Source: Conexibacter sp. SYSU D00693
GTDB taxonomy: Bacteria > Actinomycetota > Thermoleophilia > Solirubrobacterales > Solirubrobacteraceae
Assembly (NCBI RefSeq): GCF_017084525.1
Contig: NZ_CP070950.1
Coordinates: forward strand, 1,798,001-1,862,000
Length of the DNA stretch: 64,000 nucleotides
Reading direction: 5' to 3'
Shown: piece after piece, positions 1-64,000 of the stretch
Layout: every line of letters begins with the position of its first letter
Position numbering within the stretch: position 1 is the stretch's first letter
Made by a program: the position numbers and the translations under genes
Notes under the pieces: model-generated
Databases searched by the model: none
The model's input: only the letters and a program-made list of their open reading frames with translations
Told to the model about the DNA's origin: nothing

Positions 1-422
1 TCAAGCCCGCGCTCGAGGCCCAGGGCGTCGTCGAGCGCTTCTGGCGCGTGGCGCTGCGCCCCGGCAAGCCGACGTGGTGCGGCAGCGCGCGCGACGGGAC
101 GCTCGTCCTCGGGCTCCCCGGCAACCCGGTCTCCGCGCTGGTCACCGCCGTCCTCTTCGCGCGCCCGGCCCTTCGGGCGATGCAGGGCGCCAGGCCCCTC
201 CCCCGCCCGGGCCGTGCGCGCCTGGGCACGGCGATCGCCCGCAACCCCCAGCGCGACGAGTGCGTGCGGGTGCGCCTCGACGACGACGGCGTCGCGCACC
301 CCACCGGGCCGCAGGGCTCGCACGTCCTGACGTCGATGCTCGGTGCCGACGCGCTGGCGCTCGTGCCCCGCGGCGAGGGTGAGCTCGCGGCCGGCGCGGC
401 CGTCGAGCTCCTGCCGCTCTAG
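1..422 (+). CDS. moeA: Molybdopterin molybdenumtransferase MoeA, C-terminal part
   Basis: The reading frame is open from the left edge (first full codon at position 3) and lacks its start. It covers the last ~140 residues of a family usually near 400 residues long. MoeA inserts molybdate into adenylylated molybdopterin in the cytoplasm. The segment shows the GLPGNPVSA motif of the MoCF-binding domain, followed by the small beta-barrel C-terminal domain ending LVPRGEGELAAGAAVELLPL. The stop overlaps by 4 bp the stop of the convergent MerR gene. A molybdoenzyme, the formate dehydrogenase at 14534, lies 14 kb away, but a direct functional link is only inferred. Confidence 0.9.
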   Translation, partial: KPALEAQGVVERFWRVALRPGKPTWCGSARDGTLVLGLPGNPVSALVTAVLFARPALRAMQGARPLPRPGRARLGTAIARNPQRDECVRVRLDDDGVAHPTGPQGSHVLTSMLGADALALVPRGEGELAAGAAVELLPL

Positions 423-1264
423 CCCGCCTGCTCGATGTAGGCGACGGCCCGGTTCACGAGCGCCGTCAGCCCCGGCGCCGGCGTGTCGAGGGCCAGCGGC
501 CGGTCGGCCAGCAGCCGCTCGAAGCGCTCGCCCACCTCGGCGTCGGCGCGGCCCGCGAGGCGCGCCGCGACCTGCGCCGCACGCCGGACCGCCGCCGGGT
601 CCATCGTCCACAGCGACTCGAAGCAGCGGTCGAGGTCGTCGGGCCCGCCGGGCTCGGTGACGCCCGGCTGCTCCCAGGCCAGCAGGCAGGCGGCGTAGCC
701 CGGGGCGTCGACGATGACCGCCCACTCGTTGCCGAGGACGTCCTCGTCGGCGATCGGCACCTCGACCGGTCCGCCGTCGGGCTTGTGCACCCCGTCGAAG
801 TCGGCGAAGACCGCGGCGGCGTCGGCGTACTGGGCCATCTTGCGGTAGCGCGGCTCGACGGCCCGGTAGAAGCGCTCGACCTGGAAGGCCCCGAAGAGCA
901 CGGGCGCGGCCGCGTGCGCGAGGCACTCGTGCTCGATGGCCCGGGAGAGCGCGACGAGCGTGCGCTTGGTCAGCACCTGCGGGCGGGCGGCGACGTCGGT
1001 GCTGACGACCGCCGCGTAGATCGACGGGTGGTCCGACGCCCCGCCCGACTCGCGTGCCCGCTCGATCGCCGCCGGGATCGACAGCCCGCGGTGGCGGAAG
1101 GCGGTGACGCGGCGGATCGCCTCGACGTCGTCGGCGCTGTAGCGCCGGTAGCCCGACTCGGTGCGCTGCGGCTCGGGGAAGCCGTACCGCTGCTCCCACA
1201 TGCGGATGGTCCCGGCGGAGACGCCGGTGCGCTCGGCGACGTCCTTGATGGCGAGGTCGGTCAT
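419..1264 (-). CDS. MerR-family transcriptional regulator with DICT sensory domain
   Basis: The N-terminal ~70 residues form a MerR winged helix-turn-helix (IKDVAERTGVSAGTIRMWEQ, then the wing with YRRYSADDVEAIRRV). Residues ~105-230 look like the DICT domain found beside light and redox signalling modules (FGAFQVERFYRAVEPRYRKM, NEWAVIVDAPGYAACLLAWE). MerR proteins act by untwisting promoters with long spacers. The C-terminal effector region has no cysteine cluster, so metal sensing is unlikely; the ligand is unknown. It is divergent from the SDR gene at 1392 across a 127-bp gap that contains an 8-bp inverted repeat, so it may control that gene or itself. Confidence 0.88.
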   Translation of the reverse strand: MTDLAIKDVAERTGVSAGTIRMWEQRYGFPEPQRTESGYRRYSADDVEAIRRVTAFRHRGLSIPAAIERARESGGASDHPSIYAAVVSTDVAARPQVLTKRTLVALSRAIEHECLAHAAAPVLFGAFQVERFYRAVEPRYRKMAQYADAAAVFADFDGVHKPDGGPVEVPIADEDVLGNEWAVIVDAPGYAACLLAWEQPGVTEPGGPDDLDRCFESLWTMDPAAVRRAAQVAARLAGRADAEVGERFERLLADRPLALDTPAPGLTALVNRAVAYIEQAG

Positions 1265-1332
1265 GGGGTGCGGACCGGACAGAGGCGGGAACCTCGCACA
1301 CGACGCGGCGTCATGCTGACCGGCACGGTCGG

Positions 1333-1385
1333 GGTACGACGCAGGACGGCGCAGGGGTCATCGCGGACGAGCGCCGGGTCGTACC
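1333..1385. promoter_or_regulatory. Inverted repeat in the MerR/SDR divergent region
   Basis: GGTACGAC (1333-1340) and GTCGTACC (1378-1385) are perfect 8-bp inverted copies about 45 bp apart, in the only stretch between two divergent genes. The right arm ends 6 bp before the GTG of the downstream gene. The arrangement suggests paired half-sites for a regulator, perhaps the adjacent MerR protein, but the spacing is far wider than a usual single MerR site. Confidence 0.3.
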
Positions 1386-1391
1386 TGTCCC

Positions 1392-2303
1392 GTGGACGCT
1401 CATCGAGGGCCCAAGACGATCCTCCTCACCGGGGCCACCGGCTACGTCGGCGGCCGGCTGCTGCCCGAGCTGCTCGACGCCGGCCACACGGTGCGCTGCC
1501 TGGTGCGCGATCCCGGCAGGCGACGCGGCCAGCTGCCCGGGGCGGCCGAGGTCGTCGGCGGCGACGTCGTGACCGGCGAGGGCCTCGACGAGGCGCTGGC
1601 CGGCGCCGACGTCGCGTTCTACCTCGTGCACTCCATGGAGTCGGGCGCCGGCGGCGACTTCGCCGAGCGCGACCGCCGCGCCGCGCGCACCTTCGGCGAC
1701 GCCGTGCGCCGGGCCGGCGTCGCGCGCACGGTCTACCTCGGCGGCCTCGAGGACGACGCCGGCGGCCAGAGCGAGCACCTGCGCTCGCGCCACGAGGTGG
1801 CCGAGCTCCTGGCCGAGCGGGTCCCGTGCCTCGTCCACGTGCGGGCGGCGATGGTGGTCGGCGCCGGCAGCGCGTCGTTCGTGATGCTGCGCAGCCTCGT
1901 CGAGCGACTGCCCGCGATGGTCTGCCCGCGCTGGGTCGACACGCCCTCCCAGCCCGTCTCGATCGTCGACGTCGTGCGCACCCTCGCGGAGCTCGCCGAC
2001 CGCGACGAGGTCCCGCGCGAGGTGCAGCTCGGCGGCGCCGACGTCCTCACCTACCGGGAGATGATGGAGCGCTACGCGAGGGTCGCGGGCCGCCGCGCGC
2101 CCGCGATCGTCAAGGTGCCGCTGCTCAGCCCGCGGCTGTCCTCGTACTGGGTCGGCCTCGTCACCCCCGTCGAGAGCGCGCTGGCCCGCCCCCTGGTCGA
2201 GGGCCTGGGCGCCGAGATGGTCGTCCGCGAGCCGCCGCCGGAGGGCATCAACGACGCGCCGCTGGGCTTCGACGAGGCAGTGCGCGTGGCCCTCAGGGGG
2301 TAG
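1392..2303 (+). CDS. NAD(P)H-binding atypical SDR (NDUFA9-like)
   Basis: The 303-residue protein starts at GTG 1392. It carries an N-terminal Rossmann motif (TGATGYVGGRLLPEL, residues ~13-27), then FYLVHSM and VYLGGLE in place of a classical YxxxK site. This is the layout of the extended atypical SDRs related to complex I subunit NDUFA9 and DUF2867 N-terminal regions. Such proteins bind NAD(P)H but often lack a proven catalytic role. The C-terminal part (LLSPRLSSYWVGLVTPVESALARPLVEG) fits that family. It is probably co-transcribed with the membrane-anchored hypothetical gene 15 bp downstream. Confidence 0.8.
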   Translation: MDAHRGPKTILLTGATGYVGGRLLPELLDAGHTVRCLVRDPGRRRGQLPGAAEVVGGDVVTGEGLDEALAGADVAFYLVHSMESGAGGDFAERDRRAARTFGDAVRRAGVARTVYLGGLEDDAGGQSEHLRSRHEVAELLAERVPCLVHVRAAMVVGAGSASFVMLRSLVERLPAMVCPRWVDTPSQPVSIVDVVRTLAELADRDEVPREVQLGGADVLTYREMMERYARVAGRRAPAIVKVPLLSPRLSSYWVGLVTPVESALARPLVEGLGAEMVVREPPPEGINDAPLGFDEAVRVALRG

Positions 2304-2306
2304 GGT
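2301..2306 (+). promoter_or_regulatory. Candidate -10 element (TAGGGT) for the 2318 gene
   Basis: TAGGGT overlaps the TAG stop of the upstream gene and ends 11 nt before the ATG at 2318. The same hexamer recurs at a similar distance before many start codons here, so a separate, nearly leaderless transcript is plausible in addition to read-through. Confidence 0.4.
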
Positions 2307-2317
2307 CGCAGGGCGAG

Positions 2318-3064
2318 ATGCCCGCCGCGATCGCCGCCGCCGTCGTCGCGCTGCTCGTCGCGCTCCTCGCGGGCGCGCGCCGCGCCTTCTCGGGCGCCCA
2401 CGCCTTCCAGGGCGCGATCATCCACACGCCGACCGACGACACCGGCATCGACGCCGACGGCGCGGTGCGCTCGGTCCAGGGCGCGGACATCATCGTCCCC
2501 GCCAGGGCCATCGAGGGCATGTGGACGCCCGAGAACCTCGAGCGCCTCGCCCGCACGTACTGGCGGTCGCTGAGCCGCTTCACCTTCGGGCTCGTGCGGG
2601 TCGTCTACACGCCCGGCGAGCGCTACGTCGTGCTCCTGCACCCCCGGCTGCGGCTGCTGACCTTCCGCAAGCCCGAGTACGAGATGGACGAGTGCGCCGG
2701 CATCGTGCGCTGGCGCATCCAGAAGGGCCTGCTCGTCGCCCCGCGCGGCCGCGAGGGCGACGGCTACCTCGAGCTCGAGGTGCAGCGCCACGACTACCCC
2801 GACTGGGACAAGGTCCGCATCCACGTCGAGGTCGAGGTCGCGAACTTCTACCCCGCGATCGCCTCGCGCCTGGGCCGCTGGGTGTACGCCAACACCCAGT
2901 CGCGCATCCACGTCATCGCCTGCTTCTTCTTCCTGCGCTCGCTCGTGCGTCGCGAGCTCGAGCGCTCCGAGGTCGGCCAGTTCGCCGGCCCGCTGACGGT
3001 CGACGAGGCGCCCGCGCCCTCGCGCGAGCGGGCCCACGCGCCCGACCAGCGCATCGCGAGCTAG
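2318..3064 (+). CDS. Conserved hypothetical membrane-anchored protein
   Basis: I do not recognise a named family. The 248-residue protein begins at ATG 2318 with one hydrophobic segment (AAIAAAVVALLVALLAGARR, residues ~3-22) that would anchor it in the membrane. A soluble beta-rich region follows, with conserved-looking aromatic patches (FTFGLVRVVYTPGERYVVLL, YEMDECAGIVRWRIQKGLLV). A second moderately hydrophobic stretch near residue 205 (IHVIACFFFLRSLV) could dip into the membrane. The tail is rich in Pro, Ala and Arg. It lies 15 bp behind the SDR gene and converges on glpX. Confidence 0.7.
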   Translation: MPAAIAAAVVALLVALLAGARRAFSGAHAFQGAIIHTPTDDTGIDADGAVRSVQGADIIVPARAIEGMWTPENLERLARTYWRSLSRFTFGLVRVVYTPGERYVVLLHPRLRLLTFRKPEYEMDECAGIVRWRIQKGLLVAPRGREGDGYLELEVQRHDYPDWDKVRIHVEVEVANFYPAIASRLGRWVYANTQSRIHVIACFFFLRSLVRRELERSEVGQFAGPLTVDEAPAPSRERAHAPDQRIAS

Positions 3065-3079
3065 CGCCCGCGACCCCGC

Positions 3080-4075
3080 TCAGCCGTACCTCGAGCCGAT
3101 GAGCTGGCGCATCTTGGCCCGGTTGTGCGAGGCCTTGACGCGGCGCACCGTGCCCGAGCGCGAGCGCATGACCAGCGACTCCGTCGTGGCGCTCGCGCCG
3201 CTGTAGCGCACGCCCTCGAGGAGGTCGCCGTCGGTGACGCCCGTGGCCGAGAAGAAGCAGTCGTCGCCCTGGACGAGGTCGTCCTGGGTGAGGACGCGGT
3301 CGAGGTCGTAGCCCGCGTCCAGCGCGGCCTGGCGCTCGTCGTCGTTGCGCGGCCACAGCCGGCCGACGAGGCCGCCGCCGATGCACTTGACCGCCGCGGC
3401 GGAGATGACGCCCTCGGGCGTGCCCCCGATGCCCCACAGCAGGTCGACCGGGCGGTCCTCGGAGACCGCGACCAGGACCGCGGACACGTCGCCGTCGGAG
3501 ATGAGCCGCACCCGCGCCCCCGACGCGCGGATGGCGTTGATGCCCTCCTCGTGGCGCGGGCGGTCGAGCACGATGACCGTGAGGTCGCCGGGCTCGCAGC
3601 CGCGGCGCTCGGCCATCAGCCCGATCGTCTCGCCGACCGGGCGGTCGAGGTCGAGGAGGTCGGCGAGGTCGTCGCGCGCCGCCATCTTCTCCATGTAGAC
3701 GCACGGCCCCGGGTCGAACATCGTCCCGCGCGGAGCCAGCGCGATGACCGACAGCGCGTTGGGCATGCCCTTGGCGGTCAGCGTCGTGCCCTCGAGCGGG
3801 TCGACCGCGATGTCGACCTCGGGCGCCGAGCCGTCGCCGATGCGCTCGCCGTTGGCCAGCATCGGCGCCTCGTCCTTCTCGCCCTCGCCGATGACGACGA
3901 TGCCGTCCATCTGCACGCTGCCCAGGACGGCGTGCATGCCGTCGACCGCCGCCTGGTCGGCCGCGTTCTTGTCCCCCGCGCCCACGAGGCGGGCCGCGGC
4001 GAGCGCGGCGGCCTCGGTCGTGCGCACGAGCTCGAGCGCGAGGTTGCGGTCCGGCTTCGAGGAGTCCACGGCCAT
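3080..4075 (-). CDS. glpX: Fructose-1,6-bisphosphatase class II GlpX
   Basis: The 331-residue protein has the full-length class II FBPase architecture. GEGEKDEAPML (residues 63-73) and the metal-binding DPLEGTTL motif (92-99) mark the Li-sensitive phosphatase superfamily. GVPPMP-type glycines (LLWGIGGTPEGVISAAAVKC) and the C-terminal GDDCFFSATGVTDGDLL are typical of GlpX. It hydrolyses fructose-1,6-bisphosphate to fructose-6-phosphate, the committed step of gluconeogenesis, using Mg2+ or Mn2+. Most actinobacteria use this class as their only FBPase. Its ATG is preceded by a TAGGGT element 8 nt upstream, consistent with a leaderless mRNA. Confidence 0.96.
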   Translation of the reverse strand: MAVDSSKPDRNLALELVRTTEAAALAAARLVGAGDKNAADQAAVDGMHAVLGSVQMDGIVVIGEGEKDEAPMLANGERIGDGSAPEVDIAVDPLEGTTLTAKGMPNALSVIALAPRGTMFDPGPCVYMEKMAARDDLADLLDLDRPVGETIGLMAERRGCEPGDLTVIVLDRPRHEEGINAIRASGARVRLISDGDVSAVLVAVSEDRPVDLLWGIGGTPEGVISAAAVKCIGGGLVGRLWPRNDDERQAALDAGYDLDRVLTQDDLVQGDDCFFSATGVTDGDLLEGVRYSGASATTESLVMRSRSGTVRRVKASHNRAKMRQLIGSRYG

Positions 4076-4083
4076 GGGCGGGG

Positions 4084-4089
4084 ACCCTA
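4084..4089 (-). promoter_or_regulatory. Candidate -10 element (TAGGGT) for glpX
   Basis: On the minus strand TAGGGT lies 8 nt before the glpX ATG at 4075, which would place the transcription start at or within a few nt of the start codon. No Shine-Dalgarno sequence fits in the gap. Confidence 0.45.
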
Positions 4090-4100
4090 TGCGGCGAGGC

Positions 4101-4559
4101 CTAGAGCGTGCCCGGCGGCTTGCGCGGGCGCCCGGTCTCCGACGAGCGCAGCGCCGAGGTGACGAACATCACGACCGTCCCGAGCAGCGCGAGCCAGTAG
4201 CCCAGCTGCAGGCCGATCTCGCCCGAGGGGTCGCCCGGCCGGTCGACGATGCCGTTGTAGAAGACGAGGCCGAACGCGGCGACGGCGACGACCGCCGTCA
4301 TCTCGCCCCGCGCCCACGACAGCGTGTGGCCGCGGGCGATGATCCACGCGAGCACGAAGGGCGCGATCGCCGCGAGCAGCAGCAGCCAGCGCAGGATCGG
4401 GTGCACGTCGAACATCGACTGCGCATCGCGTGCGCCGTCGATGTTGGCGTTCGGGTTGTCCTCCGAGGGCTTGTAGGCCGCGAGGAGGACGCCCAGCACC
4501 AGCAGGAGCCCGCCGACCATCCCGGCGAGCTCGCGGCGACCCAGCCGGGAGACGTCCAT
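4101..4559 (-). CDS. Hypothetical four-helix membrane protein
   Basis: I do not recognise a family. The 152-residue protein has four predicted transmembrane segments: ELAGMVGGLLLVLGVLLAAY (residues ~10-29), ILRWLLLLAAIAPFVLAWII (~55-74), MTAVVAVAAFGLVFYNGIV (~87-105) and LGYWLALLGTVVMFVTSAL (~119-137). A loop after the first helix is Asn/Asp-rich (SEDNPNANIDGARDAQ). The C-terminal tail is basic. The start ATG is preceded by TAGGGT 6 nt upstream, which also contains the stop of the preceding gene. A glpX functional link is not evident. Confidence 0.75.
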   Translation of the reverse strand: MDVSRLGRRELAGMVGGLLLVLGVLLAAYKPSEDNPNANIDGARDAQSMFDVHPILRWLLLLAAIAPFVLAWIIARGHTLSWARGEMTAVVAVAAFGLVFYNGIVDRPGDPSGEIGLQLGYWLALLGTVVMFVTSALRSSETGRPRKPPGTL

Positions 4560-4568
4560 GGGCCGACC

Positions 4569-4982
4569 CTATCCGGCCACGGACGCGGCGATGCGCACCA
4601 CGTCCTCGACGGCCCAGGGGCCCTGCGCGGTGAGCCGCAGGTGCAGGCCGTCGTGCGTCCAGCAGAGCTCGAGGACCGGGCGCAGGGACGCGTCGGCGTG
4701 CGCCAGCGGCGCCCGGCGCAGGCGGCCCGGGGCGCCGTCGACGTCGACGGGCTCCGCCGGCGCCTCGCCGTCGCCCAGCGGCCGCGGCGCGGCCTCGGTG
4801 AGCGCGACGTGCAGCGCCAGCCGCCCCGGCGCGCCCTCGCGCGTGTCGTCGAGGTTCCACGAGACCTCGACCGCCCCCGGGCCGTCGGGCTCGACCTCGA
4901 CCCAGCGCGCCAGCGGCAGCGCCACGGTGGGCAGCGGGACCCGCCGTCCCAGGTGCGCGTCGGCCTCCCCGATCCCCTGCAT
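4569..4982 (-). CDS. Hypothetical protein
   Basis: The 137-residue protein starts at ATG (4980-4982) and is not assigned to a known family. It is predicted to be soluble, with alternating beta strands (VALPLARWVEVEPDG, VEVSWNLDD, GRLALHVALTEA) and a C-terminal region (LELCWTHDGLHLRLTAQGPW) that ends in a short helix. Codon usage matches the neighbours. It lies 9 bp upstream of the membrane-protein gene on the same strand and only 24 bp from the divergent LLM oxidoreductase start. The coding call rests on the compact arrangement and the third-position GC of the frame. Confidence 0.6.
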   Translation of the reverse strand: MQGIGEADAHLGRRVPLPTVALPLARWVEVEPDGPGAVEVSWNLDDTREGAPGRLALHVALTEAAPRPLGDGEAPAEPVDVDGAPGRLRRAPLAHADASLRPVLELCWTHDGLHLRLTAQGPWAVEDVVRIAASVAG

Positions 4983-4991
4983 CCCTGCCGG

Positions 4992-4997
4992 TAGGGT
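4992..4997 (+). promoter_or_regulatory. Candidate -10 element (TAGGGT) for the LLM oxidoreductase
   Basis: TAGGGT ends 9 nt before the GTG start at 5007, inside a 24-bp divergent gap that leaves little room for a 5' leader on either side. Confidence 0.4.
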
Positions 4998-5006
4998 CGC
5001 ACGCCC

Positions 5007-5942
5007 GTGCCCGAGCGTCGCACCGCCCTCACCCTGCCCTTCGCCGGCGTCCCCCTGACCGAGCACCCCGCGCTGCTGCGCGAGGCCGAGCGGCTGGGCT
5101 TCCACGACGTGTGGTCCGGCGAGACCGCCAACGGCACCGACGGCTTCACGCCGCTGGCCCAGGCGGCCGTCGTCACCGAGCGGCTGCGCCTCGTCACCGG
5201 GATCGTGAACCCGTACACGCGTGGCCCCGGCCTGCTCGCGCAGAGCGCGGCCGCGCTGCAGGAGCTCAGCGGCGGGCGCTTCGTCCTGGGCCTCGGCGCG
5301 TCGTCGGACGTCATCGTCGAGCGCTTCAACGGCGGCGAGTTCCGCAAGCCGCTGACGAAGATGCGCGAGACCGTCGAGGCGCTGCGCCCGGTGCTCAGCG
5401 GCGAGGGCCGCGGGTTCGGCGGCCTGAAGCTCGAGCGCCCCGTCACGACGCCCGTGCCGATCGTCCTCGCGGCGCTGCGCGGCAAGATGCTCCAGCTCGC
5501 CGCCGACCAGGCCGACGGCGCGTTCACGAACTTCCTCCCGCTGCGCGGCGCGCGCCAGGTCGCCGGGGCCTTCGGCCGTCCCGACAAGGAGCTGGCCTGC
5601 CGGTTCTTCCTGCTGCCCAGCGAGGACCTCGCCCCGCTGGCGCGCCAGATGTTCGCCGCCTACGTGAGCGTCGGCGTCTACCGCGCGTTCTTCGAGTGGC
5701 TGGGCTGCGACGAGATCGGCCCCATGGCCGACGCGTGGGCGACCGGCGATCGCGCCAGGGCCGTGGAGCTCGTGCCCGACGACCTCCTGCGCGACGTCTT
5801 CCTCGTCGGGCCCGTCGAGCACCTGCGCGAGCGGCTGGACGCGTTCGCCGAGGCAGGCATCACCACGGCGGTCCTGACGTTCATCGCCCCGCCCGACCAG
5901 CTTCCGGGGCTGCTCGAGGCCTTCGCGCCCGGCCGCGACTGA
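5007..5942 (+). CDS. LLM-class flavin/F420-dependent oxidoreductase
   Basis: The 311-residue protein has the luciferase-like monooxygenase TIM-barrel pattern: an N-terminal ALTLPFAGVP strand, AERLGFHDVWSGE, VVTERLRLVTGIVNPYTRGPGLLAQSAAALQ split across beta 3 and 4, and ELSGGRFVLGLGAS, which is the characteristic family motif. In this phylum such proteins mostly use coenzyme F420, but FMN cannot be excluded. The substrate is unknown. A hairpin terminator follows at 5950-5966. Confidence 0.88.
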   Translation: MPERRTALTLPFAGVPLTEHPALLREAERLGFHDVWSGETANGTDGFTPLAQAAVVTERLRLVTGIVNPYTRGPGLLAQSAAALQELSGGRFVLGLGASSDVIVERFNGGEFRKPLTKMRETVEALRPVLSGEGRGFGGLKLERPVTTPVPIVLAALRGKMLQLAADQADGAFTNFLPLRGARQVAGAFGRPDKELACRFFLLPSEDLAPLARQMFAAYVSVGVYRAFFEWLGCDEIGPMADAWATGDRARAVELVPDDLLRDVFLVGPVEHLRERLDAFAEAGITTAVLTFIAPPDQLPGLLEAFAPGRD

Positions 5943-5949
5943 GCCATCA

Positions 5950-5966
5950 CCGACCCCGGCGGTCGG
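5950..5966 (+). terminator. Intrinsic terminator after the LLM oxidoreductase
   Basis: CCGACC-CCGGC-GGTCGG forms a perfect 6-bp stem with a 5-nt loop, directly followed by CTTT. It sits 8 bp after the stop at 5942 and just before the S4 promoter/operator, insulating that gene from upstream transcription. Confidence 0.6.
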
Positions 5967-5970
5967 CTTT

Positions 5971-5990
5971 GCGTTAGGGTGACCTAACGC
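5971..5990 (+). promoter_or_regulatory. Perfect palindromic operator overlapping a leaderless -10 of rpsD
   Basis: GCGTTAGG-GTGA-CCTAACGC is a perfect 8+8 bp inverted repeat abutting the ATG at 5991. It contains TAGGGT (5975-5980), a good -10 hexamer ending 10 nt before the ATG, so the mRNA would be leaderless and a protein bound here would block RNA polymerase. The core TTAGG-N4-CCTAA resembles one part of DtxR/IdeR iron boxes; a manganese or zinc regulator is an alternative. The identity of the regulator is inference. Confidence 0.65.
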
Positions 5991-6623
5991 ATGGGCAGGT
6001 ACACCGGACCCGTCGAGAAGCTCGAGCGCCGCGAGGGCGTCGCGCTGGACCTGAAGGGCGAGCGCCACCTGCGGCGCAAGACCGCCCTGGAGCGCCGCGG
6101 CGCGCAGCCGCCCGGGGAGCACGGGATGCGCCGGCGTCGCGCGCCCAGCGTCTACGCCCAGCAGCTGCGCGAGACGCAGAAGCTGAAGATCGCCTACGGG
6201 GTGCGCGAGCGCCAGTTCCGCCGCTACGTGCTGCTGGCCCGCAAGCGCCGCGACATCACGGCCGGCGAGGCGCTGCTCGAGCTCCTCGAGCGCCGGCTGG
6301 ACAACGTCGTCTTCTGCCTCGGGCTCGCGACGACCCGGCGCCAGGCGCGCCAGTTCGTCGCCCACGGCCACGTGCACGTCGACGGCCGCCGCGTCGACAT
6401 CTGCTCGGCGCTCCTGGACGAGGGGGCGCGCGTCACGCTGCGGGCGGGCTCGCCGGTCGAGCCGCTCGCGCGTGACGCGACGGAGACCGTCGGGCGCGTG
6501 CCGGGCTGGCTCGAGGCCGACCACGACGGCCTCAGCGGCCGCGTCCTGCGCCGCCCCCGCCGCGACGAGATCTCGATCCCGGTGACCGAGCAGCTCGTCA
6601 TCGAGCGCTACAGCCGCCGCTAG
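5991..6623 (+). CDS. rpsD: 30S ribosomal protein S4, Cys-less paralogue type
   Basis: The 210-residue protein is a full-length S4: [23 protein letters not shown] at the N terminus, [20 protein letters not shown], then the S4 RNA-binding domain ([39 protein letters not shown], residues ~98-136). The N-terminal zinc knuckle of many S4 proteins (C-x2-C, then C-x4/5-C) is replaced by residues such as V-x-K-L-E-R and H-x-x-x-K-T, so this is the metal-free form. S4 nucleates 30S assembly. It stands alone rather than in the rpsM-rpsK-rpsD-rpoA operon and has a palindromic operator, which suggests a regulated second copy. Confidence 0.92.
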
Positions 6624-6627
6624 CGCC

Positions 6628-7281
6628 GTGACGCCCGTCCCGTTCGCCCACCAGATCGCGATGGCCGAGCCCGCGGTCGAGCCGCTGCTCGTCGCCCTCG
6701 CCGACGCGTTCTCGCCGGTGGACGACGCGGCGGTCCACGACCACGTCGGGCGCCTGGCCGAGCGCCTGCGCCACGTCGCGCCCGACCCCGCGGCCCAGCT
6801 CGCCGCGCTGGGCAGCCGCGTCGTCGCCGGCTTCCGGCGGCCCAACCGGCGCGTGCTGGCCGGCGACCTCGACGACCTGCTCCTCCCCACGGTGCTGCAG
6901 GGGCGCCGCGGGGACGAGCTGCTCGTGGCCGCCGCCGCGGTCGCCGCGGCGCACCGCCTGGGCTGGGACGTGGGCGTCCTGTGCGCCGAGGACCGCGTCT
7001 TCGTCGGCCACGACGGGCTCGAGGAGCCGCTCGTGGTCTCCCCGCGCGACCGCGGACGGCTGCTCGACGTGCGCGACGTCACCGGCGCCGACGTCTTCTG
7101 GGTCGAGCCGCACGGCCTGGCCGACCGCGTCCTCGAGCGGGTCGCCGAGCGCGCCCGGGACCTCGGCCTGCACCACGTCGCGCTGCGGGCCGCCGAACTG
7201 GCCCTGGCGCTCCCGGTGGAGCCTCGCGAGCACCTCGTGCGGGCGGTCGCCCTGGCCCGCGTCCGCGCCCGCTTCAACTGA
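6628..7281 (+). CDS. SirB1/transglutaminase-like protein, probably non-catalytic
   Basis: The 217-residue protein, starting GTG 6628 just 4 bp after rpsD, resembles the SirB1 (YchA) N-terminal/transglutaminase-like family. DLDDLLLPTVLQGRRGDELLVAAAAVAAAHRLG corresponds to the usual segment where a long-range LPxVLxxRRGNPISL motif precedes the active-site helix. Here the catalytic-Cys position is not occupied, and VFVGHDGLEEPLVVSPRDRG replaces the His-bearing strand in part. A structural or binding role is more likely than catalysis. Tight spacing implies it is co-regulated with the S4 gene. Confidence 0.6.
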   Translation: MTPVPFAHQIAMAEPAVEPLLVALADAFSPVDDAAVHDHVGRLAERLRHVAPDPAAQLAALGSRVVAGFRRPNRRVLAGDLDDLLLPTVLQGRRGDELLVAAAAVAAAHRLGWDVGVLCAEDRVFVGHDGLEEPLVVSPRDRGRLLDVRDVTGADVFWVEPHGLADRVLERVAERARDLGLHHVALRAAELALALPVEPREHLVRAVALARVRARFN

Positions 7282-7288
7282 GCCCGAC

Positions 7289-7317
7289 GTGACAACCCCG
7301 CCCCGACCGGATAGGAA
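7289..7317 (+). promoter_or_regulatory. Promoter of the pentose-phosphate operon
   Basis: GTGACA (7289-7294) and TAGGAA (7312-7317) are separated by 17 bp, a good -35/-10 pair. The predicted transcription start falls at the GTG start codon (7326) or just before it, so the first mRNA would have little or no leader. Confidence 0.5.
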
Positions 7318-7325
7318 GCGGGGAA

Positions 7326-8234
7326 GTGGCACAGCGCCTGATCGGGGTGGACGTCGGCGGGACGAAGGTCTCCGTGGCGACGTTGGAAGGCACGACGCTC
7401 TCGGAGCCGGCGCTCCAGCCCACCGTCCTCACCAGCGAGGACGCGCTGCTGGACCAGCTCGCGACGCTCGTGCAGGAGCGGCTGCCGGCCGACGCGATCG
7501 GCATCGGCGTGCCGTCCGTCATCGACTTCGCAACAGGCACGGCCCGCTCGTCGGTGAACATCCCGCTGCAGGACGTGCCGCTGCGCCGCCTGCTCACCGA
7601 ACGCCTCGGCGTCCCCGTCTTCGTCGACAACGACGCCACCGTCGCGGCGCTCGCGGAGGCCTACGACGACGCGCTGCGGCTCGTCGCCCAGTCGCTCGTG
7701 CTCTTCACGGTCGGCACCGGCGTCGGCGGCGGCATCGTCATCGGCGGGCGGATCTTCCGCGGCGCGACGGGCGCGGCGGCCGAGCTGGGCCACACCGTCA
7801 TCGGCGCCGACCTCGCCACGGGCGCACCGGCGACCCGCGACAAGTGGCCCCAGCGCGGCACGCTCGAGGAGCTGGCGGCCGGGCGCGCGCTCGACGGCCT
7901 GGGCCGCGAGCGCGGCTTCGCCGGCGGCCCCGCGGTGGTCGCCGCCGCCCAGGGGGGCGACGCCGAGGCCGTCGCGGCGATCACGCTGCTGGGCGAGCGC
8001 CTGGGCATCGGCATCGCCAACGCCATCAACACCTTCGACCCCGAGCAGGTCGTGGTCGGCGGCGGGGTCTCCGCCGCCGGCGAGCTCCTGCTCGCACCCG
8101 CCCGCGAGACCGCGCAGCGCTACGTGCTGCCCGGAGTGGGAACACGCACAGAGATCCGCCTGGCCCGCTGGGGTCCCCGCGCCGGGGTGCGCGGGGCCGC
8201 CCTCCTGGCCGGGCAGGAGGTCAACGCACCATGA
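7326..8234 (+). CDS. ROK-family sugar kinase (glucokinase-like)
   Basis: The 302-residue protein has the ROK ATPase fold: phosphate-1 loop GVDVGGTKVSVA (residues 6-17), FVDNDATVAALAE (~99-111), and GTGVGGGIVIGGRIFRGATG plus AELGHTVIG (~139-166). The zinc motif CxCGxxGCxE that normally follows is absent; the region reads ATGAPATRDKWPQRGTLEEL. Position at the head of the tal-pgi, gnd, zwf, opcA operon suggests it makes glucose-6-phosphate to feed the pathway. ATP or polyphosphate as phosphate donor cannot be told from sequence. Its stop overlaps the next ATG by 4 bp. Confidence 0.85.
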   Translation: MAQRLIGVDVGGTKVSVATLEGTTLSEPALQPTVLTSEDALLDQLATLVQERLPADAIGIGVPSVIDFATGTARSSVNIPLQDVPLRRLLTERLGVPVFVDNDATVAALAEAYDDALRLVAQSLVLFTVGTGVGGGIVIGGRIFRGATGAAAELGHTVIGADLATGAPATRDKWPQRGTLEELAAGRALDGLGRERGFAGGPAVVAAAQGGDAEAVAAITLLGERLGIGIANAINTFDPEQVVVGGGVSAAGELLLAPARETAQRYVLPGVGTRTEIRLARWGPRAGVRGAALLAGQEVNAP

Positions 8235-10912
8235 GCACCACGCCCGCCGTCAACGAGCGCCTCGCGCGCCTCACCAGCCTCGGCACCGCCGTCTGGCTCG
8301 ACCAGATCCGCCGCTCGCTCGTCCAGTCGGGCGAGCTCGAGCGCATGGTCCGGGAGGACAGCCTGCGCGGCGTCACCTCGAACCCGGCGATCTTCGAGAA
8401 GGCGATCCTCGGCTCCCCCGACTACGACGAGCAGCTCGAGCGCCTGGCGGCCGAGGGCCGCACGACGCGCGAGGTCTACCGCGCCATCGCCGTCCAGGAC
8501 GTGGGCGAGGCCGCCGACGTCCTCAGGCCGGTGTGGGACCAGACGGGCGGCCACGACGGCTTCGTCTCGCTCGAGGTCGACCCCGACCTGGCCTTCGACA
8601 CCGACAAGACCATCGAGCAGGCCCGCGAGTACTGGCAGGAGCTCGGCCGCCCGAACGTGATGATCAAGATCCCCGGCACCTCGGAGGGCCTGCCGGCCAT
8701 CGAGCAGGCGCTCTACGAGGGGATCAACGTCAACGTCACGCTGCTCTTCGGCGTCCATCGCTACGAGGCGATCATGGAGGGCTACGTCAAGGCCATGGAG
8801 CGCCGCCACGCGGAGGGCAGGTCGCTCGACGTGCACTCCGTCGCCTCGTTCTTCGTCTCGCGCGTGGACACCGAGGTCGACAAGCGCCTGGAGGAGCTGG
8901 GCCGCACGGACCTTGCCGGCCGGGCCGGCCTGGCCAACGCCCGGGCCGCCTACCAGGCCTACCTGCGCGTCTTCGAGGGCGAGCGGTTCGCGACGCTGCG
9001 CGACGCGGGCTGCCCCGTGCAACGGCCGCTGTGGGCCTCGACCGGCACGAAGAACCCCGAGTACTCCGACGTCCTGTACGTCGAGGGCCTCGCCGGCCCC
9101 AACACCGTCAACACGATGCCGATGCCGACGCTGCTGGCGGCGGCCGACCACGGCGAGTTCGAGCGCGAGACCTGCACGATCGACCCCCAGGAGGACCTCG
9201 ACGCGCTGCGCGACGCGGGCATCGACCTCCACGAGGTCACCGAGAAGCTCCTCTCCGACGGCGTCGACGCGTTCGTCACGCCGATGGAGGCGCTGCTGGC
9301 GGGCATCGAGACCAAGCGCGAGGCGATCGTCACCGGGCGCCCGGAGACGATCGAGTCCTCCATCCCCGACGAGCTGGAGGGCGCGATCGCCCAGCGGGTG
9401 CGCCGCGCCGCCGACGACGAGGTCGCCCGGCGCATCTGGCGGCGCGACGACACGCTCTGGGGCCCCGCCGGCCAGGCCGAGGTCGCCGACCGCCTGGGGT
9501 GGCTGACGATCGCCGAGTCCCTGCGCGACGAGGCCGACGACCTCGTCGCCTGGGCCCAGGAGGTCCGGGCCGACGGCGTTCAGCACGTCGTCCTGCTGGG
9601 CATGGGCGGCTCGTCGCTGGCGCCCGAGGTCTTCCGGCGCTCCTTCGGCGCCGAGCTCCACGTGCTCGACACGACCGACCCGGAGGCGGTGCGCGCCGCC
9701 CCGCTGGACGGCGCGCTGTTCGTCGTCTCGTCGAAGTCGGGCGGGACGGTCGAGACGATGAGCGCCTTCCACCACTTCTGGGAGGCGACGGGCGGCGACG
9801 GCTCGCGCTTCGTGGCGATCACCGACCCGGGGACCTCGCTCGAGGCGCTGGGCCGCGAGCGCGGCTTCCGCCGCGTCTTCCGCAACGACCCCGAGATCGG
9901 CGGGCGCTACAGCGCGCTGTCGTACTTCGGGATCGTCCCCGCCGCGCTGGCCGGCTGCGACGTCAAGGCCGTCCTGGAGGGCGCGGGCGTCGCCGAGCAG
10001 GCGTGCGCGCACTTCGACACGACGCGCTCGAACAGCGGCCTGTGGCTCGGCCTGGCGCTCGGCGAGCTGGCCCTCCACGGCCGGGACAAGCTGACGTTCG
10101 TCGTGCAGGAGCCGATCGCGTCGTTCGGCCTGTGGGCCGAGCAGCTCGTGGCCGAGTCGCTGGGCAAGCACGGCAAGGGCGTCCTGCCCGTGGCCGACGA
10201 GCCGCTCGGCGCGCCCGAGGCCTACGGCGAGGACCGCGTCGTCGTGCAGCTGCGCGACCCGGAGTCCCCCGACGAGGCGCAGGACGAGGCGGTCGGCCAG
10301 CTGGCCAAGGCCGGCGTGCCGGTGCTGCGCCTCGCCGTCCACGGGCCGGCCGACCTGGGCCGCGTCATGTTCTTCGCCGAGTTCGCGACCGCCGTGGCGG
10401 GCTGGGTGCTCGAGATCAACCCGTTCGACCAGCCCGACGTGCAGTCGGCCAAGGACGCGACCAAGAGGGTGCTCGCCGAGGGCGCCCCCGACCTGCCGGC
10501 GGCCGACGGGGGCGCGCTGCGGGCGCTGCTCGATGCGGGCCCGCCGTCGTACCTCGCGCTCCAGGGCTACCTGGCGCCCGACCCGGAGGTCGACGCCGCG
10601 GTCGCCGAGCTGCGCGCCGCCATCCGCGACCGCACGCGGATGACGACGACCTTCGGCTACGGCCCGCGCTACCTGCACTCGACCGGCCAGCTGCACAAGG
10701 GCGGCCCGCCGACCGGGCGCTTCCTGCAGCTCGTGCGCCACGAGGGCGAGGACCTCGCGGTGCCCGGGGAGACGTTCTCGTTCGGGACGCTGATCCGGGC
10801 CCAGGCCGACGGCGACCTGCTCACCCTGCGCGAGCGCGGCCTGCCCGCCGAGCGCGTCGTCCTCGAGGGCGACCCCGCGCAGGCCATCCGCAACCTGATC
10901 AAGGAGCTCTGA
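8231..10912 (+). CDS. tal-pgi: Bifunctional transaldolase / glucose-6-phosphate isomerase fusion
   Basis: The 893-residue protein joins two enzymes. Residues 1-~365 are transaldolase (LRGVTSNPAIFEKAI at 45-59; Schiff-base lysine K146 in VMIKIPGT). Residues ~380-893 are phosphoglucose isomerase (LLGMGGSSLAPEVF; VVSSKSGGTVETM; QEPIASFGLWAEQLVAESLG; GYGPRYLHSTGQLHKGG). The first moves dihydroxyacetone units between sugar phosphates; the second interconverts glucose-6- and fructose-6-phosphate. Such Tal-Pgi fusions are known in actinobacteria and cyanobacteria. ATG at 8231 overlaps the ROK stop, indicating translational coupling. Confidence 0.95.
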   Translation: MSTTPAVNERLARLTSLGTAVWLDQIRRSLVQSGELERMVREDSLRGVTSNPAIFEKAILGSPDYDEQLERLAAEGRTTREVYRAIAVQDVGEAADVLRPVWDQTGGHDGFVSLEVDPDLAFDTDKTIEQAREYWQELGRPNVMIKIPGTSEGLPAIEQALYEGINVNVTLLFGVHRYEAIMEGYVKAMERRHAEGRSLDVHSVASFFVSRVDTEVDKRLEELGRTDLAGRAGLANARAAYQAYLRVFEGERFATLRDAGCPVQRPLWASTGTKNPEYSDVLYVEGLAGPNTVNTMPMPTLLAAADHGEFERETCTIDPQEDLDALRDAGIDLHEVTEKLLSDGVDAFVTPMEALLAGIETKREAIVTGRPETIESSIPDELEGAIAQRVRRAADDEVARRIWRRDDTLWGPAGQAEVADRLGWLTIAESLRDEADDLVAWAQEVRADGVQHVVLLGMGGSSLAPEVFRRSFGAELHVLDTTDPEAVRAAPLDGALFVVSSKSGGTVETMSAFHHFWEATGGDGSRFVAITDPGTSLEALGRERGFRRVFRNDPEIGGRYSALSYFGIVPAALAGCDVKAVLEGAGVAEQACAHFDTTRSNSGLWLGLALGELALHGRDKLTFVVQEPIASFGLWAEQLVAESLGKHGKGVLPVADEPLGAPEAYGEDRVVVQLRDPESPDEAQDEAVGQLAKAGVPVLRLAVHGPADLGRVMFFAEFATAVAGWVLEINPFDQPDVQSAKDATKRVLAEGAPDLPAADGGALRALLDAGPPSYLALQGYLAPDPEVDAAVAELRAAIRDRTRMTTTFGYGPRYLHSTGQLHKGGPPTGRFLQLVRHEGEDLAVPGETFSFGTLIRAQADGDLLTLRERGLPAERVVLEGDPAQAIRNLIKEL

Positions 10913-10917
10913 GCCCG

Positions 10918-11856
10918 ATGGCGCAGATCGGCTTCGTCGGTCTCGGCCGCATGGGCGGCAACATGGTCGCCCGCATCAAGCGCGACTCCGACCACGACGT
11001 CGTCGCGTTCGACCCCTCCGAGGAGGCCCGCGAGAAGGCCGCCTCCCACGGCGCCCGCCCCGCCGCGTCGCTCGAGGAGCTCGTGGGGCTGCTCGACGCG
11101 CCGCGGACCGTGTGGCTCATGGTCCCGGCGGGCGAGATCACCCAGCGCTCGGTCGACGCGCTCGCCGAGCTGCTCGAGCCCGGCGACGCGATCGTCGACG
11201 GCGGCAACTCCAAGTGGACCGACGACCAGGCCCGTGCGGAGGTCCTCGCCGCCAAGGACATCGGCTACGCCGACGCCGGCGTGTCGGGCGGCGTGTGGGG
11301 CCTGGACGTCGGCTACTGCATGATGGTCGGCGGGCCCGACGACGCCATCGGGCGGATCGCCCCGATCCTCGACGTCCTCGCGCCACCGGCCACCGAGGAG
11401 CACGGCCCGGGCTGGCTGCACGTCGGCCCGACGGGCGCGGGCCACTACGTGAAGATGGTCCACAACGGCGTGGAGTACGGGATGATGCAGGCCTACGCCG
11501 AGGGCTTCGCGCTCTTCGACGCCTGCGAGTTCGAGCTCGACAACGCGAAGATCGCCCACCTGTGGATGCAGGGCTCGGTCGTGCGCTCGTGGCTGTGCGA
11601 GCTCGCCGCCCGCGCCTTCGACCAGGAGGGCAACGACCTCGAGGCGCTCGCCCCCTACGTCGAGGACTCCGGCGAGGGCCGCTGGACGATCGAGAGCTCG
11701 ATCGACCTGCGGGTCCCGACGCCGGTCATCACCGCCTCGCTGCACGAGCGCTTCGCCTCACGCGGCCAGGGCGACTTCGCGGCGAAGGTCAACGCGGCCC
11801 TGCGCAACCAGTTCGGCGGCCACGAGGTGCGCCGCGGCGGAGGGACGGGCGCATGA
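10918..11856 (+). CDS. gnd: 6-phosphogluconate dehydrogenase, short decarboxylating type
   Basis: The 312-residue protein belongs to the short GntZ/YqeC-type enzymes. The nucleotide loop is GLGRMGGNM (residues ~7-15). DGGNSKWTDDQARAEVL and GVSGGVWGLDVGYCMMVGG contain the substrate-binding serine and glycines, and GPTGAGHYVKMVHNGVEYGMMQ holds the catalytic Lys and Asn. It converts 6-phosphogluconate to ribulose-5-phosphate and CO2 with reduction of NAD(P)+. ATG 10918 lies 5 bp behind tal-pgi, and its stop overlaps the zwf start. Confidence 0.95.
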   Translation: MAQIGFVGLGRMGGNMVARIKRDSDHDVVAFDPSEEAREKAASHGARPAASLEELVGLLDAPRTVWLMVPAGEITQRSVDALAELLEPGDAIVDGGNSKWTDDQARAEVLAAKDIGYADAGVSGGVWGLDVGYCMMVGGPDDAIGRIAPILDVLAPPATEEHGPGWLHVGPTGAGHYVKMVHNGVEYGMMQAYAEGFALFDACEFELDNAKIAHLWMQGSVVRSWLCELAARAFDQEGNDLEALAPYVEDSGEGRWTIESSIDLRVPTPVITASLHERFASRGQGDFAAKVNAALRNQFGGHEVRRGGGTGA

Positions 11857-13394
11857 GCGCCCCGGCGAGCACCGGCACGCCCGAGGAGGAGCTCCCGAAC
11901 CCCCTGACCGAGGGCCTCGAGCGCCTGCCCGTCCACTCGACGGCGCTCGTGATCTTCGGCGCGACGGGCGACCTGTCGCGCCGCAAGCTCCTGCCCGCCC
12001 TCTACAACCTCGCCCACGAGGGCGCGCTGCCCGAGCGCTTCGAGCTCGTCGGCGTGTCGCGCTCCGAGCACTCCGACGCGGAGTTCGCCAAGGACGCCGC
12101 CGAGGCGATCCGCGAGTTCAGCCGCCGCGACCCCGACGAGGAGGTGCTCAAGGGCCTGCTCGAGCACGTCCGCTACGTCTCGGGCTCCTTCGACGACCCC
12201 GACGTCTTCCGCCGCCTCGGCCAGGTGCTCGGCGAGCTCGACGACGCGGCCGGCCAGCGGCTCAACCGCTGCTTCTACCTCTCCACGGCGCCCTCGTTCT
12301 TCCCGGTCATCGTGTCGAACCTCGGCGAGCAGGGGCTCGACCGCCACGACGACGCCGAGGTGCGCTGCGTCATCGAGAAGCCGTTCGGGACGACGCTCGA
12401 GGAGGCGCGCGAGCTCAACCGCTGCGTGCTCGCCGTCTTCGACGAGCGCCAGGTCTTCCGCATCGACCACTACCTGGGCAAGGAGACCGTCCAGAACGTC
12501 CTGGCGTTCCGCTTCGCCAACTCGCTCTTCGAGCCGCTGTGGAACCGCAACGCGATCCGCAACGTGCAGATCACCGCGGCGGAGGACATCGGGATCGGCT
12601 CGCGCGCGGGCTACTACGACAGCGCGGGCGCGCTGCGCGACCTCGTGCAGAACCACATGCTCCAGCTGCTGTGCCTGCTGTGCATGGAGCCGCCGGTGGA
12701 CTTCTCCGCCGACGCGGTGCGCGACGAGAAGGTCAAGGTCCTGCGCGCGATCAAGCCCCCGCCGCCCGAGCGCACGGTCCGCGCGCGCTACGGCCCGGGG
12801 ACCGTCGGCGGCGAGCAGGTGCCGGGCTACCTCGAGGAGGAGGGCGTCCCGGCCGACTCGTCGACCGAGACCTACGCGGCGCTGCGCCTCACGGTGCAGA
12901 ACTGGCGCTGGGCGGGCGTGCCGATCTACCTGCGCACGGGCAAGCGCCTGGCCCGCAAGTCCACGGAGATCGCGGTGACGCTGCGCGAGGTCCCGCACGC
13001 GATGTTCAAGCAGGACGGCTCGGTCGGCGTGCAGCCCAACCAGCTCGTGCTCGGCGTGCAGCCCAACGAGGGCGTCTCCATCAAGCTCTCGGCGAAGATC
13101 CCGGGCACGCGGATGAGCATCCGCCCGGTCAACATGGAGTTCCTCTACGGGACCTCCTTCCTCTCGCAGTCGCCCGAGGCCTACGAGCGCCTCATCCTCG
13201 ACGCGATGCGCGGGGACGCCACGCTCTTCACCCGCAACGACGAGGTCGAGGCGCAGTGGCGGATCTGCGACCCGATCGTGCGCCGCTGGCACGAGGAGGA
13301 CCAGGGGCCGCTGCCGACCTACGAGTCCGGCACGCAGGGGCCCGAGGAGGCGAACTCGATCCTCGTGGGCGACGACCAGTGGCGCGCGATCTAG
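11853..13394 (+). CDS. zwf: Glucose-6-phosphate 1-dehydrogenase
   Basis: The 513-residue protein begins at ATG 11853, overlapping the gnd stop. It has the NADP-binding FGATGDLSRRKLLPALYNL motif (~residues 31-50) and the catalytic RIDHYLGKETVQN (~203-215). The C-terminal region (VGVQPNQLVLGVQPNEGVSIKL, EAYERLILDAMRGDATLFTR) completes the family profile. It oxidises glucose-6-phosphate to 6-phosphogluconolactone, making NADPH. In actinobacteria it partners with OpcA, encoded directly downstream. Confidence 0.97.
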   Translation: MSAPASTGTPEEELPNPLTEGLERLPVHSTALVIFGATGDLSRRKLLPALYNLAHEGALPERFELVGVSRSEHSDAEFAKDAAEAIREFSRRDPDEEVLKGLLEHVRYVSGSFDDPDVFRRLGQVLGELDDAAGQRLNRCFYLSTAPSFFPVIVSNLGEQGLDRHDDAEVRCVIEKPFGTTLEEARELNRCVLAVFDERQVFRIDHYLGKETVQNVLAFRFANSLFEPLWNRNAIRNVQITAAEDIGIGSRAGYYDSAGALRDLVQNHMLQLLCLLCMEPPVDFSADAVRDEKVKVLRAIKPPPPERTVRARYGPGTVGGEQVPGYLEEEGVPADSSTETYAALRLTVQNWRWAGVPIYLRTGKRLARKSTEIAVTLREVPHAMFKQDGSVGVQPNQLVLGVQPNEGVSIKLSAKIPGTRMSIRPVNMEFLYGTSFLSQSPEAYERLILDAMRGDATLFTRNDEVEAQWRICDPIVRRWHEEDQGPLPTYESGTQGPEEANSILVGDDQWRAI

Positions 13395-13398
13395 GGCG

Positions 13399-14484
13399 AT
13401 GAGCGCGGCGGCCGAGAACGGGACGGGCGCCCAGGACCTCGTCTGGAGCGCGCAGGACACGACGCCGGGCGAGGTGGACAGCGCGCTGCGCCAGATGCTC
13501 GGCGAGCTGCACGCGCGCGACAGCGCCTACGTGCCCGGCCGCGTGCTCAACCTCGTCAGCGTCGTCGACCGCGAGTGGAGCGGCGAGGTCGCCAACCGGA
13601 TGCGCCGCGTCGGGCGCTTCCACCCGTCACGCACCATCGTCTGCGCGGTCGAGCCGGGGCGCACGACGCTCGACGCGCGGGCGACGATCGCGGTGCCGGG
13701 GCCCAGCCGCGGCGGCGCGCCCGCCGTCGCCCGCGAGCTCATCGTCCTCACCTGCGGCGCGCGTCACCTCGAGCACCTCGACCGGCTCGTCGACCCGCTC
13801 GTCGTCACCGACCTCGCGACCGTCGTCTGGTCGCCGCACGGCCATCCCGAGGCGGTGCGCAGCGTGCTGCCGCTCGCGCAGGTGGTCCTGCTCGACAGCG
13901 TCGACGCGGCCACCCCGGCCGACGCCATCGCCCGCGCCCGCGAGCTCTCCCAGGACGTCTACGTCGTCGACCTCGCGTGGCTGCGCACGACGCCGTGGCG
14001 CGAGCGGATCGCGGCGACGTTCGACCCGCCGTGGGGACGGGCCGAGCTCGCGACCCTCGACCGCGTCGTCGTGCGCCACCACCCCGAGTCGACGATGGCG
14101 GGCCTGCTCTTCGTCGGCTGGCTCGCGTCCCGGCTGGGCTGGGAGCCGTCGGGCCTCGTGGCCTCCGGCAAGGGCCTCGAGGGACGCGCGCACGCCCGCC
14201 GCCAGGACGTGGCGATCCGCCTCGAGGTCGACCCGACGATGCAGGTCCGCGGCCTCGCCGGCGTCGAGCTGGGCTCCGCGGGCGGCCGGACCCTGAGCTA
14301 CGACCGCGGGCCCGGCGGGCTGCGGGCGCGCTACGCCCACCGCCGGGGCACCGAGCGCGAGTGGACGATCATGGGCGCCTCGCGCGGCGAGGCCGGCATC
14401 CTCGGCGAGGGCATCCGCCAGGCGCTGCTGCGCGATCCGACCTACCGGCCGGCGCTCGACGCGGCCGCGGCGCTGGTGGGCTAG
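13399..14484 (+). CDS. opcA: Glucose-6-phosphate dehydrogenase assembly protein OpcA
   Basis: The 361-residue protein matches OpcA, an allosteric or assembly partner of Zwf in cyanobacteria and actinobacteria. Features are RVLNLVSVVDREWSGEVANRMRRVGRFHPSRTIVCAV near the N terminus, LIVLTCGARHLEHLDRLVDPLVVTDLATVVWSPHG in the middle and a C-terminal domain around LFVGWLASRLGWEPSGLV. It has no enzymatic motif of its own. The gene starts 4 bp after zwf and closes the operon. An inverted repeat at 14500-14520 follows. Confidence 0.92.
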   Translation: MSAAAENGTGAQDLVWSAQDTTPGEVDSALRQMLGELHARDSAYVPGRVLNLVSVVDREWSGEVANRMRRVGRFHPSRTIVCAVEPGRTTLDARATIAVPGPSRGGAPAVARELIVLTCGARHLEHLDRLVDPLVVTDLATVVWSPHGHPEAVRSVLPLAQVVLLDSVDAATPADAIARARELSQDVYVVDLAWLRTTPWRERIAATFDPPWGRAELATLDRVVVRHHPESTMAGLLFVGWLASRLGWEPSGLVASGKGLEGRAHARRQDVAIRLEVDPTMQVRGLAGVELGSAGGRTLSYDRGPGGLRARYAHRRGTEREWTIMGASRGEAGILGEGIRQALLRDPTYRPALDAAAALVG

Positions 14485-14499
14485 CGAACACGGCCTGGT

Positions 14500-14520
14500 T
14501 GCCCGGCGCCGCGTCGGGCA
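14500..14520 (+). terminator. Inverted repeat after opcA, possible weak terminator
   Basis: TGCCCG (14500-14505) and CGGGCA (14515-14520) form a perfect 6-bp stem around a 9-nt loop, 16 bp beyond the opcA stop and 14 bp before the formate dehydrogenase ATG. There is no T-run. It could end the pentose-phosphate transcript or serve as an operator for the next operon. Confidence 0.3.
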
Positions 14521-14533
14521 GGATGCGTGGCGG

Positions 14534-17500
14534 ATGGGCCGCCCCAAGTCCTTCGACGCGCTGCGCAAGCTCCCCGTGGTGGGCCGCGCCGCGGACTGGG
14601 GCATGGGACCGGCGGCGGTCTCGGGGCGCACGAAGCGGGCCGGCTCGCGCATCGCGGGGCTCAAGGCGACCGAGTCGGTCTGCCCCTACTGCGCCGTGGG
14701 CTGCGGCCAGGTCGTCTACACCCGCGGCGGAGAGCTCGTCGACATCGAGGGCAACCCGCGCTCGCCCATCAACCAGGGGACGCTGTGCCCCAAGGGGTCG
14801 GCCTCGCGCCAGCTCGTCCAGCAGCCCGGGCGGATCACGAAGGTGCTCTACCGCGCGCCGCGCGCCACCGAGTGGCAGGAGCTCGAGCTCGAGACGGCGA
14901 TGGACATGATCGCCCAGCGGACGATCGCCGCCCGCGAGCGCGGCTGGCAGGACCACGACGACCAGGGCCGGCGCGTCGACCGCACGCTGGGCTTCGCGCA
15001 CCTCGGCGGCGCGACGCTCGACAACGAGGAGAACTACCTCATCAAGAAGGGCTTCACGGCGATGGGCGCCGTGCAGATCGAGAACCAGGCCCGCATATGA
15101 CACTCGAGCACGGTCCCCGGTCTGGGGACCTCGTTCGGGCGCGGCGGCGCCACCGACAACCAGCAGGCGCTGCAGAACGCGGACTGCATCCTCATCCAGG
15201 GCTCCTCGCTGGCCGAGGCGCATCCCGTCGGCTTCCGCTGGGCGATGAAGGCGCGCGAGCGCGGCGCCAAGCTCATCCACGTCGACCCGCGCTTCTCGCG
15301 CACGAGCGCGGTGTCGGACCTGCACGTCCCCATCCGGGCGGGCACGGACATCGCGTTCCTCGGCGGCCTCATCCGCCACGTGCTCGAGACCGAGTCGTAC
15401 TTCCGCGAGTACGTCCTGCGCTACACGAACGCGTCGACGATCATCGACGAGCGCTTCCGGGACACCGAGGACCTCGGCGGCGTCTTCTCGGGCTTCGACC
15501 CCGAGACGGGGATGTACGACCGCACGAGCTGGATGTACGAGGGCGGCGAGGTCGCCTCGGCGGCGGGCATGCGCGAGCACGCCAGCCAGGCCTTCGACGA
15601 GAACACGGGCGCCGGCCTGATGGAGGGCCGGGTGCAGCGCGACGAGACGCTCCAGCACCCGCGCTGCGTCTTCCAGCTGCTGCGCAAGCACTTCGGCCGC
15701 TACACGCCCGAGATGGTCCAGCAGGTGTGCGGCATCTCGCCCCAGCAGTTCCAGCAGGTGGCGGACACGCTGGTCGCCAACTCCGGTCGCGAGCGCACCA
15801 CGGCGCTCTGCTACGCCGTGGGCTGGACCCAGCACTCGCTCGGCGTCCAGATCATCCGCACCGCGTCGATCCTCCAGCTGCTGCTGGGCAACATCGGGCG
15901 CCCGGGCGGCGGCATCATGGCGATGCGCGGCCACGCGTCGATCCAGGGCTCGAGCGACATCCCGACGCTCTACGACCTGCTGCCGGGCTACCTGCACATG
16001 CCGCGCGCCCGCGAGGAGGAGCTGACGCTCGAGCAGTACATCTCCTCGGGCGGCGCCGACCGCGGGTGGTGGTCGCACTTCGACCGCTACATCGTCTCGC
16101 TGCTCAAGGCGTGGTTCGGCGACGCGGCGACGCCCGAGAACGACTTCGGCTTCGCCCACCTGCCGAAGATCAGCGGCAACCACGCGCACTACCCGACGAT
16201 GATGCGCGCCGTCGACGGCGGCCTGGACGGCCTGTTCGTCATGGGCCAGAACCCGGCGGTCGGCTCCCAGAACGCGGGGCTCATGCGCCGCGCGCTGCGC
16301 GGGATGAAGTGGCTGGTGGTGCGCGACCTGCGCGAGATCGAGACCGCGTCGTTCTGGAAGGACGCGCCGGAGGTCAAGGCCGGCGACGTGCGCCCGGAGG
16401 ACATCGAGACCGAGGTCTTCCTCATGCCGGCAGCGACCCACATCGAGAAGGAGGGCTCCTTCACGAACACCCAGCGGCTCGTGCAGTGGCGCGACAAGGC
16501 GCTCGAGGCGCCGGGCGACTGCCGCAGCGAGCTGTGGTTCATGCACCACCTGGTCAAGCGGGTGCGCGCGCACTACGCCGACTCGACCGCCGAGAAGGAC
16601 TGGGCGATCCGCCACGTGCGCTGGGACTACGAGGAGCACGGGGCCGAGCGCGAGCCGCTGCCCGAGGACGTCCTGCGCGAGATCAACGGCTACGACGTCG
16701 CGACGGGCACGCCGCTGCCAGGGTTCGCCCAGCTGGAGGCCGACGGCTCGACGGCCTGCGGCTGCTGGATCTACTCCGGCATCTACGCCGACGGGGTCAA
16801 CCACGCGCGCAAGCGCGACCCCGGCGACCTCGACGCCCCGGGTGGCTGGGTCTCGCCGCACTGGGCCTGGGCGTGGCCGGCCAACCGCCGGCTGCTCTAC
16901 AACCGCGCCTCCGCCGACCCCGACGGGCGGCCGTGGTCCGAGCGCAAGCGCTACGTCTGGTGGGACGAGGAGCAGGCCAAGTGGGTCGGCTACGACGTCC
17001 CGGACTTCCCCGTTGACAAGCGCCCGGACTACCGCGCCCCGGAGTCGGGGCCGCCCGCCCAGGGCATGGACGCGATCGGCGGCGACGAGCCGTTCATCAT
17101 GATGGGCGACGGCCGCGGCTGGCTGTACACGCCCAGCGGCCTGCTCGACGGGCCGATGCCGACCCACTACGAGCCCGTCGAGTCGCCGGTGCCCAACGCC
17201 CTGTACCCGGACGTCGGCGCGAACCCGGTGGCGATCCGCTGGCAGCGCCCGGACAACCCGATGAACGCGTCGGACGACCCGCGCTGGCCGTGCGTCCTGA
17301 CGACCTTCCGCCTCACCGAGCACCACACCGTCGGCGCCATGAGCCGCAACCTGCCGTGGCTGGCCGAGCTCCAGCCGGAGATGTTCGCGGAGATCGACCC
17401 GGTGCTGGCCGCCTCGCGCGGCATCGAGGACGGCGGCTGGCTCGTCGTGATGACCGAGCGCGGCGAGATCGAGGCGCGCGCGAAGGTCACCGACCGCATG

Positions 17501-17782
17501 CGCCCGCTGCAGGTCGGCGGCCGCCGCGTGCACCAGGTCGCGCTCCCATGGCACTGGGGCTACGGCGGCGACGCGCCCGGCGACAGCGCCAACGACGTCC
17601 TGCACCTGTCGGGCGACCCGAACACGAACATCGAGACGACCAAGGCGCTGACGTGCGACGTGCGCGCGGGCCGGCGGACCTCGGCGCGCACCTCGATCGT
17701 GCACCGGGCCGAGGCCGGGCACAGCGAGGTCGGCCACGACCACCCCGCCGAGCAGCCGAAGATCGGACCGAGCAAGGCATGA
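14534..17782 (+). CDS. fdnG: Formate dehydrogenase alpha subunit, selenocysteine-containing
   Basis: The gene encodes 1082 residues when the in-frame TGA at 15098-15100 is read as selenocysteine (residue 189). The flanks fit FdnG-type enzymes: MGAVQIENQARI before, and HSSTVPGLGTSFGRGGATDN then AEAHPVGFRWAMKARERGAK after. CPYCAVGC plus a later CPKG near residues 50-95 bind a 4Fe-4S cluster; the rest is the molybdopterin-dinucleotide oxidoreductase fold, ending with the molydopterin-binding domain. It oxidises formate to CO2 at Mo or W. No twin-arginine signal is visible at the N terminus, unlike E. coli FdnG. The stop overlaps the next ATG. Confidence 0.95.
15098..15100 (+). other. In-frame TGA read as selenocysteine
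   Basis: The codon follows ...NQARI and precedes HSSTVPGLG, exactly where FdnG/FdhF enzymes carry Sec or Cys. The same frame stays open and conserved on both sides, and tRNA-Sec, selA, selB and selD are encoded within 10 kb. Read as a stop, it would leave a 188-residue fragment. Confidence 0.95.
15101..15137 (+). promoter_or_regulatory. Bacterial SECIS element
   Basis: GGTCCCC (15112-15118), loop GGTCT (15119-15123) and GGGGACC (15124-15130) form a perfect 7-bp stem. The apical GGUCU loop is the one seen in E. coli fdhF-type SECIS elements, and it begins 19 nt after the TGA, the normal distance. SelB would bind this hairpin to deliver Sec-tRNA. The lower stem is imperfect. Confidence 0.93.
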
Positions 17783-18822
17783 GCCCCGTCGTCCCCGTCC
17801 CCCACGCGCCGCCGTCCGAGGTCTCCGTCCGCCGCGACGGCGCCCAGCGGATGGGCTTCTTCACCGACACGACGGTGTGCATCGGCTGCAAGGCGTGCGA
17901 GGTCGCCTGCAAGCAGTGGAACGACCTGCCCGCCGACGGGTCGGTCTTCCGCCGCGGCGGCTCGTACGACCACACGGGGTCGCTGGGCGCGGCGACGTGG
18001 CGCCACGTGCGCTTCGTCGAGGAGCTCGAGCCGGCCGACGCCGAGCTGCCCGACCTCGTGGCGATCGCCGAGGGCAAGGGGCTGGCGTCGGACTCGGTCG
18101 ACGTCGACGGCGAGGGCGCGCCGGTCGACGTCGCGGCCGCGGTCCGGGACATGAGCCGCTGGGTGTTCATGTCCGACGTCTGCAAGCACTGCACGAACGC
18201 GGGCTGCATGGACGCGTGCCCGACGGGCGCGCTCGTGCGCACGGAGTTCGAGACGGTGGTGCTCCAGGCCGACGTCTGCAACGGCTGCGGCTACTGCATC
18301 CCCTCCTGCCCGTTCGGCGTGGTGGACCGCGACCACGACGACGGGCGCGCCGCCAAGTGCACCCTCTGCTACGACCGCCTCCAGGACGGGCTCGAGCCGG
18401 CGTGCGCGAAGGCCTGCCCGACGGACTCGATCCAGTTCGGCCCCTACGACGAGCTCGTCGACGTCGCGCGACGGCGCGTCACCAAGCTCCACGAGAAGGG
18501 GCGCACGAGCGCCTACCTCTACGGCGCGGGCGACATGGAGGACGAGCAGCTGGCCGGCGGCCTGGGCGCGTTCTTCCTGCTCACCGAGCCGCCGGAGCGC
18601 TACGGGCTGCCCGCGCAGGCCGACTCGCCGATCCAGGAGAACGTCGTGCCGGCGACGCTCGCGGCCATGGGCGCCGGGCTCGCGGCGGCCGCCGGCGTGG
18701 CCGCGGCGTTCGTCCTGCCCCGCCGCCACGACACCTCGAAGGTCGTGGCCGGGCTGGCGCTCGCCTCGGGCGTGGCCGAGCTCGTGACGGACTGGCGGCG
18801 CTCGCGGAGGCGCGCGGCGTGA
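17779..18822 (+). CDS. fdnH: Formate dehydrogenase beta subunit, four 4Fe-4S clusters
   Basis: The 347-residue protein begins at ATG 17779, overlapping the alpha-subunit stop. It has four cysteine clusters of the FdnH/HybA type: CIGCKACEVACKQW, CKHCTNAGCMDACP, CNGCGYCIPSCPFG and CTLCYDRLQ...CAKACP. A C-terminal hydrophobic segment (VVPATLAAMGAGLAAAAGVAAAFVL) would anchor it to the membrane, as in FdnH. It carries electrons from the alpha subunit to the membrane subunit. The last residues are basic. The stop overlaps the GTG of the NrfD-like gene. Confidence 0.93.
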   Translation: MSPVVPVPHAPPSEVSVRRDGAQRMGFFTDTTVCIGCKACEVACKQWNDLPADGSVFRRGGSYDHTGSLGAATWRHVRFVEELEPADAELPDLVAIAEGKGLASDSVDVDGEGAPVDVAAAVRDMSRWVFMSDVCKHCTNAGCMDACPTGALVRTEFETVVLQADVCNGCGYCIPSCPFGVVDRDHDDGRAAKCTLCYDRLQDGLEPACAKACPTDSIQFGPYDELVDVARRRVTKLHEKGRTSAYLYGAGDMEDEQLAGGLGAFFLLTEPPERYGLPAQADSPIQENVVPATLAAMGAGLAAAAGVAAAFVLPRRHDTSKVVAGLALASGVAELVTDWRRSRRRAA

Positions 18823-20039
18823 GCGGCCACGAGGACCGTCACGCCGGGCGGCGGATGGCGCGCTCGCGCCGGGCCGCCAAGGCGCGCGCGGACGCGGCGC
18901 ACGAGGTGCGCGACATGACGCCCGCCGTCGGCAAGGCGGGCGAGCCGGCGTCGTGGGAGCGCGCGCAGGAGGGCGCGCCCGTCGCGCTGCACATCGGCCA
19001 GTGGGAGGACGGGCGCTGGTCCTACCTCTTCGGCGAGGACACGCAGTACGCCGCGGCCGAGGCCGACGAGGAGGCGATCGTCGCGGCGTCCCGGGCGGCG
19101 CGCGAGGGCCCGCCGCCCGCGCTCGTCCAGGGCCCGATGATGAAGGCGCCGGTGTGGACGTGGGAGGTCCCGGTCTACTTCTGGTTCGGCGGGATGGCGG
19201 CGGGCGCGTCGTTCGTCGCGCTGGCCTGCGACCTCGCGGGCGACGAGCGCTCGGCGCGGATCGCGCGGCGCGTCGCGGTGGCGGCGCTCGGCCCGTCCCC
19301 GCCGCTGCTCGTCATGGACCTCGGGCGCCCCGAGCGCTTCTACAACATGCTGCGGATCTTCAAGGTCCGCTCGCCGATGTCCATGGGCGCCTGGGCGCTC
19401 AGCGCGTTCGGCGGCCTGGCCACGGCCGCGGCGGGCGCGGACCTGCTGGGGCGCCGGCGAACCGCGAAGGCCCTCGGCGCGGCCAACGCGGTCGTGGGCG
19501 GCTACCTGGGCTCGTACACCGGCGTCCTGCTCGCCTCGACGGCGGTGCCGGTGTGGGCGCGCTCCCGGCTGTTCCTCGGGCCGATCTTCGTGGCGACGGC
19601 GACGCTCACCGGCGCATCGACGACGCGACTCGTGCTCGTGGCGAGCGGGCTCGAGGAGGGCCACCCGACGCGCGAGGCGCTCGGGCGGGTCGAGAGCGGC
19701 GCGATGGTCGCCGAGCTCCTGCTCTCCGAGGTCAACGAGCGCCGGCTCGGGCGGTTGGCCTCCGTGCTCGAGGAGGGCGAGGGCGCGCGGTGGTTCAAGC
19801 GCGCGAAGTGGCTGGCGCGCGCCGGCATGGGGCTGCGCTTCGCCCGGCGGCGCGGCGGCCCCTGGACGCACCACGTGGCGAGCTGCTGCTACCTGGCGGC
19901 GGCGCTGTGCTTCCGCTTCGCGTGGGTGCGCTCGGGACCGTCGTCGGCGGGCGACGACGAGGCGGTCGCCCGGATGGCGCGGGCTCACGCGACCGCCGGC
20001 GAACCGGACGCCGACGTCCGCGTGGTGCACCACCGCTGA
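18819..20039 (+). CDS. nrfD: NrfD/PsrC-type membrane subunit of formate dehydrogenase
   Basis: GTG 18819 overlaps the beta-subunit stop, giving 406 residues. After a ~110-residue soluble N-terminal part (HIGQWEDGRWSYLFGEDTQYAA) there are about seven or eight membrane helices, including VYFWFGGMAAGASFVALACD, MGAWALSAFGGLATAAAGAD and GGYLGSYTGVLLASTAVPVW. The sequence fits NrfD, the quinone-facing subunit of many complex iron-sulfur molybdoenzymes, and not the di-haem cytochrome b FdnI. The enzyme should therefore reduce quinone without haem. The long charged N-terminal extension is unusual and unexplained. Confidence 0.88.
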   Translation: MSGHEDRHAGRRMARSRRAAKARADAAHEVRDMTPAVGKAGEPASWERAQEGAPVALHIGQWEDGRWSYLFGEDTQYAAAEADEEAIVAASRAAREGPPPALVQGPMMKAPVWTWEVPVYFWFGGMAAGASFVALACDLAGDERSARIARRVAVAALGPSPPLLVMDLGRPERFYNMLRIFKVRSPMSMGAWALSAFGGLATAAAGADLLGRRRTAKALGAANAVVGGYLGSYTGVLLASTAVPVWARSRLFLGPIFVATATLTGASTTRLVLVASGLEEGHPTREALGRVESGAMVAELLLSEVNERRLGRLASVLEEGEGARWFKRAKWLARAGMGLRFARRRGGPWTHHVASCCYLAAALCFRFAWVRSGPSSAGDDEAVARMARAHATAGEPDADVRVVHHR

Positions 20040-20058
20040 CGCGGGTATCCCCCGCGCC

Positions 20059-20946
20059 ATGTCCTTCAAGAGCCCCCCGGAGGTCGCGAAGGCCGGCGTG
20101 CAGGTGGGCGCCCAGAAGGCCGGGCTGTCCTGGGACAAGGCGGTCGTCGCCGGCTTCCTCGCCGGGGCGTACATCGCCTTCGCCGGCATGCTCGCCGTCG
20201 TCACCTCGGCGGGGATGGACCCGCAGGTCTGGGGCGGCGTCCAGACGCTCGTCACGGGCGGCGTCTTCACCCTGGGCCTCGTGTTGGTGGTGGTCGCGGG
20301 CTCCGAGCTGCTCACGGGCAACATGGCGCTCGTGCCGCTGGCCGCGCTGGGCCGGCGGGTGCGGCTCTCCCAGCTCGTGCACAACCTGAGCTTCGTGCTC
20401 ATCGGCAACCTCCTGGGCTCGCTGTTCGTCGCGTACTTCCTCGCCAAGGAGACGGGCGTCATCACCGCGCAGGCGCCGCTCGAGCGCCTCGGGGAGATCG
20501 CCACCGCCAAGGGCCTGACCGAGAGCGACTGGCAGATCTTCCTGCGCGCGGTCGGCTGCAACTGGCTCGTCTGCCTCGCCGTCTGGATGGCGCTGTCGGC
20601 CGAGGACGTGGCCGGCAAGGTCCTGGCCATCTTCTTCCCGATCATGGCCTTCGTCGCCATGGGCTTCGACCACGTCGTGGCGAACATGTTCTTCCTGCCG
20701 GCGGCGATCTTCGCCGACGTGCCGGGCGTCGACTGGGGCCACGCGCTGGAGAACTGGGCCTTCGCCTTCCTGGGCAACTTCGTCGGCGCGGGCGTCTTCG
20801 TCGCGACGAGCTACTGGTACCTCTACGTCAAGCCCGAGCAGGGCGAGGCGAGCGGCGGCGGGACGCGGGCCGAGGGCGACGGGCACGGCGACGGCCGCGT
20901 CGCGCGCGACGAGCGCACGACGGCGAGCTCGAGCGCTACCGCGTAG
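20059..20946 (+). CDS. focA: Formate/nitrite transporter family channel
   Basis: The 295-residue protein has the FNT fold: [22 protein letters not shown] (TM1), [15 protein letters not shown] (the omega-loop signature after TM2b), [27 protein letters not shown] and a second half with [14 protein letters not shown] containing the conserved His. It would import formate for the dehydrogenase encoded 19 bp upstream, although nitrite or hydrosulfide transport is possible from family alone. The C-terminal tail is Glu/Gly/Asp rich. Its 3' end overlaps the convergent selA by 11 bp. Confidence 0.9.
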
Positions 20947-22296
20947 TCGCCCGGGAGACGGCGCCGGCGGCGAGGTCCACCTCGTCGTCGGCGAGGGTCC
21001 GCGGGTCGACGAGCACGCGGGCGTCCTGGATGCGCGCGAGCAGCGGCGGGTCGCCCGCGCGCAGGGCGGCCGCCAGGGCGCCGGGCCCGTCGGGGTGCTC
21101 GAGCACGACGGCGGGGCCGGGCAGCTCGAGCAGCGGCAGCGCACCGCCGCCGACCTTCGCGACGGCCTCGACCACCGCGCCGCCGGTGGCGGTGGCCAGG
21201 CGCTGCGCGCGGTCGCGCAGCGTGGCGTCGTCGACGGTGAGCATCGCCAGGACGGGGACCTCGCGGCGGGCGAGCTCGGGGTCGCGGTGCAGCGCCAGCG
21301 TGGCGGCCAGCGCGGCGAGCGGCAGGCGGCCCACGCGCAGGGCGCGAGCCAGCGGGTGGCGGCGGCAGGCGCTGATGGCCTCGGCGGTCCCCACGAGGAT
21401 CCCGGCCTGCGGGCCGCCGAGGAGCTTGTCGGCGCTGAAGGTCGTCAGGGCGGCGCCGGCGGCGACCGAGTCGCGGGCGGTGGGCTCGTCGCGCAGGACG
21501 TCGAGACCCCGCCGCAGGACGCCCGAGCCCAGGTCGTCGACGACCGGCACGCCGAGCGTGCACAGCGCCGCGACGTCGACGTCCTCGACGAAGCCCAGCG
21601 TGCGGAAGTTCGAGGGGTGCACGCGCAGGACGACGTCGGCGCCGTCGTCGACCGCGGCGCGGAAGTCGGCCAGCCGGGTGCGGTTGGTCGTGCCCACCTC
21701 GACCAGCCGGGCGCCGGCCTGGCGCACGACGTCCGGGATGCGGAAGCCGCCGCCGATCTCGACGAGCTGCCCCCGCGAGACGGCGATCGACCGGCCGGGT
21801 CCGCCGAGCGCCGCGGCGGCCAGCAGGACGGCGGCGGCGCCGTTGTTCACGACGAGCGCGTCCTGCGCGCCGGTGAGCTCGGCCAGCAGCGGCGCCACGT
21901 GCGCGTCGCGCGCGCCGCGCCGGCCGGCGCCGAGGTCGAGCTCGAGGTCGACGTAGCCGCGAGCGGCCTCCGCGGCCGCCCGCGCGGCGACCTCCGCCAG
22001 CGGCGCCCGGCCGAGGTTCGTGTGGACGACGACGCCCGTGCCGTTGAGCACCCGGCGCGGCGCGGGCCGCAGGCGCTCGCGCACACGGGCGACGAGGTCG
22101 GGCTCGTCCTGCGCGCCGTCCAGCAGCTCCGCCCGCCGCGCCTCCAGCACCGCCCGCGCCGCGGCGACCGCCTGGGCCGCCGTCACGGCAGGCGTCGGAC
22201 GCCCGTCGGGGCGGCCGGTGTCAGACACCTGCTGTGCGAGGGCGTCGACGGCGGGCAGCGAGCGCAGGCGGGCGCGGAGCTCGTCGGGCGGCGCGC

Positions 22297-22300
<4 letters not shown>
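20936..22300 (-). CDS. selA: L-seryl-tRNA(Sec) selenium transferase SelA
   Basis: The 454-residue PLP enzyme converts Ser-tRNA(Sec) to Sec-tRNA(Sec) using selenophosphate. Seen are [18 protein letters not shown] (residues ~90-107), the PLP lysine in [15 protein letters not shown], and [15 protein letters not shown]. Length and order match bacterial SelA. The ATG overlaps the selB stop by 4 bp, so the two are coupled. Residues 25-29 (VSDTG) are encoded by a perfect 13-bp palindrome of a type that recurs in this locus. Confidence 0.96.
22217..22229. repeat. 13-bp palindrome inside selA
   Basis: GGTGTC-A-GACACC is a perfect inverted repeat around a single central A, within the selA N-terminal coding region. 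It shares the GGNGYC-N-GRCNCC pattern with palindromes in selB and in the gene at 42992. Confidence 0.6.
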
Positions 22301-23814
<1,514 letters not shown>

Positions 23815-23821
23815 GGCGCAG

Positions 23822-23913
23822 CGGAGCGGCGAAGGAGTCGAACCTCCCCGGCGCGGTCGACGCGCCGCCAACGGCTTTGAAGGCCGTTCGGGGCACCGGC
23901 CCCGGGCCGCTCC
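23822..23913 (-). tRNA. selC: tRNA-Sec (UCA anticodon)
   Basis: The 92-nt gene folds with an 8-bp acceptor stem (GGAGCGGC pairing with GCCGCTCC), a 5-bp T stem with loop TTCGACT, a long variable arm (GGCGCG pairing with CGCGCC) and anticodon loop CTTCAAA giving UCA. The 8+5 arrangement and G discriminator are typical of bacterial tRNA-Sec. CCA is not encoded. It lies 16 bp behind selD and only 7 bp before the selB start codon, so it is probably released from a common transcript. Confidence 0.95.
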
Positions 23914-23929
23914 ACGGCGAGGCGGGGCC

Positions 23930-24952
23930 TCACCGGACGCGGATGGTGCCAGGCGCGCCCTCGACGAGCCGCCCGACGACGGTGCCCGGGAGCGTCGCGG
24001 CGACGTCTGGCGCCGCGGCGGCGAGCAGGCCGCCCGAGGTCGTGGCGTCGCACACCAGCCTGGCCCGCCAGGGCGCGACGGCGTCGTCGATCGCCGCGAA
24101 CGTCGCCGCCCACTCGGCGTTGCGCGCGCTGCCGCCCGAGACGGCGGACGCGTCGGCCAGGAGCGCCTCGACGCCGTCGATCGCCGGCACGGCGTCCGCA
24201 TCGACCTCCGCCGCGACGCCCGACTCGCGTGCGAGGTTGTGCACGTGGCCGAGCAGGCCGAAGCCGGTCACGTCGGTCATCGCCCGCACGCCGGCACCCA
24301 CCGCGGCCTCGGCCGCCGCCGCGTTGAGCTGCACCATGACGTCGACCGCCGCCTGCAGCAGCGCGTCGTCGGCGGCGCCGCGCTTGCGCGCCGTCACGAT
24401 CGCGCCGACGCCCAGCGGCTTGGTCAGCACGAGCACGTCGCCCGGGCGCCCCGCCGCGTTCGTCGTCATCCGCTCGGGGTCGACGATCCCGGTCACGGCC
24501 AGGCCGTACTTCGGCTCGGCGTCCTTGATCGAGTGGCCGCCGACGACCGACGCGCCCGCGGCCGCCACGACGTCGAGCCCGCCGCGCAGCACGTCGCGCA
24601 GGACGTCGGGACCGAGCTGCTCGAGCGGGAAGGCGACGACGTTGAGCGCCGTCACCGGCGTGCCGCCCATCGCGTAGACGTCGGAGAGCGCGTTGGCCGC
24701 CGCGATGCGCCCGAAGTCGTAGGGGTCGTCGACCACCGGCGTGAAGAAGTCGATCGTCTGCACGAGCGCGAGGTCGTCGCGCAGCCGGAAGACCGCCGCG
24801 TCGTCGCCCGTCGGGGTGCCGACCAGCAGCCGCTCGTCGGTCGCCTGCGGCAGGCCCAGCACGACCGGCAGCACGTCCTGCGCGGCGAGCTTGCAGCCGC
24901 ACCCCGCTCCGCTGGCCAGCGACGTGAGCGGCACGGCGGGCGTGGTGGCCAT
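23930..24952 (-). CDS. selD: Selenide, water dikinase SelD
   Basis: The 340-residue protein makes selenophosphate from selenide and ATP, the selenium donor for SelA. SGAGCGCKL (C18, K21 when started at ATG 24952) is the active-site motif, in the cysteine form. GDDAAVF, DPYDFGRIAAANALSDVYAMGG and VVGGHSIKDAEPKYGLAVTG are conserved AIRS-fold segments. I chose ATG 24952 over an upstream GTG because a TAGCCT -10 hexamer lies 7 nt before it. It heads the selD-selC-selB-selA cluster. Confidence 0.96.
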   Translation of the reverse strand: MATTPAVPLTSLASGAGCGCKLAAQDVLPVVLGLPQATDERLLVGTPTGDDAAVFRLRDDLALVQTIDFFTPVVDDPYDFGRIAAANALSDVYAMGGTPVTALNVVAFPLEQLGPDVLRDVLRGGLDVVAAAGASVVGGHSIKDAEPKYGLAVTGIVDPERMTTNAAGRPGDVLVLTKPLGVGAIVTARKRGAADDALLQAAVDVMVQLNAAAAEAAVGAGVRAMTDVTGFGLLGHVHNLARESGVAAEVDADAVPAIDGVEALLADASAVSGGSARNAEWAATFAAIDDAVAPWRARLVCDATTSGGLLAAAAPDVAATLPGTVVGRLVEGAPGTIRVR

Positions 24953-24959
24953 GCGCCGC

Positions 24960-24965
24960 AGGCTA
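24960..24965 (-). promoter_or_regulatory. Candidate -10 element (TAGCCT) for selD
   Basis: On the minus strand TAGCCT ends 7 nt before the selD ATG, consistent with a leaderless transcript that would also cover tRNA-Sec, selB and selA. Confidence 0.4.
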
Positions 24966-25014
24966 CCCAGCGCCTTCACGCTTGCCCGCCGCGCAGGTGG
25001 GCAGGATGGCGCCC

Positions 25015-25662
25015 ATGCAGATCGAGCGCTGCCGGGACGCCGAGGAGGCCGCCCTCTACGCCGCCGAGGCCCTCGCCGACGCCGCCCGCCCCGGGGCGAA
25101 CCTCGGCCTCGCGGGCGGCTCCACGCCGATGCGCGCCTACGAGCGCCTCGACGGCCTCGACGACGTCGCCTGGGACGGCGTGCACCTCTGGTACGGCGAC
25201 GAGCGCTGCGTCCCCCACGACCACGAGGACTCCAACCACGGGCAGGTCCGCACGCGGCTGCGCGCCGACGGCGCGGTCTGGCACCCGATGCCCGGCACGC
25301 TCGGCCCGGACGAGGGCGCCAAGGCCTACGCCGACGAGCTGGGGTCCGCGATCCAGGACCTGCTGCTGCTCGGCATGGGGCCCGACGGCCACACCGCGTC
25401 GCTGTTCCCCGAGCACCCGCTCCTGGACGCCACGGGGCTCACGGCCGGGATCAGCGACTCGCCCAAGCCGCCGCCCGAGCGCATCACCCTCACGCTGCCC
25501 TACGTCAACGCCTCGCGGCGGATCGTCCTGCTCGTGACGGGCGAGGAGAAGGCCGCGGCGCTCGCCCGGGTGCTCCGGGGCCCGGACCGCGCGGCGCCGG
25601 CCAGCCTCCTCGCGCGCGACCGCCTGACGATCGTGGCCGACGCCGCCGCGCTCGACGCGTGA
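25015..25662 (+). CDS. pgl: 6-phosphogluconolactonase (DevB/SOL family)
   Basis: The 215-residue protein has the SOL/DevB motifs GLAGGSTPMRAYERL (residues ~33-47), VHLWYGDERCVP and LLGMGPDGHTASLFPEHP. It hydrolyses 6-phosphogluconolactone, the step between zwf and gnd, completing the oxidative branch encoded 11 kb upstream. ATG 25015 is preferred; an in-frame ATG at 25006 would add three residues. The gene is divergent from selD across 62 bp and its stop overlaps the GTG of the next gene. Confidence 0.93.
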   Translation: MQIERCRDAEEAALYAAEALADAARPGANLGLAGGSTPMRAYERLDGLDDVAWDGVHLWYGDERCVPHDHEDSNHGQVRTRLRADGAVWHPMPGTLGPDEGAKAYADELGSAIQDLLLLGMGPDGHTASLFPEHPLLDATGLTAGISDSPKPPPERITLTLPYVNASRRIVLLVTGEEKAAALARVLRGPDRAAPASLLARDRLTIVADAAALDA

Positions 25663-26234
25663 CGCCGACGCACGTCTGGCTGGCGCGCCACGCCGAGACG
25701 GCGTGGTCGATCACGCGCCGTCACACGGGCCGCACCGACCTCCCGCTCACCGAGGACGGCCGCGCCGCCGCCGCGACCCTGCGTCCGGTCCTCGCCGGCC
25801 GCGACTGGTCCCTCGTCCTGTGCTCGCCGCTCCAGCGTGCCCGCGAGACCGCGGACCTCGCCGGGGTCGGCGACCGCGTGCAGCTGCGCGACGACCTGCT
25901 CGAGTGGGACTACGGCGAGGCCGAGGGGCTGACCACCGAGGAGGTCCGCGAGCAGCAGCCCGGCTGGCTGCTGTGGCGCGACGGGGCCCCCGGGGGCGAG
26001 GCGCCCGAGGACGTCACCGCCCGCGCCGACCGCGTGGTGGAGGAGCTCCTGGCGATCGAGGGCGAGGCGCTCGTCGTCGCCCACAGCCACCTCCTGCGCG
26101 TGCTCGCCGCGCGCTGGGTCGAGCAGCCCGCCGCCTTCGGCCAGCGCCTGCCGCTGCCCACCGCCGGGGTCTCCGTCCTGGGCTGGGAGCGCGAGGCCCG
26201 CGCCATCGTGCGCTGGGGCACGCCGCCCGGCTAG
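25659..26234 (+). CDS. Histidine phosphatase superfamily protein
   Basis: The 191-residue protein begins at GTG 25659, overlapping the pgl stop. It has the phosphohistidine motif LARHAETAW (RHA in place of RHG), the second arginine in CSPLQRARETADLAG, LLEWDYGEAEGLT with the acid residue, and VAHSHLLRVLAARW with the second His. Such enzymes dephosphorylate sugars or small metabolites; family members next to pgl could act on sugar phosphates, but the substrate is unknown. Confidence 0.88.
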   Translation: MTPTHVWLARHAETAWSITRRHTGRTDLPLTEDGRAAAATLRPVLAGRDWSLVLCSPLQRARETADLAGVGDRVQLRDDLLEWDYGEAEGLTTEEVREQQPGWLLWRDGAPGGEAPEDVTARADRVVEELLAIEGEALVVAHSHLLRVLAARWVEQPAAFGQRLPLPTAGVSVLGWEREARAIVRWGTPPG

Positions 26235-26298
26235 ACGGACGTACGAGGCTGCGGCGCTCGCAGGACGGAGCCCGCGCCGGGCGGCCGACTACGGGGTC

Positions 26299-28146
26299 GT
26301 GGCCGTCCCGACCAAGCGCTCCAAGAAGGCAGCCAGCGCGTCCTGCGCGCCGGCGAAGCCTGCGCGCAAGGCGGCGGCGAAGTCCCGGGGCAAGGCGGCC
26401 ACGAAGAGGGCGAAGGCCGCCGCGAAGAAGGCCAAGGCGAAGTCCGCCGCCGCGGCCCGCGGCGCGAGCGCCGGCGGTGGCGCGAGCGCGACCTCGCTGG
26501 CCAAGCGCCGCGCGGGCCTCGCGGCCGGCAAGGCCAAGGCCGCCTCGGCGGGCTGCGCGCCCACCAGCCGCCGCAAGGCCCTGAAGCAGGTCGTGCAGCA
26601 GATCGCGCCCAAGCCCGCTCCCACGCCGACGCCGGCGCCGGTCACCGCGCCCAAGCCGCCGTCCGTCGCACCGAGCGTCTCCAAGCCGACGCCGGCGACC
26701 CCCCAAAGCGCCCAGAACCCGTCGACCCCGGCGCCGACCGGCTCTACCCTGCCCGCCGCGACGGCGCCGAGCGGCGCCGCGCCAAGCACCACTCCGCCGG
26801 TGTCCACCTCCCCGACCACCTCCGGCTTCGGCCGCCGCGAGGCCGAGCGCCTGCTCTGGCGCGCCGGCTTCGGCCCGCGTCCCGGCGACGTCGATCGCCT
26901 GGTCGCCCTCGGCATGGAGGGCGCGGTGGACAGCCTGCTCAACCCGGGGACCGAGGCGTTCGTCGGGCCTGAGCCGAAGGTCAACGGCAAGGCCCTCGAC
27001 GCCACCGGCACCTGGGGCCACGACCAGCTCCTGCTGATGGACCGCATGGTCCGCTCCACCGACCAGCTGCGCTGGCGGATGGTCCTGGTGTGGCACGACT
27101 GGTTCGCGACGAGCCGCGCGAAGGTCCAGCTCGGCTCGATGCTCGAGCAGGTCGGCCTGTTCTGGATCCACGCGCTCGGCAAGTTCGACGACCTCGCCCG
27201 CGACGTCACCGTCAACCCGGCGATGCTCGACTGGCTCGACGGCATCCGCAACACGCGCACGAGCCCGAACGAGAACTACGCGCGCGAGTTCTTCGAGCTC
27301 TTCACCCTCGGCGCGAACCGCGGTGCCTACACCGAGCAGGACATCCGTGAGGCTGCCCGCGCGCTCACGGGCTGGCGTGCCGACTGGGACGCGAGCACCA
27401 ACCAGTTCGTGGGCTTCCGGTTCGACAGCCGCATCTTCGACCCGGGCCAGAAGACGATCTTCGGCAAGACCGGCGCCTTCGGCTGGCAGGACGTCGTCCG
27501 CCTCGCCGTCGAGCACCCCAAGCACGCCGGCTGGTTCGTCACCCGCCTGTGGAGCGCCTTCGTCGGCGAGCCCGCCGACGCCGGGACGCAGGCCCGCCTC
27601 GAGCAGCTGTACGTGGACGGCGGCCGGCAGGTCAAGCCCGTGCTGCGCGCGATCCTCACCCACCCGCGGTTCTACGCCGGGCCGTCGATGGTCAAGCCCC
27701 CCGTGGTCCAGACGGTGGGCCTCCTGCGCACGCTCGAGCGCGGGATCGACACCGACGTCTGGGCGTGGCTGTCGGACATGAGCGGCCAGGTGCTGCTCGC
27801 GCCGCCCAACGTCGCGGGGTGGGACGAGCGCCGCTGGATGTCCACCGGGACCTGGGCCGGCCGCTGGCACACCGCGACCTTCGCGCTGGCCACGAAGCTC
27901 ATCGACCCCTGGAACGCGGGCACGCCGTACGACGCCGCCGAGACGCCCGCCCAGGCCGTGGACCGCGCCCTCGGCCTGCTCGGCAACCCCACCATCACCA
28001 CCGCCGCGCGCGAGGAGCTCCTGCGCTTCGCCACCGCGTCGGTCTCCCCCACCGCCCCGGACTGGCAGCGTGGACCGCTCCGCGCCATGCGCCAGAACGC
28101 GCTGCGAATGCTCATCGCGACCTCCGGCGACTTCGCCGTCTGCTGA
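26299..28146 (+). CDS. DUF1800 protein with basic histone-like N terminus
   Basis: The 615-residue protein starts at GTG 26299. Residues ~1-75 are a Lys/Ala-rich, histone-H1-like region (KAAAKSRGKAATKRAKAAAK) and ~95-175 a Pro/Thr/Ser linker. From ~180 it is DUF1800 (RREAERLLWRAGFGPRPGDVDRL; MVLVWHDWFATSRAKVQLG; NENYAREFFELFTLG; APPNVAGWDERRWMSTGTW). DUF1800 proteins of unknown function are nearly always paired with a DUF1501 gene, as here. No clear signal peptide is seen; the basic region may bind nucleic acid or envelope polymers. Confidence 0.88.
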   Translation: MAVPTKRSKKAASASCAPAKPARKAAAKSRGKAATKRAKAAAKKAKAKSAAAARGASAGGGASATSLAKRRAGLAAGKAKAASAGCAPTSRRKALKQVVQQIAPKPAPTPTPAPVTAPKPPSVAPSVSKPTPATPQSAQNPSTPAPTGSTLPAATAPSGAAPSTTPPVSTSPTTSGFGRREAERLLWRAGFGPRPGDVDRLVALGMEGAVDSLLNPGTEAFVGPEPKVNGKALDATGTWGHDQLLLMDRMVRSTDQLRWRMVLVWHDWFATSRAKVQLGSMLEQVGLFWIHALGKFDDLARDVTVNPAMLDWLDGIRNTRTSPNENYAREFFELFTLGANRGAYTEQDIREAARALTGWRADWDASTNQFVGFRFDSRIFDPGQKTIFGKTGAFGWQDVVRLAVEHPKHAGWFVTRLWSAFVGEPADAGTQARLEQLYVDGGRQVKPVLRAILTHPRFYAGPSMVKPPVVQTVGLLRTLERGIDTDVWAWLSDMSGQVLLAPPNVAGWDERRWMSTGTWAGRWHTATFALATKLIDPWNAGTPYDAAETPAQAVDRALGLLGNPTITTAAREELLRFATASVSPTAPDWQRGPLRAMRQNALRMLIATSGDFAVC

Positions 28147-28151
28147 TCCCC

Positions 28152-29489
28152 ATGGCCCTCGACCACCGCTGCTGCACCGACTTCGTCCGCGCCGGCCGCG
28201 GCCTGCCCGCCATCGAGGCCGGCATGCCCACCCCCGCCGGCACGGGCCTCACCCGCCGCACGTTCGTGAGCCGCGCCGTCGCCGGCGCGCTCGCCGTCTA
28301 CGGCGCCTCGAAGCTGCCGATCGCGGCCTTCGACGAGGGCATCGCGCAGGCGGCAGGCAGCTCCTCGGGACGCGTGCTGCTCAACGTCTACCTGCCGGGC
28401 GGCATCGACTCGCTCTCGGTGCTCGCGCCGGTCGGCGACCCGCAGTACGAGGCCATGCGCCCGACCCTCAAGCTCGCCGAGGGCGCCGGCGCGGCCTTCA
28501 CCGAGGACCAGCGGCTGATGTGGGCGCCCGCCGCCGACGCCCTGCGGGTGCTCCACGAGGAGGGCAAGGTCTCCGTCCTGCCGGCGATCGGCTACGACGG
28601 CCCGGACAACTCCCACTTCACCTCGCGCCACTTCTACGAGGTGGGCGCGACCGACGCCACCGGCACGACCGGCTGGCTCGGCCGATTCCTCGACCTCCAC
28701 GGGTCCGACGCCAACCCGCTGCAGGGCGTCGCGCTCGACGACACCCTCGCCCCGAGCCTCGCCACGGCGTCCAAGCCGGTGGCCGCGGTCCCCGACACGG
28801 GCGCCTACGACCTCTGGACCTACGGCGTCTCGGACCCGGTGTGGACGGCGGCGCTCGAGTCGGTCAACCGCCTCGGCGGGCTGGCGACCGAGGACCCCGC
28901 CCTGCGCGATGCGCGCACGGCCGCCCTCAGCGTCCAGAAGCTGCGCGCCGACCTCGCCCCGCTCAAGAGCGGCATCACCCCGAAGGCGACGTACCCCAGC
29001 TCCGAGTTCGCGACCCGGCTGAAGAACTTCGCGGCGATGGTCGACCTCGGACTGCCGATCAAGGTCGCCACGGCCTACGGCGTGGGCGGCTACGACACCC
29101 ACGCCGACCAGGCGCGCACGCTCGCGCCGAACCTCAAGGCGACCTGCGACGCGCTCCTCGCGTTCCAGCGCGACCTCGAGGCGCGCGGCATCGCCGACCG
29201 CGTCCTGGTCCAGGTCTGGTCGGAGTTCGGCCGCCGCGCCAAGCAGAACGACACGGGCACCGACCACGGCGCCGCCGGCATCGGGTTCGTCATCGGCACC
29301 CGCGCCAAGGGCACGATGGTCGGCGAGTTCCCCGGGCTGGCGACGCTGGACCCGTACGGCAACCTGCGCGCGACGAGCGACTTCCGCGCGGTGTACTGCT
29401 CGCTGCTGGAGCAGTGGATGGGCGTCGACGCGGCGCCCGTCATCCCGGGCGCGGCTGCATTCGCGCGCCCGGCGCTGGTGCGCACCTGA
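28152..29489 (+). CDS. DUF1501 (sulfatase-like) exported protein
   Basis: The 445-residue protein, ATG 28152, lies 5 bp behind its DUF1800 partner. A twin-arginine signal is visible (TRRTFVSRAVAGALAVYGAS, residues 34-53), so it is probably exported folded. The DUF1501 region includes LLNVYLPGGIDSLSVLAP, DNSHFTSRHFYEVG, GVGGYDTHADQ and VQVWSEFGRRAKQNDTGTDHGAAG, where the Asp/His residues suggest a metal site of the alkaline-phosphatase superfamily. The substrate is unknown. Confidence 0.9.
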   Translation: MALDHRCCTDFVRAGRGLPAIEAGMPTPAGTGLTRRTFVSRAVAGALAVYGASKLPIAAFDEGIAQAAGSSSGRVLLNVYLPGGIDSLSVLAPVGDPQYEAMRPTLKLAEGAGAAFTEDQRLMWAPAADALRVLHEEGKVSVLPAIGYDGPDNSHFTSRHFYEVGATDATGTTGWLGRFLDLHGSDANPLQGVALDDTLAPSLATASKPVAAVPDTGAYDLWTYGVSDPVWTAALESVNRLGGLATEDPALRDARTAALSVQKLRADLAPLKSGITPKATYPSSEFATRLKNFAAMVDLGLPIKVATAYGVGGYDTHADQARTLAPNLKATCDALLAFQRDLEARGIADRVLVQVWSEFGRRAKQNDTGTDHGAAGIGFVIGTRAKGTMVGEFPGLATLDPYGNLRATSDFRAVYCSLLEQWMGVDAAPVIPGAAAFARPALVRT

Positions 29490-29517
29490 GCGCCGGTGCT
29501 TCAATCGGGGGTCTCCC

Positions 29518-31542
29518 ATGGAGCGCGCGAGCCTTCCCGAGACCGAGACCGACGACCGCGACCCCGGCGCGGTGACCCCGCCGCCCGGCGCCAACGGCCA
29601 TCCGCCGCGCATGGGCGCGATGGACCCCGGCCGGGTCGAGCACCGCGACACGACGCCGTTCGTCGAGCGCACGCCGATGGCGTCGCCGTTCCCGCCGATC
29701 GCGGACTACGGCTTCCTCAGCGACTGCCACACCGGCGCGCTCGTCGCGCCCGACGGCACGGTCGAGTGGCTCTGCCCGCCGCGCTTCGACGCCCCGAGCG
29801 TCTTCGCCGCCATCCTCGACCGCAGCGCCGGCGGCTTCCGCCTGGGCCCCAGCGCGATGGGCGTCCCGGCCGGCCGGCGCTACGAGCCCGGCACGATGAT
29901 CCTCGAGACCACGTGGGCGACGTCCACGGGGTGGCTCATCGTCCGCGACGCGCTCGTCATCGGGCCGTGGCGGGAGCGCACGATGGGCACCTCCACCGCC
30001 CACACGCGCCCGCCGACCGACTACGAGGCCCACCACGTCCTCGTGCGCACGATCCAGTGCATCCACGGGCAGGCCCAGATCGAGCTGCTCTGCGAGCCCA
30101 TGTTCGACTACGGCCGCAACCCCGCCACGTGGGCGGCGGTGGAGAACGACCCGTACGCGCTGGACGCCACCGACGGCACCCGGACGCTGCGGCTGATGAG
30201 CGACCTCAACATGGGCGTCGAGGGCGGCATGGTCCGCGCGCGCCACCGCCTCGAGAAGGGCGAGACGCGCTTCTGCGCGCTGTCGTGGTCGCGGCTGCTC
30301 GACGGCCCGCGCACGGCCGAGCAGGCCACCCAGGCGCTGCAGTCGACCTCGGAGTACTGGCGCGGCTGGATCGCGGACGGCAAGTTCCCCGACCACCGCT
30401 GGCGCGGCCACCTCGAGCGCAGCGCGCTGACCCTGAAGGGCCTCACCTACGCGCCGACCGGCGCCCTGGTCGCCGCGCCGACGACGTCGCTGCCCGAGAC
30501 CCCGGGCGGCACCCGCAACTGGGACTACCGCTTCACCTGGATGCGCGACGCGACGTTCACCCTGTGGGGGCTGCACTCGCTCGGCCTCAACTGGGAGGCC
30601 GACGACTTCATCCAGTTCGTCGCCGACCTCGGCCGCGACGAGGACGGCGCCCTGCAGATCATGTACGGCATCGGCGGCGAGCGCACGCTCGAGGAGTCGA
30701 CGCTCGACCACCTCACGGGCTACGAGGGCGCGCGGCCGGTGCGCATCGGCAACGACGCCTACCACCAGCGCCAGAACGACGTCTTCGGCGCGGTGCTGGA
30801 CTCCCTGTGGCTGCACGCCAAGGAGTACGGCCACAACTCCGCGCGGCTGTGGCCGGTCATCCACGACCAGGTCGAGCAGGCCATCGCGAGCTGGCAGCTG
30901 CCCGACCAGGGCATCTGGGAGGCCCGCTCGGAGCCCAAGCACTACGTCTCGAGCAAGCTCATGTGCTGGGTGGCGCTCGACCGCGGTGCGCGCCTGGCCG
31001 GCCGGCGCGGCAAGGAGGACCTCGCCGACCGCTGGCGCCTCGTGGCCAACCAGATCCACGCCGAGATCTGCGAGAAGGGCGTCGACGACCGCGGCGTGTT
31101 CACCCAGGCCTACGGCACGAACGCCCTCGACGCGTCGAACCTCCTCATCCCGCTCGTGCGCTTCCTGCCCCACGACGACGAGCGGGTGCGCAACACCGTC
31201 CTGGCCATCGCCGACGAGCTCACGGAGAACGGCCTGGTCCTGCGCTACCGCGTCGGGGAGACCGACGACGGCGTGGGCGGCGAGGAGGGCACGTTCCTCA
31301 TCTGCTCGTTCTGGCTCGTGAGCGCGCTGCTGGAGATCGGCGAGCGCAAGCGCGGCCGCCAGCTCTGCGAGCGGCTGCTCTCGCACTCGTCGTCGCTGGA
31401 CCTCTACGCGGAGGAGCTCGACGCGGCCACGGGACGCCACCTGGGCAACTTCCCGCAGGCGTTCACGCACCTCGCGCTCATCAACGCGGTCATGCACGTG
31501 ATCCGCGACGAGGAGCTCAACCCGCTCGCCACGTCCACGTAG
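29518..31542 (+). CDS. Glycoside hydrolase family 15 (glucoamylase/trehalase-like)
   Basis: The 674-residue protein has a non-conserved N-terminal extension; conservation starts near MASPFPPIADYGFLSDCHTGAL, so ATG 29677 is an alternative start. The N-terminal beta-sandwich contains GTVEWLCPPRFDAPSVFAAILD and the (alpha/alpha)6 barrel contains GTRNWDYRFTWMRDATFTLWGL and IWEARSEPKHYVSSKLMCWVALDRG. This pattern is closest to the actinobacterial GH15 enzymes that act on trehalose or alpha-glucans. No signal peptide is seen, so it is probably cytoplasmic. Confidence 0.9.
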   Translation: MERASLPETETDDRDPGAVTPPPGANGHPPRMGAMDPGRVEHRDTTPFVERTPMASPFPPIADYGFLSDCHTGALVAPDGTVEWLCPPRFDAPSVFAAILDRSAGGFRLGPSAMGVPAGRRYEPGTMILETTWATSTGWLIVRDALVIGPWRERTMGTSTAHTRPPTDYEAHHVLVRTIQCIHGQAQIELLCEPMFDYGRNPATWAAVENDPYALDATDGTRTLRLMSDLNMGVEGGMVRARHRLEKGETRFCALSWSRLLDGPRTAEQATQALQSTSEYWRGWIADGKFPDHRWRGHLERSALTLKGLTYAPTGALVAAPTTSLPETPGGTRNWDYRFTWMRDATFTLWGLHSLGLNWEADDFIQFVADLGRDEDGALQIMYGIGGERTLEESTLDHLTGYEGARPVRIGNDAYHQRQNDVFGAVLDSLWLHAKEYGHNSARLWPVIHDQVEQAIASWQLPDQGIWEARSEPKHYVSSKLMCWVALDRGARLAGRRGKEDLADRWRLVANQIHAEICEKGVDDRGVFTQAYGTNALDASNLLIPLVRFLPHDDERVRNTVLAIADELTENGLVLRYRVGETDDGVGGEEGTFLICSFWLVSALLEIGERKRGRQLCERLLSHSSSLDLYAEELDAATGRHLGNFPQAFTHLALINAVMHVIRDEELNPLATST

Positions 31543-31554
31543 GCCGCGCGTCCG

Positions 31555-32889
31555 CTAGGCGCTCAGCAGGACCGGCGCCGCGGAACCGCGGTCGAGCTTG
31601 ACCACGATCGCCACGCGGCGGCTGTGGCCGGGCCGGCCGACCCAGAGCCTGAACCGCCGGTCCCTGGGGAGGCGGACGGTCCGGGTGACCTTGCGGTCGC
31701 CGTGGCTCACGGTGACGGCGAGCTTCGCGCCGGCGGTCCTGCCCGGGCCGGTCACGGAGCCCTCGATGCGCACGCGGCTGCCCTTGCGCTGGGCCTTCGC
31801 GTGGACGACGAGCTTGGGCTTGGCCCCGATGCGCGAGCTGAGCGCGGCGGCGGCCTGCCCGACGTCGGCGCCCGGCGGGCGGCCGAAGGCCTGGGCGAAG
31901 CGCAGCCGGCCGTCGGCCCCGATGGCGATGCCGACCCCGAGCTCGGTGAAGGCCGGGTCGAGCAGCGTGTGGCGGTGCGTCGGACTGGCCATCCACGCCT
32001 GGATGACCTCGTAGGCCGTGCTCTGGCCCCAGGCGAGGTTCTCGCCCCACGCGGCAGCGGCGTAGCCGACGGTCGCCAGGCGGTCCTCGAACGTCACGCC
32101 CGCCGGCGTGGGCGGCGGGGCGTTGTGCGCGAAGAAGCCGCGGCGCGCCATGTCGGCGGCGTGGCCCTCGGCCTCCTGGTCGAGCTGGCCGTCGACGCCG
32201 AGGCGCCCGTCCATCCCCGCCTCGCGGCGCTGCGCGTCGGTGAGGCAGCGCAGGGCCGCCTCGACGCGCGCCCTCGTGGCGGCGGAGAACTCGAGGCCGG
32301 CGTCGTCGCAGACCGTCGGCGGGACGGGGACCTTGGCCGAGGCGGGCAGCGCGGCGTCCAGCGCCTTGGCGTTCGCGGCGCTCTGGCTCGTGCCCGTCGA
32401 GGTGTTCGGGCGGCTCGTGGTGCCGCCGGTCGGGCTCGGGGACGGGATGCCGCTCGAGCCCGCGTACGGGTCGCTCTGGGGGCCCGAGCCGGGCTTGCCG
32501 GGCTTGCCCGAGCCGCTGGGCACCGTCGTCGTGGGCGTCGTCGACGTGGTCGTCGTCGGCGGCGGCGGGTCCTGCGTCGTCGTGGTCGGCGGCGGCGGGT
32601 CCTGCGTCGTGGTCGTCGTCGGCGGCGGGTCCGGCGTCGTCGTCGTGGTGCCCGTGGTCGTGGTCGTGGGGTCCGTCGTCGTCGTGGTCGACGGGTCGGT
32701 CGTCGTGCCGGTGGTCGGGCAGGTCGACGGGTCGGTCGCCGTGTCCGTGCAGGTCGGCGGCGCGTCGTCGGCCGCGGCCATGCCGACCGCGAGCCCGGCA
32801 CCGCCCACCGCGGCCCCACTGACGACGAGCGCGATCGACGTCGCGCGGCGCAGGCGCCCCGCCTGGCCCTTCCCTGGGTGACCCCCCAC
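31555..32889 (-). CDS. Secreted CAP-domain (SCP/PR1-like) protein with Thr/Pro linker
   Basis: GTG 32889 gives 444 residues with a signal peptide (RRATSIALVVSGAAVGGAGLAVGMAAADD). A ~90-residue Thr/Pro linker with QDPPPPTTTT repeats leads to the CAP domain (residues ~245-365): AADMARRGFFAHN, YAAAAWGENLAWG, AWMASPTHRHTLLDPAFTELGVG. A C-terminal beta domain rich in basic residues (GDRKVTRTVRLPRDRRFRLWV) may bind the envelope. Bacterial CAP proteins are secreted or wall-associated; their activity is uncertain. It converges on the GH15 gene. Confidence 0.88.
   Translation of the reverse strand: MGGHPGKGQAGRLRRATSIALVVSGAAVGGAGLAVGMAAADDAPPTCTDTATDPSTCPTTGTTTDPSTTTTTDPTTTTTGTTTTTPDPPPTTTTTQDPPPPTTTTQDPPPPTTTTSTTPTTTVPSGSGKPGKPGSGPQSDPYAGSSGIPSPSPTGGTTSRPNTSTGTSQSAANAKALDAALPASAKVPVPPTVCDDAGLEFSAATRARVEAALRCLTDAQRREAGMDGRLGVDGQLDQEAEGHAADMARRGFFAHNAPPPTPAGVTFEDRLATVGYAAAAWGENLAWGQSTAYEVIQAWMASPTHRHTLLDPAFTELGVGIAIGADGRLRFAQAFGRPPGADVGQAAAALSSRIGAKPKLVVHAKAQRKGSRVRIEGSVTGPGRTAGAKLAVTVSHGDRKVTRTVRLPRDRRFRLWVGRPGHSRRVAIVVKLDRGSAAPVLLSA
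32551..32640. repeat. Three tandem 30-bp repeats in the CAP-protein linker
   Basis: Positions 32551-32580, 32581-32610 and 32611-32640 are near-identical 30-bp units carrying GGCGGGTCC, which on the coding strand specify the decapeptide QDPPPPTTTT with variants. Copy number is likely to vary between strains. Confidence 0.75.
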
Positions 32890-33037
32890 GGCCGGGATGG
32901 TCGCAGAGGTCCGCGGGGCACGGGTACGGCTGACCACACGATCGTCACCACGCCAGGCATCTCCCTGGTCGAGCGCCGACGCGCCAACTCCGCAATCCGG
33001 ACTGGATCTGACCGCGAAGAGCTTGAGGATGTCCAGC

Positions 33038-35113
33038 ATGCTCGGGGCGGCGAAGACGGCGACGTGCGAGCTCGAGGACGTGCGGGAGCGCACCCTCGGC
33101 CTGGTGGCGCACCTGAGCGACGCCGAGCTCGAGCGCCAGGTCACGCCGTTCATGTCGCCGCTGGTGTGGGACCTCGCCCACATCGCCGCCTTCGAGGAGC
33201 TCTGGCTGGCCCATCGCCACGGCGGCCTGCCCCTCCTGCACCCGGAGCTCGCGGCGACCTACGACGCCTTCGAGACGCCGCGCGCCGTGCGCGGCGAGGT
33301 CGAGCACCTCGACCCGGCCGGCGCCCGGGCCTACCTCGGCGAGGTCCGGGCGCGGGTGCGCGAGGTCCTCGAGCGCCGCGGCCCCGACCCCGTGCTGCAC
33401 GAGCTCGTCCTGCGCCACGAGCTCCAGCACACCGAGACGATGCTGCAGGCCATGCGCCTGGGCGGCCTGCTGCCGCCCGGCTTCGGCCACCTCGCCGCCC
33501 TGGCCGGGCCGTCGGACTGGGTCGAGGTCCCGGCCGCGACCGCCACGATCGGCGCGGGGACCGACGGCTTCTCCTACGACAACGAGCGGCCGCGCCACCC
33601 GGTCGAGCTCGGGGCCTTCGAGATCGCCCGCCGGCCCGTCACCAACGGCGCCTGGCTCGAGTTCACCGCCGACGGCGGCTACGCGCGGCGCGAGCTGTGG
33701 AGCGCCGAGGGGTGGGCGTGGCGGGCCGCCGAGGGCGTCGAGGGCCACGTCGACGCCCACCTCGAGGACCCGCTGGCGCCGGTCTGCTGCGTCAGCGCGC
33801 ACGAGGCCGACGCGTTCGCCCGCTGGGCCGGCGCGCGCCTGCCCACGGAGGCCGAGTGGGAGCACGCGGCGGCCACGGGCGCCGTGGAGGACACGGGCCT
33901 GGTGTGGGAGTGGACGTCGAGCACGTTCGGCGGCTACCCCGGCTTCGTCGCCGAGCCCTACCGCGAGTACTCGGAGGTCTTCTTCGACGACGGCTACCGC
34001 GTCCTGCGCGGCGGCTCGTGGGCCACCGACCCGCGGGTGGCCGGGACCACGTTCCGCAACTGGGACCTCCCGGTGCGCCGCCAGCTCTTCGCCGGCCTGC
34101 GCCTGGCGCGCGACCCGCAGACCCCGACGTGCTCGCGCGACGGCGCCGTCACGATCCGCCAGCTCCTGGGCCGCGACGACGAGCGCGCGCTGGCCGACGA
34201 CGCGCTCGACGGGCTCACCCAGCCCTTCAAGGAGCTCGCGCCCAAGCACCTCTACGACGCGCGCGGCGCGGAGCTGTTCGACGCGATCTGCGACCTGCCC
34301 GAGTACTACCCGACGCGCGCCGAGCGCCGGCTGCTCGAGGTCCACAGCGCCACGATCGCCCGGCGCACCGCAGCGACGGAGCTCGTCGAGCTCGGCTCGG
34401 GGACCGCGGCCAAGAGCCGCCTGCTGCTGCGGGCGATGCACGAGGCGGGCCGCCTGCGCCGCTACGTGCCGATCGACGTGACCGAGTCGATGGTCCGGCG
34501 CACGGGCGAGGAGCTCGTGGACGAGCTGCCCGGCCTCGAGGTCCACGGCATCGTGGGCGACTTCGAGCGCCACCTCGGCCACGTGCCCGCCACCCTCGGC
34601 GACCGCCTCGTCGCGTTCCTCGGCGGGACGATCGGCAACTTCACGCCCGGCACGCGACGGCGCTTCCTGCGCCGGCTGGCCCAGCTCGCCGGGCCCCAGG
34701 GCCGGCTGCTCGTCGGCTGCGACCTCGTCAAGGACGTCGCGACCGTCGAGGCGGCCTACGACGACGCGGCGGGGGTCACGGCGCAGTTCAACCGCAACGC
34801 GCTGCACGTCCTGAACCGGGAGCTGGGGGCGGACTTCGACGTCGACGCCTTCGAGCACGTCGCGTTCTTCGACCGCGAGCACGAGTGGATCGAGATGCGC
34901 CTGCGCGCGACGCGGCCGATGCGCGTCCACGTGGCGGCGCTCGACCTCGACGTGCACTTCGCCGCGGGCGAGGAGCTGCGCACGGAGATCAGCGCGAAGT
35001 TCACGCCGCAGCGTCTCGAGGCCGACCTCGCCGCCGCGGGGCTCGAGCTCGAGGAGCTCTTCGTCGACGAGGAGGGCTTCGCGCTGGCGCTCGCGCGCCG
35101 CGCGGCGAAGTAG
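33038..35113 (+). CDS. egtBD: EgtB-EgtD fusion for ergothioneine biosynthesis
   Basis: The 691-residue protein joins two steps. Residues 1-~150 are DinB-like with the iron ligands H48 and HELQHTE (H127, H131), and ~160-370 form the formylglycine-enzyme-like sulfoxide synthase domain (GLVWEWTSSTFGGY, RVLRGGSWATDP). Residues ~371-691 are the SAM-dependent histidine Na-methyltransferase EgtD (PKHLYDARGAELFDAICDLP, ELGSGTAAKSRLLL, FLGGTIGNFTPGTR). It would methylate histidine to hercynine and attach sulfur. ATG 33038 is chosen because TTGAGG lies 9 nt upstream; ATG 33029 is possible. egtA, egtC and egtE are not in this window. Confidence 0.93.
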   Translation: MLGAAKTATCELEDVRERTLGLVAHLSDAELERQVTPFMSPLVWDLAHIAAFEELWLAHRHGGLPLLHPELAATYDAFETPRAVRGEVEHLDPAGARAYLGEVRARVREVLERRGPDPVLHELVLRHELQHTETMLQAMRLGGLLPPGFGHLAALAGPSDWVEVPAATATIGAGTDGFSYDNERPRHPVELGAFEIARRPVTNGAWLEFTADGGYARRELWSAEGWAWRAAEGVEGHVDAHLEDPLAPVCCVSAHEADAFARWAGARLPTEAEWEHAAATGAVEDTGLVWEWTSSTFGGYPGFVAEPYREYSEVFFDDGYRVLRGGSWATDPRVAGTTFRNWDLPVRRQLFAGLRLARDPQTPTCSRDGAVTIRQLLGRDDERALADDALDGLTQPFKELAPKHLYDARGAELFDAICDLPEYYPTRAERRLLEVHSATIARRTAATELVELGSGTAAKSRLLLRAMHEAGRLRRYVPIDVTESMVRRTGEELVDELPGLEVHGIVGDFERHLGHVPATLGDRLVAFLGGTIGNFTPGTRRRFLRRLAQLAGPQGRLLVGCDLVKDVATVEAAYDDAAGVTAQFNRNALHVLNRELGADFDVDAFEHVAFFDREHEWIEMRLRATRPMRVHVAALDLDVHFAAGEELRTEISAKFTPQRLEADLAAAGLELEELFVDEEGFALALARRAAK

Positions 35114-35115
35114 GA

Positions 35116-35131
35116 AGTGGCGCGCGCCACT
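35116..35131. promoter_or_regulatory. 16-bp perfect palindrome before the SDR gene
   Basis: AGTGGCGC-GCGCCACT starts 2 bp after the egtBD stop. It covers the position expected for a -35 element relative to the TAGGGT at 35139-35144, so it may be an operator for the SDR gene; a terminator for egtBD is the alternative, but no loop or T-run is present. Confidence 0.5.
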
Positions 35132-35138
35132 CCTCGTC

Positions 35139-35144
35139 TAGGGT
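35139..35144 (+). promoter_or_regulatory. Candidate -10 element (TAGGGT) for the SDR gene
   Basis: TAGGGT ends 6 nt before the ATG at 35151. The spacing implies a leaderless mRNA starting at the A of the ATG. Confidence 0.5.
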
Positions 35145-35150
35145 GGCGCC

Positions 35151-35912
35151 ATGGACATCGAAGGCTGCGGCGCGCTCGTCTCGGGCGGCGCCTCCGGACT
35201 GGGCGAGGCCACGGTCCGCCACCTGCACGAGCGCGGCGCGACGGTCGTCATCGCTGACGTCAACGCCGAGAAGGGCGAGGCCCTCGCCGGCGAGCTGGGC
35301 TGCGCGTTCGTGCCCTGCGACGTGCGGGAGGAGGCGCCCGTGCAGGCCGCGGTCGACAAGGTCGTCGAGGAGGCCGGCGGCATCCACGTCGCCGTCTCCT
35401 GCGCCGGCACCGGCCTGCCTCTCAAGCTCGCCTCGTCCAAGGGCCCGCACCCGCTGGACGCCTTCAAGGTCATCATCGACATCAACCTCGTCGGCACGTT
35501 CAACGTCATGCGCCTGGCGTCGTTCAAGATGTTCGACAACGCCCCGAACGCCAGCGGTGAGCGCGGCGTCCTCGTGCAGACCGCCTCCGTCGCCGCCTTC
35601 GAGGGCCAGGTCGGCCAGGTCAACTACTCCGCGTCGAAGGGCGCGATCGTCGGCATGACGCTCCCGGCCGCGCGCGACCTCGCGCCGAAGGGCATCCGCG
35701 TCTGCACGATCGCCCCCGGTCTGTTCAACACGCCGCTGCTGGCCGCCCTGCCCGAGGAGGCCAAGGAGTCGCTGGGCAAGCAGGTCCCGTTCCCGCCGCG
35801 CCTCGGTGAGCCGTCGGAGTACGCGCAGCTCGTCGGCTCCATCGTCACCAACCCGATGCTCAACGGCGAGACGATCCGCCTCGACGGCGCGATCCGCATG
35901 CAGCCCAAGTAG
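35151..35912 (+). CDS. SDR-family 3-hydroxyacyl-CoA dehydrogenase-like enzyme
   Basis: The 253-residue classical SDR has [15 protein letters not shown] (cofactor loop, residues ~11-25), CAGTGLPLK, catalytic Ser in [10 protein letters not shown] and [12 protein letters not shown] (YxxxK). Overall it resembles human HSD17B10-type 3-hydroxyacyl-CoA dehydrogenases, NAD+-dependent. The surrounding WS/DGAT, thiolase and acyl-CoA dehydrogenase genes support a role in beta-oxidation or related lipid turnover. Confidence 0.88.
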
Positions 35913-35915
35913 GTC

Positions 35916-35921
35916 TAGGCT
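35916..35921 (+). promoter_or_regulatory. Candidate -10 element (TAGGCT) for the WS/DGAT gene
   Basis: TAGGCT ends 11 nt before the ATG at 35933, directly after the SDR stop; it fits the TANNNT pattern seen before many genes here. Confidence 0.35.
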
Positions 35922-35932
35922 CGCGGCCAGCG

Positions 35933-37300
35933 ATGGCCGAGCCGCTCTCCCCCGCCGACCGCTCCTCCCTGGCCGCCGAGCAAGGCCCGGTGAGCATGGC
36001 GGTCGGCGGGGTGATGGTCCTGGAGGCGGGGCCGGGCCTCCACCACGACCGGGTGCTCGAGCGCGTCCGCTCGCGCCTGCACCTCATCCCGCGCTACCGC
36101 CAGCGCCTGCGCCAGCCGGCCCCCGGGGTGACGAACCCGGTCTGGGTCGACGACGACCACTTCGACCTCGGCTGGCACGTGCGCCGCGCCGCCCTGCCGC
36201 CCGGCTCGGGCGAGACGGCGCTCGCTGAGCTCGTCGGCATCGAGATGTCGCGCAAGCTCGATCGCAGCCGGCCGCTGTGGGAGCTGACGGTCGTCGACGG
36301 CCTGGAGGGCGGGCGCGCCGCCCTGCTGGCCAAGATGCACCACGCGCTCGTCGACGGCGTGGCGGCCGTCGACATCGGGACCGTCCTGCTCGACCCGTCG
36401 CCGGAGCCGCTGGACCTCCCGGCGCCCGAGGGCGACTGGCAGCCGCGTCCGTACGACCGCCGCCGCCACCTCGCGCGCCTCGCCAGCACGCCGGCGGTGC
36501 AGGCCACGAAGCTCCTGCGCGACTCGGCCCAGCGCGCGCTGGCGACGACCGACCCGCGCCGGGCGGTCGACGACCTGCGCGGCGCCACCGAGCTCCTGGT
36601 CCAGCTGGCCCGCACCCGGCCCGCCGCGCCGATGACGTCGCTGAACGACGGCATCGGACCCAACCGCCGCTTCGCGATGGTGCGGGCCCCGCTGGCCGGG
36701 GTCAAGGCGGCGGGCAAGGCAGGCGGCGGGACGGTGAACGACGCGCTGCTGGCCGCCGTCGCCGGGATGCTGCGCCGGACGGTGGACAGCGGCGGCCGCG
36801 AGCCGGTGGTCCTCGTCCCGGTGTCGGTGCGCCGCGAGGGCGAGTCGGGCGGCAACCGCATCTCGACGGTCCTCGTCGACCTGCCCACGGACGTCGACGA
36901 CCCGCTCGAGCGCGTCCAGGCGGTGCGCGGCGCGACCGAGCGGCTGAAGGGCTCGGCCGCGGTGCGGGCGGGCGCGCTGCTGGTGGGCGCCAGCGGCTGG
37001 GCGCCGCCGCTGGTGTCCTCGACGCTGGCGCGCGCGATGAGCGGCGTGCGCGCGTTCAACCTCGTCGTGTCCAACGTGCCGGGCCCGCAGCAGCCGTTCT
37101 ATCTCAACGGCTGCCGCGTGCTGGCGGCCCATCCCGCCGTGCCGCTGAACCCGTCGAGCCAGGGGCTCACCGTCGGGATCATCAGCTACGACGGCCAGGT
37201 GTGCTTCGGCCTGCTGGCCGACCGGGACCTGGACCCGCCGCTCGCCGAGCTCGACGCCGCCCTGCGCGCCGCGCTCGACGAGCTGCTGGCTGCTGCCTAG
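35933..37300 (+). CDS. Wax ester synthase / diacylglycerol acyltransferase (WS/DGAT)
   Basis: The 455-residue protein shows the catalytic MHHALVDG (H136, H137, D141, G142), RPLWELTVVDGL upstream and NLVVSNVPGPQQPFYLNGCR plus the C-terminal LTVGIISYDGQVCFGL. These enzymes join acyl-CoA to long alcohols or diacylglycerol and make storage wax esters or triacylglycerol at the membrane. It lies 20 bp behind the SDR gene. The stop overlaps that of the convergent thiolase by 4 bp. Confidence 0.92.
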   Translation: MAEPLSPADRSSLAAEQGPVSMAVGGVMVLEAGPGLHHDRVLERVRSRLHLIPRYRQRLRQPAPGVTNPVWVDDDHFDLGWHVRRAALPPGSGETALAELVGIEMSRKLDRSRPLWELTVVDGLEGGRAALLAKMHHALVDGVAAVDIGTVLLDPSPEPLDLPAPEGDWQPRPYDRRRHLARLASTPAVQATKLLRDSAQRALATTDPRRAVDDLRGATELLVQLARTRPAAPMTSLNDGIGPNRRFAMVRAPLAGVKAAGKAGGGTVNDALLAAVAGMLRRTVDSGGREPVVLVPVSVRREGESGGNRISTVLVDLPTDVDDPLERVQAVRGATERLKGSAAVRAGALLVGASGWAPPLVSSTLARAMSGVRAFNLVVSNVPGPQQPFYLNGCRVLAAHPAVPLNPSSQGLTVGIISYDGQVCFGLLADRDLDPPLAELDAALRAALDELLAAA

Positions 37301-38463
37301 GAGAGGCGCTCCACGAGCATGGCCTCGCCCTGGCCCTGGGCGACGCACATCGTCTCGAGGCCGATGGTGCCGTCGAGCGTCTCGAGGTCGTTCAGGAGCG
37401 TGGTCATGATGCGGGCGCCCGTCATCCCGAACGGGTGGCCCAGGGCGATCGCGCCGCCGTGCGGGTTGAGCTTGTCCATGTCGAAGCCGACCTCGTCGGC
37501 GATCGGCAGGACCTGGGCGGCGAACGCCTCGTTGAGCTCGTAGACGTCGACGTCGCCGATGCTCATGCCGGCGCGCTGCAGCGCCTTCTTGATCGCGCCG
37601 ATCGGCGCGACGCCCATGAGCTCGGGCTCGTTGCCCCAGGTGGCCGCGGTGATGACGCGGGCGCGCGGCTTGAGGCCGAGCTCCTTGGCCTTCGTGTCGC
37701 TCATGACGAGCACGGCGGCGGCGCCGTCGTTGAGCGGGCAGGCGTTGCCGGCCGTGACCGTGCCGTCCTCCTTGAAGGCCGGCTTGAGCGAGCCGAGCTT
37801 CTCGAGGGTCGTGCCGGGCCGGGGACCGTCGTCCTTGGCCACCACGGTGCCGTCGGGCAGCGTGACCGGGACGATCTCGCGGTCGAAGACGCCGTTCTCC
37901 TGCGCGGCGACGGCGAGGTCCTGCGAGCGCTTGGCGAACTCGTCCTGCTGCTCACGCGAGACGCCGTACTTCTCGGCGACGTTCTCGGCGGTCAGGCCCA
38001 TGGCGATGTACGCGTTGGGCTGGCCGGGCTCCTTGCCCTGCAGCGCCTCGTTCTGGTCCTCGGGGTGCGCGGCCTCCTGGGAGCCCGTGTAGCGCGAGAC
38101 GAACTCGACGCCGGCGGCGATGTACACGTCGCCCTGGCCGGCGACGACGGCGTTCGCGGCCTGCTTGATCGTCTCGAGCGACGAGGCGCAGTAGCGCGAG
38201 ACCGTCACGCCGTTGGTCTCCTGGCCGAGCTTCTCGCTCAGCAGGACGGCGATGCGGCCGATGTTGTTGGCCTGCAGCCCCTGCGGGAGGCCACAGCCCA
38301 TGATCACGTCCTCCACCAGCGCGGGATCGACGCCGGGGTTGCGCTCGAGCAGCTGGTCGAGCACGTAGGCCGCGGTCTCGTCGGGGCGCAGCTGGGCGAG
38401 CGAGCCCTTGAAGGCGCGGCCGATCGGCGTGCGGACGGCGTCGACGATGACAGCCTCAGGCAT
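37297..38463 (-). CDS. Acetyl-CoA C-acyltransferase (thiolase)
   Basis: The 388-residue protein has the nucleophilic cysteine in SRYCASSLETIKQAAN (~residues 84-99), NEAFAAQVLPIADE, and GGAIALGHPFGMTGAR with the catalytic His, then MCVAQGQGEAM with the second Cys. It is a degradative-type thiolase cleaving 3-ketoacyl-CoA, probably in beta-oxidation with the nearby acyl-CoA dehydrogenase. An AGGAG Shine-Dalgarno lies about 12 nt before the ATG, so unlike many neighbours it has a true leader. Confidence 0.94.
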   Translation of the reverse strand: MPEAVIVDAVRTPIGRAFKGSLAQLRPDETAAYVLDQLLERNPGVDPALVEDVIMGCGLPQGLQANNIGRIAVLLSEKLGQETNGVTVSRYCASSLETIKQAANAVVAGQGDVYIAAGVEFVSRYTGSQEAAHPEDQNEALQGKEPGQPNAYIAMGLTAENVAEKYGVSREQQDEFAKRSQDLAVAAQENGVFDREIVPVTLPDGTVVAKDDGPRPGTTLEKLGSLKPAFKEDGTVTAGNACPLNDGAAAVLVMSDTKAKELGLKPRARVITAATWGNEPELMGVAPIGAIKKALQRAGMSIGDVDVYELNEAFAAQVLPIADEVGFDMDKLNPHGGAIALGHPFGMTGARIMTTLLNDLETLDGTIGLETMCVAQGQGEAMLVERLS

Positions 38464-38498
38464 GGTGTCCTGGTTCTCCTTGAGAGTGTGAGGATGCT

Positions 38499-38549
38499 CG
38501 GCGGTCGCACTCCACGAGCAGGTTTATCCCCCGGCGGTCGCACTCCACG
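38499..38549. repeat. Two 18-bp direct repeats upstream of the thiolase
   Basis: CGGCGGTCGCACTCCACG occurs at 38499-38516 and again at 38532-38549, 33 bp apart, in the 138-bp gap upstream of the thiolase start. Tandem identical sites one promoter-length before a gene suggest binding sites for a regulator; a repeat element is possible. The rest of the gap shows nothing clear. Confidence 0.55.
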
Positions 38550-38601
38550 GGGCCTTGTACGCGGCGGAGGGTACCCCGCGCGCGCTTGACGCCCTGTCGA
38601 G

Positions 38602-39255
38602 CTAGAGCCCGAGGTCGCGCACGCCGAGCTCGTCGAAGCCGACGTGGTGGGCGAGCTCGTGGCGCACGGTGATGGTGACCTGCTCGCGCAGGAGCTCCGG
38701 GTCGTGTCCGAAGTCGCGACGCAGCGTGTCGCGGTAGATCACGATGCGGTCCGGGACGTCGTCGCGGTGCGCGCCGTCGCCGTGGTAGAGGCCGTAGGCG
38801 CGGCGCTTGCGCCCGCCGTCGGAGATGACGACGGCGACGTTGCGCTGCAGCGCCTGCTGGAGGAGGTCCGGGAGGTCGTCGAGCGCGTCGCGCACGAGCT
38901 CCTCGAAGTCCTCGTCGTCGTAGGGGTCGAGGTCCAGGAAGTCGGTCTCGTCGGGCTCGTAGGCGATGCCCTCCCGGGCCAGGCGCTCGGAGCGCAGCAC
39001 GATGCGCTCGAACTCGGCCTCGGACTCGGGCTCCTCCCACCCGGCCATCCGCACGCCGATGAAGCCCATCGCGCCGAAGAGCGCGGCGGCGGCGACGACC
39101 ACGACGCCCGCCGTCTCGATGATCCGCATGAGCGGCTGGCTCGAGAAGCCGCCCTGGAGCACGACGATCGTCGTCAGGCCGAGGCTCATCGCCACGGCGG
39201 CGGCGAGGAGCGTCGTGCGCAGCCCTGGCGGGCGATGGAAGGGGCGGCCGAGCAT
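38602..39255 (-). CDS. Membrane-anchored zincin metallopeptidase family protein
   Basis: The 217-residue protein has two N-terminal transmembrane helices (LRTTLLAAAVAMSLGLTTIVVL, residues ~12-33; TAGVVVVAAAALFGAMGFIG, ~48-67) and a cytoplasmic domain related to the small metallopeptidase family with HELAHHVGFDE near the C terminus (HExxH, with His and Asp further on). Substrates are unknown. Fusing this domain to two membrane helices is uncommon in my experience. It is 6 bp behind the acyl-CoA dehydrogenase on the same strand. Confidence 0.82.
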   Translation of the reverse strand: MLGRPFHRPPGLRTTLLAAAVAMSLGLTTIVVLQGGFSSQPLMRIIETAGVVVVAAAALFGAMGFIGVRMAGWEEPESEAEFERIVLRSERLAREGIAYEPDETDFLDLDPYDDEDFEELVRDALDDLPDLLQQALQRNVAVVISDGGRKRRAYGLYHGDGAHRDDVPDRIVIYRDTLRRDFGHDPELLREQVTITVRHELAHHVGFDELGVRDLGL

Positions 39256-39261
39256 GACGGT

Positions 39262-40428
39262 CTAGCGGAGCATCTGGCGGGCGATGACGAGGCGCTGGAT
39301 CTCGTTGGTGCCCTCGTAGATCTGGGTGATCTTGGCGTCGCGCATGTAGCGCTCGACGGGGTACTCCTTGACGTAGCCGTAGCCGCCGAGGACCTGGACC
39401 GCCTCGACCGTGACCTCCATGGCGCTGTCGCTGGCGAAGAGCTTGGCCATGGAGCTGTACTTGGGTGCCTGGGGGTCCTTGCGGTCGGCCAGGGCGCAGG
39501 CCTTGTAGAGCAGCTCGCGCGCGGCGGCGGTCTTGGTCTGCATGACCGCGAGCTTGTCCTGGATGGAGGGCAGCTGGGCGATCGGCTTGCCGAAGGCGAT
39601 GCGCTCCTTGGCGTACGCGAGCGCGTAGTCGATGGCGCCCTGCGCGATGCCGACCGCCTGGGCGGCGGCACCCAGACGGGTGTGCTCGAGGGTGCCCAGC
39701 GCGACGCCCAGGCCGCGGCCGACCTCGCCGATGACGTTCTCCTGGGGGACGCGCACGTCGGTGAACGACGGCTGGCCCGTCGGCGAGCCCTTGATGCCCA
39801 GCTTGTGCTCGAGCTGGCCGGGGTCGAAGCCCTCGCGGTCCTTCTCGACCACGAACGCGGTGATCCGTCCCGCCTCGCGGTCGGTCTTGGCGAACACGAC
39901 GTAGAAGTCCGCGATCCCGGCGTTGGTGATCCAGTTCTTCTGGCCGTTGATCACCCACTCGCCCGTCGCCTCGTCCAGCTCGGCGTGCGTGCGCATGGAG
40001 GCCGGGTCGCTGCCGGCCTCCGGCTCGCTCAGGGCGAACGCGGGCGACCACTCGCCCGTCGCGCACCGGGGCAGGAAGCGCTCCTTGAGCTCCTGGCTGC
40101 CGAAGAGCTGGATCGGCAGCGACCCCAGCTCCTGGACCATCAGGATCAACGCGCAGGAGGCGTCGACCTTCGCGATCTCCTCGACGGCCATCTGCAGCAT
40201 GAGCGTCCCGGTGCCCATGCCGCCGAACTCCTCGGCGAAGGGCAGCGCCAGGACGTCGTTCTCGGCCAGGAGCTTGCGGACGTCCCACGGGTACTCGCCC
40301 GTGGCGTCGATCTCGGCCGCACGCGGGGCGATCTGCTCCTGGGCGAGCTGCCGGACCAGCGCCACGAAGTCGCGATGCTCCTGCGGGACGTCGTACAGGT
40401 CGAAGTACGCGGACTCGGTGGCGGCCAT
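39262..40428 (-). CDS. Acyl-CoA dehydrogenase
   Basis: The 388-residue flavoprotein has ALSEPEAGSDPASM and NGQKNWITNAGIADFYVVF (FAD-binding), and the C-terminal QVLGGYGYVKEYPVERYMRDAKITQIYEGTNEIQR split over the helical domain, with the catalytic Glu in YEGTNE. It performs the first step of beta-oxidation. ATG 40428 is chosen because a TACCAT hexamer lies 6 nt upstream and family similarity begins there; a longer open frame upstream is not conserved. Confidence 0.94.
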   Translation of the reverse strand: MAATESAYFDLYDVPQEHRDFVALVRQLAQEQIAPRAAEIDATGEYPWDVRKLLAENDVLALPFAEEFGGMGTGTLMLQMAVEEIAKVDASCALILMVQELGSLPIQLFGSQELKERFLPRCATGEWSPAFALSEPEAGSDPASMRTHAELDEATGEWVINGQKNWITNAGIADFYVVFAKTDREAGRITAFVVEKDREGFDPGQLEHKLGIKGSPTGQPSFTDVRVPQENVIGEVGRGLGVALGTLEHTRLGAAAQAVGIAQGAIDYALAYAKERIAFGKPIAQLPSIQDKLAVMQTKTAAARELLYKACALADRKDPQAPKYSSMAKLFASDSAMEVTVEAVQVLGGYGYVKEYPVERYMRDAKITQIYEGTNEIQRLVIARQMLR

Positions 40429-40495
40429 GCCCGCATGGTATTGCCGCCCCCGCCGACGCGGATGGTGTCGGGGCACGTCGGGTAGCCCTCGCGCC

Positions 40496-40720
40496 ATGAC
40501 CATGGGAACGTCGGTCTTCCTCATCGCCCTGGGCGCCATCCTCCGCTATGCGGTCGAGGATGCGATCTCGGGCGTCAACCTGGCCACGGTCGGCCTCATC
40601 CTCATGATCGCCGGCATCGTCGGCATCGTCCTGAGCTTCCTGATGATGGCCATGGCGCGTGACCGCAGGGCGGAGGTCGTGCACGAGCGGCGCACGGTCG
40701 ACCCGTACGCGCGTCCGTAG
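40496..40720 (+). CDS. Small membrane protein, DUF6458 type
   Basis: The 74-residue protein has two helices: GTSVFLIALGAILRYAVEDA (residues ~4-23) and LATVGLILMIAGIVGIVLSF (~29-48), then a basic Arg-rich tail. This matches the small DUF6458 proteins common in actinobacteria, of unknown function. It is divergent from the acyl-CoA dehydrogenase by 67 bp. Confidence 0.8.
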   Translation: MTMGTSVFLIALGAILRYAVEDAISGVNLATVGLILMIAGIVGIVLSFLMMAMARDRRAEVVHERRTVDPYARP

Positions 40721-40756
40721 CGTCCGCTGCGCGGCGCGGCCGATAGCGTGGGCGCC

Positions 40757-41602
40757 GTGCTTCGCGCGGCGCCGCGCATCCGTCCCGCCGAGGACACCGA
40801 GGTCCCGCTCGCCGTCGAGGCGCTGCGCCGCGCGGGCTTCTCGGGCGACGGCATCGTCCGGCTGCTCGAGTACCCCCGCCGGTCCGCGCACGGGATCGTC
40901 ATGCTCGCCGACGGCCGGACGAGCCCCCAGGGCGTCGTCTGCTGCGCGGTCTTCGCGCGCACCGGCTGGATCGGCGCGCTCGGCGTCCTGCCGGGCGCGC
41001 GGCGCCGCGGCCTGGGCCAGGCGCTGACCGAGACGGCGACGGCGTGGCTGCGCGAGCACGGCGCCGAGACGGTGCTGCTCTACGCCACGGAGATGGGCCG
41101 GCCCGTCTACGAGCGCCTCGGCTTCGTCGCCGAGGGCAGCGCCACGGCCTGGCGCGGCGTCGCCGGCGACGGCCTCCCGTCCGGCGTGCCCGCCGCGCGC
41201 CCGCTGGTCGAGGGCGACCGCGCCGGCATCCGCGCGGTCGACGAGGCGGCGACCGGCGAGCGGCGCGACGTCATGCTCGACGCGGTCCGCCCGCTCTACG
41301 GGATGGGCGTCGACGCGGCCGACGGCTCGGGCCTCGCCGGCTGGGCGCTGCGCTCCCCGTGGGGCACCGGGGCCGCCATCGCCGCCCGCGACCCCGACGC
41401 CGGCCTGCACCTCCTGGCGGGCGCGACCGACGGCCCGCTGCCGGGGACGCTCGTCGTCCCGGACGCCAACGAGCCGGCGCGCAGGGCCCTGCGCTCCTGG
41501 GGCTTCGCCCGGCTCAACAGCGCCGAGCGCATGCGCCTAGGCCCGGCCGTCGCCTGGCGCCCCGAGCGGCAGTTCGGGCTCTTCAACCTCTTCTGGGGCT
41601 GA
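40757..41602 (+). CDS. GNAT-family N-acetyltransferase, tandem domain
   Basis: The 281-residue protein has a first GNAT domain with LGVLPGARRRGLGQALTETATAWL (acetyl-CoA loop, residues ~79-102) and YATEMGRPVYERLGFVAEG. A second, degenerate GNAT half follows and ends WGFARLNSAERMRLG. GTG 40757 is chosen since TAGCGT (40744-40749) lies 7 nt upstream; an in-frame GTG at 40748 is alternative. The acceptor is unknown. The 3' end overlaps the convergent amine oxidase by 66 bp. Confidence 0.85.
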   Translation: MLRAAPRIRPAEDTEVPLAVEALRRAGFSGDGIVRLLEYPRRSAHGIVMLADGRTSPQGVVCCAVFARTGWIGALGVLPGARRRGLGQALTETATAWLREHGAETVLLYATEMGRPVYERLGFVAEGSATAWRGVAGDGLPSGVPAARPLVEGDRAGIRAVDEAATGERRDVMLDAVRPLYGMGVDAADGSGLAGWALRSPWGTGAAIAARDPDAGLHLLAGATDGPLPGTLVVPDANEPARRALRSWGFARLNSAERMRLGPAVAWRPERQFGLFNLFWG

Positions 41603-42952
41603 GAGGGCGGCGAGGACCTCGCGCGCCGCGCGCTCGCCCGAGCTCACCGCGCCGTCCATGTAGCCGTTCCACACCGTCGCCGTCTCGGCCCCGGCCCAGT
41701 GCAGCGGGCCGACCGGCGCGCGCAGCGCCTGGCCGAAGTCCGTCCAGCCGCCCGGCGGCAGGTAGCCGCCGTAGCAGCCGCGGCTGAACTCCTCGTCCAT
41801 CCACGCCTTGTCGACGTAGCCCGTCGGGCGCAGCGCGCGGGCGCCGAAGAGCCCGGCGAGGCCGTCGAGCACGACCCGGCGGCGCTCGTCCTGGGATGCC
41901 ATGGCCATGCGCCGCGCGACGCGCCCCTCGAGGAAGCCGAGCAGGACGCCGGGCGAGCCCGACGGCGGCGTGTTGTCGTAGACGACTTTGCAGGCCCCCT
42001 CCGGGTCCAGGGCCTGGCCCGAGAGGCCGTCGGCCCGCCAGAACGGCTCGTCGTAGACCGCCATGCACTTGATGACGCTGCCCTGGGCCATGCGCTGCGT
42101 GAGCCCGTCGCGCACCGCGGGCAGCGCCGGGCGGTAGACGAGGCGCCCGGCGAGGGCCGGCGGGACCGCGAGGACCGCACGGCGGGCACGCGCCTCGCCG
42201 CCGTCCCAGCGCACCGTGACGCCGCGGGCCTCGTCGTGGTCGACCTGGCGCACCGGCGTGCCGAGCAGGATCCGGTCGTGGCCGACGCGCTCGGCCAGGC
42301 GCAGGCTCAGCAGCTGCGAGCCGCCGTGGAAGCGCCACTGCTGCGCGCCGCCCTCGGTGTCGACGAGCGCGTCGAACCCGCCGGCGCTGTGGATGTAGAA
42401 GAGGACGTGCAGGAGCGAGACGTCGCGCGCGTCGGCCGCCCAGACCGCGTCGATGGCGGTGCGCAGCAGCGTGCGGCCGGCCGCCGTCGCGACGGTGCGC
42501 CGCACCCACGTCTCGAAGGTCAGCCCGTCGAGGCGCTCGGCGTCCGGCGCCGTCCAGGGCGCATCGAGCGGGACGGTGCGGGCGAGGCGGTCGAGGCGCA
42601 GCTGGGCCTGGCCGACGTCGGCCAGCGCCACGGGCGACAGCCACGGGATCGTCCCCCGGTAGCGGCGGGTGCGGCCCTTCCAGCGCACCGCGTTCCAGCC
42701 CTTGCCGTGCGTGGGGTAGGTCGCGACGCCGAGCTCGCGGGCGAGCTCGAGGAGCCGATGCTGGGTCGGGCCGACCCACTGGCCGCCGAGCTCGACGACC
42801 TGCCCGGCGTCGTCGATGGGCTCGTTGAGCGTGCGCCCGCCGACGCGGTCGCGCGCCTCGACCACCAGCACCTCGCGCCCGGCCTGCTGCAGCGCCCGGG
42901 CGGCGCTCAACCCCGCCAGCCCCGCCCCCACGACGACGACGTCGGCCTCCAT
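41537..42952 (-). CDS. Flavin monoamine oxidase family protein
   Basis: The 471-residue protein starts with VVVVGAGLAGLSAARALQQAGREV and VVEARDRVGGRTLNEP (FAD dinucleotide fold), and closes with GAETATVWNGYMDGAVSSGERAAREVL, the FAD-binding C-terminal motif of amine oxidases. GGQWVGPTQHRLLELARELG and AVLAVPPALAGRLVYRP are also typical. It oxidises amines or related donors with O2; the substrate is unknown. A TAGGGT element lies 6 nt before its ATG. Confidence 0.92.
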   Translation of the reverse strand: MEADVVVVGAGLAGLSAARALQQAGREVLVVEARDRVGGRTLNEPIDDAGQVVELGGQWVGPTQHRLLELARELGVATYPTHGKGWNAVRWKGRTRRYRGTIPWLSPVALADVGQAQLRLDRLARTVPLDAPWTAPDAERLDGLTFETWVRRTVATAAGRTLLRTAIDAVWAADARDVSLLHVLFYIHSAGGFDALVDTEGGAQQWRFHGGSQLLSLRLAERVGHDRILLGTPVRQVDHDEARGVTVRWDGGEARARRAVLAVPPALAGRLVYRPALPAVRDGLTQRMAQGSVIKCMAVYDEPFWRADGLSGQALDPEGACKVVYDNTPPSGSPGVLLGFLEGRVARRMAMASQDERRRVVLDGLAGLFGARALRPTGYVDKAWMDEEFSRGCYGGYLPPGGWTDFGQALRAPVGPLHWAGAETATVWNGYMDGAVSSGERAAREVLAALSAPEEVEEPELPLGAPGDGRA

Positions 42953-42958
42953 GCGCAG

Positions 42959-42964
42959 ACCCTA
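42959..42964 (-). promoter_or_regulatory. Candidate -10 element (TAGGGT) for the amine oxidase
   Basis: On the minus strand TAGGGT ends 6 nt before the ATG at 42952, in a 39-bp divergent gap shared with the gene at 42992. Confidence 0.45.
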
Positions 42965-42976
42965 TGCGCCGCCGTC

Positions 42977-42990
42977 TAGGCTCGCGAGCC
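42977..42990 (+). promoter_or_regulatory. -10 (TAGGCT) with an overlapping 12-bp palindrome
   Basis: TAGGCT (42977-42982) precedes the ATG at 42992 by 9 nt. GGCTCGCGAGCC (42979-42990) is a perfect palindrome covering the -10 and the predicted start site, a plausible operator. Confidence 0.4.
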
Positions 42991-42991
42991 G

Positions 42992-44221
42992 ATGGACCAC
43001 GCCGCACTGCGCCGCCGCCTCGACGCCGCGACCGCCGGGCTCGAGGCGCCCTTCGCGGTCGTCGACCTCGACGCGTTCGACGCCAACGCCGCGGACATGG
43101 TGCGCCGGGCCGGCGGCACGCCCATCCGCCTCGCCTCGAAGTCCGTGCGCTGCGTCGCCCTGCTGCGACGAGCGCTGGAGCGCCCGGGCTTCGCGGGCGT
43201 CCTGGCCTTCACCCTGCCCGAGGCGCTGTGGCTCGCTCGCCAGGGCTTCGAGGATGTCGTCGTCGCCTACCCGACCGCCGACCGCCACGCCGTCGGCGAG
43301 CTCGCCGCGGACGCGCGGCTGCGCGAGCGGGTCACGGTCATGGTCGACGACGTGGCACACCTCGACCTGCTCGCCGATGCGACGGGGTCTGACCCCGTCG
43401 CACTGCCGGATGCGACGGGGTCTGACCCCGTCGCATTGCGGGTGTGCCTCGACCTGGACACGTCGTGGCGGCCGCTCGGTGGGCGGGTGCGCATCGGCGC
43501 ACGCCGCTCGCCGCTGCGCACGCCGGCGCAGGCGGCGGCCCTGGCGCGCGCGGCGCTCGACCGCGGCCTGGTCGTCGACGGCGTCATGGCCTACGAGGCG
43601 CAGGTGGCGGGCGTGGGCGACGCGCCGCCCGGCAAGCGGCTCTACGGCACCGCGCTGCGGGCGGTGCAGGCCGGGTCGATGCGCGAGCTGCGGGCCCGCC
43701 GTGCCGCGGTGGTGGCCGCCGTGCGCGGCGTCGTGCCCGACCTGCGGTTCGTCAACGGCGGCGGCACCGGCTCGCTCGAGCGCACCGCGGCGGAGCCCGC
43801 CGTGACGGAGCTCGGCGCGGGCAGCGGCCTCTTCGGCCCCACCCTCTTCGACGGCTACCGCGCCTTCCGCCCGCGCCCCGCCGCGCTCTTCGCGCTGCCG
43901 GTCGTCCGCCGCCCCGGCCCGGGCGTCGCGACGGTGCTCGGCGGCGGCTACCCCGCCTCCGGCGCCGCGGGCCGCGACCGGCTCGTGTCCCCGTTCCTGC
44001 CCGACGGCCTGCGCCTCGACGGGCAGGAGGGCGCCGGCGAGGTCCAGACCCCGGTCCTCGGCGCCGCCGCGGACGGCCTGCGCATCGGCGACCGCGTGTG
44101 GGCGCGCCACGCGAAGGCCGGCGAGCTCTGCGAGCGCTTCGCCGCCTTGCACCTCGTCGCCGGCGACGAGGTGGTCGAGACCGTCCCGACCTACCGCGGC
44201 GAGGGCCAGACCTTCCTCTGA
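42992..44221 (+). CDS. PLP-dependent amino-acid deaminase/aldolase (alanine racemase-fold)
   Basis: The 409-residue protein has an alanine-racemase/D-threonine-aldolase N-terminal barrel: APFAVVDLDAFDANAADMVRR and the PLP lysine K50 in IRLASKSVRC, then LRFVNGGGTGSLERT and a C-terminal domain with GDRVWARHAKAGELCERF. The family includes D-threonine aldolase and amino-acid deaminases; the substrate is unknown. Residues 129-149 (two DATGSDPVAL copies) are an insertion encoded by two identical 25-bp palindromes. Confidence 0.85.
   Translation: MDHAALRRRLDAATAGLEAPFAVVDLDAFDANAADMVRRAGGTPIRLASKSVRCVALLRRALERPGFAGVLAFTLPEALWLARQGFEDVVVAYPTADRHAVGELAADARLRERVTVMVDDVAHLDLLADATGSDPVALPDATGSDPVALRVCLDLDTSWRPLGGRVRIGARRSPLRTPAQAAALARAALDRGLVVDGVMAYEAQVAGVGDAPPGKRLYGTALRAVQAGSMRELRARRAAVVAAVRGVVPDLRFVNGGGTGSLERTAAEPAVTELGAGSGLFGPTLFDGYRAFRPRPAALFALPVVRRPGPGVATVLGGGYPASGAAGRDRLVSPFLPDGLRLDGQEGAGEVQTPVLGAAADGLRIGDRVWARHAKAGELCERFAALHLVAGDEVVETVPTYRGEGQTFL
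43378..43435. repeat. Two identical 25-bp palindromes, 33 bp apart, inside a gene
   Basis: Positions 43378-43402 and 43411-43435 each carry the same perfect inverted repeat with 12-bp arms around a central T (core GACGGGGTC-T-GACCCCGTC). The 33-bp period keeps the reading frame and adds two copies of DATGSDPVAL to the protein. Confidence 0.85.
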
Positions 44222-44289
44222 GCGCACGAGCACGGTGACGCCGCCACGTCGGCGACTGCGACGCGCTCGGCGTCGGCGGGCGCCGCCGG

Positions 44290-45156
44290 TCAGGCCGCCG
44301 CCGCGACGCCCGCCGCCGCGCGGAGGTTCGCCGCCGGCGCGCCGCCGGGCACCGGCCCGTCGCTGAGCACGAGGTCCGCTCCGGCGCGCTCGGCCGCCGC
44401 GGCGATCGCCGGCCAGCGCGCGGCGAAGGCGCCGGGGTCCTGGTCCCACAGCGCCGGGTCCAGCCGGACGGCGCCGCCGGCCGGCGGCTCGCCCGTCCCC
44501 GCCCACGCCCGGGCCACGGCGGCGTACCCGCCGGCCACGGCGTCCGCCCCCACGCCGTCGGGCAGCCAGAGGACACCGTCGAGGCGGTGGTGGGCCAGCG
44601 CGCGCACGAGCGGCCGGTGCGCTCCCGCGCGGTCGACGTCGTCCAGCGCGCCGGCCCCCTCCTCCACCACCACGACCAGCGAGGCGCCCGCCTCGGCGTA
44701 GGCGCCGAGGAGCGCCGCGAGCGCGTCGGCCACCAGGTCGGCGAGCTCGGCCTGCGCGCCGGCGTCGTGCGCCGCGTCGCCCAGGACCTCCGGCGCCAGC
44801 CGCGCGGCGACCGTCCACGGACCGGTGAGCGTCGCGGCGACCGGCCGGCCCGCCCGCCCCACGCCGACGAGCGTCCGCACGAGCTCGGCCGCCTCCGCGG
44901 TGGGCGCCGTCCGGGCGAGCGGCGCCGCGTCGAGCAACCGGTCGCTCCAGTGCGCACCGCCGGCGAGCGCCGCGCGCAGCGCCGCCGCCTCGAGCTCGCC
45001 GTCGAGGTGCGAGACGACCACCGCCGGCTCGGCGACCGCGACGGCGTCGCGCAGCGCGTAGGCCCAGCCGACCGGGTCCCGGAGGCGGTCGGTCCGCGGC
45101 CGGCCGCTCAGCCGGGCGGCGACCTCGTCGAGGACCGGGGCGATGCGCAGGGCCAT
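44290..45156 (-). CDS. UROD/MetE-like TIM-barrel protein, function unknown
   Basis: The 288-residue protein shows a pattern like the uroporphyrinogen decarboxylase/cobalamin-independent methionine synthase superfamily: AVVVSHLDGELEAAALR, PVAATLTGPWTVAARLAP (residues ~107-124) and AELADLVADALAALLGAYAEAGASLVVVVEEG. It lacks clear zinc- or substrate-binding motifs, so I do not assign an activity. It is 44 bp downstream of the sugar-lactone oxidase on the same strand and is probably in one operon with it. Confidence 0.55.
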   Translation of the reverse strand: MALRIAPVLDEVAARLSGRPRTDRLRDPVGWAYALRDAVAVAEPAVVVSHLDGELEAAALRAALAGGAHWSDRLLDAAPLARTAPTAEAAELVRTLVGVGRAGRPVAATLTGPWTVAARLAPEVLGDAAHDAGAQAELADLVADALAALLGAYAEAGASLVVVVEEGAGALDDVDRAGAHRPLVRALAHHRLDGVLWLPDGVGADAVAGGYAAVARAWAGTGEPPAGGAVRLDPALWDQDPGAFAARWPAIAAAAERAGADLVLSDGPVPGGAPAANLRAAAGVAAAA

Positions 45157-45200
45157 GGCGCGAGCGTCCCAGCGCCCGCCCGCCGCCGCCCCGCGCAACC

Positions 45201-46532
45201 TCACATCGTCGCGGCGCCCGCCTGTCGGGTCTCGACAACGCCGGGGGCGCCGAGGACCTGCGCCACGTGGGCGTTCGTGAAGACCCCCTCCGGGTCCAGC
45301 GCCGCCCGCTGGGCCTGGAAGGCGTCCCAGCGCGGGTACAGCGGCGCGAGCTCCCGGGCGGTGAGGGCATGGCGCTTGCCCCAGTGCGGCCGGCCGCCGT
45401 GGGCCAGCGCAATGGCCTGCACGGCGGCGAAGAGCTCCTCGAACGGCATCCCGCGGTACGCGTGCACGGCGACGTACGCCGACGCGCGGCCGTGGGCGGT
45501 CCCGAGATCGGCGTCGTCGGGCGCCACGAAGCGCACCTCGAAGGGGAAGTTCACCGGGTAGCGGCGCTCGTCGCACCACGCCCGCACCGCCCGCACGACG
45601 TCCGCCGCGGCCGCCCGCGGCAGCGACCACTCGGTCTCCGTGAAGCGCACGTGGCGTGGCGAGGCGAAGCAGCGGAAGCTGCGGTCGACCTTCGTCGAGG
45701 TCCCGGCGAGGCGGGTGACGAGCCGGTTGAGCAACGGGATGGACGAGGGGAAGCGCGCGCCCAGGCGCACCAGCAGCTCGAGGCCGGTGTTCGTCGTCCA
45801 CGTCTCGCGCCGCTGGCCCCACGGCCCCGGCGGCCGTGGCGGGCCGTCGACGACGTCGCTCGTGCGCGTGAGCGCGTCGCGCGCGTACGGGAAGCAGAAC
45901 AGCTCGAAGTGCGGGTGGGCGGCGATCCGCTCGTCGAGGCTGTCGAGCACGTCCTCGAGCGGCTCGGGCCGGTCGACGCGCCGCAGCGTGAACGCGGGCA
46001 CGACGCGCAGCTCGACCGCCGTCACGACGCCCAGCGCCCCCACCGCGACGCACGCCGCCCGGAAGAGCCCGTCGTCGGCGTCGTCGCGCGCCGCCCGGAC
46101 CACCGAGCCGTCCGCCGTCACGAGCTCGACCGCCTCGACCTGCTGGGGCAGCGACGGCTTGGCGCCGCCCGTGCCGTGCGTCGAGGTCGCGAGCGCGCCC
46201 GCGATGGCCTGCACGTCGATGTCGCCGAGGTTCTCCAGCGCGAGTCCGTGGCGGTCCAGCTCCCGCGACAGCGCGTTGATCGTCGTGCCGCCCGCGACGC
46301 GCACGCGGCCGCCGGCCCGGTCGACGTCCAGGACCCCCGCGAGCCGGTCGAGGGACAGGAGCGTCCCGTCGGTCAGGACGACCGGCGTGAAGGAGTGCCC
46401 GGCGCCCGCGACGCGCACGACCTGCCCGGCCTCGCGGGCCTCGACGACGGCCCGGGCCACCTCACCCGCCGTCGACGGCCGCAGCGTGCGCGCCGGTGCG
46501 CAGCGCAGCTCGCCGGACCAGTTCTCCCACAC
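45201..46532 (-). CDS. D-arabinono-1,4-lactone oxidase family FAD oxidoreductase
   Basis: GTG 46532 gives 443 residues. The N-terminal FAD domain (VAO fold) has VRVAGAGHSFTPVVLTDGTLLS and LGDIDVQAIAGALATSTHGTG, where the flavin-linking His position is in GHSF. The C-terminal ALO domain ends PHWGKRHALTARELAPLYPRWDAF. Members oxidise sugar lactones or polyols (L-gulono-lactone, alditols) with O2 or another acceptor. A TACAGT element lies 7 nt before the GTG. Confidence 0.9.
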   Translation of the reverse strand: MWENWSGELRCAPARTLRPSTAGEVARAVVEAREAGQVVRVAGAGHSFTPVVLTDGTLLSLDRLAGVLDVDRAGGRVRVAGGTTINALSRELDRHGLALENLGDIDVQAIAGALATSTHGTGGAKPSLPQQVEAVELVTADGSVVRAARDDADDGLFRAACVAVGALGVVTAVELRVVPAFTLRRVDRPEPLEDVLDSLDERIAAHPHFELFCFPYARDALTRTSDVVDGPPRPPGPWGQRRETWTTNTGLELLVRLGARFPSSIPLLNRLVTRLAGTSTKVDRSFRCFASPRHVRFTETEWSLPRAAAADVVRAVRAWCDERRYPVNFPFEVRFVAPDDADLGTAHGRASAYVAVHAYRGMPFEELFAAVQAIALAHGGRPHWGKRHALTARELAPLYPRWDAFQAQRAALDPEGVFTNAHVAQVLGAPGVVETRQAGAATM

Positions 46533-46589
46533 GGGGGCGACTGTACGCTGCCGCACTACCCTGCGAGGACGACCCCGTCCCCGACCGCG

Positions 46590-46943
46590 ATGGCCCACCC
46601 CTTGAGCGACCCCGAGATCGAGAAGACCCCCCAGGAGGTGGCGCAGGCCCTCGAGCAGGGCAGCGTCCAGCTCATCGACGTCCGCGAGCCCTACGAGTGG
46701 GAGGCCGGCCGCATCGACGGCGCGCGCCACATCGAGCTCGAACGGCTCTCCTCGCAGGCCGCGTCGATCGACAAGGACACGCCCGTGGTCTTCCAGTGCC
46801 GCGCGGGCGTGCGGTCGATGATGGCCGCCCAGGCGTTCAAGCGCGCGGGCTTCGACGCGTGGTCGATGGCCGGCGGCATCGAGGCGTGGGACCAGGCCGG
46901 CCTGCCGCTCGTGCCCGAGGGCGGGCACGTCGCCGACCACTAG
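46590..46943 (+). CDS. Single-domain rhodanese-like protein
   Basis: The 117-residue cytoplasmic protein has QLIDVREPYEWEAGRIDGARH (residues 27-47) and the active-site cysteine C70 in FQCRAGVRS, followed by GFDAWSMAGGIEAWDQAGLP. It could accept or transfer sulfane sulfur. A possible promoter element TACCCT lies at 46557-46562. It is 3 bp upstream of the lipoprotein gene, so co-expression is likely. Confidence 0.92.
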   Translation: MAHPLSDPEIEKTPQEVAQALEQGSVQLIDVREPYEWEAGRIDGARHIELERLSSQAASIDKDTPVVFQCRAGVRSMMAAQAFKRAGFDAWSMAGGIEAWDQAGLPLVPEGGHVADH

Positions 46944-46946
46944 CCC

Positions 46947-48002
46947 CTGCGCCGCCCTCGCCCCCGCGCGCGGCGCCTGGCGCCGCTGGTCCTCGCCGCG
47001 CTCGTGACCGGGTGCGGTGCGGCGACCGAGCCCGAGCGCGAGCCGCCCGGTCCGCCGCTGCCCGCCCGTTGGGAGCACGGCCTCGACGTCACGGCCTACG
47101 AGCGCGACGCGTTCAGCTGGCCCCGGGCGGCGCGCGCGATCGCCGACGCCCGGACCCGCGCGGGCGCGACCGTCGTCGCGATCGCCCCGGTGCTCTACGT
47201 CGACGACGCGCGCGACAGCACCGTCGCGCCCGACCCGCGCAAGACCGTCACGCCGGCCGGCGTGCAGCGCGCCGTGCGCGCCGCGCGCGACGCGGGCGTC
47301 CAGGTCGCGGTCAAGCCCCACGTCGACGCGCTCGACGGCACCTTCCGCGGGGCCCTGCAGCCGGTCGACCGGGTCGCGTGGTTCGCCTCCTACAGCCGCG
47401 AGCTGCTGGCCTACGCCCGCGCGGCGCAGGCCGCCGGGGCCACGACGTTCGTCGTCGGCACCGAGCTCACCTCGCTGGCCCTGCGCGAGGCGGAGTGGCG
47501 CTCGCTCATCGCCGCGGTCCGCCGCGTCTTCCGAGGGCGGCTGACCTACGCCGCCAACTGGGTCCAGGGGGCCGAGCGCGTGCGCTTCTGGGACGCGCTG
47601 GACGTGGTCGGCGTCGACGCCTACATGCCGCTGGACGTCCGCGGCCGCCCGACGCCCGAGGCCGTCCGCGACGCCTGGGCGCCGTGGAAGGCCCGGCTTG
47701 CGGCGCTGCACCGGCGCACCGGCCGCGACGTCCTGCTCACCGAGCTGGGCTACGCGAGCCGGACCGGCGCGCTCGCCGAGCCCTCACGCGAGGAGGGCGG
47801 CGCTCCCGACGGCGGGGCGCTGCAGGCGGTCGCCTACGAGGGCGCGCTGCGGGCCTGGGAGGACGTGCCGTGGCTGCGCGGGATCTGGTGGTGGGACTGG
47901 CCCGCAGACCAGCGCGTGGCGACCGCGCCGCCGGCGATCGCCTACACCCCGCGCGACCGTCCCGCCGAGCGGGTGCTGCGCACCTGGGCGCCGCGGCCCT
48001 GA
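46947..48002 (+). CDS. Lipoprotein with GH113-like TIM barrel, probable CTG start
   Basis: The frame gives 351 residues if translation begins at CTG 46947, 3 bp after the rhodanese stop. Only this start provides a complete lipoprotein signal: [23 protein letters not shown] with lipobox LVTGC. The next in-frame start, GTG 47004, lies inside the lipobox. The TIM barrel resembles GH113-type hydrolases: VVAIAPVLYVDD, FVVGTELTSL (acid/base Glu), VGVDAYMPL and LLTELGYAS (nucleophile). It may act on cell-surface glycans; substrate unknown. Confidence 0.75.
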   Translation: MRRPRPRARRLAPLVLAALVTGCGAATEPEREPPGPPLPARWEHGLDVTAYERDAFSWPRAARAIADARTRAGATVVAIAPVLYVDDARDSTVAPDPRKTVTPAGVQRAVRAARDAGVQVAVKPHVDALDGTFRGALQPVDRVAWFASYSRELLAYARAAQAAGATTFVVGTELTSLALREAEWRSLIAAVRRVFRGRLTYAANWVQGAERVRFWDALDVVGVDAYMPLDVRGRPTPEAVRDAWAPWKARLAALHRRTGRDVLLTELGYASRTGALAEPSREEGGAPDGGALQAVAYEGALRAWEDVPWLRGIWWWDWPADQRVATAPPAIAYTPRDRPAERVLRTWAPRP

Positions 48003-48015
48003 CGGCGCAACGCCA

Positions 48016-48040
48016 GCGGCCCGCCTCAGGAGCGGGCCGC
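48016..48040. terminator. Bidirectional hairpin between the GH113-like and cold-shock genes
   Basis: GCGGCCCGC (48016-48024), loop CTCAGGA, and GCGGGCCGC (48032-48040) form a perfect 9-bp stem midway between two convergent stops. There is no T-run, as is usual in this GC-rich sequence. Confidence 0.7.
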
Positions 48041-48083
48041 GGTGGTGGGACTTGCGGGTGGCGCCGGGTCGGCGCCGCCGCCG

Positions 48084-48287
48084 TCAGACCTTCGTGACGT
48101 TGACGGCCTTCGGCCCCTTGTCGCCGGCCTCCTCCTCGTAGAGGACGCGCGTGCCCTCGGCGAGCGTGCGGTAGCCGTCGGCGACGATGTTCGAGTGGTG
48201 GACGAAGAGGTCACGGCTGCCCTCATCCGGGGTGATGAAGCCGAAGCCCTTGTCGTCGCTGAACCACTTGACGGTGCCCGTGGGCAT
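48084..48287 (-). CDS. csp: Cold-shock domain protein (CspA family)
   Basis: The 67-residue protein has the nucleic-acid-binding motifs RNP1 (KGFGFI) and RNP2 (LFVHHS), start [20 protein letters not shown]. It binds single-stranded RNA or DNA and melts secondary structure. A GGGAGGAG Shine-Dalgarno precedes the ATG. A ~100-nt leader with a hairpin at its 5' end (48363-48383) suggests post-transcriptional control like that of E. coli cspA. Confidence 0.96.
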
Positions 48288-48401
48288 TGGTGTGGGACTC
48301 CTCCCGTTGGAGCGTGCTGCGAAGACGGCGAGGAACCCCTCGTTGCAACGCCTGCACTGCGTGGCCGAGCCCCTCGCTCGGCCGCTTTCGGCGCCACCGT
48401 A
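48288..48401 (-). promoter_or_regulatory. Promoter and structured 5' leader of csp
   Basis: On the minus strand a TACGGT -10 lies at 48396-48401. The leader of about 100 nt then has a perfect 8-bp hairpin, GGCCGAGC-CCCTC-GCTCGGCC on the plus strand (48363-48383), before the Shine-Dalgarno. This is the only long leader I identify besides the riboswitch. Confidence 0.45.
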
Positions 48402-48548
48402 CCAGAGGCCGCCTACCCCTCCGGGTGGCTTTGCCGTGAACGCGGATCAGGTGTGCTACGCGCGCGTGCGCGCGATGCGGACCTCGCCGCGCGCCTCGGA
48501 TGACCGGCAGGTGACACGGCGGCGTCGCGCCTCGGGGATGATGGCGGC

Positions 48549-50114
48549 GTGTGGGTGCCCGATGCCGCCGTCTCGCGGCGCACGTTCGTCGCGGGGGCGA
48601 CGGCGTCGCTGTTCCCGCTCACCTCGGCTGCCGCGCGCCAGCGCCGCAACCCGGTCGCGCGTGGCGGGACGTTCCCGTCCGCGGTCGCGGCCGGCGCGCC
48701 GCGCACCGACGGCGCGCTGCTGTGGACGCGCTGCGACGGCGTCGGGAAGGCGAAGCTGCGCTTCGAGGTCGCCGAGGACCCGGAGTTCCGCCGCGTGGTG
48801 CGCCACGGGCTGGCCCAGGCCACGCCGCTGCGCGACCAGACCGCGCGCCTGGCGGTCAAGGGGCTCGAGCCGGGCCGGCCCTACTGGTACCGCTTCGCCA
48901 CCCGCGGCGCCTCATCGCCGGTCGGGCGCTTCCGGACGCTGCGCCCCGCCGACAGCCACGAGCCCGTGCGCATCGGCTGGTTCTCCTGCCAGCGCTACGA
49001 GCACGGCTGGTTCACGCCGCACGCCGGCCTCGCCGCGGAGGAGGACCTCGACCTCGTCCTCTCGCTCGGCGACTACATCTACGAGGAGGACAGCACCCCG
49101 AAGGTCCCCGAGCGCCGCGACCCGTCCGGGAGGCCCAACGGCCACGTCGAGACGCTCGAGCAGTTCCGCCAGCGCCACCGCACCTACCGCGGCGACCCCA
49201 ACCTCCAGGCCATGCACGCCGCCCACGCGGTCGTGCCGATCTGGGACGACTGCGAGGTCGAGGGCGACTGGGCCGGCGAGCAGGAGTCGGCCGCCGGGAA
49301 CCCGAGCGGTCCGCGCTCCATCCCCTTCGCCGACAAGCGCCGCAACGCCTTCCTGGCCTACTTCGAGAGCATGCCCGTCGAGCGCTCCAGAGGCCCTGAG
49401 CAGTTCAAGGTCTTCCGGTCGCTGCGCCTGGGGCGCACGGCGGAGCTCCTGCTGCTCGACACGCGCCAGTACCGCGACCCGCAGCCCTGCCGCGACGGCT
49501 CGCTGGACAGCGGCACCCTCTACTGCCCGGACACGGAGAAGCCGCGCAAGCGCCTCGGGGCCGAGCAGCAGGCGTGGCTGCGGCGCAGCCTGAGGGAGTC
49601 GCCCGCGACGTGGAAGGTCCTGGGCAACGCGCAGATGATGATGGCGCTGGAGTTCCCGCCCGGCTCGCCCGTGGCGGTGGACTCGTGGGACGGCTACGCC
49701 GCCGAGCGCCGCCAGGTCCTCGAGGCGGCGAAGGCCGACGGCGTCAGGAACCTCGTCTCGATCGTCGGCGACGTCCACGTCTTCTTCGCCGGCCAGCTCA
49801 CCACGACCGGCCGCGTCGGCGGGACCCCGGTCGGCACGGAGTTCGTCGGCGCGTCGATCTCGCACGACGCGCTGAGCCTCCCCGGCCTGCCGCGCGACCT
49901 GAGCGACCCGGTCCTCGAGCAGCTCCCACTCGTCAACCCACACCTGCGCTACGCGCGCTTCCGCAACCGCGGCTACGCGACGCTCGAGGCCCGCCCGGAC
50001 GAGCTCCGCGTCGTCTTCAAGGGCGTGCGGACGACGCTCACCCCGACGTCCCCGAGCTTCGAGCTCGCGCGCTTCCGGGTGCCCGAGGGCGCGACGGACC
50101 TCGAGCGCGGCTGA
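48549..50114 (+). CDS. PhoD-type alkaline phosphatase, Tat-exported
   Basis: GTG 48549 gives 521 residues. The N terminus has a twin-arginine signal (VSRRTFVAGATASLFPLTSA, RR at 10-11). The PhoD N-terminal beta domain (residues ~35-125) is followed by the catalytic domain: FSCQRYEHGWF, LSLGDYIYEED with metal-binding Asp, and NLVSIVGDVHVFFAG. PhoD enzymes are Ca/Fe-dependent phosphomono- and diesterases acting outside the cell. The stop overlaps the next ATG (TGATG). Confidence 0.92.
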   Translation: MWVPDAAVSRRTFVAGATASLFPLTSAAARQRRNPVARGGTFPSAVAAGAPRTDGALLWTRCDGVGKAKLRFEVAEDPEFRRVVRHGLAQATPLRDQTARLAVKGLEPGRPYWYRFATRGASSPVGRFRTLRPADSHEPVRIGWFSCQRYEHGWFTPHAGLAAEEDLDLVLSLGDYIYEEDSTPKVPERRDPSGRPNGHVETLEQFRQRHRTYRGDPNLQAMHAAHAVVPIWDDCEVEGDWAGEQESAAGNPSGPRSIPFADKRRNAFLAYFESMPVERSRGPEQFKVFRSLRLGRTAELLLLDTRQYRDPQPCRDGSLDSGTLYCPDTEKPRKRLGAEQQAWLRRSLRESPATWKVLGNAQMMMALEFPPGSPVAVDSWDGYAAERRQVLEAAKADGVRNLVSIVGDVHVFFAGQLTTTGRVGGTPVGTEFVGASISHDALSLPGLPRDLSDPVLEQLPLVNPHLRYARFRNRGYATLEARPDELRVVFKGVRTTLTPTSPSFELARFRVPEGATDLERG

Positions 50115-50722
50115 TGCGGGTCGTCGTCATGGCCCGCCAGCCGGTGCCCGGCGCGTGCAAGACGCGGCTGGAGCCGCTGCTGGGCCCCGACGGCTGCGCA
50201 GCGCTCCAGGCCGAGCTGGTCCGCCACACCGTCGCCTGCTGCCCGCGCGGGCGCACGCTCGTGGCGACCAGCGGCGGGGACCTCGCCGGGCTCCTGCCGC
50301 CCGGGACGCCGACGGTCGCCCAGGAGGGGGCGCACCTCGGCGAGCGCATCGCCCACGCGGTGGGCGTGGCGGGGACCCCGGCGACCGTCATCGGGACCGA
50401 CCTGCCGTCGCTGCGGCCCGCGGACCTCGCGGCCGCCGAGGCGGCGCTCGAGGGCCACGACGTGGTGTTCGGGCCGGCCGACGACGGGGGCTGGTGGGTC
50501 TGCGCGCTGCGCGCCCCCGCGCCCGAGGTCTTCGCGATCGCGCCGGCCCTGTGGGGCGGCGAGGAGGTCCTCGACGCCTGCGTCGCCGCGGCGCGGGCGG
50601 CCGGGCGGCGCGTGGCGTTCATCGACGAGCGCACCGACCTGGACACGCCGGCCGACGCCGCGCGGGTCCTGGAGGACCCGGCGACGCCGGCCGCGGTCGC
50701 GGCGGTGCTGCGCGGCGCCTAG
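50114..50722 (+). CDS. TIGR04282-family (DUF2064) nucleotidyl/glycosyltransferase-like
   Basis: The 202-residue protein has the GT-A/CofC-like fold: MRVVVMARQPVPGACKTRL (residues 1-19) with the phosphate-binding RL, ERIAHAVGV, VIGTDLPSLRPADL and VVFGPADDGGWWVCAL. Members of the family are annotated as putative glycosyltransferases or nucleotidyltransferases of unknown substrate. It is translationally coupled to phoD; its stop overlaps that of the convergent secreted-protein gene by 4 bp. Confidence 0.8.
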   Translation: MRVVVMARQPVPGACKTRLEPLLGPDGCAALQAELVRHTVACCPRGRTLVATSGGDLAGLLPPGTPTVAQEGAHLGERIAHAVGVAGTPATVIGTDLPSLRPADLAAAEAALEGHDVVFGPADDGGWWVCALRAPAPEVFAIAPALWGGEEVLDACVAAARAAGRRVAFIDERTDLDTPADAARVLEDPATPAAVAAVLRGA

Positions 50723-51531
50723 CGGCGGGCGGCGCCGCGCTTCCTGGCCTTGGCCTTCTTCGCGCGGGCCTTCTTGGCCTTGGAGGCCTTCACCAGCGCG
50801 TTCCAGCTGCGCACCGTCCTGCGGAAGGTCGCCGCGCTCAGCGGGGCGATCGTCTCCGCGGTGCGCAGCTCGACCTCGCGCGACACGAGCTCCTCGGCCT
50901 GGCGGAACTGGCCGAAGCGGCCGTTGTCGGCGGTCGAGATGCGCGCGAGCGGCTTGTGGGTCTCCGGCTCGAGGACGATCTCCGTCCCGGCCTGCGTGTT
51001 GTCGGTGACCCACTTGTCGTCGCCGGCCTTGGGGTCGCTGGTCTTGCGGTCGCCCGGGACGGTGTAGACGATGCCGGCGATCCCCGCGACGGTGCGCTGG
51101 CCGATCGGCTGCAGGACGCCGCGCCCGACGAGCTTGGCGTTGTAGGCCGCGGTCCAGCCGGCGAACGGCGGGACGTCGGGGCCCTTGCCGCGCAGGACGC
51201 GCGGCTCGTTGCCGGCGTGGTTGACGTAGACGAACTCGGTCTTCGTCGAGAACGCCTCGCGCAGGACCTTGCCCGAGTCGGGATCGAGGGTGCGAGAGCG
51301 CCACCGATCAGCGGTCGCCCAGTACTCGGTGCGCGTGTGCTGGTTGGACGACGTGCCGGTGATCGAGAGGTCGATGACGCCGTGCTCGACCTGGCCGGCC
51401 GGGATCCCGGTGTCGTAGACGGCCGGGTCGATGCCGCGGGCGTCGGCGGCCGGCGCGGCGGCGAGGCCGAGGCCGGCGAGGGCCGCGACGGTGGCGGCGG
51501 CCCGGCGAGGGGTGAGGGACAGGGTGGGCAT
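50719..51531 (-). CDS. Secreted protein of unknown function with basic C terminus
   Basis: The 270-residue protein has a signal peptide (AAATVAALAGLGLAAAPAADA) and a beta-rich body (TEYWATADRWRSRTLDPDSG, TEFVYVNHAGNEPRVLRG, VAGIAGIVYTVPGDRKTSDP) that vaguely recalls LolA/RseB-type lipid-binding folds, without conserved motifs I can name. The last ~25 residues are a Lys/Arg/Ala tail (KASKAKKARAKKAKARKRGA) that may bind the envelope. It lies downstream of a response regulator but a terminator hairpin separates them. Confidence 0.7.
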   Translation of the reverse strand: MPTLSLTPRRAAATVAALAGLGLAAAPAADARGIDPAVYDTGIPAGQVEHGVIDLSITGTSSNQHTRTEYWATADRWRSRTLDPDSGKVLREAFSTKTEFVYVNHAGNEPRVLRGKGPDVPPFAGWTAAYNAKLVGRGVLQPIGQRTVAGIAGIVYTVPGDRKTSDPKAGDDKWVTDNTQAGTEIVLEPETHKPLARISTADNGRFGQFRQAEELVSREVELRTAETIAPLSAATFRRTVRSWNALVKASKAKKARAKKAKARKRGAARR

Positions 51532-51549
51532 GCCCGCACAACGACCGCC

Positions 51550-51569
51550 GCGGCGGGAGGTCCCGCCGC
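51550..51569 (-). terminator. Hairpin after the response-regulator gene
   Basis: GCGGCGGG-AGGT-CCCGCCGC is a perfect 8-bp stem with a 4-nt loop, 20 bp beyond the response-regulator stop and upstream of the secreted-protein gene. There is no T-run. Confidence 0.55.
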
Positions 51570-51588
51570 AGGTGGGCCGGGGATCCCC

Positions 51589-52302
51589 CTAGTCCCGGGC
51601 CGCGACGGCCTCGCCGCGCCAGCGGTAGCCGAAGCCGCGAACCGTCTCGATCGGGTCGGCGTCCCCCGCCGTGGCCTGCGTGATCTTGCGCCGCAGGTAG
51701 CCCACGTAGAGCTTGACCTGGTCGGCGCCGACGCCCTTGCCCTCGCCCCACACGAGGTCGAGCAGGCGCTCGCGCGTCAGGACCTCTCCGGGGTGGCGCA
51801 CGAAGGTCAGCAGCAGCCGGAACTCGAGCGGCGTGAGGCCCACCTCGTGGCCGAGGACCTCCACCCGCGCCCCGGGCACGTCGATGCGCACGACGCCGTC
51901 CTCGTAGGTCTCCGGCGCCTCCTCGCGCTGCGCGCGGCGGGCGCGGCGCAGCAGCGCGCCGACGCGCGCGAGCAGCTCCTGGCGGCCGAAGGGCTTGACG
52001 ACGTAGTCGTCGGCGCCCGCCTGCAGGGCCCGGACCTTCTCGAGCTCGGCGGCGTGTGACGTGAGCATCAGGACCGGCACCTCGGTGACGTCACGCAGGC
52101 GCTCGAGCGCCTGCCAGCCGTCCATCCCCGGCATCGACACGTCGAGGACGACGAGGTCGGGACGCAGCTCGAAGACCGCCCGCAGCGCCGCCTGCCCGTC
52201 GCCGGCCTCCTCGACCGTCGCCCCGGCGCGCTCGAGCAGCTCGCGCAGCAGCAGCCGCGTGCTCGGGTCGTCGTCGACCACGAGGATGCGCGTGCCCTCC
52301 AC
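51589..52302 (-). CDS. OmpR/PhoB-family response regulator (orphan)
   Basis: GTG 52302 gives 237 residues. The receiver domain has the acidic pocket VVDDD, phosphoacceptor D54 in VVLDVSMPGMDG, and the lysine in VVKPFGRQELL; the C-terminal winged helix (VGLTPLEFRLLLTFVRHPGEVLTRERLLDLVWG) binds DNA. No histidine kinase is adjacent. AGGAGG lies 9 nt before the GTG. It is 3 bp behind the ArfB gene and probably co-transcribed with it. Confidence 0.95.
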   Translation of the reverse strand: MEGTRILVVDDDPSTRLLLRELLERAGATVEEAGDGQAALRAVFELRPDLVVLDVSMPGMDGWQALERLRDVTEVPVLMLTSHAAELEKVRALQAGADDYVVKPFGRQELLARVGALLRRARRAQREEAPETYEDGVVRIDVPGARVEVLGHEVGLTPLEFRLLLTFVRHPGEVLTRERLLDLVWGEGKGVGADQVKLYVGYLRRKITQATAGDADPIETVRGFGYRWRGEAVAARD

Positions 52303-52304
52303 GG

Positions 52305-52727
52305 CTAGTCCTCCTGCCCTGGCCGGCGGCGGTCGGCCTTGCGCGCACCCTGCCGGCGCTTGGCCTCGAGCCGCCGGCGGCGTGACGCGGCCGTGGGCTT
52401 CGTGGCGGTGCGCGGGCGCGGGACGTGCAGCGCGCGGGCCAGGCGGTCCTCGAGGCGCTCGAGCGCGAGCTGGCGGTTGCGCTGCTGCGAGCGGGCGTCC
52501 TGCGCGACGGCGCGCACGACGGGTCCGCAGCGCCCGAGGACGCGACGGCGCTGCTCCTCGCTGAGCGCCGTGCTGGCCGCCACGTCGAACGACGCCTCGA
52601 TGCGCGAGGACGTGACGTTGGCGTGCTGGCCGCCCGGCCCCGAGGAGCGGCTGGCCCGCACGACGACCTCGTGCGGCGGGATGCGCACGCCCCGGGCGGG
52701 TCGCAGGTGTCCGTCGGCGTCGGGCAC
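52305..52727 (-). CDS. arfB: Peptidyl-tRNA hydrolase ArfB (ribosome rescue)
   Basis: The 140-residue protein has the catalytic GGQ motif in RASRSSGPGGQHANVTSS (residues ~27-44) and a Lys/Arg-rich C-terminal tail (RRRRLEAKRRQGARKADRRR) that enters the mRNA channel. It hydrolyses peptidyl-tRNA on ribosomes stalled without a stop codon. GTG 52727 is the likely start; upstream in-frame CTG codons are possible. It overlaps no gene and is divergent from the LOG-family gene by 37 bp. Confidence 0.9.
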   Translation of the reverse strand: MPDADGHLRPARGVRIPPHEVVVRASRSSGPGGQHANVTSSRIEASFDVAASTALSEEQRRRVLGRCGPVVRAVAQDARSQQRNRQLALERLEDRLARALHVPRPRTATKPTAASRRRRLEAKRRQGARKADRRRPGQED

Positions 52728-52752
52728 GACGACGTCGGACAGTAGCCACCCG

Positions 52753-52758
52753 TACGCT
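52753..52758 (+). promoter_or_regulatory. Candidate -10 element (TACGCT) for the LOG-family gene
   Basis: TACGCT ends 6 nt before the GTG at 52765, consistent with a leaderless mRNA. Confidence 0.4.
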
Positions 52759-52764
52759 GCGGCG

Positions 52765-53487
52765 GTGAGCGACGAGAGGCTGCGCCCGCGCGATCCGCAC
52801 AGCGCCGACGAGGAGCTCCTCGAGGCCGACACGCTGGCGATCGTCTCCCAGCTCGACGACGCCGCGCGGGTCCGGCGCATGGCCGCCGAGATCGAGATGG
52901 GCTTCGACCGCCTGCGGCCGCTGCGCGGCCACGCCGTCTCGATCTTCGGCTCGGCGCGCACGCCGGCCGACAGCCCGGAGTACGCGGCGGGTCGCACCGT
53001 GGCGCGCCGGCTGGGCGAGGAGGGCTTCGCGATCATCACCGGCGGCGGTCCCGGCCTGATGGAGGCCGCCAACCGCGGGGCGCTCGACGCCGGCGCGCTG
53101 TCCGTCGGCCTCGGGATCGACCTGCCGGGGGAGCCCGGCCTGAACCCGTACGTCGGGATCCCGCTCGAGTTCCACTACTTCTTCGCGCGCAAGATCATGT
53201 TCGTGCGCTACGCCCGGGCGTTCGTCGTCCTGCCGGGCGGCATCGGCACCGGCGACGAGCTCTTCGAGGCGTGGACGCTCGTGCAGACCGAGAAGATCCG
53301 CCACTTCCCGATCGTCCTCTTCGGCAGCGACTACTGGGGTGGCCTGCTGGACTGGATGCGCGAGGCGATGCTCGCCGGTGGCAAGGTCTCCCCCGGCGAC
53401 CTCGACATCGTGCACCTCACCGACGACCCCGAGGAGGTCTGCCGGATCGTGTGCGCCGCCGAGGAGCTGCGGCCGCCGGCGCCCTAG
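52765..53487 (+). CDS. LOG-family (TIGR00730) Rossmann-fold protein
   Basis: The 240-residue protein has the lysine-decarboxylase-like LOG fold: VSIFGSARTPADSPEY, ITGGGPGLMEAANRGALD (residues ~97-114) and the signature LPGGIGTGDELFEAWTLVQ. Many LOG proteins are phosphoribohydrolases releasing cytokinin-type bases; others are of unknown function. GTG 52765 is chosen from the nearby TACGCT. The stop overlaps that of the convergent hydrolase by 4 bp. Confidence 0.88.
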   Translation: MSDERLRPRDPHSADEELLEADTLAIVSQLDDAARVRRMAAEIEMGFDRLRPLRGHAVSIFGSARTPADSPEYAAGRTVARRLGEEGFAIITGGGPGLMEAANRGALDAGALSVGLGIDLPGEPGLNPYVGIPLEFHYFFARKIMFVRYARAFVVLPGGIGTGDELFEAWTLVQTEKIRHFPIVLFGSDYWGGLLDWMREAMLAGGKVSPGDLDIVHLTDDPEEVCRIVCAAEELRPPAP

Positions 53488-54584
53488 AGGCCCGGCGGGT
53501 GGCGCACGGTGAAGCCCGCGCTCGAGCGGCTCGCCGTCTGCCAGCGCGAGCCGGTCTTCTGGCGGCCCGAGGTGTCGAAGCGCAGGCCGGCCACGACCAT
53601 GTACATGTGGCCGCCGTTGGCGTAGATCGTCACCCACTGGCCGGGGCCGGCGTCGCCCCAGCTCTCGAAGGAGCCGGAGGGCATCGGGGCCTTGAGCAGG
53701 TCGGCGCCGTGCAGGGCGTAGGAGACCGAGCCCGAGCAGTCGTAGCCGGTGTCCTGCCACTTGCCGTGGCCGCCGCCGTAGCGGTAGGGCTTCGTGGCGA
53801 TCGCGTTGCCCGCGGCGATGATCTGCTTGACCGCCTCGGGCGCGTTGGCCGGGGCGATGGCCAGGCCGTCGGGGCCGACCGTCGCGCGGTCGCCGGGGGC
53901 GAGCTTGGCGGGGGCGACGGGCTCGGCCGGGGCCAGGCCGCGGTCGCCGTCGACGGCGCCGCGCAGGGCGTCGATGTCGCCGGCGTCCATGACGCCGTCG
54001 TCCTCGCGCTCCTGGAGCTGCTCGAACTTCTTGACGTTCTTGACGGTGCCGGCGCCGAACTCGCCGTCGACCTTCGTGCGGATGCCGGCGCGACGCAGGT
54101 AGTCCTGGAGGACCTTCACGTCGTGGCCGTGCATGCCCTTGCGCAGCGGGATGCGGTCGCCGAGCGAGCGCTGCCTGCCGGCGCCGTCCTCGGAGTCGAA
54201 GCCCCCGAGGCTCTGGAACGCCGTGCCGCTGGTGGCCTTGCGCAGCGCCTGGACGGTCTTGCGACCGACGACGCCGGAGGTCTCGAGGCGCGCGGCGCGC
54301 TGGAAGCGCTGCACCGCGCGGACGGTGCCGGGGCCGAACACGCCGTCGACCGCGGTCTTGAAGCCCGCCTTGCGCAGGAGCTGCTGGAGCTCCTTGACGT
54401 CCGCGCCCTTGGACCCGGAGCGCAGGGCGCGCTTGCCGAGCTGCTGGGAGGCCGACGAGGCCGACGGCGACGCGGCGCTGCTCTGCGCGTCCGCGGAGGA
54501 CGGCAGGAGGAGCAGGGTCGCGGCACCCAGCGCGCAGAGCGCACCGAGGACGGCCAGGCGGAACGACGAGACGTATGCGGACAA
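53484..54584 (-). CDS. NlpC/P60 cell-wall hydrolase with two peptidoglycan-binding domains
   Basis: The gene starts at TTG 54584 with the Shine-Dalgarno GAGAGGGG about 8 nt upstream, giving 366 residues. A signal peptide (LAVLGALCALGAATLLLLPS) precedes two PG-binding-1 domains (GADVKELQQLLRKAGF, residues ~60-115; GHDVKVLQDYLRRAG, ~152-205). The C-terminal NlpC/P60 peptidase has catalytic Cys in TGYDCSGSVSYAL and His in NGGHMYMVV. It would cleave peptidoglycan stem peptides. A cyclic-di-AMP riboswitch precedes it. Confidence 0.93.
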   Translation of the reverse strand: MSAYVSSFRLAVLGALCALGAATLLLLPSSADAQSSAASPSASSASQQLGKRALRSGSKGADVKELQQLLRKAGFKTAVDGVFGPGTVRAVQRFQRAARLETSGVVGRKTVQALRKATSGTAFQSLGGFDSEDGAGRQRSLGDRIPLRKGMHGHDVKVLQDYLRRAGIRTKVDGEFGAGTVKNVKKFEQLQEREDDGVMDAGDIDALRGAVDGDRGLAPAEPVAPAKLAPGDRATVGPDGLAIAPANAPEAVKQIIAAGNAIATKPYRYGGGHGKWQDTGYDCSGSVSYALHGADLLKAPMPSGSFESWGDAGPGQWVTIYANGGHMYMVVAGLRFDTSGRQKTGSRWQTASRSSAGFTVRHPPGL

Positions 54585-54594
54585 GCGTGAACCC

Positions 54595-54735
54595 CTCTCT
54601 TCGGTGCCTGCGGGGTTAGCTGTCGGGCTCGCGCCAAGAGAGCGGCGCTACACGGCTTCTGCGTGATTCGCCCCGGACCGGGTACGTCCCGGTCAGTGGG
54701 TCCCCCGCCCGCCGCCCTGAGGACGGGTGGCGGTT
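54595..54735 (-). promoter_or_regulatory. Cyclic-di-AMP riboswitch (ydaO/yuaA class)
   Basis: On the minus strand the leader carries GGGGGACCCA (54697-54706 region), GGGGCGAATC (54665-54674) and GAGCCCGACAGCTAACCCCG with GCAGGC after it (54606-54630), the three conserved segments of the ydaO class in the same order as B. subtilis ydaO. It lies just before the Shine-Dalgarno of the cell-wall hydrolase, the class usually controlled by this riboswitch in actinobacteria. The outer stem boundaries are approximate. Confidence 0.9.
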
Positions 54736-54783
54736 CGGCTGGTCTTCAAGACTGCGCGCGGCAGCGTAGCAACCGCGACGGTC

Positions 54784-55935
54784 TTATGAGTCGGCGTCGG
54801 CGCCCCGCCGCTTGAGGACGGCGTTCGCGACGGACAACGCGACCTCGGCCCGTGTCCGCAGGGAGCCCTCCAGGACGTGCTCGTACGGGGCGTGGGCCCC
54901 GCCGCCCCGCGGGCCGAGGCCGTCGATGGTCACGGCGATGGCCGAGGCGAAGTGGCTCGCGTCGCTCGCCCCGCCGCGGCGGGCGCCCACGACGGGCCGC
55001 CCGAGGTCCGTGGCCGCGTCCGCGAGCACCGGCGCGGTGGCCTCCCACGCGTGCATGCCCGGCCAGACGCGCAGGAGGTCGGCCTCCAGCGTCGCGCCGT
55101 CGACCTCGGCGGGCAGCGCGGCGATGACGCCGTCGAAGGCCTCCGCGCGCTCGGCGCGCAGGTCGCAGACGAGCTCGCCGGCGGCGGGGACGACGTTGAA
55201 CGCGTCGCCGCTGCGCATGACGGTCGGCACGGCGGTCAGGCGGTCGGGGCCCTGGGGGTCGTGGCAGCCGGCCACGGCCTGCGCCGCGCGCGCCAGGGCC
55301 AGCAGCGCGTTGACGCCCTTGTGCGGCGCCGACCCCGAGTGCGCGGAGCGCCCGTGGCCGCGGACGCGCAGGGTCCCGGCGGCCTTGCGCTCGACGACGA
55401 CGGCGTCGCGGCCCTCGCCGTCGACCTCCCCCGCCTCGAAGCACAGGCACGCGTCGAATCCGGCGAAGCGCTCGACGTGGCCGAAGGGGGCCGTGCGCCA
55501 CTCCTCGTCGACCACGAGCAGCAGCGCCGCCTCGGCGAAGCGCGACGGGTCCTCGGCCAGGGCGCGCAGGACGCCCAGTGCCAGCACGTCTCCGCCCTTC
55601 ATGTCCACCGAGCCCGAGCCGACCAGCCGCTCGCCGTCGCGCGCCAGCGGCCGGTGGGCGTCGTGGGCGACGACGGTGTCGAGGTGGCCGAGGAGCACGA
55701 TGCGGCCGGCGCCCGTCCCGCGCACGCGCGCGACGAGGTCGTCGGCGTGGCCGGGCGAGGAGCACGGCACGCGCTCGACCTCGGCGGCCTCCGGCAGGAG
55801 CGCCGTGGCCACGGCGACGGCCTCGTCGGCGCCGCGGACGTCGCCCGAGGGCGACGAGACCGCCACCAGCGCCTCGAGCTCACGCGGCGCGCGCGTGGCG
55901 ATCCGCTCGGCGTGCTGGGCGATCCAGGCGTCCAC
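54784..55935 (-). CDS. M20-family zinc metallopeptidase
   Basis: GTG 55935 gives 383 residues. Metal ligands are in VLLGHLDTVV (His, Asp), GSVDMKGGDVLAL, VDEEWRT (Glu pair) and a C-terminal SDASHFASAIAVTIDGLGP His. The dimerisation domain holds RKAAGTLRVRGHGRSAHSGSAPHKGVNAL split across beta strands. These enzymes release amino acids or deacylate substrates such as acetylornithine or succinyl-diaminopimelate; the specificity is not clear. It is divergent from the peroxiredoxin by 22 bp. Confidence 0.9.
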   Translation of the reverse strand: MDAWIAQHAERIATRAPRELEALVAVSSPSGDVRGADEAVAVATALLPEAAEVERVPCSSPGHADDLVARVRGTGAGRIVLLGHLDTVVAHDAHRPLARDGERLVGSGSVDMKGGDVLALGVLRALAEDPSRFAEAALLLVVDEEWRTAPFGHVERFAGFDACLCFEAGEVDGEGRDAVVVERKAAGTLRVRGHGRSAHSGSAPHKGVNALLALARAAQAVAGCHDPQGPDRLTAVPTVMRSGDAFNVVPAAGELVCDLRAERAEAFDGVIAALPAEVDGATLEADLLRVWPGMHAWEATAPVLADAATDLGRPVVGARRGGASDASHFASAIAVTIDGLGPRGGGAHAPYEHVLEGSLRTRAEVALSVANAVLKRRGADADS

Positions 55936-55943
55936 GAGCCCCG

Positions 55944-55949
55944 TAGGGT
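55944..55949 (+). promoter_or_regulatory. Candidate -10 element (TAGGGT) for the peroxiredoxin
   Basis: TAGGGT ends 8 nt before the ATG at 55958, in a 22-bp divergent gap. Confidence 0.45.
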
Positions 55950-55957
55950 GCCATGGG

Positions 55958-56422
55958 ATGGCCTCTGGACCGCAGGTGGGCGACGACGCCCCGGACTTCG
56001 AGCTGCCCGGCACGGACGGGCCCTTCCGCCTCGCCGACCACCGCGGCGAGCGGGTGGTGCTGCTCTTCTACCCCGGCGACGGGACGCCGGTGTGCACCCG
56101 GCAGTTCTGCTCCTACCGCGACGACTCCGAGGAGATGGCGGCACTCGACGCCACCGTCGTCGGGATCTCGCACCAGGACCTCGACAGCCACGAGCGCTTT
56201 CGCGACAAGCACCGCCTGACGGTGCCGCTGCTCGCCGACGCCGGGAAGGTCGTCGCGCGGCTCTACGGCGTCACGGCGCCGGTGCTCGGCACCCGCCGCG
56301 CCGTCTTCGTCGTCGACGAGGCGGGCGTGGTCCGCCACCGCGCGGTCCACGCCCTGGGCCTCGACTTCGCCGACGCCGACGACCTCAGGGAGGTCCTGGC
56401 GGCGCTCCCCCGCGCCGCCTAG
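55958..56422 (+). CDS. Peroxiredoxin, BCP-like
   Basis: The 154-residue thioredoxin-fold protein has the peroxidatic cysteine C46 in GDGTPVCTRQF and a second cysteine at C51, the C-x4-C pair of bacterioferritin-comigratory peroxiredoxins that form an intramolecular disulfide. APDFELPGTDGPFRLAD at the N terminus and APVLGTRRAVFVVDEAG later are typical. It reduces peroxides at the expense of thioredoxin. The stop overlaps that of the LURP-like gene by 4 bp. Confidence 0.9.
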   Translation: MASGPQVGDDAPDFELPGTDGPFRLADHRGERVVLLFYPGDGTPVCTRQFCSYRDDSEEMAALDATVVGISHQDLDSHERFRDKHRLTVPLLADAGKVVARLYGVTAPVLGTRRAVFVVDEAGVVRHRAVHALGLDFADADDLREVLAALPRAA

Positions 56423-57030
56423 CGGGCCTGCAGCGCGTCGATCGCGACGGCGATCGCCAGGACGAGGCGGCGGTCCAGCGTGCGCCCCTCGTCGGCCGTG
56501 AGGTCGATGTCGTAGACGTCGACCCACTTCCAGCGCCGCCGGCGATGGACGCCGATGACCTCCTCGCCGCGGCGGAACTCGAAGTCGTACGGGATCGGCA
56601 GCCAGTCGGCGACGCTGTCGACGTAGGGCACGAAGCCGATGAGCCGGCGGAAGAGCGCGACCGGCAGGCTGCGCTCGCGGACGGTGGCGACCTCGTTGCC
56701 GGCGGCGTCGAAGAGCGTGTAGGTCGAGCGCAGCAGCGACGCGCCGAAGACCTTCTGCACCTCCCCGACCTTCCCCCCGTCGGGCGTCGTGACGTCGTAG
56801 CGGGCCGCCGGGTCGAAGCGCTGGCGGGCCTTGATGCGCAGGAGCTCGGTCTCCTTGCGCTCGTCCGTGAAGAAGCGGATGTCCTCCTTGAACTTGAAGC
56901 GCGCCTGCTCGACGAAGCAGAACGCCTCGCCGTCGCCCTCCTCGGCCGGGACGGAGAACTCGTACTGGTTGATGACGAGCTTCACGCGCTGGCGCAGGAC
57001 GAAGCGGTCGTGGTGGTTGGGGTCGACCAT
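56419..57030 (-). CDS. LURP-one-related (scramblase-like) protein
   Basis: The 203-residue protein folds as a twelve-stranded beta barrel around a helix in this family: VLRQRVKLVINQYEFSVPAEEG, FCFVEQARFKFKEDIRFF, YDVTTPDGGKVGEVQKVF and RRRWKWVDVYDIDL. LURP1/Tubby-like proteins may bind phosphoinositides or other membrane lipids; bacterial members have no proven function. It has no signal peptide. Confidence 0.85.
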   Translation of the reverse strand: MVDPNHHDRFVLRQRVKLVINQYEFSVPAEEGDGEAFCFVEQARFKFKEDIRFFTDERKETELLRIKARQRFDPAARYDVTTPDGGKVGEVQKVFGASLLRSTYTLFDAAGNEVATVRERSLPVALFRRLIGFVPYVDSVADWLPIPYDFEFRRGEEVIGVHRRRRWKWVDVYDIDLTADEGRTLDRRLVLAIAVAIDALQAR

Positions 57031-57072
57031 GGCCGCGGATCCTCGCGCACCGGGTGTCAGCGGCGTGTTGCC

Positions 57073-59337
57073 CTACCGCTGACCGCCGGTCGCGTTGCCG
57101 CAGCCGTCGCGGACGCCGAGCAGCCGTACGCGGGCGCGACGCCCGACGCGGACCTCGAGCGTCCCCTTGGCCGCCTTGGGCCGGGCGACGACGGTGCGGG
57201 CGCGTGCCCGTCCGCGCGGGTCGACGCGCAGGCGCGCGCGACCCGTGGTGACGAAGCGCTCCTGGGCCAGCAGGGCGCCGGCACCGGGGTCGGGGTAGCG
57301 CGCGCGGACGGTGACGACGCCGCGGGGGCTCACCTGCACCGGGTCGGCGTCGAGCGCGAGCGCCCGCACCACGAAGGGCCGCGAGGTCGCCGTGTAGGGC
57401 GCGACGCCGCGGCCGCGGTCGGCGCGACCGGTCGCCCGCAGCCGGTAGGTCCCGAGCGGCTGGCAGGCGTCGAGCTGCAGCGTCTCGGTCCACGTCCCGC
57501 GCACCAGGCGCGTCGTGTCCTGCGGACCGTCGTCGGTCGCCTCGGTCCTCCAGCTGTCCCCGACGCGCCGCTCGAGCCGGACGAGCGTCGCGCCGCGCGG
57601 CGCGTCCAGCGCGGGCGCCCCGCCGCGCCAGGCGAAGGTCACGCGCTCGCCGCGGCGGGCCTCCTGCACGGGCTCGCGGACCACGCGGCCGGCCTGCGGC
57701 GTCGTCGGGGCGGGCAGGCGCAGCGGCGTGGCGAGTCCCGTCGGCAGCGGCTCCGGCGCTCCGGCGGGCGCGGGCGCGCCGGTCAGGACCGGCTCGACCA
57801 GCGCGCGGGCGCCGTCGAGCAGGCGCCGGCCCTGCTGCTTGCCGAACAGCGTGAACGAGCCCTCGTACCCGCAGGCCCCGTACTCCTCCGGGGTCGCGGT
57901 GTAGGAGATGTAGCCGTTGGTGAGGCCGGCGAGGGCGACGCGGTCCACCCGAGCGCCCGCGGCGGCCTGCAGCCCCGCGCGGATGCGCTGGCCCATCTGC
58001 TTCGTGACCTCCGAGGGCAGCCCGGCGACGGCCAGGCCGCCGACGCGCCAGAGCGACAGCGGCACCGTGGAGGGCGCCAGGCCGGGCGCGGCGAGGAACG
58101 GCAGCTTCTCCCCCTGCCCCGGGCCGGCCAGGCCGTCGACCGGCGCGCAGGTGCCGTCGCCCAGGAAGATCCCGCCGGCGCCGAGCGCCGGGACCGGGCC
58201 GACCGGGGAGCCGCCCGCCGGGGTGCCGTCGAAGGCCAGGAAGGTGCGGCGCGCCTCGAGGGCGGGCGTCGCGGTCCGCCGGTCGGCCGCCGCCCGCCAG
58301 GCGCGCAGGATGCCCTCGGCGGTGCGGCGGCCCGCGAGGTCCACCTTCGCCGTGTCGCCCTCGGCGACGTCGGCGGGTCCGGGATCACCGTCGGGCGAGA
58401 CGTCGCCCTGCGCCCCGTTGGTCCACACGTTGACCGGCGCGCCGTCCGCCGCGGGCGAGCCGCCGCCCTCGGCGGCCATGCCCGCCTCCACCGCCCGCGC
58501 CGCGGTCCCGGCGTTGTCGCCCGAGAAGAGCAGGTTGTCGGCGTCGAAGCTCGTCGGGTGCACGGCGAAGTTCGACCACGCGGCGATCGGCCGGCCCTCC
58601 CGGTCGTCGACGCGGACCACCGTCACCGTCGGGTCAATCCGCCCCCGCGCCCGCTCGGCCGGGTCGGCGGGCAGGTCCTCGTTGCGGTCGTGGGCCCTCG
58701 ACGCCCGGTTGCGCGACGCGCCCCGCAGCTCGGTCGTCCCCACCCCGAGCTGCGCCGGCGCCAGCCGCCCCTTCGCGCGCAGCAGCGCCTCCGCGATCCC
58801 CTGCGCGGTGAGGTCGAAGACCCGCGGGTCGAGCAGGTCACCGCCCAGCAGCGCGTAGCCGAGGTTGTCCAGCGGCCAGATCGGCCCGGTCGACGAGTGC
58901 GTGTGCGTCGCCGACAGCAGCAGCCGCTCCCCGGTGATGCCCGACCCCCGCACGCGCCGCAGCACCTCCTGCGTCATCGCGTACGGCAACCCGCCGAGGT
59001 CGGCCTGGGCCATGGCGAACAGCCGCCCGTCGCGCTCGAGCACCAGCGCCCGCGCGCGCACGCGCGTGTGGATGCCCTCCGACGCGACGAACGTCTTCGC
59101 GTACAGCCCGGCGCCCGGGTCGGCGACGAGCTGCAGGACCGTCGGCAGGTTCGCCGGGTTGGCGATCCGCGAGCGCGCGGTGTAGGCGAACATCGGCGTG
59201 CCGACCGGCGGGGTGAGGTCGGCGGAGGCGGCGCCGGCGCGCAGCTGCGCCGGTGCTGGCGGCGCGATCACCGCCGCCGTCGCCGTCACGCTCACGAGCG
59301 CCGCAAGCGCCGCGCGCAGCCTCCCCCTGCGACCCAT
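57073..59337 (-). CDS. Neutral/alkaline ceramidase-like secreted hydrolase
   Basis: The 754-residue protein has a signal peptide (LAALVSVTATAAVIAPPAPA). The ceramidase domain shows AGAASADLTPPVGTPMFAY, the zinc-binding SATHTHSSTGP (His residues ~146-148), SNFAVHPTSFDADNLLFSGDN and VWTNGAQGDVSPDGDP with the catalytic Ser region. A C-terminal immunoglobulin-like domain with basic tail (ARVRLLGVRDGCGNAT) follows. It would deacylate ceramides or related N-acyl lipids outside the cell. A palindromic operator covers its -10. Confidence 0.9.
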   Translation of the reverse strand: MGRRGRLRAALAALVSVTATAAVIAPPAPAQLRAGAASADLTPPVGTPMFAYTARSRIANPANLPTVLQLVADPGAGLYAKTFVASEGIHTRVRARALVLERDGRLFAMAQADLGGLPYAMTQEVLRRVRGSGITGERLLLSATHTHSSTGPIWPLDNLGYALLGGDLLDPRVFDLTAQGIAEALLRAKGRLAPAQLGVGTTELRGASRNRASRAHDRNEDLPADPAERARGRIDPTVTVVRVDDREGRPIAAWSNFAVHPTSFDADNLLFSGDNAGTAARAVEAGMAAEGGGSPAADGAPVNVWTNGAQGDVSPDGDPGPADVAEGDTAKVDLAGRRTAEGILRAWRAAADRRTATPALEARRTFLAFDGTPAGGSPVGPVPALGAGGIFLGDGTCAPVDGLAGPGQGEKLPFLAAPGLAPSTVPLSLWRVGGLAVAGLPSEVTKQMGQRIRAGLQAAAGARVDRVALAGLTNGYISYTATPEEYGACGYEGSFTLFGKQQGRRLLDGARALVEPVLTGAPAPAGAPEPLPTGLATPLRLPAPTTPQAGRVVREPVQEARRGERVTFAWRGGAPALDAPRGATLVRLERRVGDSWRTEATDDGPQDTTRLVRGTWTETLQLDACQPLGTYRLRATGRADRGRGVAPYTATSRPFVVRALALDADPVQVSPRGVVTVRARYPDPGAGALLAQERFVTTGRARLRVDPRGRARARTVVARPKAAKGTLEVRVGRRARVRLLGVRDGCGNATGGQR

Positions 59338-59340
59338 GGA

Positions 59341-59356
59341 CGAACGCTAGCGTTCG
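59341..59356 (-). promoter_or_regulatory. 16-bp perfect palindrome overlapping the ceramidase -10
   Basis: CGAACGCT-AGCGTTCG is perfect, 3 bp before the ATG at 59337. It contains the minus-strand -10 TAGCGT (59344-59349), 6 nt from the start codon. A second short inverted repeat, GCGTT-CGCA-AACGC, overlaps its far side. The pattern is typical of TetR-family operators; the repressor is not in the window. Confidence 0.6.
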
Positions 59357-59481
59357 CAAACGCGGTCTGCGTCGGGGTAGGCGGCGTGCCGCTCGGGCGG
59401 TCGCCAGGGACGGCGTCGTCGCTGTTGCGCACTGAGGAGGGGGAGCGCGTCTCGGTGGGCCGGCCGGCAGCCCCGGCGGGC

Positions 59482-59530
59482 GTGAGTGGGGAGTTGCGCT
59501 CGGCATGCGAGCGGAAGTCCCCACTCACGA
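59482..59530 (-). terminator. Long perfect-arm hairpin after the GH-A hydrolase
   Basis: CGTGAGTGGGGA (59482-59493) pairs perfectly with TCCCCACTCACG (59519-59530), and inside it CGCTCG pairs with CGAGCG around a GCATG loop. It lies 30 bp beyond the stop of the gene at 59561. Its length and perfection also fit a small palindromic repeat element. The remaining gap to 59337 holds only the ceramidase promoter. Confidence 0.6.
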
Positions 59531-59560
59531 GGCCCGAGCGGCACGCCACGCACGCCCGTA

Positions 59561-61231
59561 CTACCGCACCGTGAACGTCTTCCAGGCCGTCGTCGACGCC
59601 CGGAACGGGCCGGTGCGCCGGTACGACGCGCGCACGCGCCACCGGCCGCGCACCCACGTCCGGCTGACCGCCGTGAGGGTGCGGGAGGCGGGCTTGTCGA
59701 TGCGGTACTGCATCCGCCACCTGCCCTTGATGCGCCGCTGCGCGACGAGGCGCACCTTGCCCGGCAGGCCCTGGACGACCGGCACCGACGCGATCCGCAG
59801 GTTGACCGTGCGGGCCGTCCCCCGCGGGCGGCCGAGCGTCAGGCCCAGCGACGTGCGCAGCGAGCGCCACTTGCCGCTGCCCGGCTTGGTCACCCGGACC
59901 TGCGAGCGCGACTCGTTGCCGTTGTTGTCGAAGGCCACGAAGGTGATCGTGTGCGTGCCCGGCGACAACCGCTTGGCGCCCTGCCAGGTGATCGAGCCGC
60001 TCGTGCCGTTGAAGGACCGCACGGTCCTGCCGTCGGCGAGGATCCGCAGCCGCGCGATGCCCTGCGGGTCGGTCGCGGCGAGGCTCATGCGCAGGGGCCC
60101 GTAGAAGAACGTCCCCGGCACCGGCGTCGTGCGGCCGATCGTCGGCCCGCCGAAGTCGCCGCAGGCCCGGTTGAGGTTCGGGCCGTCGCTCGCGACGGTG
60201 CGGAACGCCTCCCACGCCGGCTTGGGCGAGAAGCCGAACGAGGTCAGGCCGAAGCGCCCCTCCGGCGTGTCGGCCTGCGTGTCGTCCGACAGCGAGAACC
60301 AGATGCCGACCTGGACCGCGTCGTCCTGGGCCAGGCAGTTGTAGGCCAGGCGCAGGAAGTCGGCCTGCTGCTGGGCCGGGACGCCGCCCGCGACGGTCCC
60401 GGCGCCGGCGCCGACGTCGCAGCGCGCGCTCGTCGAGGACCAGCCGAGCTCGGTCATCCAGATCGGCTTGTCGTCGCCCTGGGCGAGCATGACCTTCTTG
60501 ACCTCGCGGTAGCCGAGGAACGAGAAGCGGCCGATGCGCCCGTCGGCCTCGCGGTAGTACTGGTCGGGCGCGGTGCGGTTGCACGCCGTGTCGGTGTGCA
60601 CGCCCACCGCGTCGAAGGCGCCCTTGCCGCCGGCGGCGTAGACCTTCTCCAGGAAGCCGTAGTCGTTGCCGACCATGCCGCCGAGCACGACGGTGGCCGA
60701 TGGGTCGGCGCGCTTGACGGCGGCGTGGGCGCCGCGCAGCAGCCGCGTGTAGCCCGCGGGGTCGGGGCCGCCCTTCCAGAAGCGCCCCTCGTCCTGCTCG
60801 TTCCAGACCTCGAAGGCGTCGACCTTGCCCTTCCAGCGCGCCGCGAGGCGCCCGATGAAGGACGCGTAGTCGTCGGGGTCGCGCGGGGGCGTGATGACGT
60901 CGTCGGCGCCGGAGGCCCACGCCGGCGCGCCCGTGACCACCAGCACGAGCCGCTTGCCCTGTGCGCGGACCTGGTCGACGATGCCGTCGTAGGCGGCGAG
61001 CACCCCGTCGTCGAGCTGGCCGCGCGCGGGCTCGACGCCGTGCCAGAACAGGAAGACGCGCGCCCAGCGCGCGCCGCTGGACTGCAGCGCGCCGAGGGCC
61101 TGGGGCGACCCGGCGGCCGCGCCGCCCACGAGGACGACGCCGGGCTCCGCGGCAGCGGCCCGGTCGGGGTGGGCGCCGCCCGCGGCGACCATCACCGCGA
61201 GGACGACGAGGAGAGCGACGAGATGGCGCAC
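59561..61231 (-). CDS. Secreted clan GH-A glycoside hydrolase
   Basis: GTG 61231 gives 556 residues with a signal peptide (VALLVVLAVMVAAGGAHPDRA). The TIM barrel has the acid/base Glu in FEVWNEQDEGRFW and the nucleophile Glu in WMTELGWSS, with LGGMVGNDYGFLEKVY between, like GH5/GH39-type enzymes. From residue ~350 there are beta-sandwich modules (TITFVAFDNNGNESRS) that may bind sugars. The substrate is unknown. A TAGGTT element lies 9 nt before the GTG. Confidence 0.85.
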   Translation of the reverse strand: MRHLVALLVVLAVMVAAGGAHPDRAAAAEPGVVLVGGAAAGSPQALGALQSSGARWARVFLFWHGVEPARGQLDDGVLAAYDGIVDQVRAQGKRLVLVVTGAPAWASGADDVITPPRDPDDYASFIGRLAARWKGKVDAFEVWNEQDEGRFWKGGPDPAGYTRLLRGAHAAVKRADPSATVVLGGMVGNDYGFLEKVYAAGGKGAFDAVGVHTDTACNRTAPDQYYREADGRIGRFSFLGYREVKKVMLAQGDDKPIWMTELGWSSTSARCDVGAGAGTVAGGVPAQQQADFLRLAYNCLAQDDAVQVGIWFSLSDDTQADTPEGRFGLTSFGFSPKPAWEAFRTVASDGPNLNRACGDFGGPTIGRTTPVPGTFFYGPLRMSLAATDPQGIARLRILADGRTVRSFNGTSGSITWQGAKRLSPGTHTITFVAFDNNGNESRSQVRVTKPGSGKWRSLRTSLGLTLGRPRGTARTVNLRIASVPVVQGLPGKVRLVAQRRIKGRWRMQYRIDKPASRTLTAVSRTWVRGRWRVRASYRRTGPFRASTTAWKTFTVR

Positions 61232-61240
61232 GGCCGGGCG

Positions 61241-61246
61241 AACCTA
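61241..61246 (-). promoter_or_regulatory. Candidate -10 element (TAGGTT) for the GH-A hydrolase
   Basis: On the minus strand TAGGTT ends 9 nt before the GTG at 61231 and lies immediately downstream of the suf terminator hairpins. Confidence 0.4.
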
Positions 61247-61288
61247 CTCCGCCGCGAGGCGGAGCGGGCACACCCGGCCGCGGGCCGG
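61247..61288 (-). terminator. Tandem hairpins ending the suf operon
   Basis: CCGGCC-GCG-GGCCGG (61274-61288) and CTCCGCC-GCGA-GGCGGAG (61247-61264) are two perfect stems beginning 10 bp after the sufD stop. Together they would stop suf transcription before the next promoter. Confidence 0.65.
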
Positions 61289-61298
61289 ACAGCGGCAG

Positions 61299-62489
61299 CT
61301 AGCCGAGCAGCTGCTCGAGCCGGCGCTCGAGGGCGGCCGCGACGGCGTCGCGCACCGGGCCCTCGGCGAAGCGCTCCACGAGCGCGGCGAGGAAGCCCTC
61401 GACCACCAGGCGCTCGGCCTGCTCGCGGCGCACGCCGCGCGAGCGCAGGTAGAAGACCTGCTCCGGGTCGATCTGGGCGATGGCCGCGGCGTGCGTGCAG
61501 CGCACGTCGTCGGCGAGGATCTCGAGGCCCGGGATCGCGTCCGCGTGGGCCTTCTTGCCGAGCAGGAGGTTGCGCGCCTCCTGGAAGGCGTCGGTCTGCT
61601 GGGCGCCCTGGTCGACCTGGATCATGCCGCGCCACACCGCGCTCGAGCGTCCCGACACGATCCCGCGGAAGGCCAGGTCGCTCACGGTGTTGGGGGCCGC
61701 GTGCTCCTGCAGCGTGTCGAAGTCGAGGTGCTGGCGGCCGCGCGTCGCGTAGGCGCCGGTGACCTTGCCGGTGCAGCCCGGCCCGTCGAGCTTGGTCTCG
61801 ACGAACACCTTGCCGTTGCCCGAGCCGAAGCCGAGCGTCGTCCAGTCCAGCTCGGCGTCGCGGTCGATCACCGCACGCTGGGAGCCGAAGATCCACGCGC
61901 GCTCGTCGAGGTCCTGGGCGGCGACGTAGCGCAGGTTCGCGTTCGGGCCGACCACGAGCTCGACGACCGTGTTGAACAGCCCGTCGGTGCCGACGACCTG
62001 GTCCCACACCTCGGCCTGCGCGCCCTCCTCGAGGACGACGAGCGTGCGGTGGTGCAGCGCCGTGCCCTCGCGCTCCAGGACCGTCTCGAGCGCGATCGGC
62101 GCCTCGACGTGGACGTTGCGCGGGACGTAGACCAGCGTGCCGTCGGTCCAGCGCGCGGCGTTGCGCGCGGTGAACGTGTCGTGCCGCGTGACGACCTTGC
62201 CCAGGTGGGCCTCGACGACGTCGGGCAGCTGCTCGCGCGCCTGGGCCAGCGGCATGACGACCGGGCCCTCGGTGCTGGGCGCGTCGGAGGACACCAGGAC
62301 GGCGCCCTCCGGCCGGCCCAGCGGGAAGGCCCCGGCGTCGGCGCTGCCGCCCGGCGCGTCCTCGAAGGCGTCGAGGTCGAGCTTGTCCAGCGGCGTGAAC
62401 TCCCAGCCCGGGACGCCCTTGAACTGCGGGAGCTCGAGCTCCTGCCCGGGCTCCACGCCCTTTGCGGTGGGGGTGTCGGTGGTCGCCAC
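61299..62489 (-). CDS. sufD: Fe-S cluster assembly protein SufD
   Basis: GTG 62489 shares one base with the sufB stop, giving 396 residues. The conserved SufBD core is present: GTLVYVPRNVHVEAPIALETV, LVVLEEGAQAEV, DFDTLQEHAAPNTVSDLAFRGI, ARNLLLGKKAHADAIPGLEI and DDVRCTHAAAIAQIDPEQVFYLRSRG. SufD pairs with SufB and SufC in the scaffold complex that builds iron-sulfur clusters, here probably including those of the formate dehydrogenase. Confidence 0.95.
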   Translation of the reverse strand: MATTDTPTAKGVEPGQELELPQFKGVPGWEFTPLDKLDLDAFEDAPGGSADAGAFPLGRPEGAVLVSSDAPSTEGPVVMPLAQAREQLPDVVEAHLGKVVTRHDTFTARNAARWTDGTLVYVPRNVHVEAPIALETVLEREGTALHHRTLVVLEEGAQAEVWDQVVGTDGLFNTVVELVVGPNANLRYVAAQDLDERAWIFGSQRAVIDRDAELDWTTLGFGSGNGKVFVETKLDGPGCTGKVTGAYATRGRQHLDFDTLQEHAAPNTVSDLAFRGIVSGRSSAVWRGMIQVDQGAQQTDAFQEARNLLLGKKAHADAIPGLEILADDVRCTHAAAIAQIDPEQVFYLRSRGVRREQAERLVVEGFLAALVERFAEGPVRDAVAAALERRLEQLLG

Positions 62490-63946
62490 TAGCCGATCGA
62501 CCCCTCCATCTGCAGCTCGATGAGGCGGTTCATCTCGACCGCGTACTCCATCGGCAGCTCCTTGACGATCGGCTCGATGAAGCCGTTGACGATGAGCTTG
62601 GCCGCCTCGTCCTCCGGGAGCCCGTGGCTCATGAGGTAGAAGAGCTGCTCGTCGCCGACCTTCGAGACGGTGGCCTCGTGGCCGATGTCGACCTCGTCCT
62701 CGCCGATGCGGATCGTCGGGTAGGTGTCGGTCCGCGAGTCCTCGTCGAGCAGCAGCGCGTCGCAGACGACCTTGGACCTCGAGCCCGTGGCGCCCTTGGC
62801 GACCTCGAGCAGGCCGCGGTAGGACGAGCGCCCGCCGTCCTTGGAGATCGACTTGGCGAAGATGTTCGACGTCGTGTTCGGCGCGGCGTGGACGATCTTG
62901 CCGCCCGCGTCCTGGTGCTGGCCCTTGCCCGCGAAGGCGATCGAGAGGATCTCGCCGTGGGCGCGCTCGCCCGTCAGGTAGACGCTCGGGTACTTCATGG
63001 TGAGCTTCGACCCGAGGTTGCAGTCGACCCACTCGACCGTCGCGTCGGCCTCGGCGACCGCGCGCTTCGTGACGAGGTTGAAGACGTTCTGCGACCAGTT
63101 CTGGACGGTCGTGTAGCGGATGCGCGCACCCGGCTTGGCGATGAGCTCGACGACCGCGGAGTGCAGCGAGTCGCTCGACCACACCGGGGCGGTGCAGCCC
63201 TCGACGTAGTGCACGTAGGAGCCCTCGTCGGCGATGATCAGCGTCCGCTCGAACTGGCCCATGTTCTCCGTGTTGATGCGGAAGTAGGCCTGCAGCGGCA
63301 TCTCGACGTGCACGCCCGGCGGCACGTAGACGAACGACCCGCCCGACCACACGGCGCTGTTGAGCGCGGCCAGCTTGTTGTCGTTGGCCGGGATGATCGT
63401 CGCGAAGTGCTCGCGGACCAGGTCCTCGTGCTCGCGCAGGCCCGAGTCCATGTCCATGAAGACGACGCCCTGCTGCTCGAGGTCCTCGCGCACCTGGTGG
63501 TAGACGACCTCGGACTCGTACTGGGCGCCGACGCCGGCCAGGAACTTGCGCTCGGCCTCGGGGATGCCCAGGCGGTCGAAGGTCTTCTTGACGTCCTCGG
63601 GGACCTCGTCCCACGTGCGCGAGGCCTTCTCGGAGGCGCGCACGAAGTAGTGGATGTCGTCGTAGTCGACCTCCGCGAGCATCGGCGAGCCCCAGGTGGG
63701 CTGCGGCCGGCTCAGGAAGTGGTCGAGCGCCTTGAGGCGGAACTCGCGCATCCACTGCGGCTCGGACTTGAACTCGGAGATCTTCTCGACGATCTCGCGG
63801 TTGATGCCCTTGGGCGCCTTGTACAGGTAGTTCTCGGCGTCGTGGAAGCCGTAGCGCTCTTCGTAGTCGGAGCCCAGGTTGCGCAGCGACGCCTCCTCGG
63901 GCGTCAGCTCCTTCTGGCTCTGGATGGCATCAGGGGTCGTGGCCAT
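62489..63946 (-). CDS. sufB: Fe-S cluster assembly protein SufB
   Basis: The 485-residue protein has the typical N terminus ([20 protein letters not shown]), [19 protein letters not shown]-type region, [43 protein letters not shown] with a conserved Cys, and [26 protein letters not shown] near the end. SufB is the site where clusters form in SufBC2D. It is preceded, 3 bp upstream, by the end of another gene of the same operon. Confidence 0.97.
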
Positions 63947-63949
63947 GTC

Positions 63950-64000
63950 TCAGTCCACCTCGACCTTCACGGTCTCGTGCTCCACACGCACCGGGAACAC
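63950..64000 (-). CDS. C-terminal end of a probable Rieske-type ferredoxin
   Basis: Only the last 16 residues are in the window: VFPVRVEHETVKVEVD then TGA. The pattern 'PVRVE...V.V' resembles the C-terminal strand of small Rieske [2Fe-2S] proteins often found in actinobacterial suf operons. The cluster-binding motifs lie outside the window, so this is inference. It is 3 bp from sufB, clearly in the same operon. Confidence 0.4.
   Translation of the reverse strand: MFPVRVEHETVKVEVD

What the first reader, a model, noticed from the sequence alone, without database searches (positions are those of the whole stretch)
14534..17782. Selenocysteine formate dehydrogenase with a textbook SECIS in a Thermoleophilia-like genome
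An in-frame TGA at 15098-15100 sits where FdnG-type enzymes carry Sec. It is followed at 19 nt by a perfect 7-bp hairpin with loop GGTCT. Automatic annotation would split this gene into a 188-residue fragment and a downstream 'truncated' protein.
Basis: partly seen in the sequence, partly recalled or inferred. Interest (0 to 1): 0.75.

Follow-up and report, generated by a model that had tools for sequence, protein, structure and literature searches.

The report
Ordinary selenocysteine formate dehydrogenase
The in-frame stop codon is real and is almost certainly read as selenocysteine in a formate-oxidising enzyme, because the whole selenocysteine machinery lies a few kilobases away and the RNA signal is preserved in about ninety distinct relatives; it is a well-supported but ordinary member of an enzyme family already known in actinobacteria.

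Summary
Confirmed and ordinary. The ORF 14534-17782 has one in-frame TGA (15098-15100) at the Sec position of formate dehydrogenases, followed by a stable hairpin. In 91 distinct Sec-type relatives the 7-bp apical hairpin is paired in 94.5% of cells, with compensatory changes at four pairs. The loop keeps a T-ending codon in 91/91, although T-ending Gly codons are rare in this operon. Ten Cys homologues have lost the hairpin and descend from a single Sec-to-Cys change. Sec machinery is detected in 76 of 80 genomes with the TGA form and 1 of 7 Cys-only genomes. A similar cluster with Se-dependent formate oxidation is published for Actinomycetospora (PMC7176365). New member of a known kind.

The parts
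14534..17782 (+). fdhA: formate dehydrogenase alpha subunit, 1082 residues, Sec189
   Evidence: Translation with TGA=U; NCBIfam NF041513 1666 bits (cut-off 1400) and TIGR01553 973 bits; PDB 1h0h, 8cm4, 1kqf by phmmer
15098..15100 (+). In-frame TGA read as selenocysteine (Sec189), followed by His190
   Evidence: Aligns with the Sec position of 1h0h (X in the PDB sequence); TGA in every Sec homologue sequence, TGC/TGT in Cys homologues
15112..15130 (+). SECIS apical hairpin, 7 bp, GGUCCCC/GGGGACC
   Evidence: RNAfold; covariation over 91 sequences: 94.5% of cells paired, 4 of 7 pairs with changes on both sides
15119..15123 (+). SECIS loop GGUCU; the third and fifth loop bases are invariant
   Evidence: Alignment A1: T24 and T26 invariant, G23 nearly so; codon 196 ends in T in 91/91 Sec sequences, 1/10 Cys
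17779..18822 (+). fdhB: 4Fe-4S subunit with one C-terminal hydrophobic helix, start overlaps fdhA stop (ATGA)
   Evidence: PF13247 and other Fer4 models; hydropathy
18852..20039 (+). NrfD/PsrC-type membrane subunit (start codon uncertain)
   Evidence: PF03916, 75.9 bits
20059..20946 (+). Formate/nitrite transporter family channel
   Evidence: PF01226, 254 bits; TIGR00790 219.7 bits, just below its 232 cut-off
20936..22300 (-). selA: L-seryl-tRNA(Sec) selenium transferase
   Evidence: TIGR00474, 440 bits (cut-off 268)
22297..23814 (-). selB: Sec-specific elongation factor (proposed GTG start, 8 nt after the tRNA-Sec 3' end)
   Evidence: TIGR00475, 318 bits (cut-off 242); C-terminal SelB-wing_3 PF09107; start context
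23823..23913 (-). tRNA-Sec (selC), anticodon UCA
   Evidence: Rfam RF01852 69.1 bits (gathering 47); ARAGORN
23930..24979 (-). selD: selenide, water dikinase (Cys form)
   Evidence: TIGR00476, 380 bits (cut-off 125)

Best explanation
This is a selenocysteine-containing, Mo/W-bis-pterin formate dehydrogenase. During translation the UGA at 15098 is decoded by SelB carrying Sec-tRNA-Sec; SelB is recruited by the mRNA hairpin whose loop starts 18 nt downstream. Ser-tRNA-Sec is converted to Sec-tRNA-Sec by SelA using selenophosphate from SelD, all encoded next door. Sec189 is expected to ligate the metal, with His190 and Arg465 in the active site; one [4Fe-4S] cluster (Cys50, 53, 57, 85) passes electrons to the Fe-S subunit and then to the NrfD-type membrane subunit and the quinone pool. 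Because no Tat signal is present, the catalytic subunit most likely faces the cytoplasm, and the formate/nitrite-family channel encoded next to it would bring formate in. Shown here: the ORF, the TGA, the SECIS hairpin and its covariation, the sel genes, and the family assignments. Inferred: actual Sec insertion, metal, direction of catalysis, topology and quinone coupling.
For: Single in-frame TGA at the Sec position. Hairpin with compensatory variation: pair 18/30 occurs as CG 49, GC 24, UA 6, UG 4, AU 2, other 6; pair 21/27 as CG 84, GC 3, UG 1, other 3. Loop codon 196 ends in T in 91/91 Sec homologue sequences although GGT is 3 of 183 Gly codons in the FDH operon genes. Cys homologues lose the hairpin (mean apical MFE -5.2 against -13.1 kcal/mol) and the Pro codon that forms it. 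Complete selA, selB, tRNA-Sec, selD within 10 kb. Sec machinery (selB, selA or tRNA-Sec) detected in 76 of 80 TGA-form genomes against 1 of 7 Cys-only genomes, Fisher p = 3e-6. The Cys forms are one clade nested inside Sec forms. A similar cluster in Actinomycetospora shows Se-dependent formate oxidation, with the proteins detected by proteomics (PMC7176365).
Against: No direct evidence of Se in this protein. A few draft relatives with the TGA gene lack detectable sel genes (G071, G324, G091, G293; G293 was not in the selA search), most simply missing contigs. The lower stem predicted by RNAfold is not conserved. The co-occurrence counts are not corrected for relatedness, and the Cys sample is one clade.
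Confidence: 0.96

Rival explanations
1. The TGA is a true stop (pseudogene, sequencing error or two-part gene) and the downstream part is a decayed or separate protein.
For: A plain ORF caller sees 188 + 845 aa.
Against: The same TGA is present in relatives from several phyla, with the downstream frame intact at 55-82% identity; SECIS covariation; sel genes adjacent.
Confidence: 0.01
2. UGA is read through with Cys or Trp (near-cognate suppression) rather than Sec.
For: Little: Cys is the residue in one clade of homologues.
Against: Complete Sec machinery, tRNA-Sec with anticodon UCA, and a conserved SECIS; Cys forms lose the SECIS.
Confidence: 0.02
3. It is a periplasmic FDH-N respiratory enzyme exactly like E. 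coli FdnGHI.
For: TIGR01553 above cut-off; 1kqf found by phmmer at 2e-209; the Fe-S subunit has one C-terminal hydrophobic helix.
Against: No twin-arginine motif in this protein or in 16 homologues; the membrane subunit matches NrfD (PF03916), and no cytochrome b family was listed for it; a formate channel adjoins.
Confidence: 0.06

Closest known systems
Actinomycetospora chiangmaiensis FDH1 cluster (PMC7176365)
   Same: Sec-containing FdhA of 1078 aa, FdhB, a membrane gamma subunit, a permease, SelA and SelB listed in one cluster; formate removal depends on selenite; a SECIS was found with bSECISearch.
   Different: Different class (Actinomycetes); SelD is not listed in that cluster; in our tree two other Actinomycetospora FdhA (L045, L055) fall in a separate clade from the window's FdhA. 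The A. chiangmaiensis sequence itself was not compared here.
NCBIfam NF041513 formate_DH_Act
   Same: Best family hit of the full protein, 1666 bits against a cut-off of 1400, over residues 21-1055.
   Different: Nothing noted.
Desulfovibrio FdhAB (1h0h, 8cm4) and E. coli FdnG (1kqf)
   Same: Near full-length homology, 701-738 bits; Sec, His and active-site Arg aligned with 1h0h.
   Different: Those enzymes are exported (own knowledge); here no Tat signal was found and the anchor is NrfD-type.
fdoGHI-selABCD cluster of Proteobacteria (cited in PMC8124441); actinobacterial Sec-trait transfer (PMC5029168)
   Same: fdh genes physically linked to sel genes.
   Different: Here the sel genes run convergent to the fdh genes and are separated from them by an FNT-family gene.

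Membership tests
Sec-containing formate dehydrogenase alpha subunit (NF041513 / TIGR01553) | Full-length family score above curated cut-off | tested here: met
   1666.1 vs 1400; 973.2 vs 814.2
Sec-containing formate dehydrogenase alpha subunit (NF041513 / TIGR01553) | TGA codon at the metal-ligand position, followed by His | tested here: met
   Codon 189 TGA, ARI-U-H; aligned to X in 1h0h
Sec-containing formate dehydrogenase alpha subunit (NF041513 / TIGR01553) | [4Fe-4S] Cys motif and active-site Arg | tested here: met
   Cys50, 53, 57, 85; PF04879 60.6 bits; Arg465 in MRGHASIQG, aligned with LRGEANVQG of 1h0h
Sec-containing formate dehydrogenase alpha subunit (NF041513 / TIGR01553) | Se present in the protein | not testable with these tools
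   Needs 75Se labelling or mass spectrometry
Bacterial SECIS element | Hairpin just 3' of UGA inside the coding sequence, with conserved loop G and U | tested here: met
   Loop starts 18 nt after UGA; T24 invariant, G23 nearly invariant; covariation. Comparison with the E. coli fdhF spacing and its G23/U24 is from own knowledge
Bacterial SECIS element | Bulged U17 as in E. coli fdhF (own knowledge) | tested here: not met
   U17 is invariant but predicted paired with A31 (72 of 91 sequences) or G31 (15 of 91); it lies in a conserved Val codon, so its invariance says little. Not all bacterial SECIS elements are known to need the bulge (own knowledge), so this is a difference from E. coli, not a bar to membership
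Sec-decoding trait (selA, selB, selC, selD) | All four genes present | tested here: met
E. coli FDH-N complex (FdnGHI) | Twin-arginine signal on the alpha subunit | tested here: not met
   No RR motif in the N-terminus of this protein or of 16 homologues by pattern
E. coli FDH-N complex (FdnGHI) | Cytochrome b556 gamma subunit (FdnI) | tested here: not met
   The membrane subunit matches NrfD PF03916 only

The most novel reading that the evidence does not exclude
tRNA-Sec sits between selD and selB on one strand, 16 nt after the selD stop and 8 nt before the likely selB GTG start. If the three are co-transcribed, cutting out the tRNA would leave an almost leaderless selB mRNA, making tRNA-Sec maturation a control on SelB dosage. 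This would be an actinobacterial counterpart of Mukai's proposal for tRNA-Sec nested in selB (PMC8124441).
Probability: 0.12. Interest if true: 0.45.

Novelty: new member of a known kind. Interest (0 to 1): 0.17.

Why it matters
It adds a well-supported Sec enzyme to Solirubrobacteraceae and shows how widespread the Sec-type formate dehydrogenase is in class Thermoleophilia (91 of 399 genomes carry this gene family, most of them as the TGA form). The searches made of the paper library found no paper describing selenocysteine use in this class. It also gives a clean natural control: when Sec becomes Cys, the synonymous and even the amino-acid constraints imposed by the SECIS vanish.

Tried and rejected
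Chance hairpin: rejected by the synonymous-codon null and by covariation. Lower stem as part of the SECIS: rejected, 36% of cells paired. A second in-frame Sec codon in relatives reported with two TGAs: in L012, L079, L097, L107 and L108 only the codon-189 TGA lies inside the aligned region, so the second is probably the terminator. Further SECIS elements of the same type in the genome: the trained model finds only this one (E 5e-10; next E 1.7); selenoproteins with a different SECIS are not excluded.

Full report
What is there. The frame 14534-17782 encodes 1082 residues with one internal TGA at codon 189. The protein is a formate dehydrogenase alpha subunit: NCBIfam NF041513 (formate_DH_Act) 1666 bits, TIGR01553 973 bits, both above cut-off. 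Its best PDB relatives are the Sec-containing Desulfovibrio enzymes and E. coli FdnG. The TGA aligns with the Sec of 1h0h, next to the conserved His. The gene is followed by an Fe-S subunit, an NrfD-type membrane subunit and a formate/nitrite-family channel. On the opposite strand, convergent, lie selA, selB, tRNA-Sec and selD. The genome is a single 4.43-Mb contig with one copy of this gene. Contigs shared between unnamed relatives and named records place it with Solirubrobacteraceae: a contig of the same-family genome G324 has the length and match coordinates of a record named Solirubrobacteraceae.

Is the SECIS real? RNAfold gives z = -3.2. To separate RNA selection from protein selection I collected relatives. 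Codon 189 is TGA in 91 distinct 43-nt sequences and Cys in 10. Over the 91, the 7-bp apical helix is paired in 94.5% of cells; pair 18/30, which joins two third-codon positions, occurs as CG, GC, UA, UG and AU. Sliding the partner by 1 to 3 columns cuts the covariation score from 0.137 to at most 0.043. The loop codon 196 ends in T in all 91, although GGT is 3 of 183 Gly codons in the FDH operon genes, and in only 1 of 10 Cys sequences. Under random synonymous coding the stem plus loop appears in 0.15% of draws. The RNAfold lower stem is not conserved.

Sec versus Cys. In one search, 91 of 399 genomes of the class carry the gene, most with a TGA. In my tabulation, at least one of selB, selA or tRNA-Sec was detected in 76 of 80 TGA genomes and in 1 of 7 Cys-only genomes (Fisher p = 3e-6, not corrected for relatedness). 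For selB alone the figures are 64 of 80 and 1 of 7. These are counts made by eye from the listed E-values; the selA search covered only the genomes in doubt, and G293 and G319 were not among them. The Cys forms are one clade (SH-aLRT 99) nested within Sec forms, so one Sec-to-Cys change explains them; the proline that builds the stem is replaced by Val, Ala or Ile in all ten. The window's gene belongs to a 27-row clade made up of Solirubrobacterales sequences plus one record named only Actinobacteria.

The hairpin starts 11 nt after the TGA and its loop starts 18 nt after it. RefSeq annotates three homologues with the same TGA as one CDS, so present automatic annotation does not necessarily split the gene. 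The enzyme has no twin-arginine motif and an NrfD anchor, so it is FdnG-like in its catalytic subunit only.

What is known. Zhang 2006 lists FdhA as the selenoprotein family with the most members, with seven Sec-to-Cys events (PMC1794560). Peng 2016 reports Sec-trait transfer between actinobacteria (PMC5029168). In Actinomycetospora chiangmaiensis a cluster with FdhA, FdhB, FdhC, a permease, SelA and SelB was seen by proteomics (all but the permease detected), and formate removal needed selenite (PMC7176365). Searches of the paper library combining selenocysteine with Thermoleophilia or Solirubrobacterales gave nothing relevant. The finding is therefore a solid new member of a known kind, of low surprise.

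Limits. No experiment shows Se here. Topology, metal and electron acceptor are inferred. E. coli SECIS details (U17, G23, U24) are from own knowledge. The selB start codon is a proposal from sequence context.

Noticed in passing
23815-23822 (-) and 23914-23929 (-): tRNA-Sec lies 16 nt after the selD stop and 8 nt before the likely selB GTG. In several relatives tRNA-Sec also follows selD closely on the same strand (L147, L148, L149) or precedes selB by about 25 nt (L145).
   Followed up: partly
L143 (G071): A 97%-complete draft with a TGA formate dehydrogenase and intact SECIS but no selA, selB or tRNA-Sec detected; probably a missing contig, but not proven.
   Followed up: partly
L148 and L099 (G318): A genome with complete sel genes whose only detected copy of this formate dehydrogenase is the Cys form; its selenoprotein was not found.
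   Followed up: no
L145, near 9808 (G298 selA): selA matches in two overlapping pieces (query 2-376 and 371-450), suggesting a frameshift or an assembly error.
   Followed up: no
54590-54750 (-): c-di-AMP riboswitch (Rfam RF00379, 75 bits).
   Followed up: no
class Thermoleophilia: 180 of 399 genomes score over the selB cut-off but only 91 carry this formate dehydrogenase family, so other selenoproteins are probably common in the class.
   Followed up: no

What the first reader, a model, noticed from the sequence alone, without database searches (positions are those of the whole stretch)
43378..43435. Two identical 25-bp palindromes inserted in frame in a PLP enzyme gene
The repeats are identical and 33 bp apart. 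They add two copies of DATGSDPVAL between barrel segments of the enzyme. The core GACGGGGTC-T-GACCCCGTC belongs to the same symmetrical class as the selA/selB repeats, suggesting one repeat family that is tolerated in genes.
Basis: seen in the sequence. Interest (0 to 1): 0.6.

Follow-up and report, generated by a model that had tools for sequence, protein, structure and literature searches.

The report
Repeated palindrome element inside enzyme gene
A short self-complementary DNA element, one of a family scattered through this bacterium's genome and found on both sides of a transposase gene, sits in frame inside an enzyme gene and lengthens a floppy loop of the protein; it looks like a new variant of a known kind of bacterial mobile repeat.

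Summary
In detail: two 25-bp palindromes, 33 bp apart, lie in frame in a D-threonine-aldolase-like gene. Their 13-bp core occurs 88 times in the 4.43-Mb genome (reversed control 0) and flanks, on both sides, one of three IS200-like Y1 (RAYT-type) transposase genes; the other two have their own palindromes (38 and 98 exact cores). The 25+8+25-bp layout recurs at 33-bp spacing in the second family and in a relative, with differing spacers: the geometry of a REPIN. None of 109 orthologues aligned has the peptide. It includes the only stretch below pLDDT 50 in a confident model. Removing one 33-bp unit leaves an orthologue-sized loop, so the net gain is about 11 residues, not 22. Similar in-frame arrays sit in linkers of three other genes (kinase, thioredoxin/NHL, MFS), probably five. 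The selA/selB repeats are a different family with another transposase. Intragenic REPs are known; new here are the lineage, head-to-tail two-element arrays, and high-copy palindromes beside transposases resembling a subclass reported to lack REP-like sequences. Movement is inferred, not shown.

The parts
42992..44221 (+). PLP enzyme gene (alanine racemase N-terminal / D-threonine aldolase-like, 409 aa) that hosts the element
   Evidence: ORF; PF01168 E 1.1e-7; PDB D-threonine aldolase 7dib E 1.5e-6
43378..43402 (.). REP copy 1: 25-bp palindrome TGCGACGGGGTCTGACCCCGTCGCA (symmetrical, 'double-foot' form)
   Evidence: sequence; class counts
43403..43410 (.). 8-bp spacer CTGCCGGA, predicted loop of the doublet hairpin
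43411..43435 (.). REP copy 2: identical 25-bp palindrome (27 bp with A43410/T43436)
43378..43435 (.). 58-bp REPIN-like doublet, core spacing 33 bp; the 62-nt stretch around it folds as one long ssDNA hairpin (-35.9 kcal/mol, z -11.25); covers residues D129-A148
22658..22707 (.). Comparison only: selA/selB-region doublet of the other palindrome family (GTGCCAGGCAC at 22658, GTGCCTGGCAG at 22697; spacing 39)
   Evidence: family of transposase gene 2, not of the element at 43378

Best explanation
The feature is a REPIN-like doublet of a dispersed palindromic (REP-type) element. The element's core flanks an IS200-like HUH/Y1 transposase (RAYT type) encoded elsewhere in the same genome (C1:286115-286909). 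Inferred mechanism: on single-stranded DNA, for example at a replication fork, the doublet folds into a hairpin; its transposase cuts and joins the folded strand and so copies or moves it to new places. It landed in an exposed helix-strand loop of the PLP enzyme. There the 33-bp unit is a multiple of three and the frame used has no stop, so the reading frame survived with a disordered loop about 11 residues longer. Shown here: the dispersed family, the same palindrome on both sides of the transposase gene, the recurrent doublet geometry, absence in orthologues, the in-frame low-confidence loop. Inferred: that this transposase moved it, that movement uses single-stranded DNA, and that the enzyme works.
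For: 88 genomic copies, reversed control 0. The genome has 3 Y1_Tnp genes. The one at 286 kb is flanked on both sides, in inverted orientation, by this palindrome, and its stop codon lies inside one copy; the other two are flanked by GGGGACTGTCCCC and GTGCCTGGCAC palindromes, which have 38 and 98 core copies. Two of the transposases were scanned against NCBIfam and match REP_Tyr_transpos (E 3.2e-18 and 5.6e-21, bits 66 and 75 under a cut-off of 80). Of 13 Y1 rows with a recognisable HUH...Y pair, own genome included, 11 have palindromes within 170 bp upstream and 5 of the 13 have this same core. 5 of 7 genomes with at least 10 copies have a Y1_Tnp match, against 10 of 54 others (Fisher p 0.008, not corrected for relatedness). 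Core spacing 33: 10 of 25 neighbouring pairs in the second family, and 11 of 11 G020 places picked for it, with differing spacers. Orthologues: 0 of 29 and 0 of 80 carry the peptide in the loop. AlphaFold2 model mean pLDDT 92.9, insert blocks 56 and 69.
Against: No empty site or movement was observed, so mobility is inferred. Two palindrome-rich genomes (G020, G004; 64% and 68% complete) have no Y1_Tnp match, and G017 has 19 copies while its detected RAYT carries a different palindrome. Within this family 33 bp is only the fifth commonest spacing (5 of 59; 45, 24, 42 and 54 are commoner), so the doublet argument rests mainly on the second family and on G020. With one unit removed the loop has the orthologue length (11), which a simple 58-bp insertion into an 11-residue loop does not give: either sequence was lost at insertion, or one copy replaced the loop and was then duplicated. 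The RAYT tree is poorly resolved and does not follow the palindrome cores.
Confidence: 0.8

Rival explanations
1. A single palindrome arose in or replaced the native loop, and a plain 33-bp tandem duplication (replication slippage) made the second copy; no doublet was ever inserted as a unit. This concerns only how the second copy arose and overlaps with the best explanation.
For: Removing one 33-bp unit gives an 11-residue loop, the commonest orthologue length (35 of 80 are 11, 32 of 80 are 12). The bases after each copy, CTGCCG and TTGCGG, are similar. Many arrays in this family seem to have grown by local duplication (near-identical 45- and 42-bp units).
Against: Core spacing 33 recurs with unrelated spacers in this genome (1110428, 1593394, 3936880), in the GTGCCTGGCAC family and in G020, which slippage alone would not predict. 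It still needs a mobile or copied palindrome for the first copy.
Confidence: 0.35
2. An ordinary enzyme loop whose codons happen to be palindromic.
For: It is in frame and sits at a loop of variable length (9-14 residues in 80 orthologues).
Against: The same core occurs 86 more times elsewhere in the genome, inside unrelated genes in several reading frames and between genes; no aligned orthologue has the peptide there.
Confidence: 0.02
3. A regulatory site: the palindromes are binding sites or terminators kept for function and spread by selection rather than transposition.
For: Eight long-arm singletons sit close behind or overlapping stop codons in several cases, as terminators would (read by eye).
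Against: Arrays of up to 8 copies, copies inside unrelated coding regions, and palindromes on both sides of transposase genes fit a mobile element better; only 8 of 88 copies are of the long-arm class. No expression data.
Confidence: 0.08

Closest known systems
REPINs and RAYTs (Bertels and Rainey 2011, PMC3116915; abstract and passages seen)
   Same: REP doublets with preferred spacing, less-conserved spacer and a long ssDNA hairpin; each family linked to its own Y1 tyrosine transposase gene.
   Different: There the spacings are 71 and 110 bp and the REPs are inverted pairs; here the core spacing is about 33 bp and most neighbours in this family have the same orientation (57 of 59). No GTAG tag.
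TIRtrons / TIRYT (Di Nocera et al. 2013, PMC3733652; sections 15 and 16 read, other passages seen) and TnpA_REP subclass 2.1 (PMC6006769; sections 12, 13, 20, 27 read)
   Same: Y1 transposase with a C-terminal HTH-like extension flanked by inverted repeats that fit GGGGWSAS; GGGGTCAG and GGGGACAG here both fit. TIR families of moderate copy number were reported in some species.
   Different: PMC6006769 reports no REP-like sequences near subclass 2.1 genes; here the flanking repeats are short palindromes with 38-98 exact core copies, doublets and arrays. Subclass membership was not tested by phylogeny.
Intragenic REPs and Rickettsia palindromic elements (PMC3733652 section 15)
   Same: Palindromic elements in frame inside genes, often as dimers or clusters.
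   Different: Different core and lineage; the CGTC-type repeats there (which include the Rickettsia ones) have no associated transposase.

Membership tests
REPIN (REP doublet) | Short palindromic repeats over-represented in the genome | tested here: met
   88 copies, control 0
REPIN (REP doublet) | Doublets with preferred spacing and variable spacer forming a hairpin | tested here: met
   Hairpin; 33-bp spacing 10 of 25 pairs in the second family and 11 of 11 G020 places picked for it. In this family itself only 5 of 59 pairs.
REPIN (REP doublet) | Pairs in inverted orientation | tested here: inconclusive
   57 of 59 neighbours have the same central-base orientation; a near-perfect palindrome can pair either way, but the asymmetric copies are head to tail
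REPIN (REP doublet) | Mobility | not testable with these tools
   no close strains or reads
RAYT / TnpA_REP transposase | Y1_Tnp domain with HUH and catalytic Y, gene flanked by the repeat in inverted orientation | tested here: met
   NCBIfam REP_Tyr_transpos bits 66 and 75 against cut-off 80
GTAG-tagged REP | Unpaired 5' GT(A/G)G at the hairpin foot | tested here: not met
   consensus cnccgaTGCGACGGGGTCTGACCCCGaGCg, no GTAG
CGTC-tagged REP | Terminal unpaired CGTC, 8-9 bp stem with A/T at the first positions, 4-5 nt loop, no dedicated transposase | tested here: not met
   The string CGTC is present but paired in the window copies, the symmetry centre is one base, and a transposase gene is flanked (family features)
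TIRYT / subclass 2.1 | C-terminal HTH-like domain | tested here: inconclusive
   weak HTH matches at the C-terminus of all 3 transposases, E about 0.002-0.25, all below cut-offs
TIRYT / subclass 2.1 | Flanking repeats fit GGGGWSAS | tested here: met
   GGGGTCAG and GGGGACAG for transposases 1 and 3; not for transposase 2 (GTGCCTGGCAC)
TIRYT / subclass 2.1 | Position in the Y1 transposase phylogeny | not tested
   no subclass reference sequences were at hand; one search holds only relatives of this genome

The most novel reading that the evidence does not exclude
In this lineage a TIRYT-like Y1 transposase class drives head-to-tail arrays of two alternating elements (24-bp TGCGAC-GGGGTCTGACCCC-GAGCR and 21-bp TGCGACAKGCCCTGGCACCGR). 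Both lengths are multiples of three, the palindrome core is open in five of six frames, and the frames used mostly encode soft linkers (GSDPVA, GQTPSH, PVPGHVA). The system would then act as a generator of protein linkers as well as a genomic parasite.
Probability: 0.25. Interest if true: 0.7.

Novelty: new variant of a known kind. Interest (0 to 1): 0.5.

Why it matters
It ties Y1 transposases that resemble a subclass reported to lack REP-like sequences to high-copy palindromes with REPIN geometry, in an actinobacterial lineage (Solirubrobacterales, inferred) for which three paper searches found no such report in the held library. It also offers natural cases in which repeat DNA lengthens protein loops and linkers in frame, each with a nameable candidate transposase, so recognition and movement can be tested directly.

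Tried and rejected
Ordinary loop: rejected. One family with the selA/selB repeats: rejected at family level. CGTC-type REP: considered because CCCCGTCGCA holds CGTC; rejected on stem, loop and pairing. Rfam: no match at this place (one search lists only a c-di-AMP riboswitch and tRNA-Sec). RAYT tree against palindrome core: no correspondence; 2 of 10 inner branches well supported. Frame test: 20 of 20 spacings in the arrays judged intragenic are multiples of 3 against 30 of 39 elsewhere (Fisher p 0.017); weak and partly circular, since the genes were picked by open frames. MFS homologues were too distant (30-36%) and their inter-domain loop too variable to date that insertion; the query stretch is 50 residues against 43-59 in 6 homologues. 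Thioredoxin/NHL orthologues could not be searched. A solved structure for transposase 1 by sequence: none at E 0.1. The exact string GGGGTCTGACCCC is in 0 held papers.

Full report
Observation. Two identical 25-bp palindromes lie at 43378-43402 and 43411-43435, separated by 8 bp, in frame in the 409-aa ORF 42992-44221. No other place in the window matches the inner palindrome within 3 mismatches. The host protein is alanine racemase N-terminal/D-threonine aldolase-like (PF01168; the solved structures found are D-threonine and D-3-hydroxyaspartate aldolases).

A genome-wide family. The core GGGGTCNGACCCC occurs 88 times in the 4.43-Mb genome and the reversed control 0 times; all 88 positions are. 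I fetched the stretches around all of them and read them with the window. They fall in 30 groups under a 400-bp grouping; 59 neighbouring pairs lie within 120 bp where random placement would give about 0.2. Read with the central T, 74 of 88 have a TGCGAC foot on the 5' side (one mismatch allowed), 6 have other feet and 8 are a long-arm class. Of the 74, 53 end GAGCR, 12 GTGCG, 3 otherwise, and 6 are symmetrical (TGCGAC...GTCGCA), both window copies among them. A second element, TGCGACAKGCCCTGGCACCGR, alternates with the first in several arrays, which explains periods of 24, 45 and 66 (read by eye). Neighbours keep the same orientation in 57 of 59 pairs; [quoted passage not shown]

Three transposases, three palindromes. 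The genome has three Y1_Tnp (PF01797) genes. Gene 1, between the clusters at 286007 and 286901, is flanked in inverted orientation by this palindrome, and its stop codon is the TGA inside a copy. Gene 3 (3380 kb) is flanked by GGGGACTGTCCCC palindromes and gene 2 (2919 kb) by GTGCCTGGCAC-type palindromes, one copy imperfect; both coding regions run into the downstream palindrome. Exact core counts are 38 and 98, with controls 0 and 4. Genes 1 and 3 match NCBIfam REP_Tyr_transpos, below its cut-off (gene 2 not given to that call). All three have weak C-terminal HTH matches.

Relatives. Of 61 genomes (own included), 12 have the exact core and 7 have at least 10 copies; 15 have a Y1_Tnp match. 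Of 24 Y1_Tnp match rows, 13 gave a recognisable HUH...Y pair in my script, three of them from the own genome; the other 11 rows were left out of this count. Eleven of the 13 have palindromes within 170 bp upstream, five with this core (read by eye). The two without (G001, G006) have Q-A-H in place of the HUH motif as my script found it, and their genomes hold no copy of this core. Against the reading, G004, G017 and G020 are palindrome-rich without a detected cognate gene; G004 and G020 are only 68% and 64% complete. In 396 genomes of the phylum 45 have the core, and this genome has the most.

Doublet geometry. In the second family 10 of 25 neighbouring pairs are exactly 33 bp apart, with differing spacers. 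All 11 G020 places that I picked because they showed 33-bp pairs confirm that spacing, in both relative orientations; this selection makes the G020 count illustrative, not a rate. In this family itself 5 of 59 pairs are at 33. The window doublet has the same 25+8+25 layout, and the 62-nt stretch around it folds as one hairpin (-35.9 kcal/mol, z -11.25). This is how REPINs are described: doublets with preferred spacing, poorly conserved spacer, hairpin (PMC3116915, abstract and passages).

The insertion. None of 29 orthologues from unnamed relatives (29 held loci; 8 further match rows without loci were not aligned) and none of 80 named orthologues (80 kept of 188 found) carries the peptide in the loop; one, L107, has GSDP elsewhere. 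Loops are 9-14 residues in the 80 and 7-12 in 28 of the 29 (one of 41), against 22 here. So the net gain is about 11 residues, and one unit alone would give an ordinary loop length. In an AlphaFold2 model (27 orthologues, mean pLDDT 92.9) the insert is a low-confidence loop, with the only segment under pLDDT 50 (135-139), between helix 121-131 and strand 150-154.

Other genes. The same kind of peptide occurs in frame in a PknB-like kinase between the kinase domain and a hydrophobic stretch (L050), in a thioredoxin/NHL protein between the two domains (L057), and in an MFS transporter between its halves (L063); in these three and in the window gene the best coding frame agrees on both sides of the array. 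Two more are probable: an ECF sigma factor tail (L054, best frames differ on the two sides) and a protein without a clear family (L048). The peptides are mostly GSDPVA and GQTPSH. I did not show that these five insertions are absent from orthologues.

Known or new. Intragenic REPs, REPINs and cognate transposases are known. The closest class is the TIRYT/subclass 2.1 transposases, whose inverted repeats fit GGGGWSAS (PMC3733652 section 16; PMC6006769 section 20). For that subclass PMC6006769 reports no REP-like sequences nearby. Here similar genes come with high-copy palindromes of REPIN geometry. Subclass membership itself was not established. Searches for actinobacterial reports found none, within the held library only.

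Noticed in passing
window 22658-22707: Doublet of the GTGCC(A/T)GGCAC family near the sel genes (tRNA-Sec at 23823-23913); spacing 39, second copy with one mismatch.
   Followed up: yes
L068, L069, L070, L078, L080, L087, upstream of the transposase start: A similar G-rich leader (GGGGGCGA... CC(T/C)(T/A)A(C/A/G)AG(A/G)GG(G/A)) precedes the ATG in several of these genes, including the two without palindromes (by eye).
   Followed up: no
L078 (G006) and L080 (G001): Y1 transposase relatives with Q-A-H in place of the HUH motif as found by script, no flanking palindrome upstream, and no copy of this core in the genome.
   Followed up: partly
window 54590-54750 (-): c-di-AMP riboswitch (RF00379, 75 bits).
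   Followed up: no
window 32524-32738: Imperfect CGT/GTC-rich tandem repeat, periods 3 to 36.
   Followed up: no
L053, L056, L059-L062, L067: Eight long-arm singletons of the palindrome, several directly behind or overlapping stop codons; they combine core 1 with arms like those of the GGGGACTGTCCCC family.
   Followed up: partly
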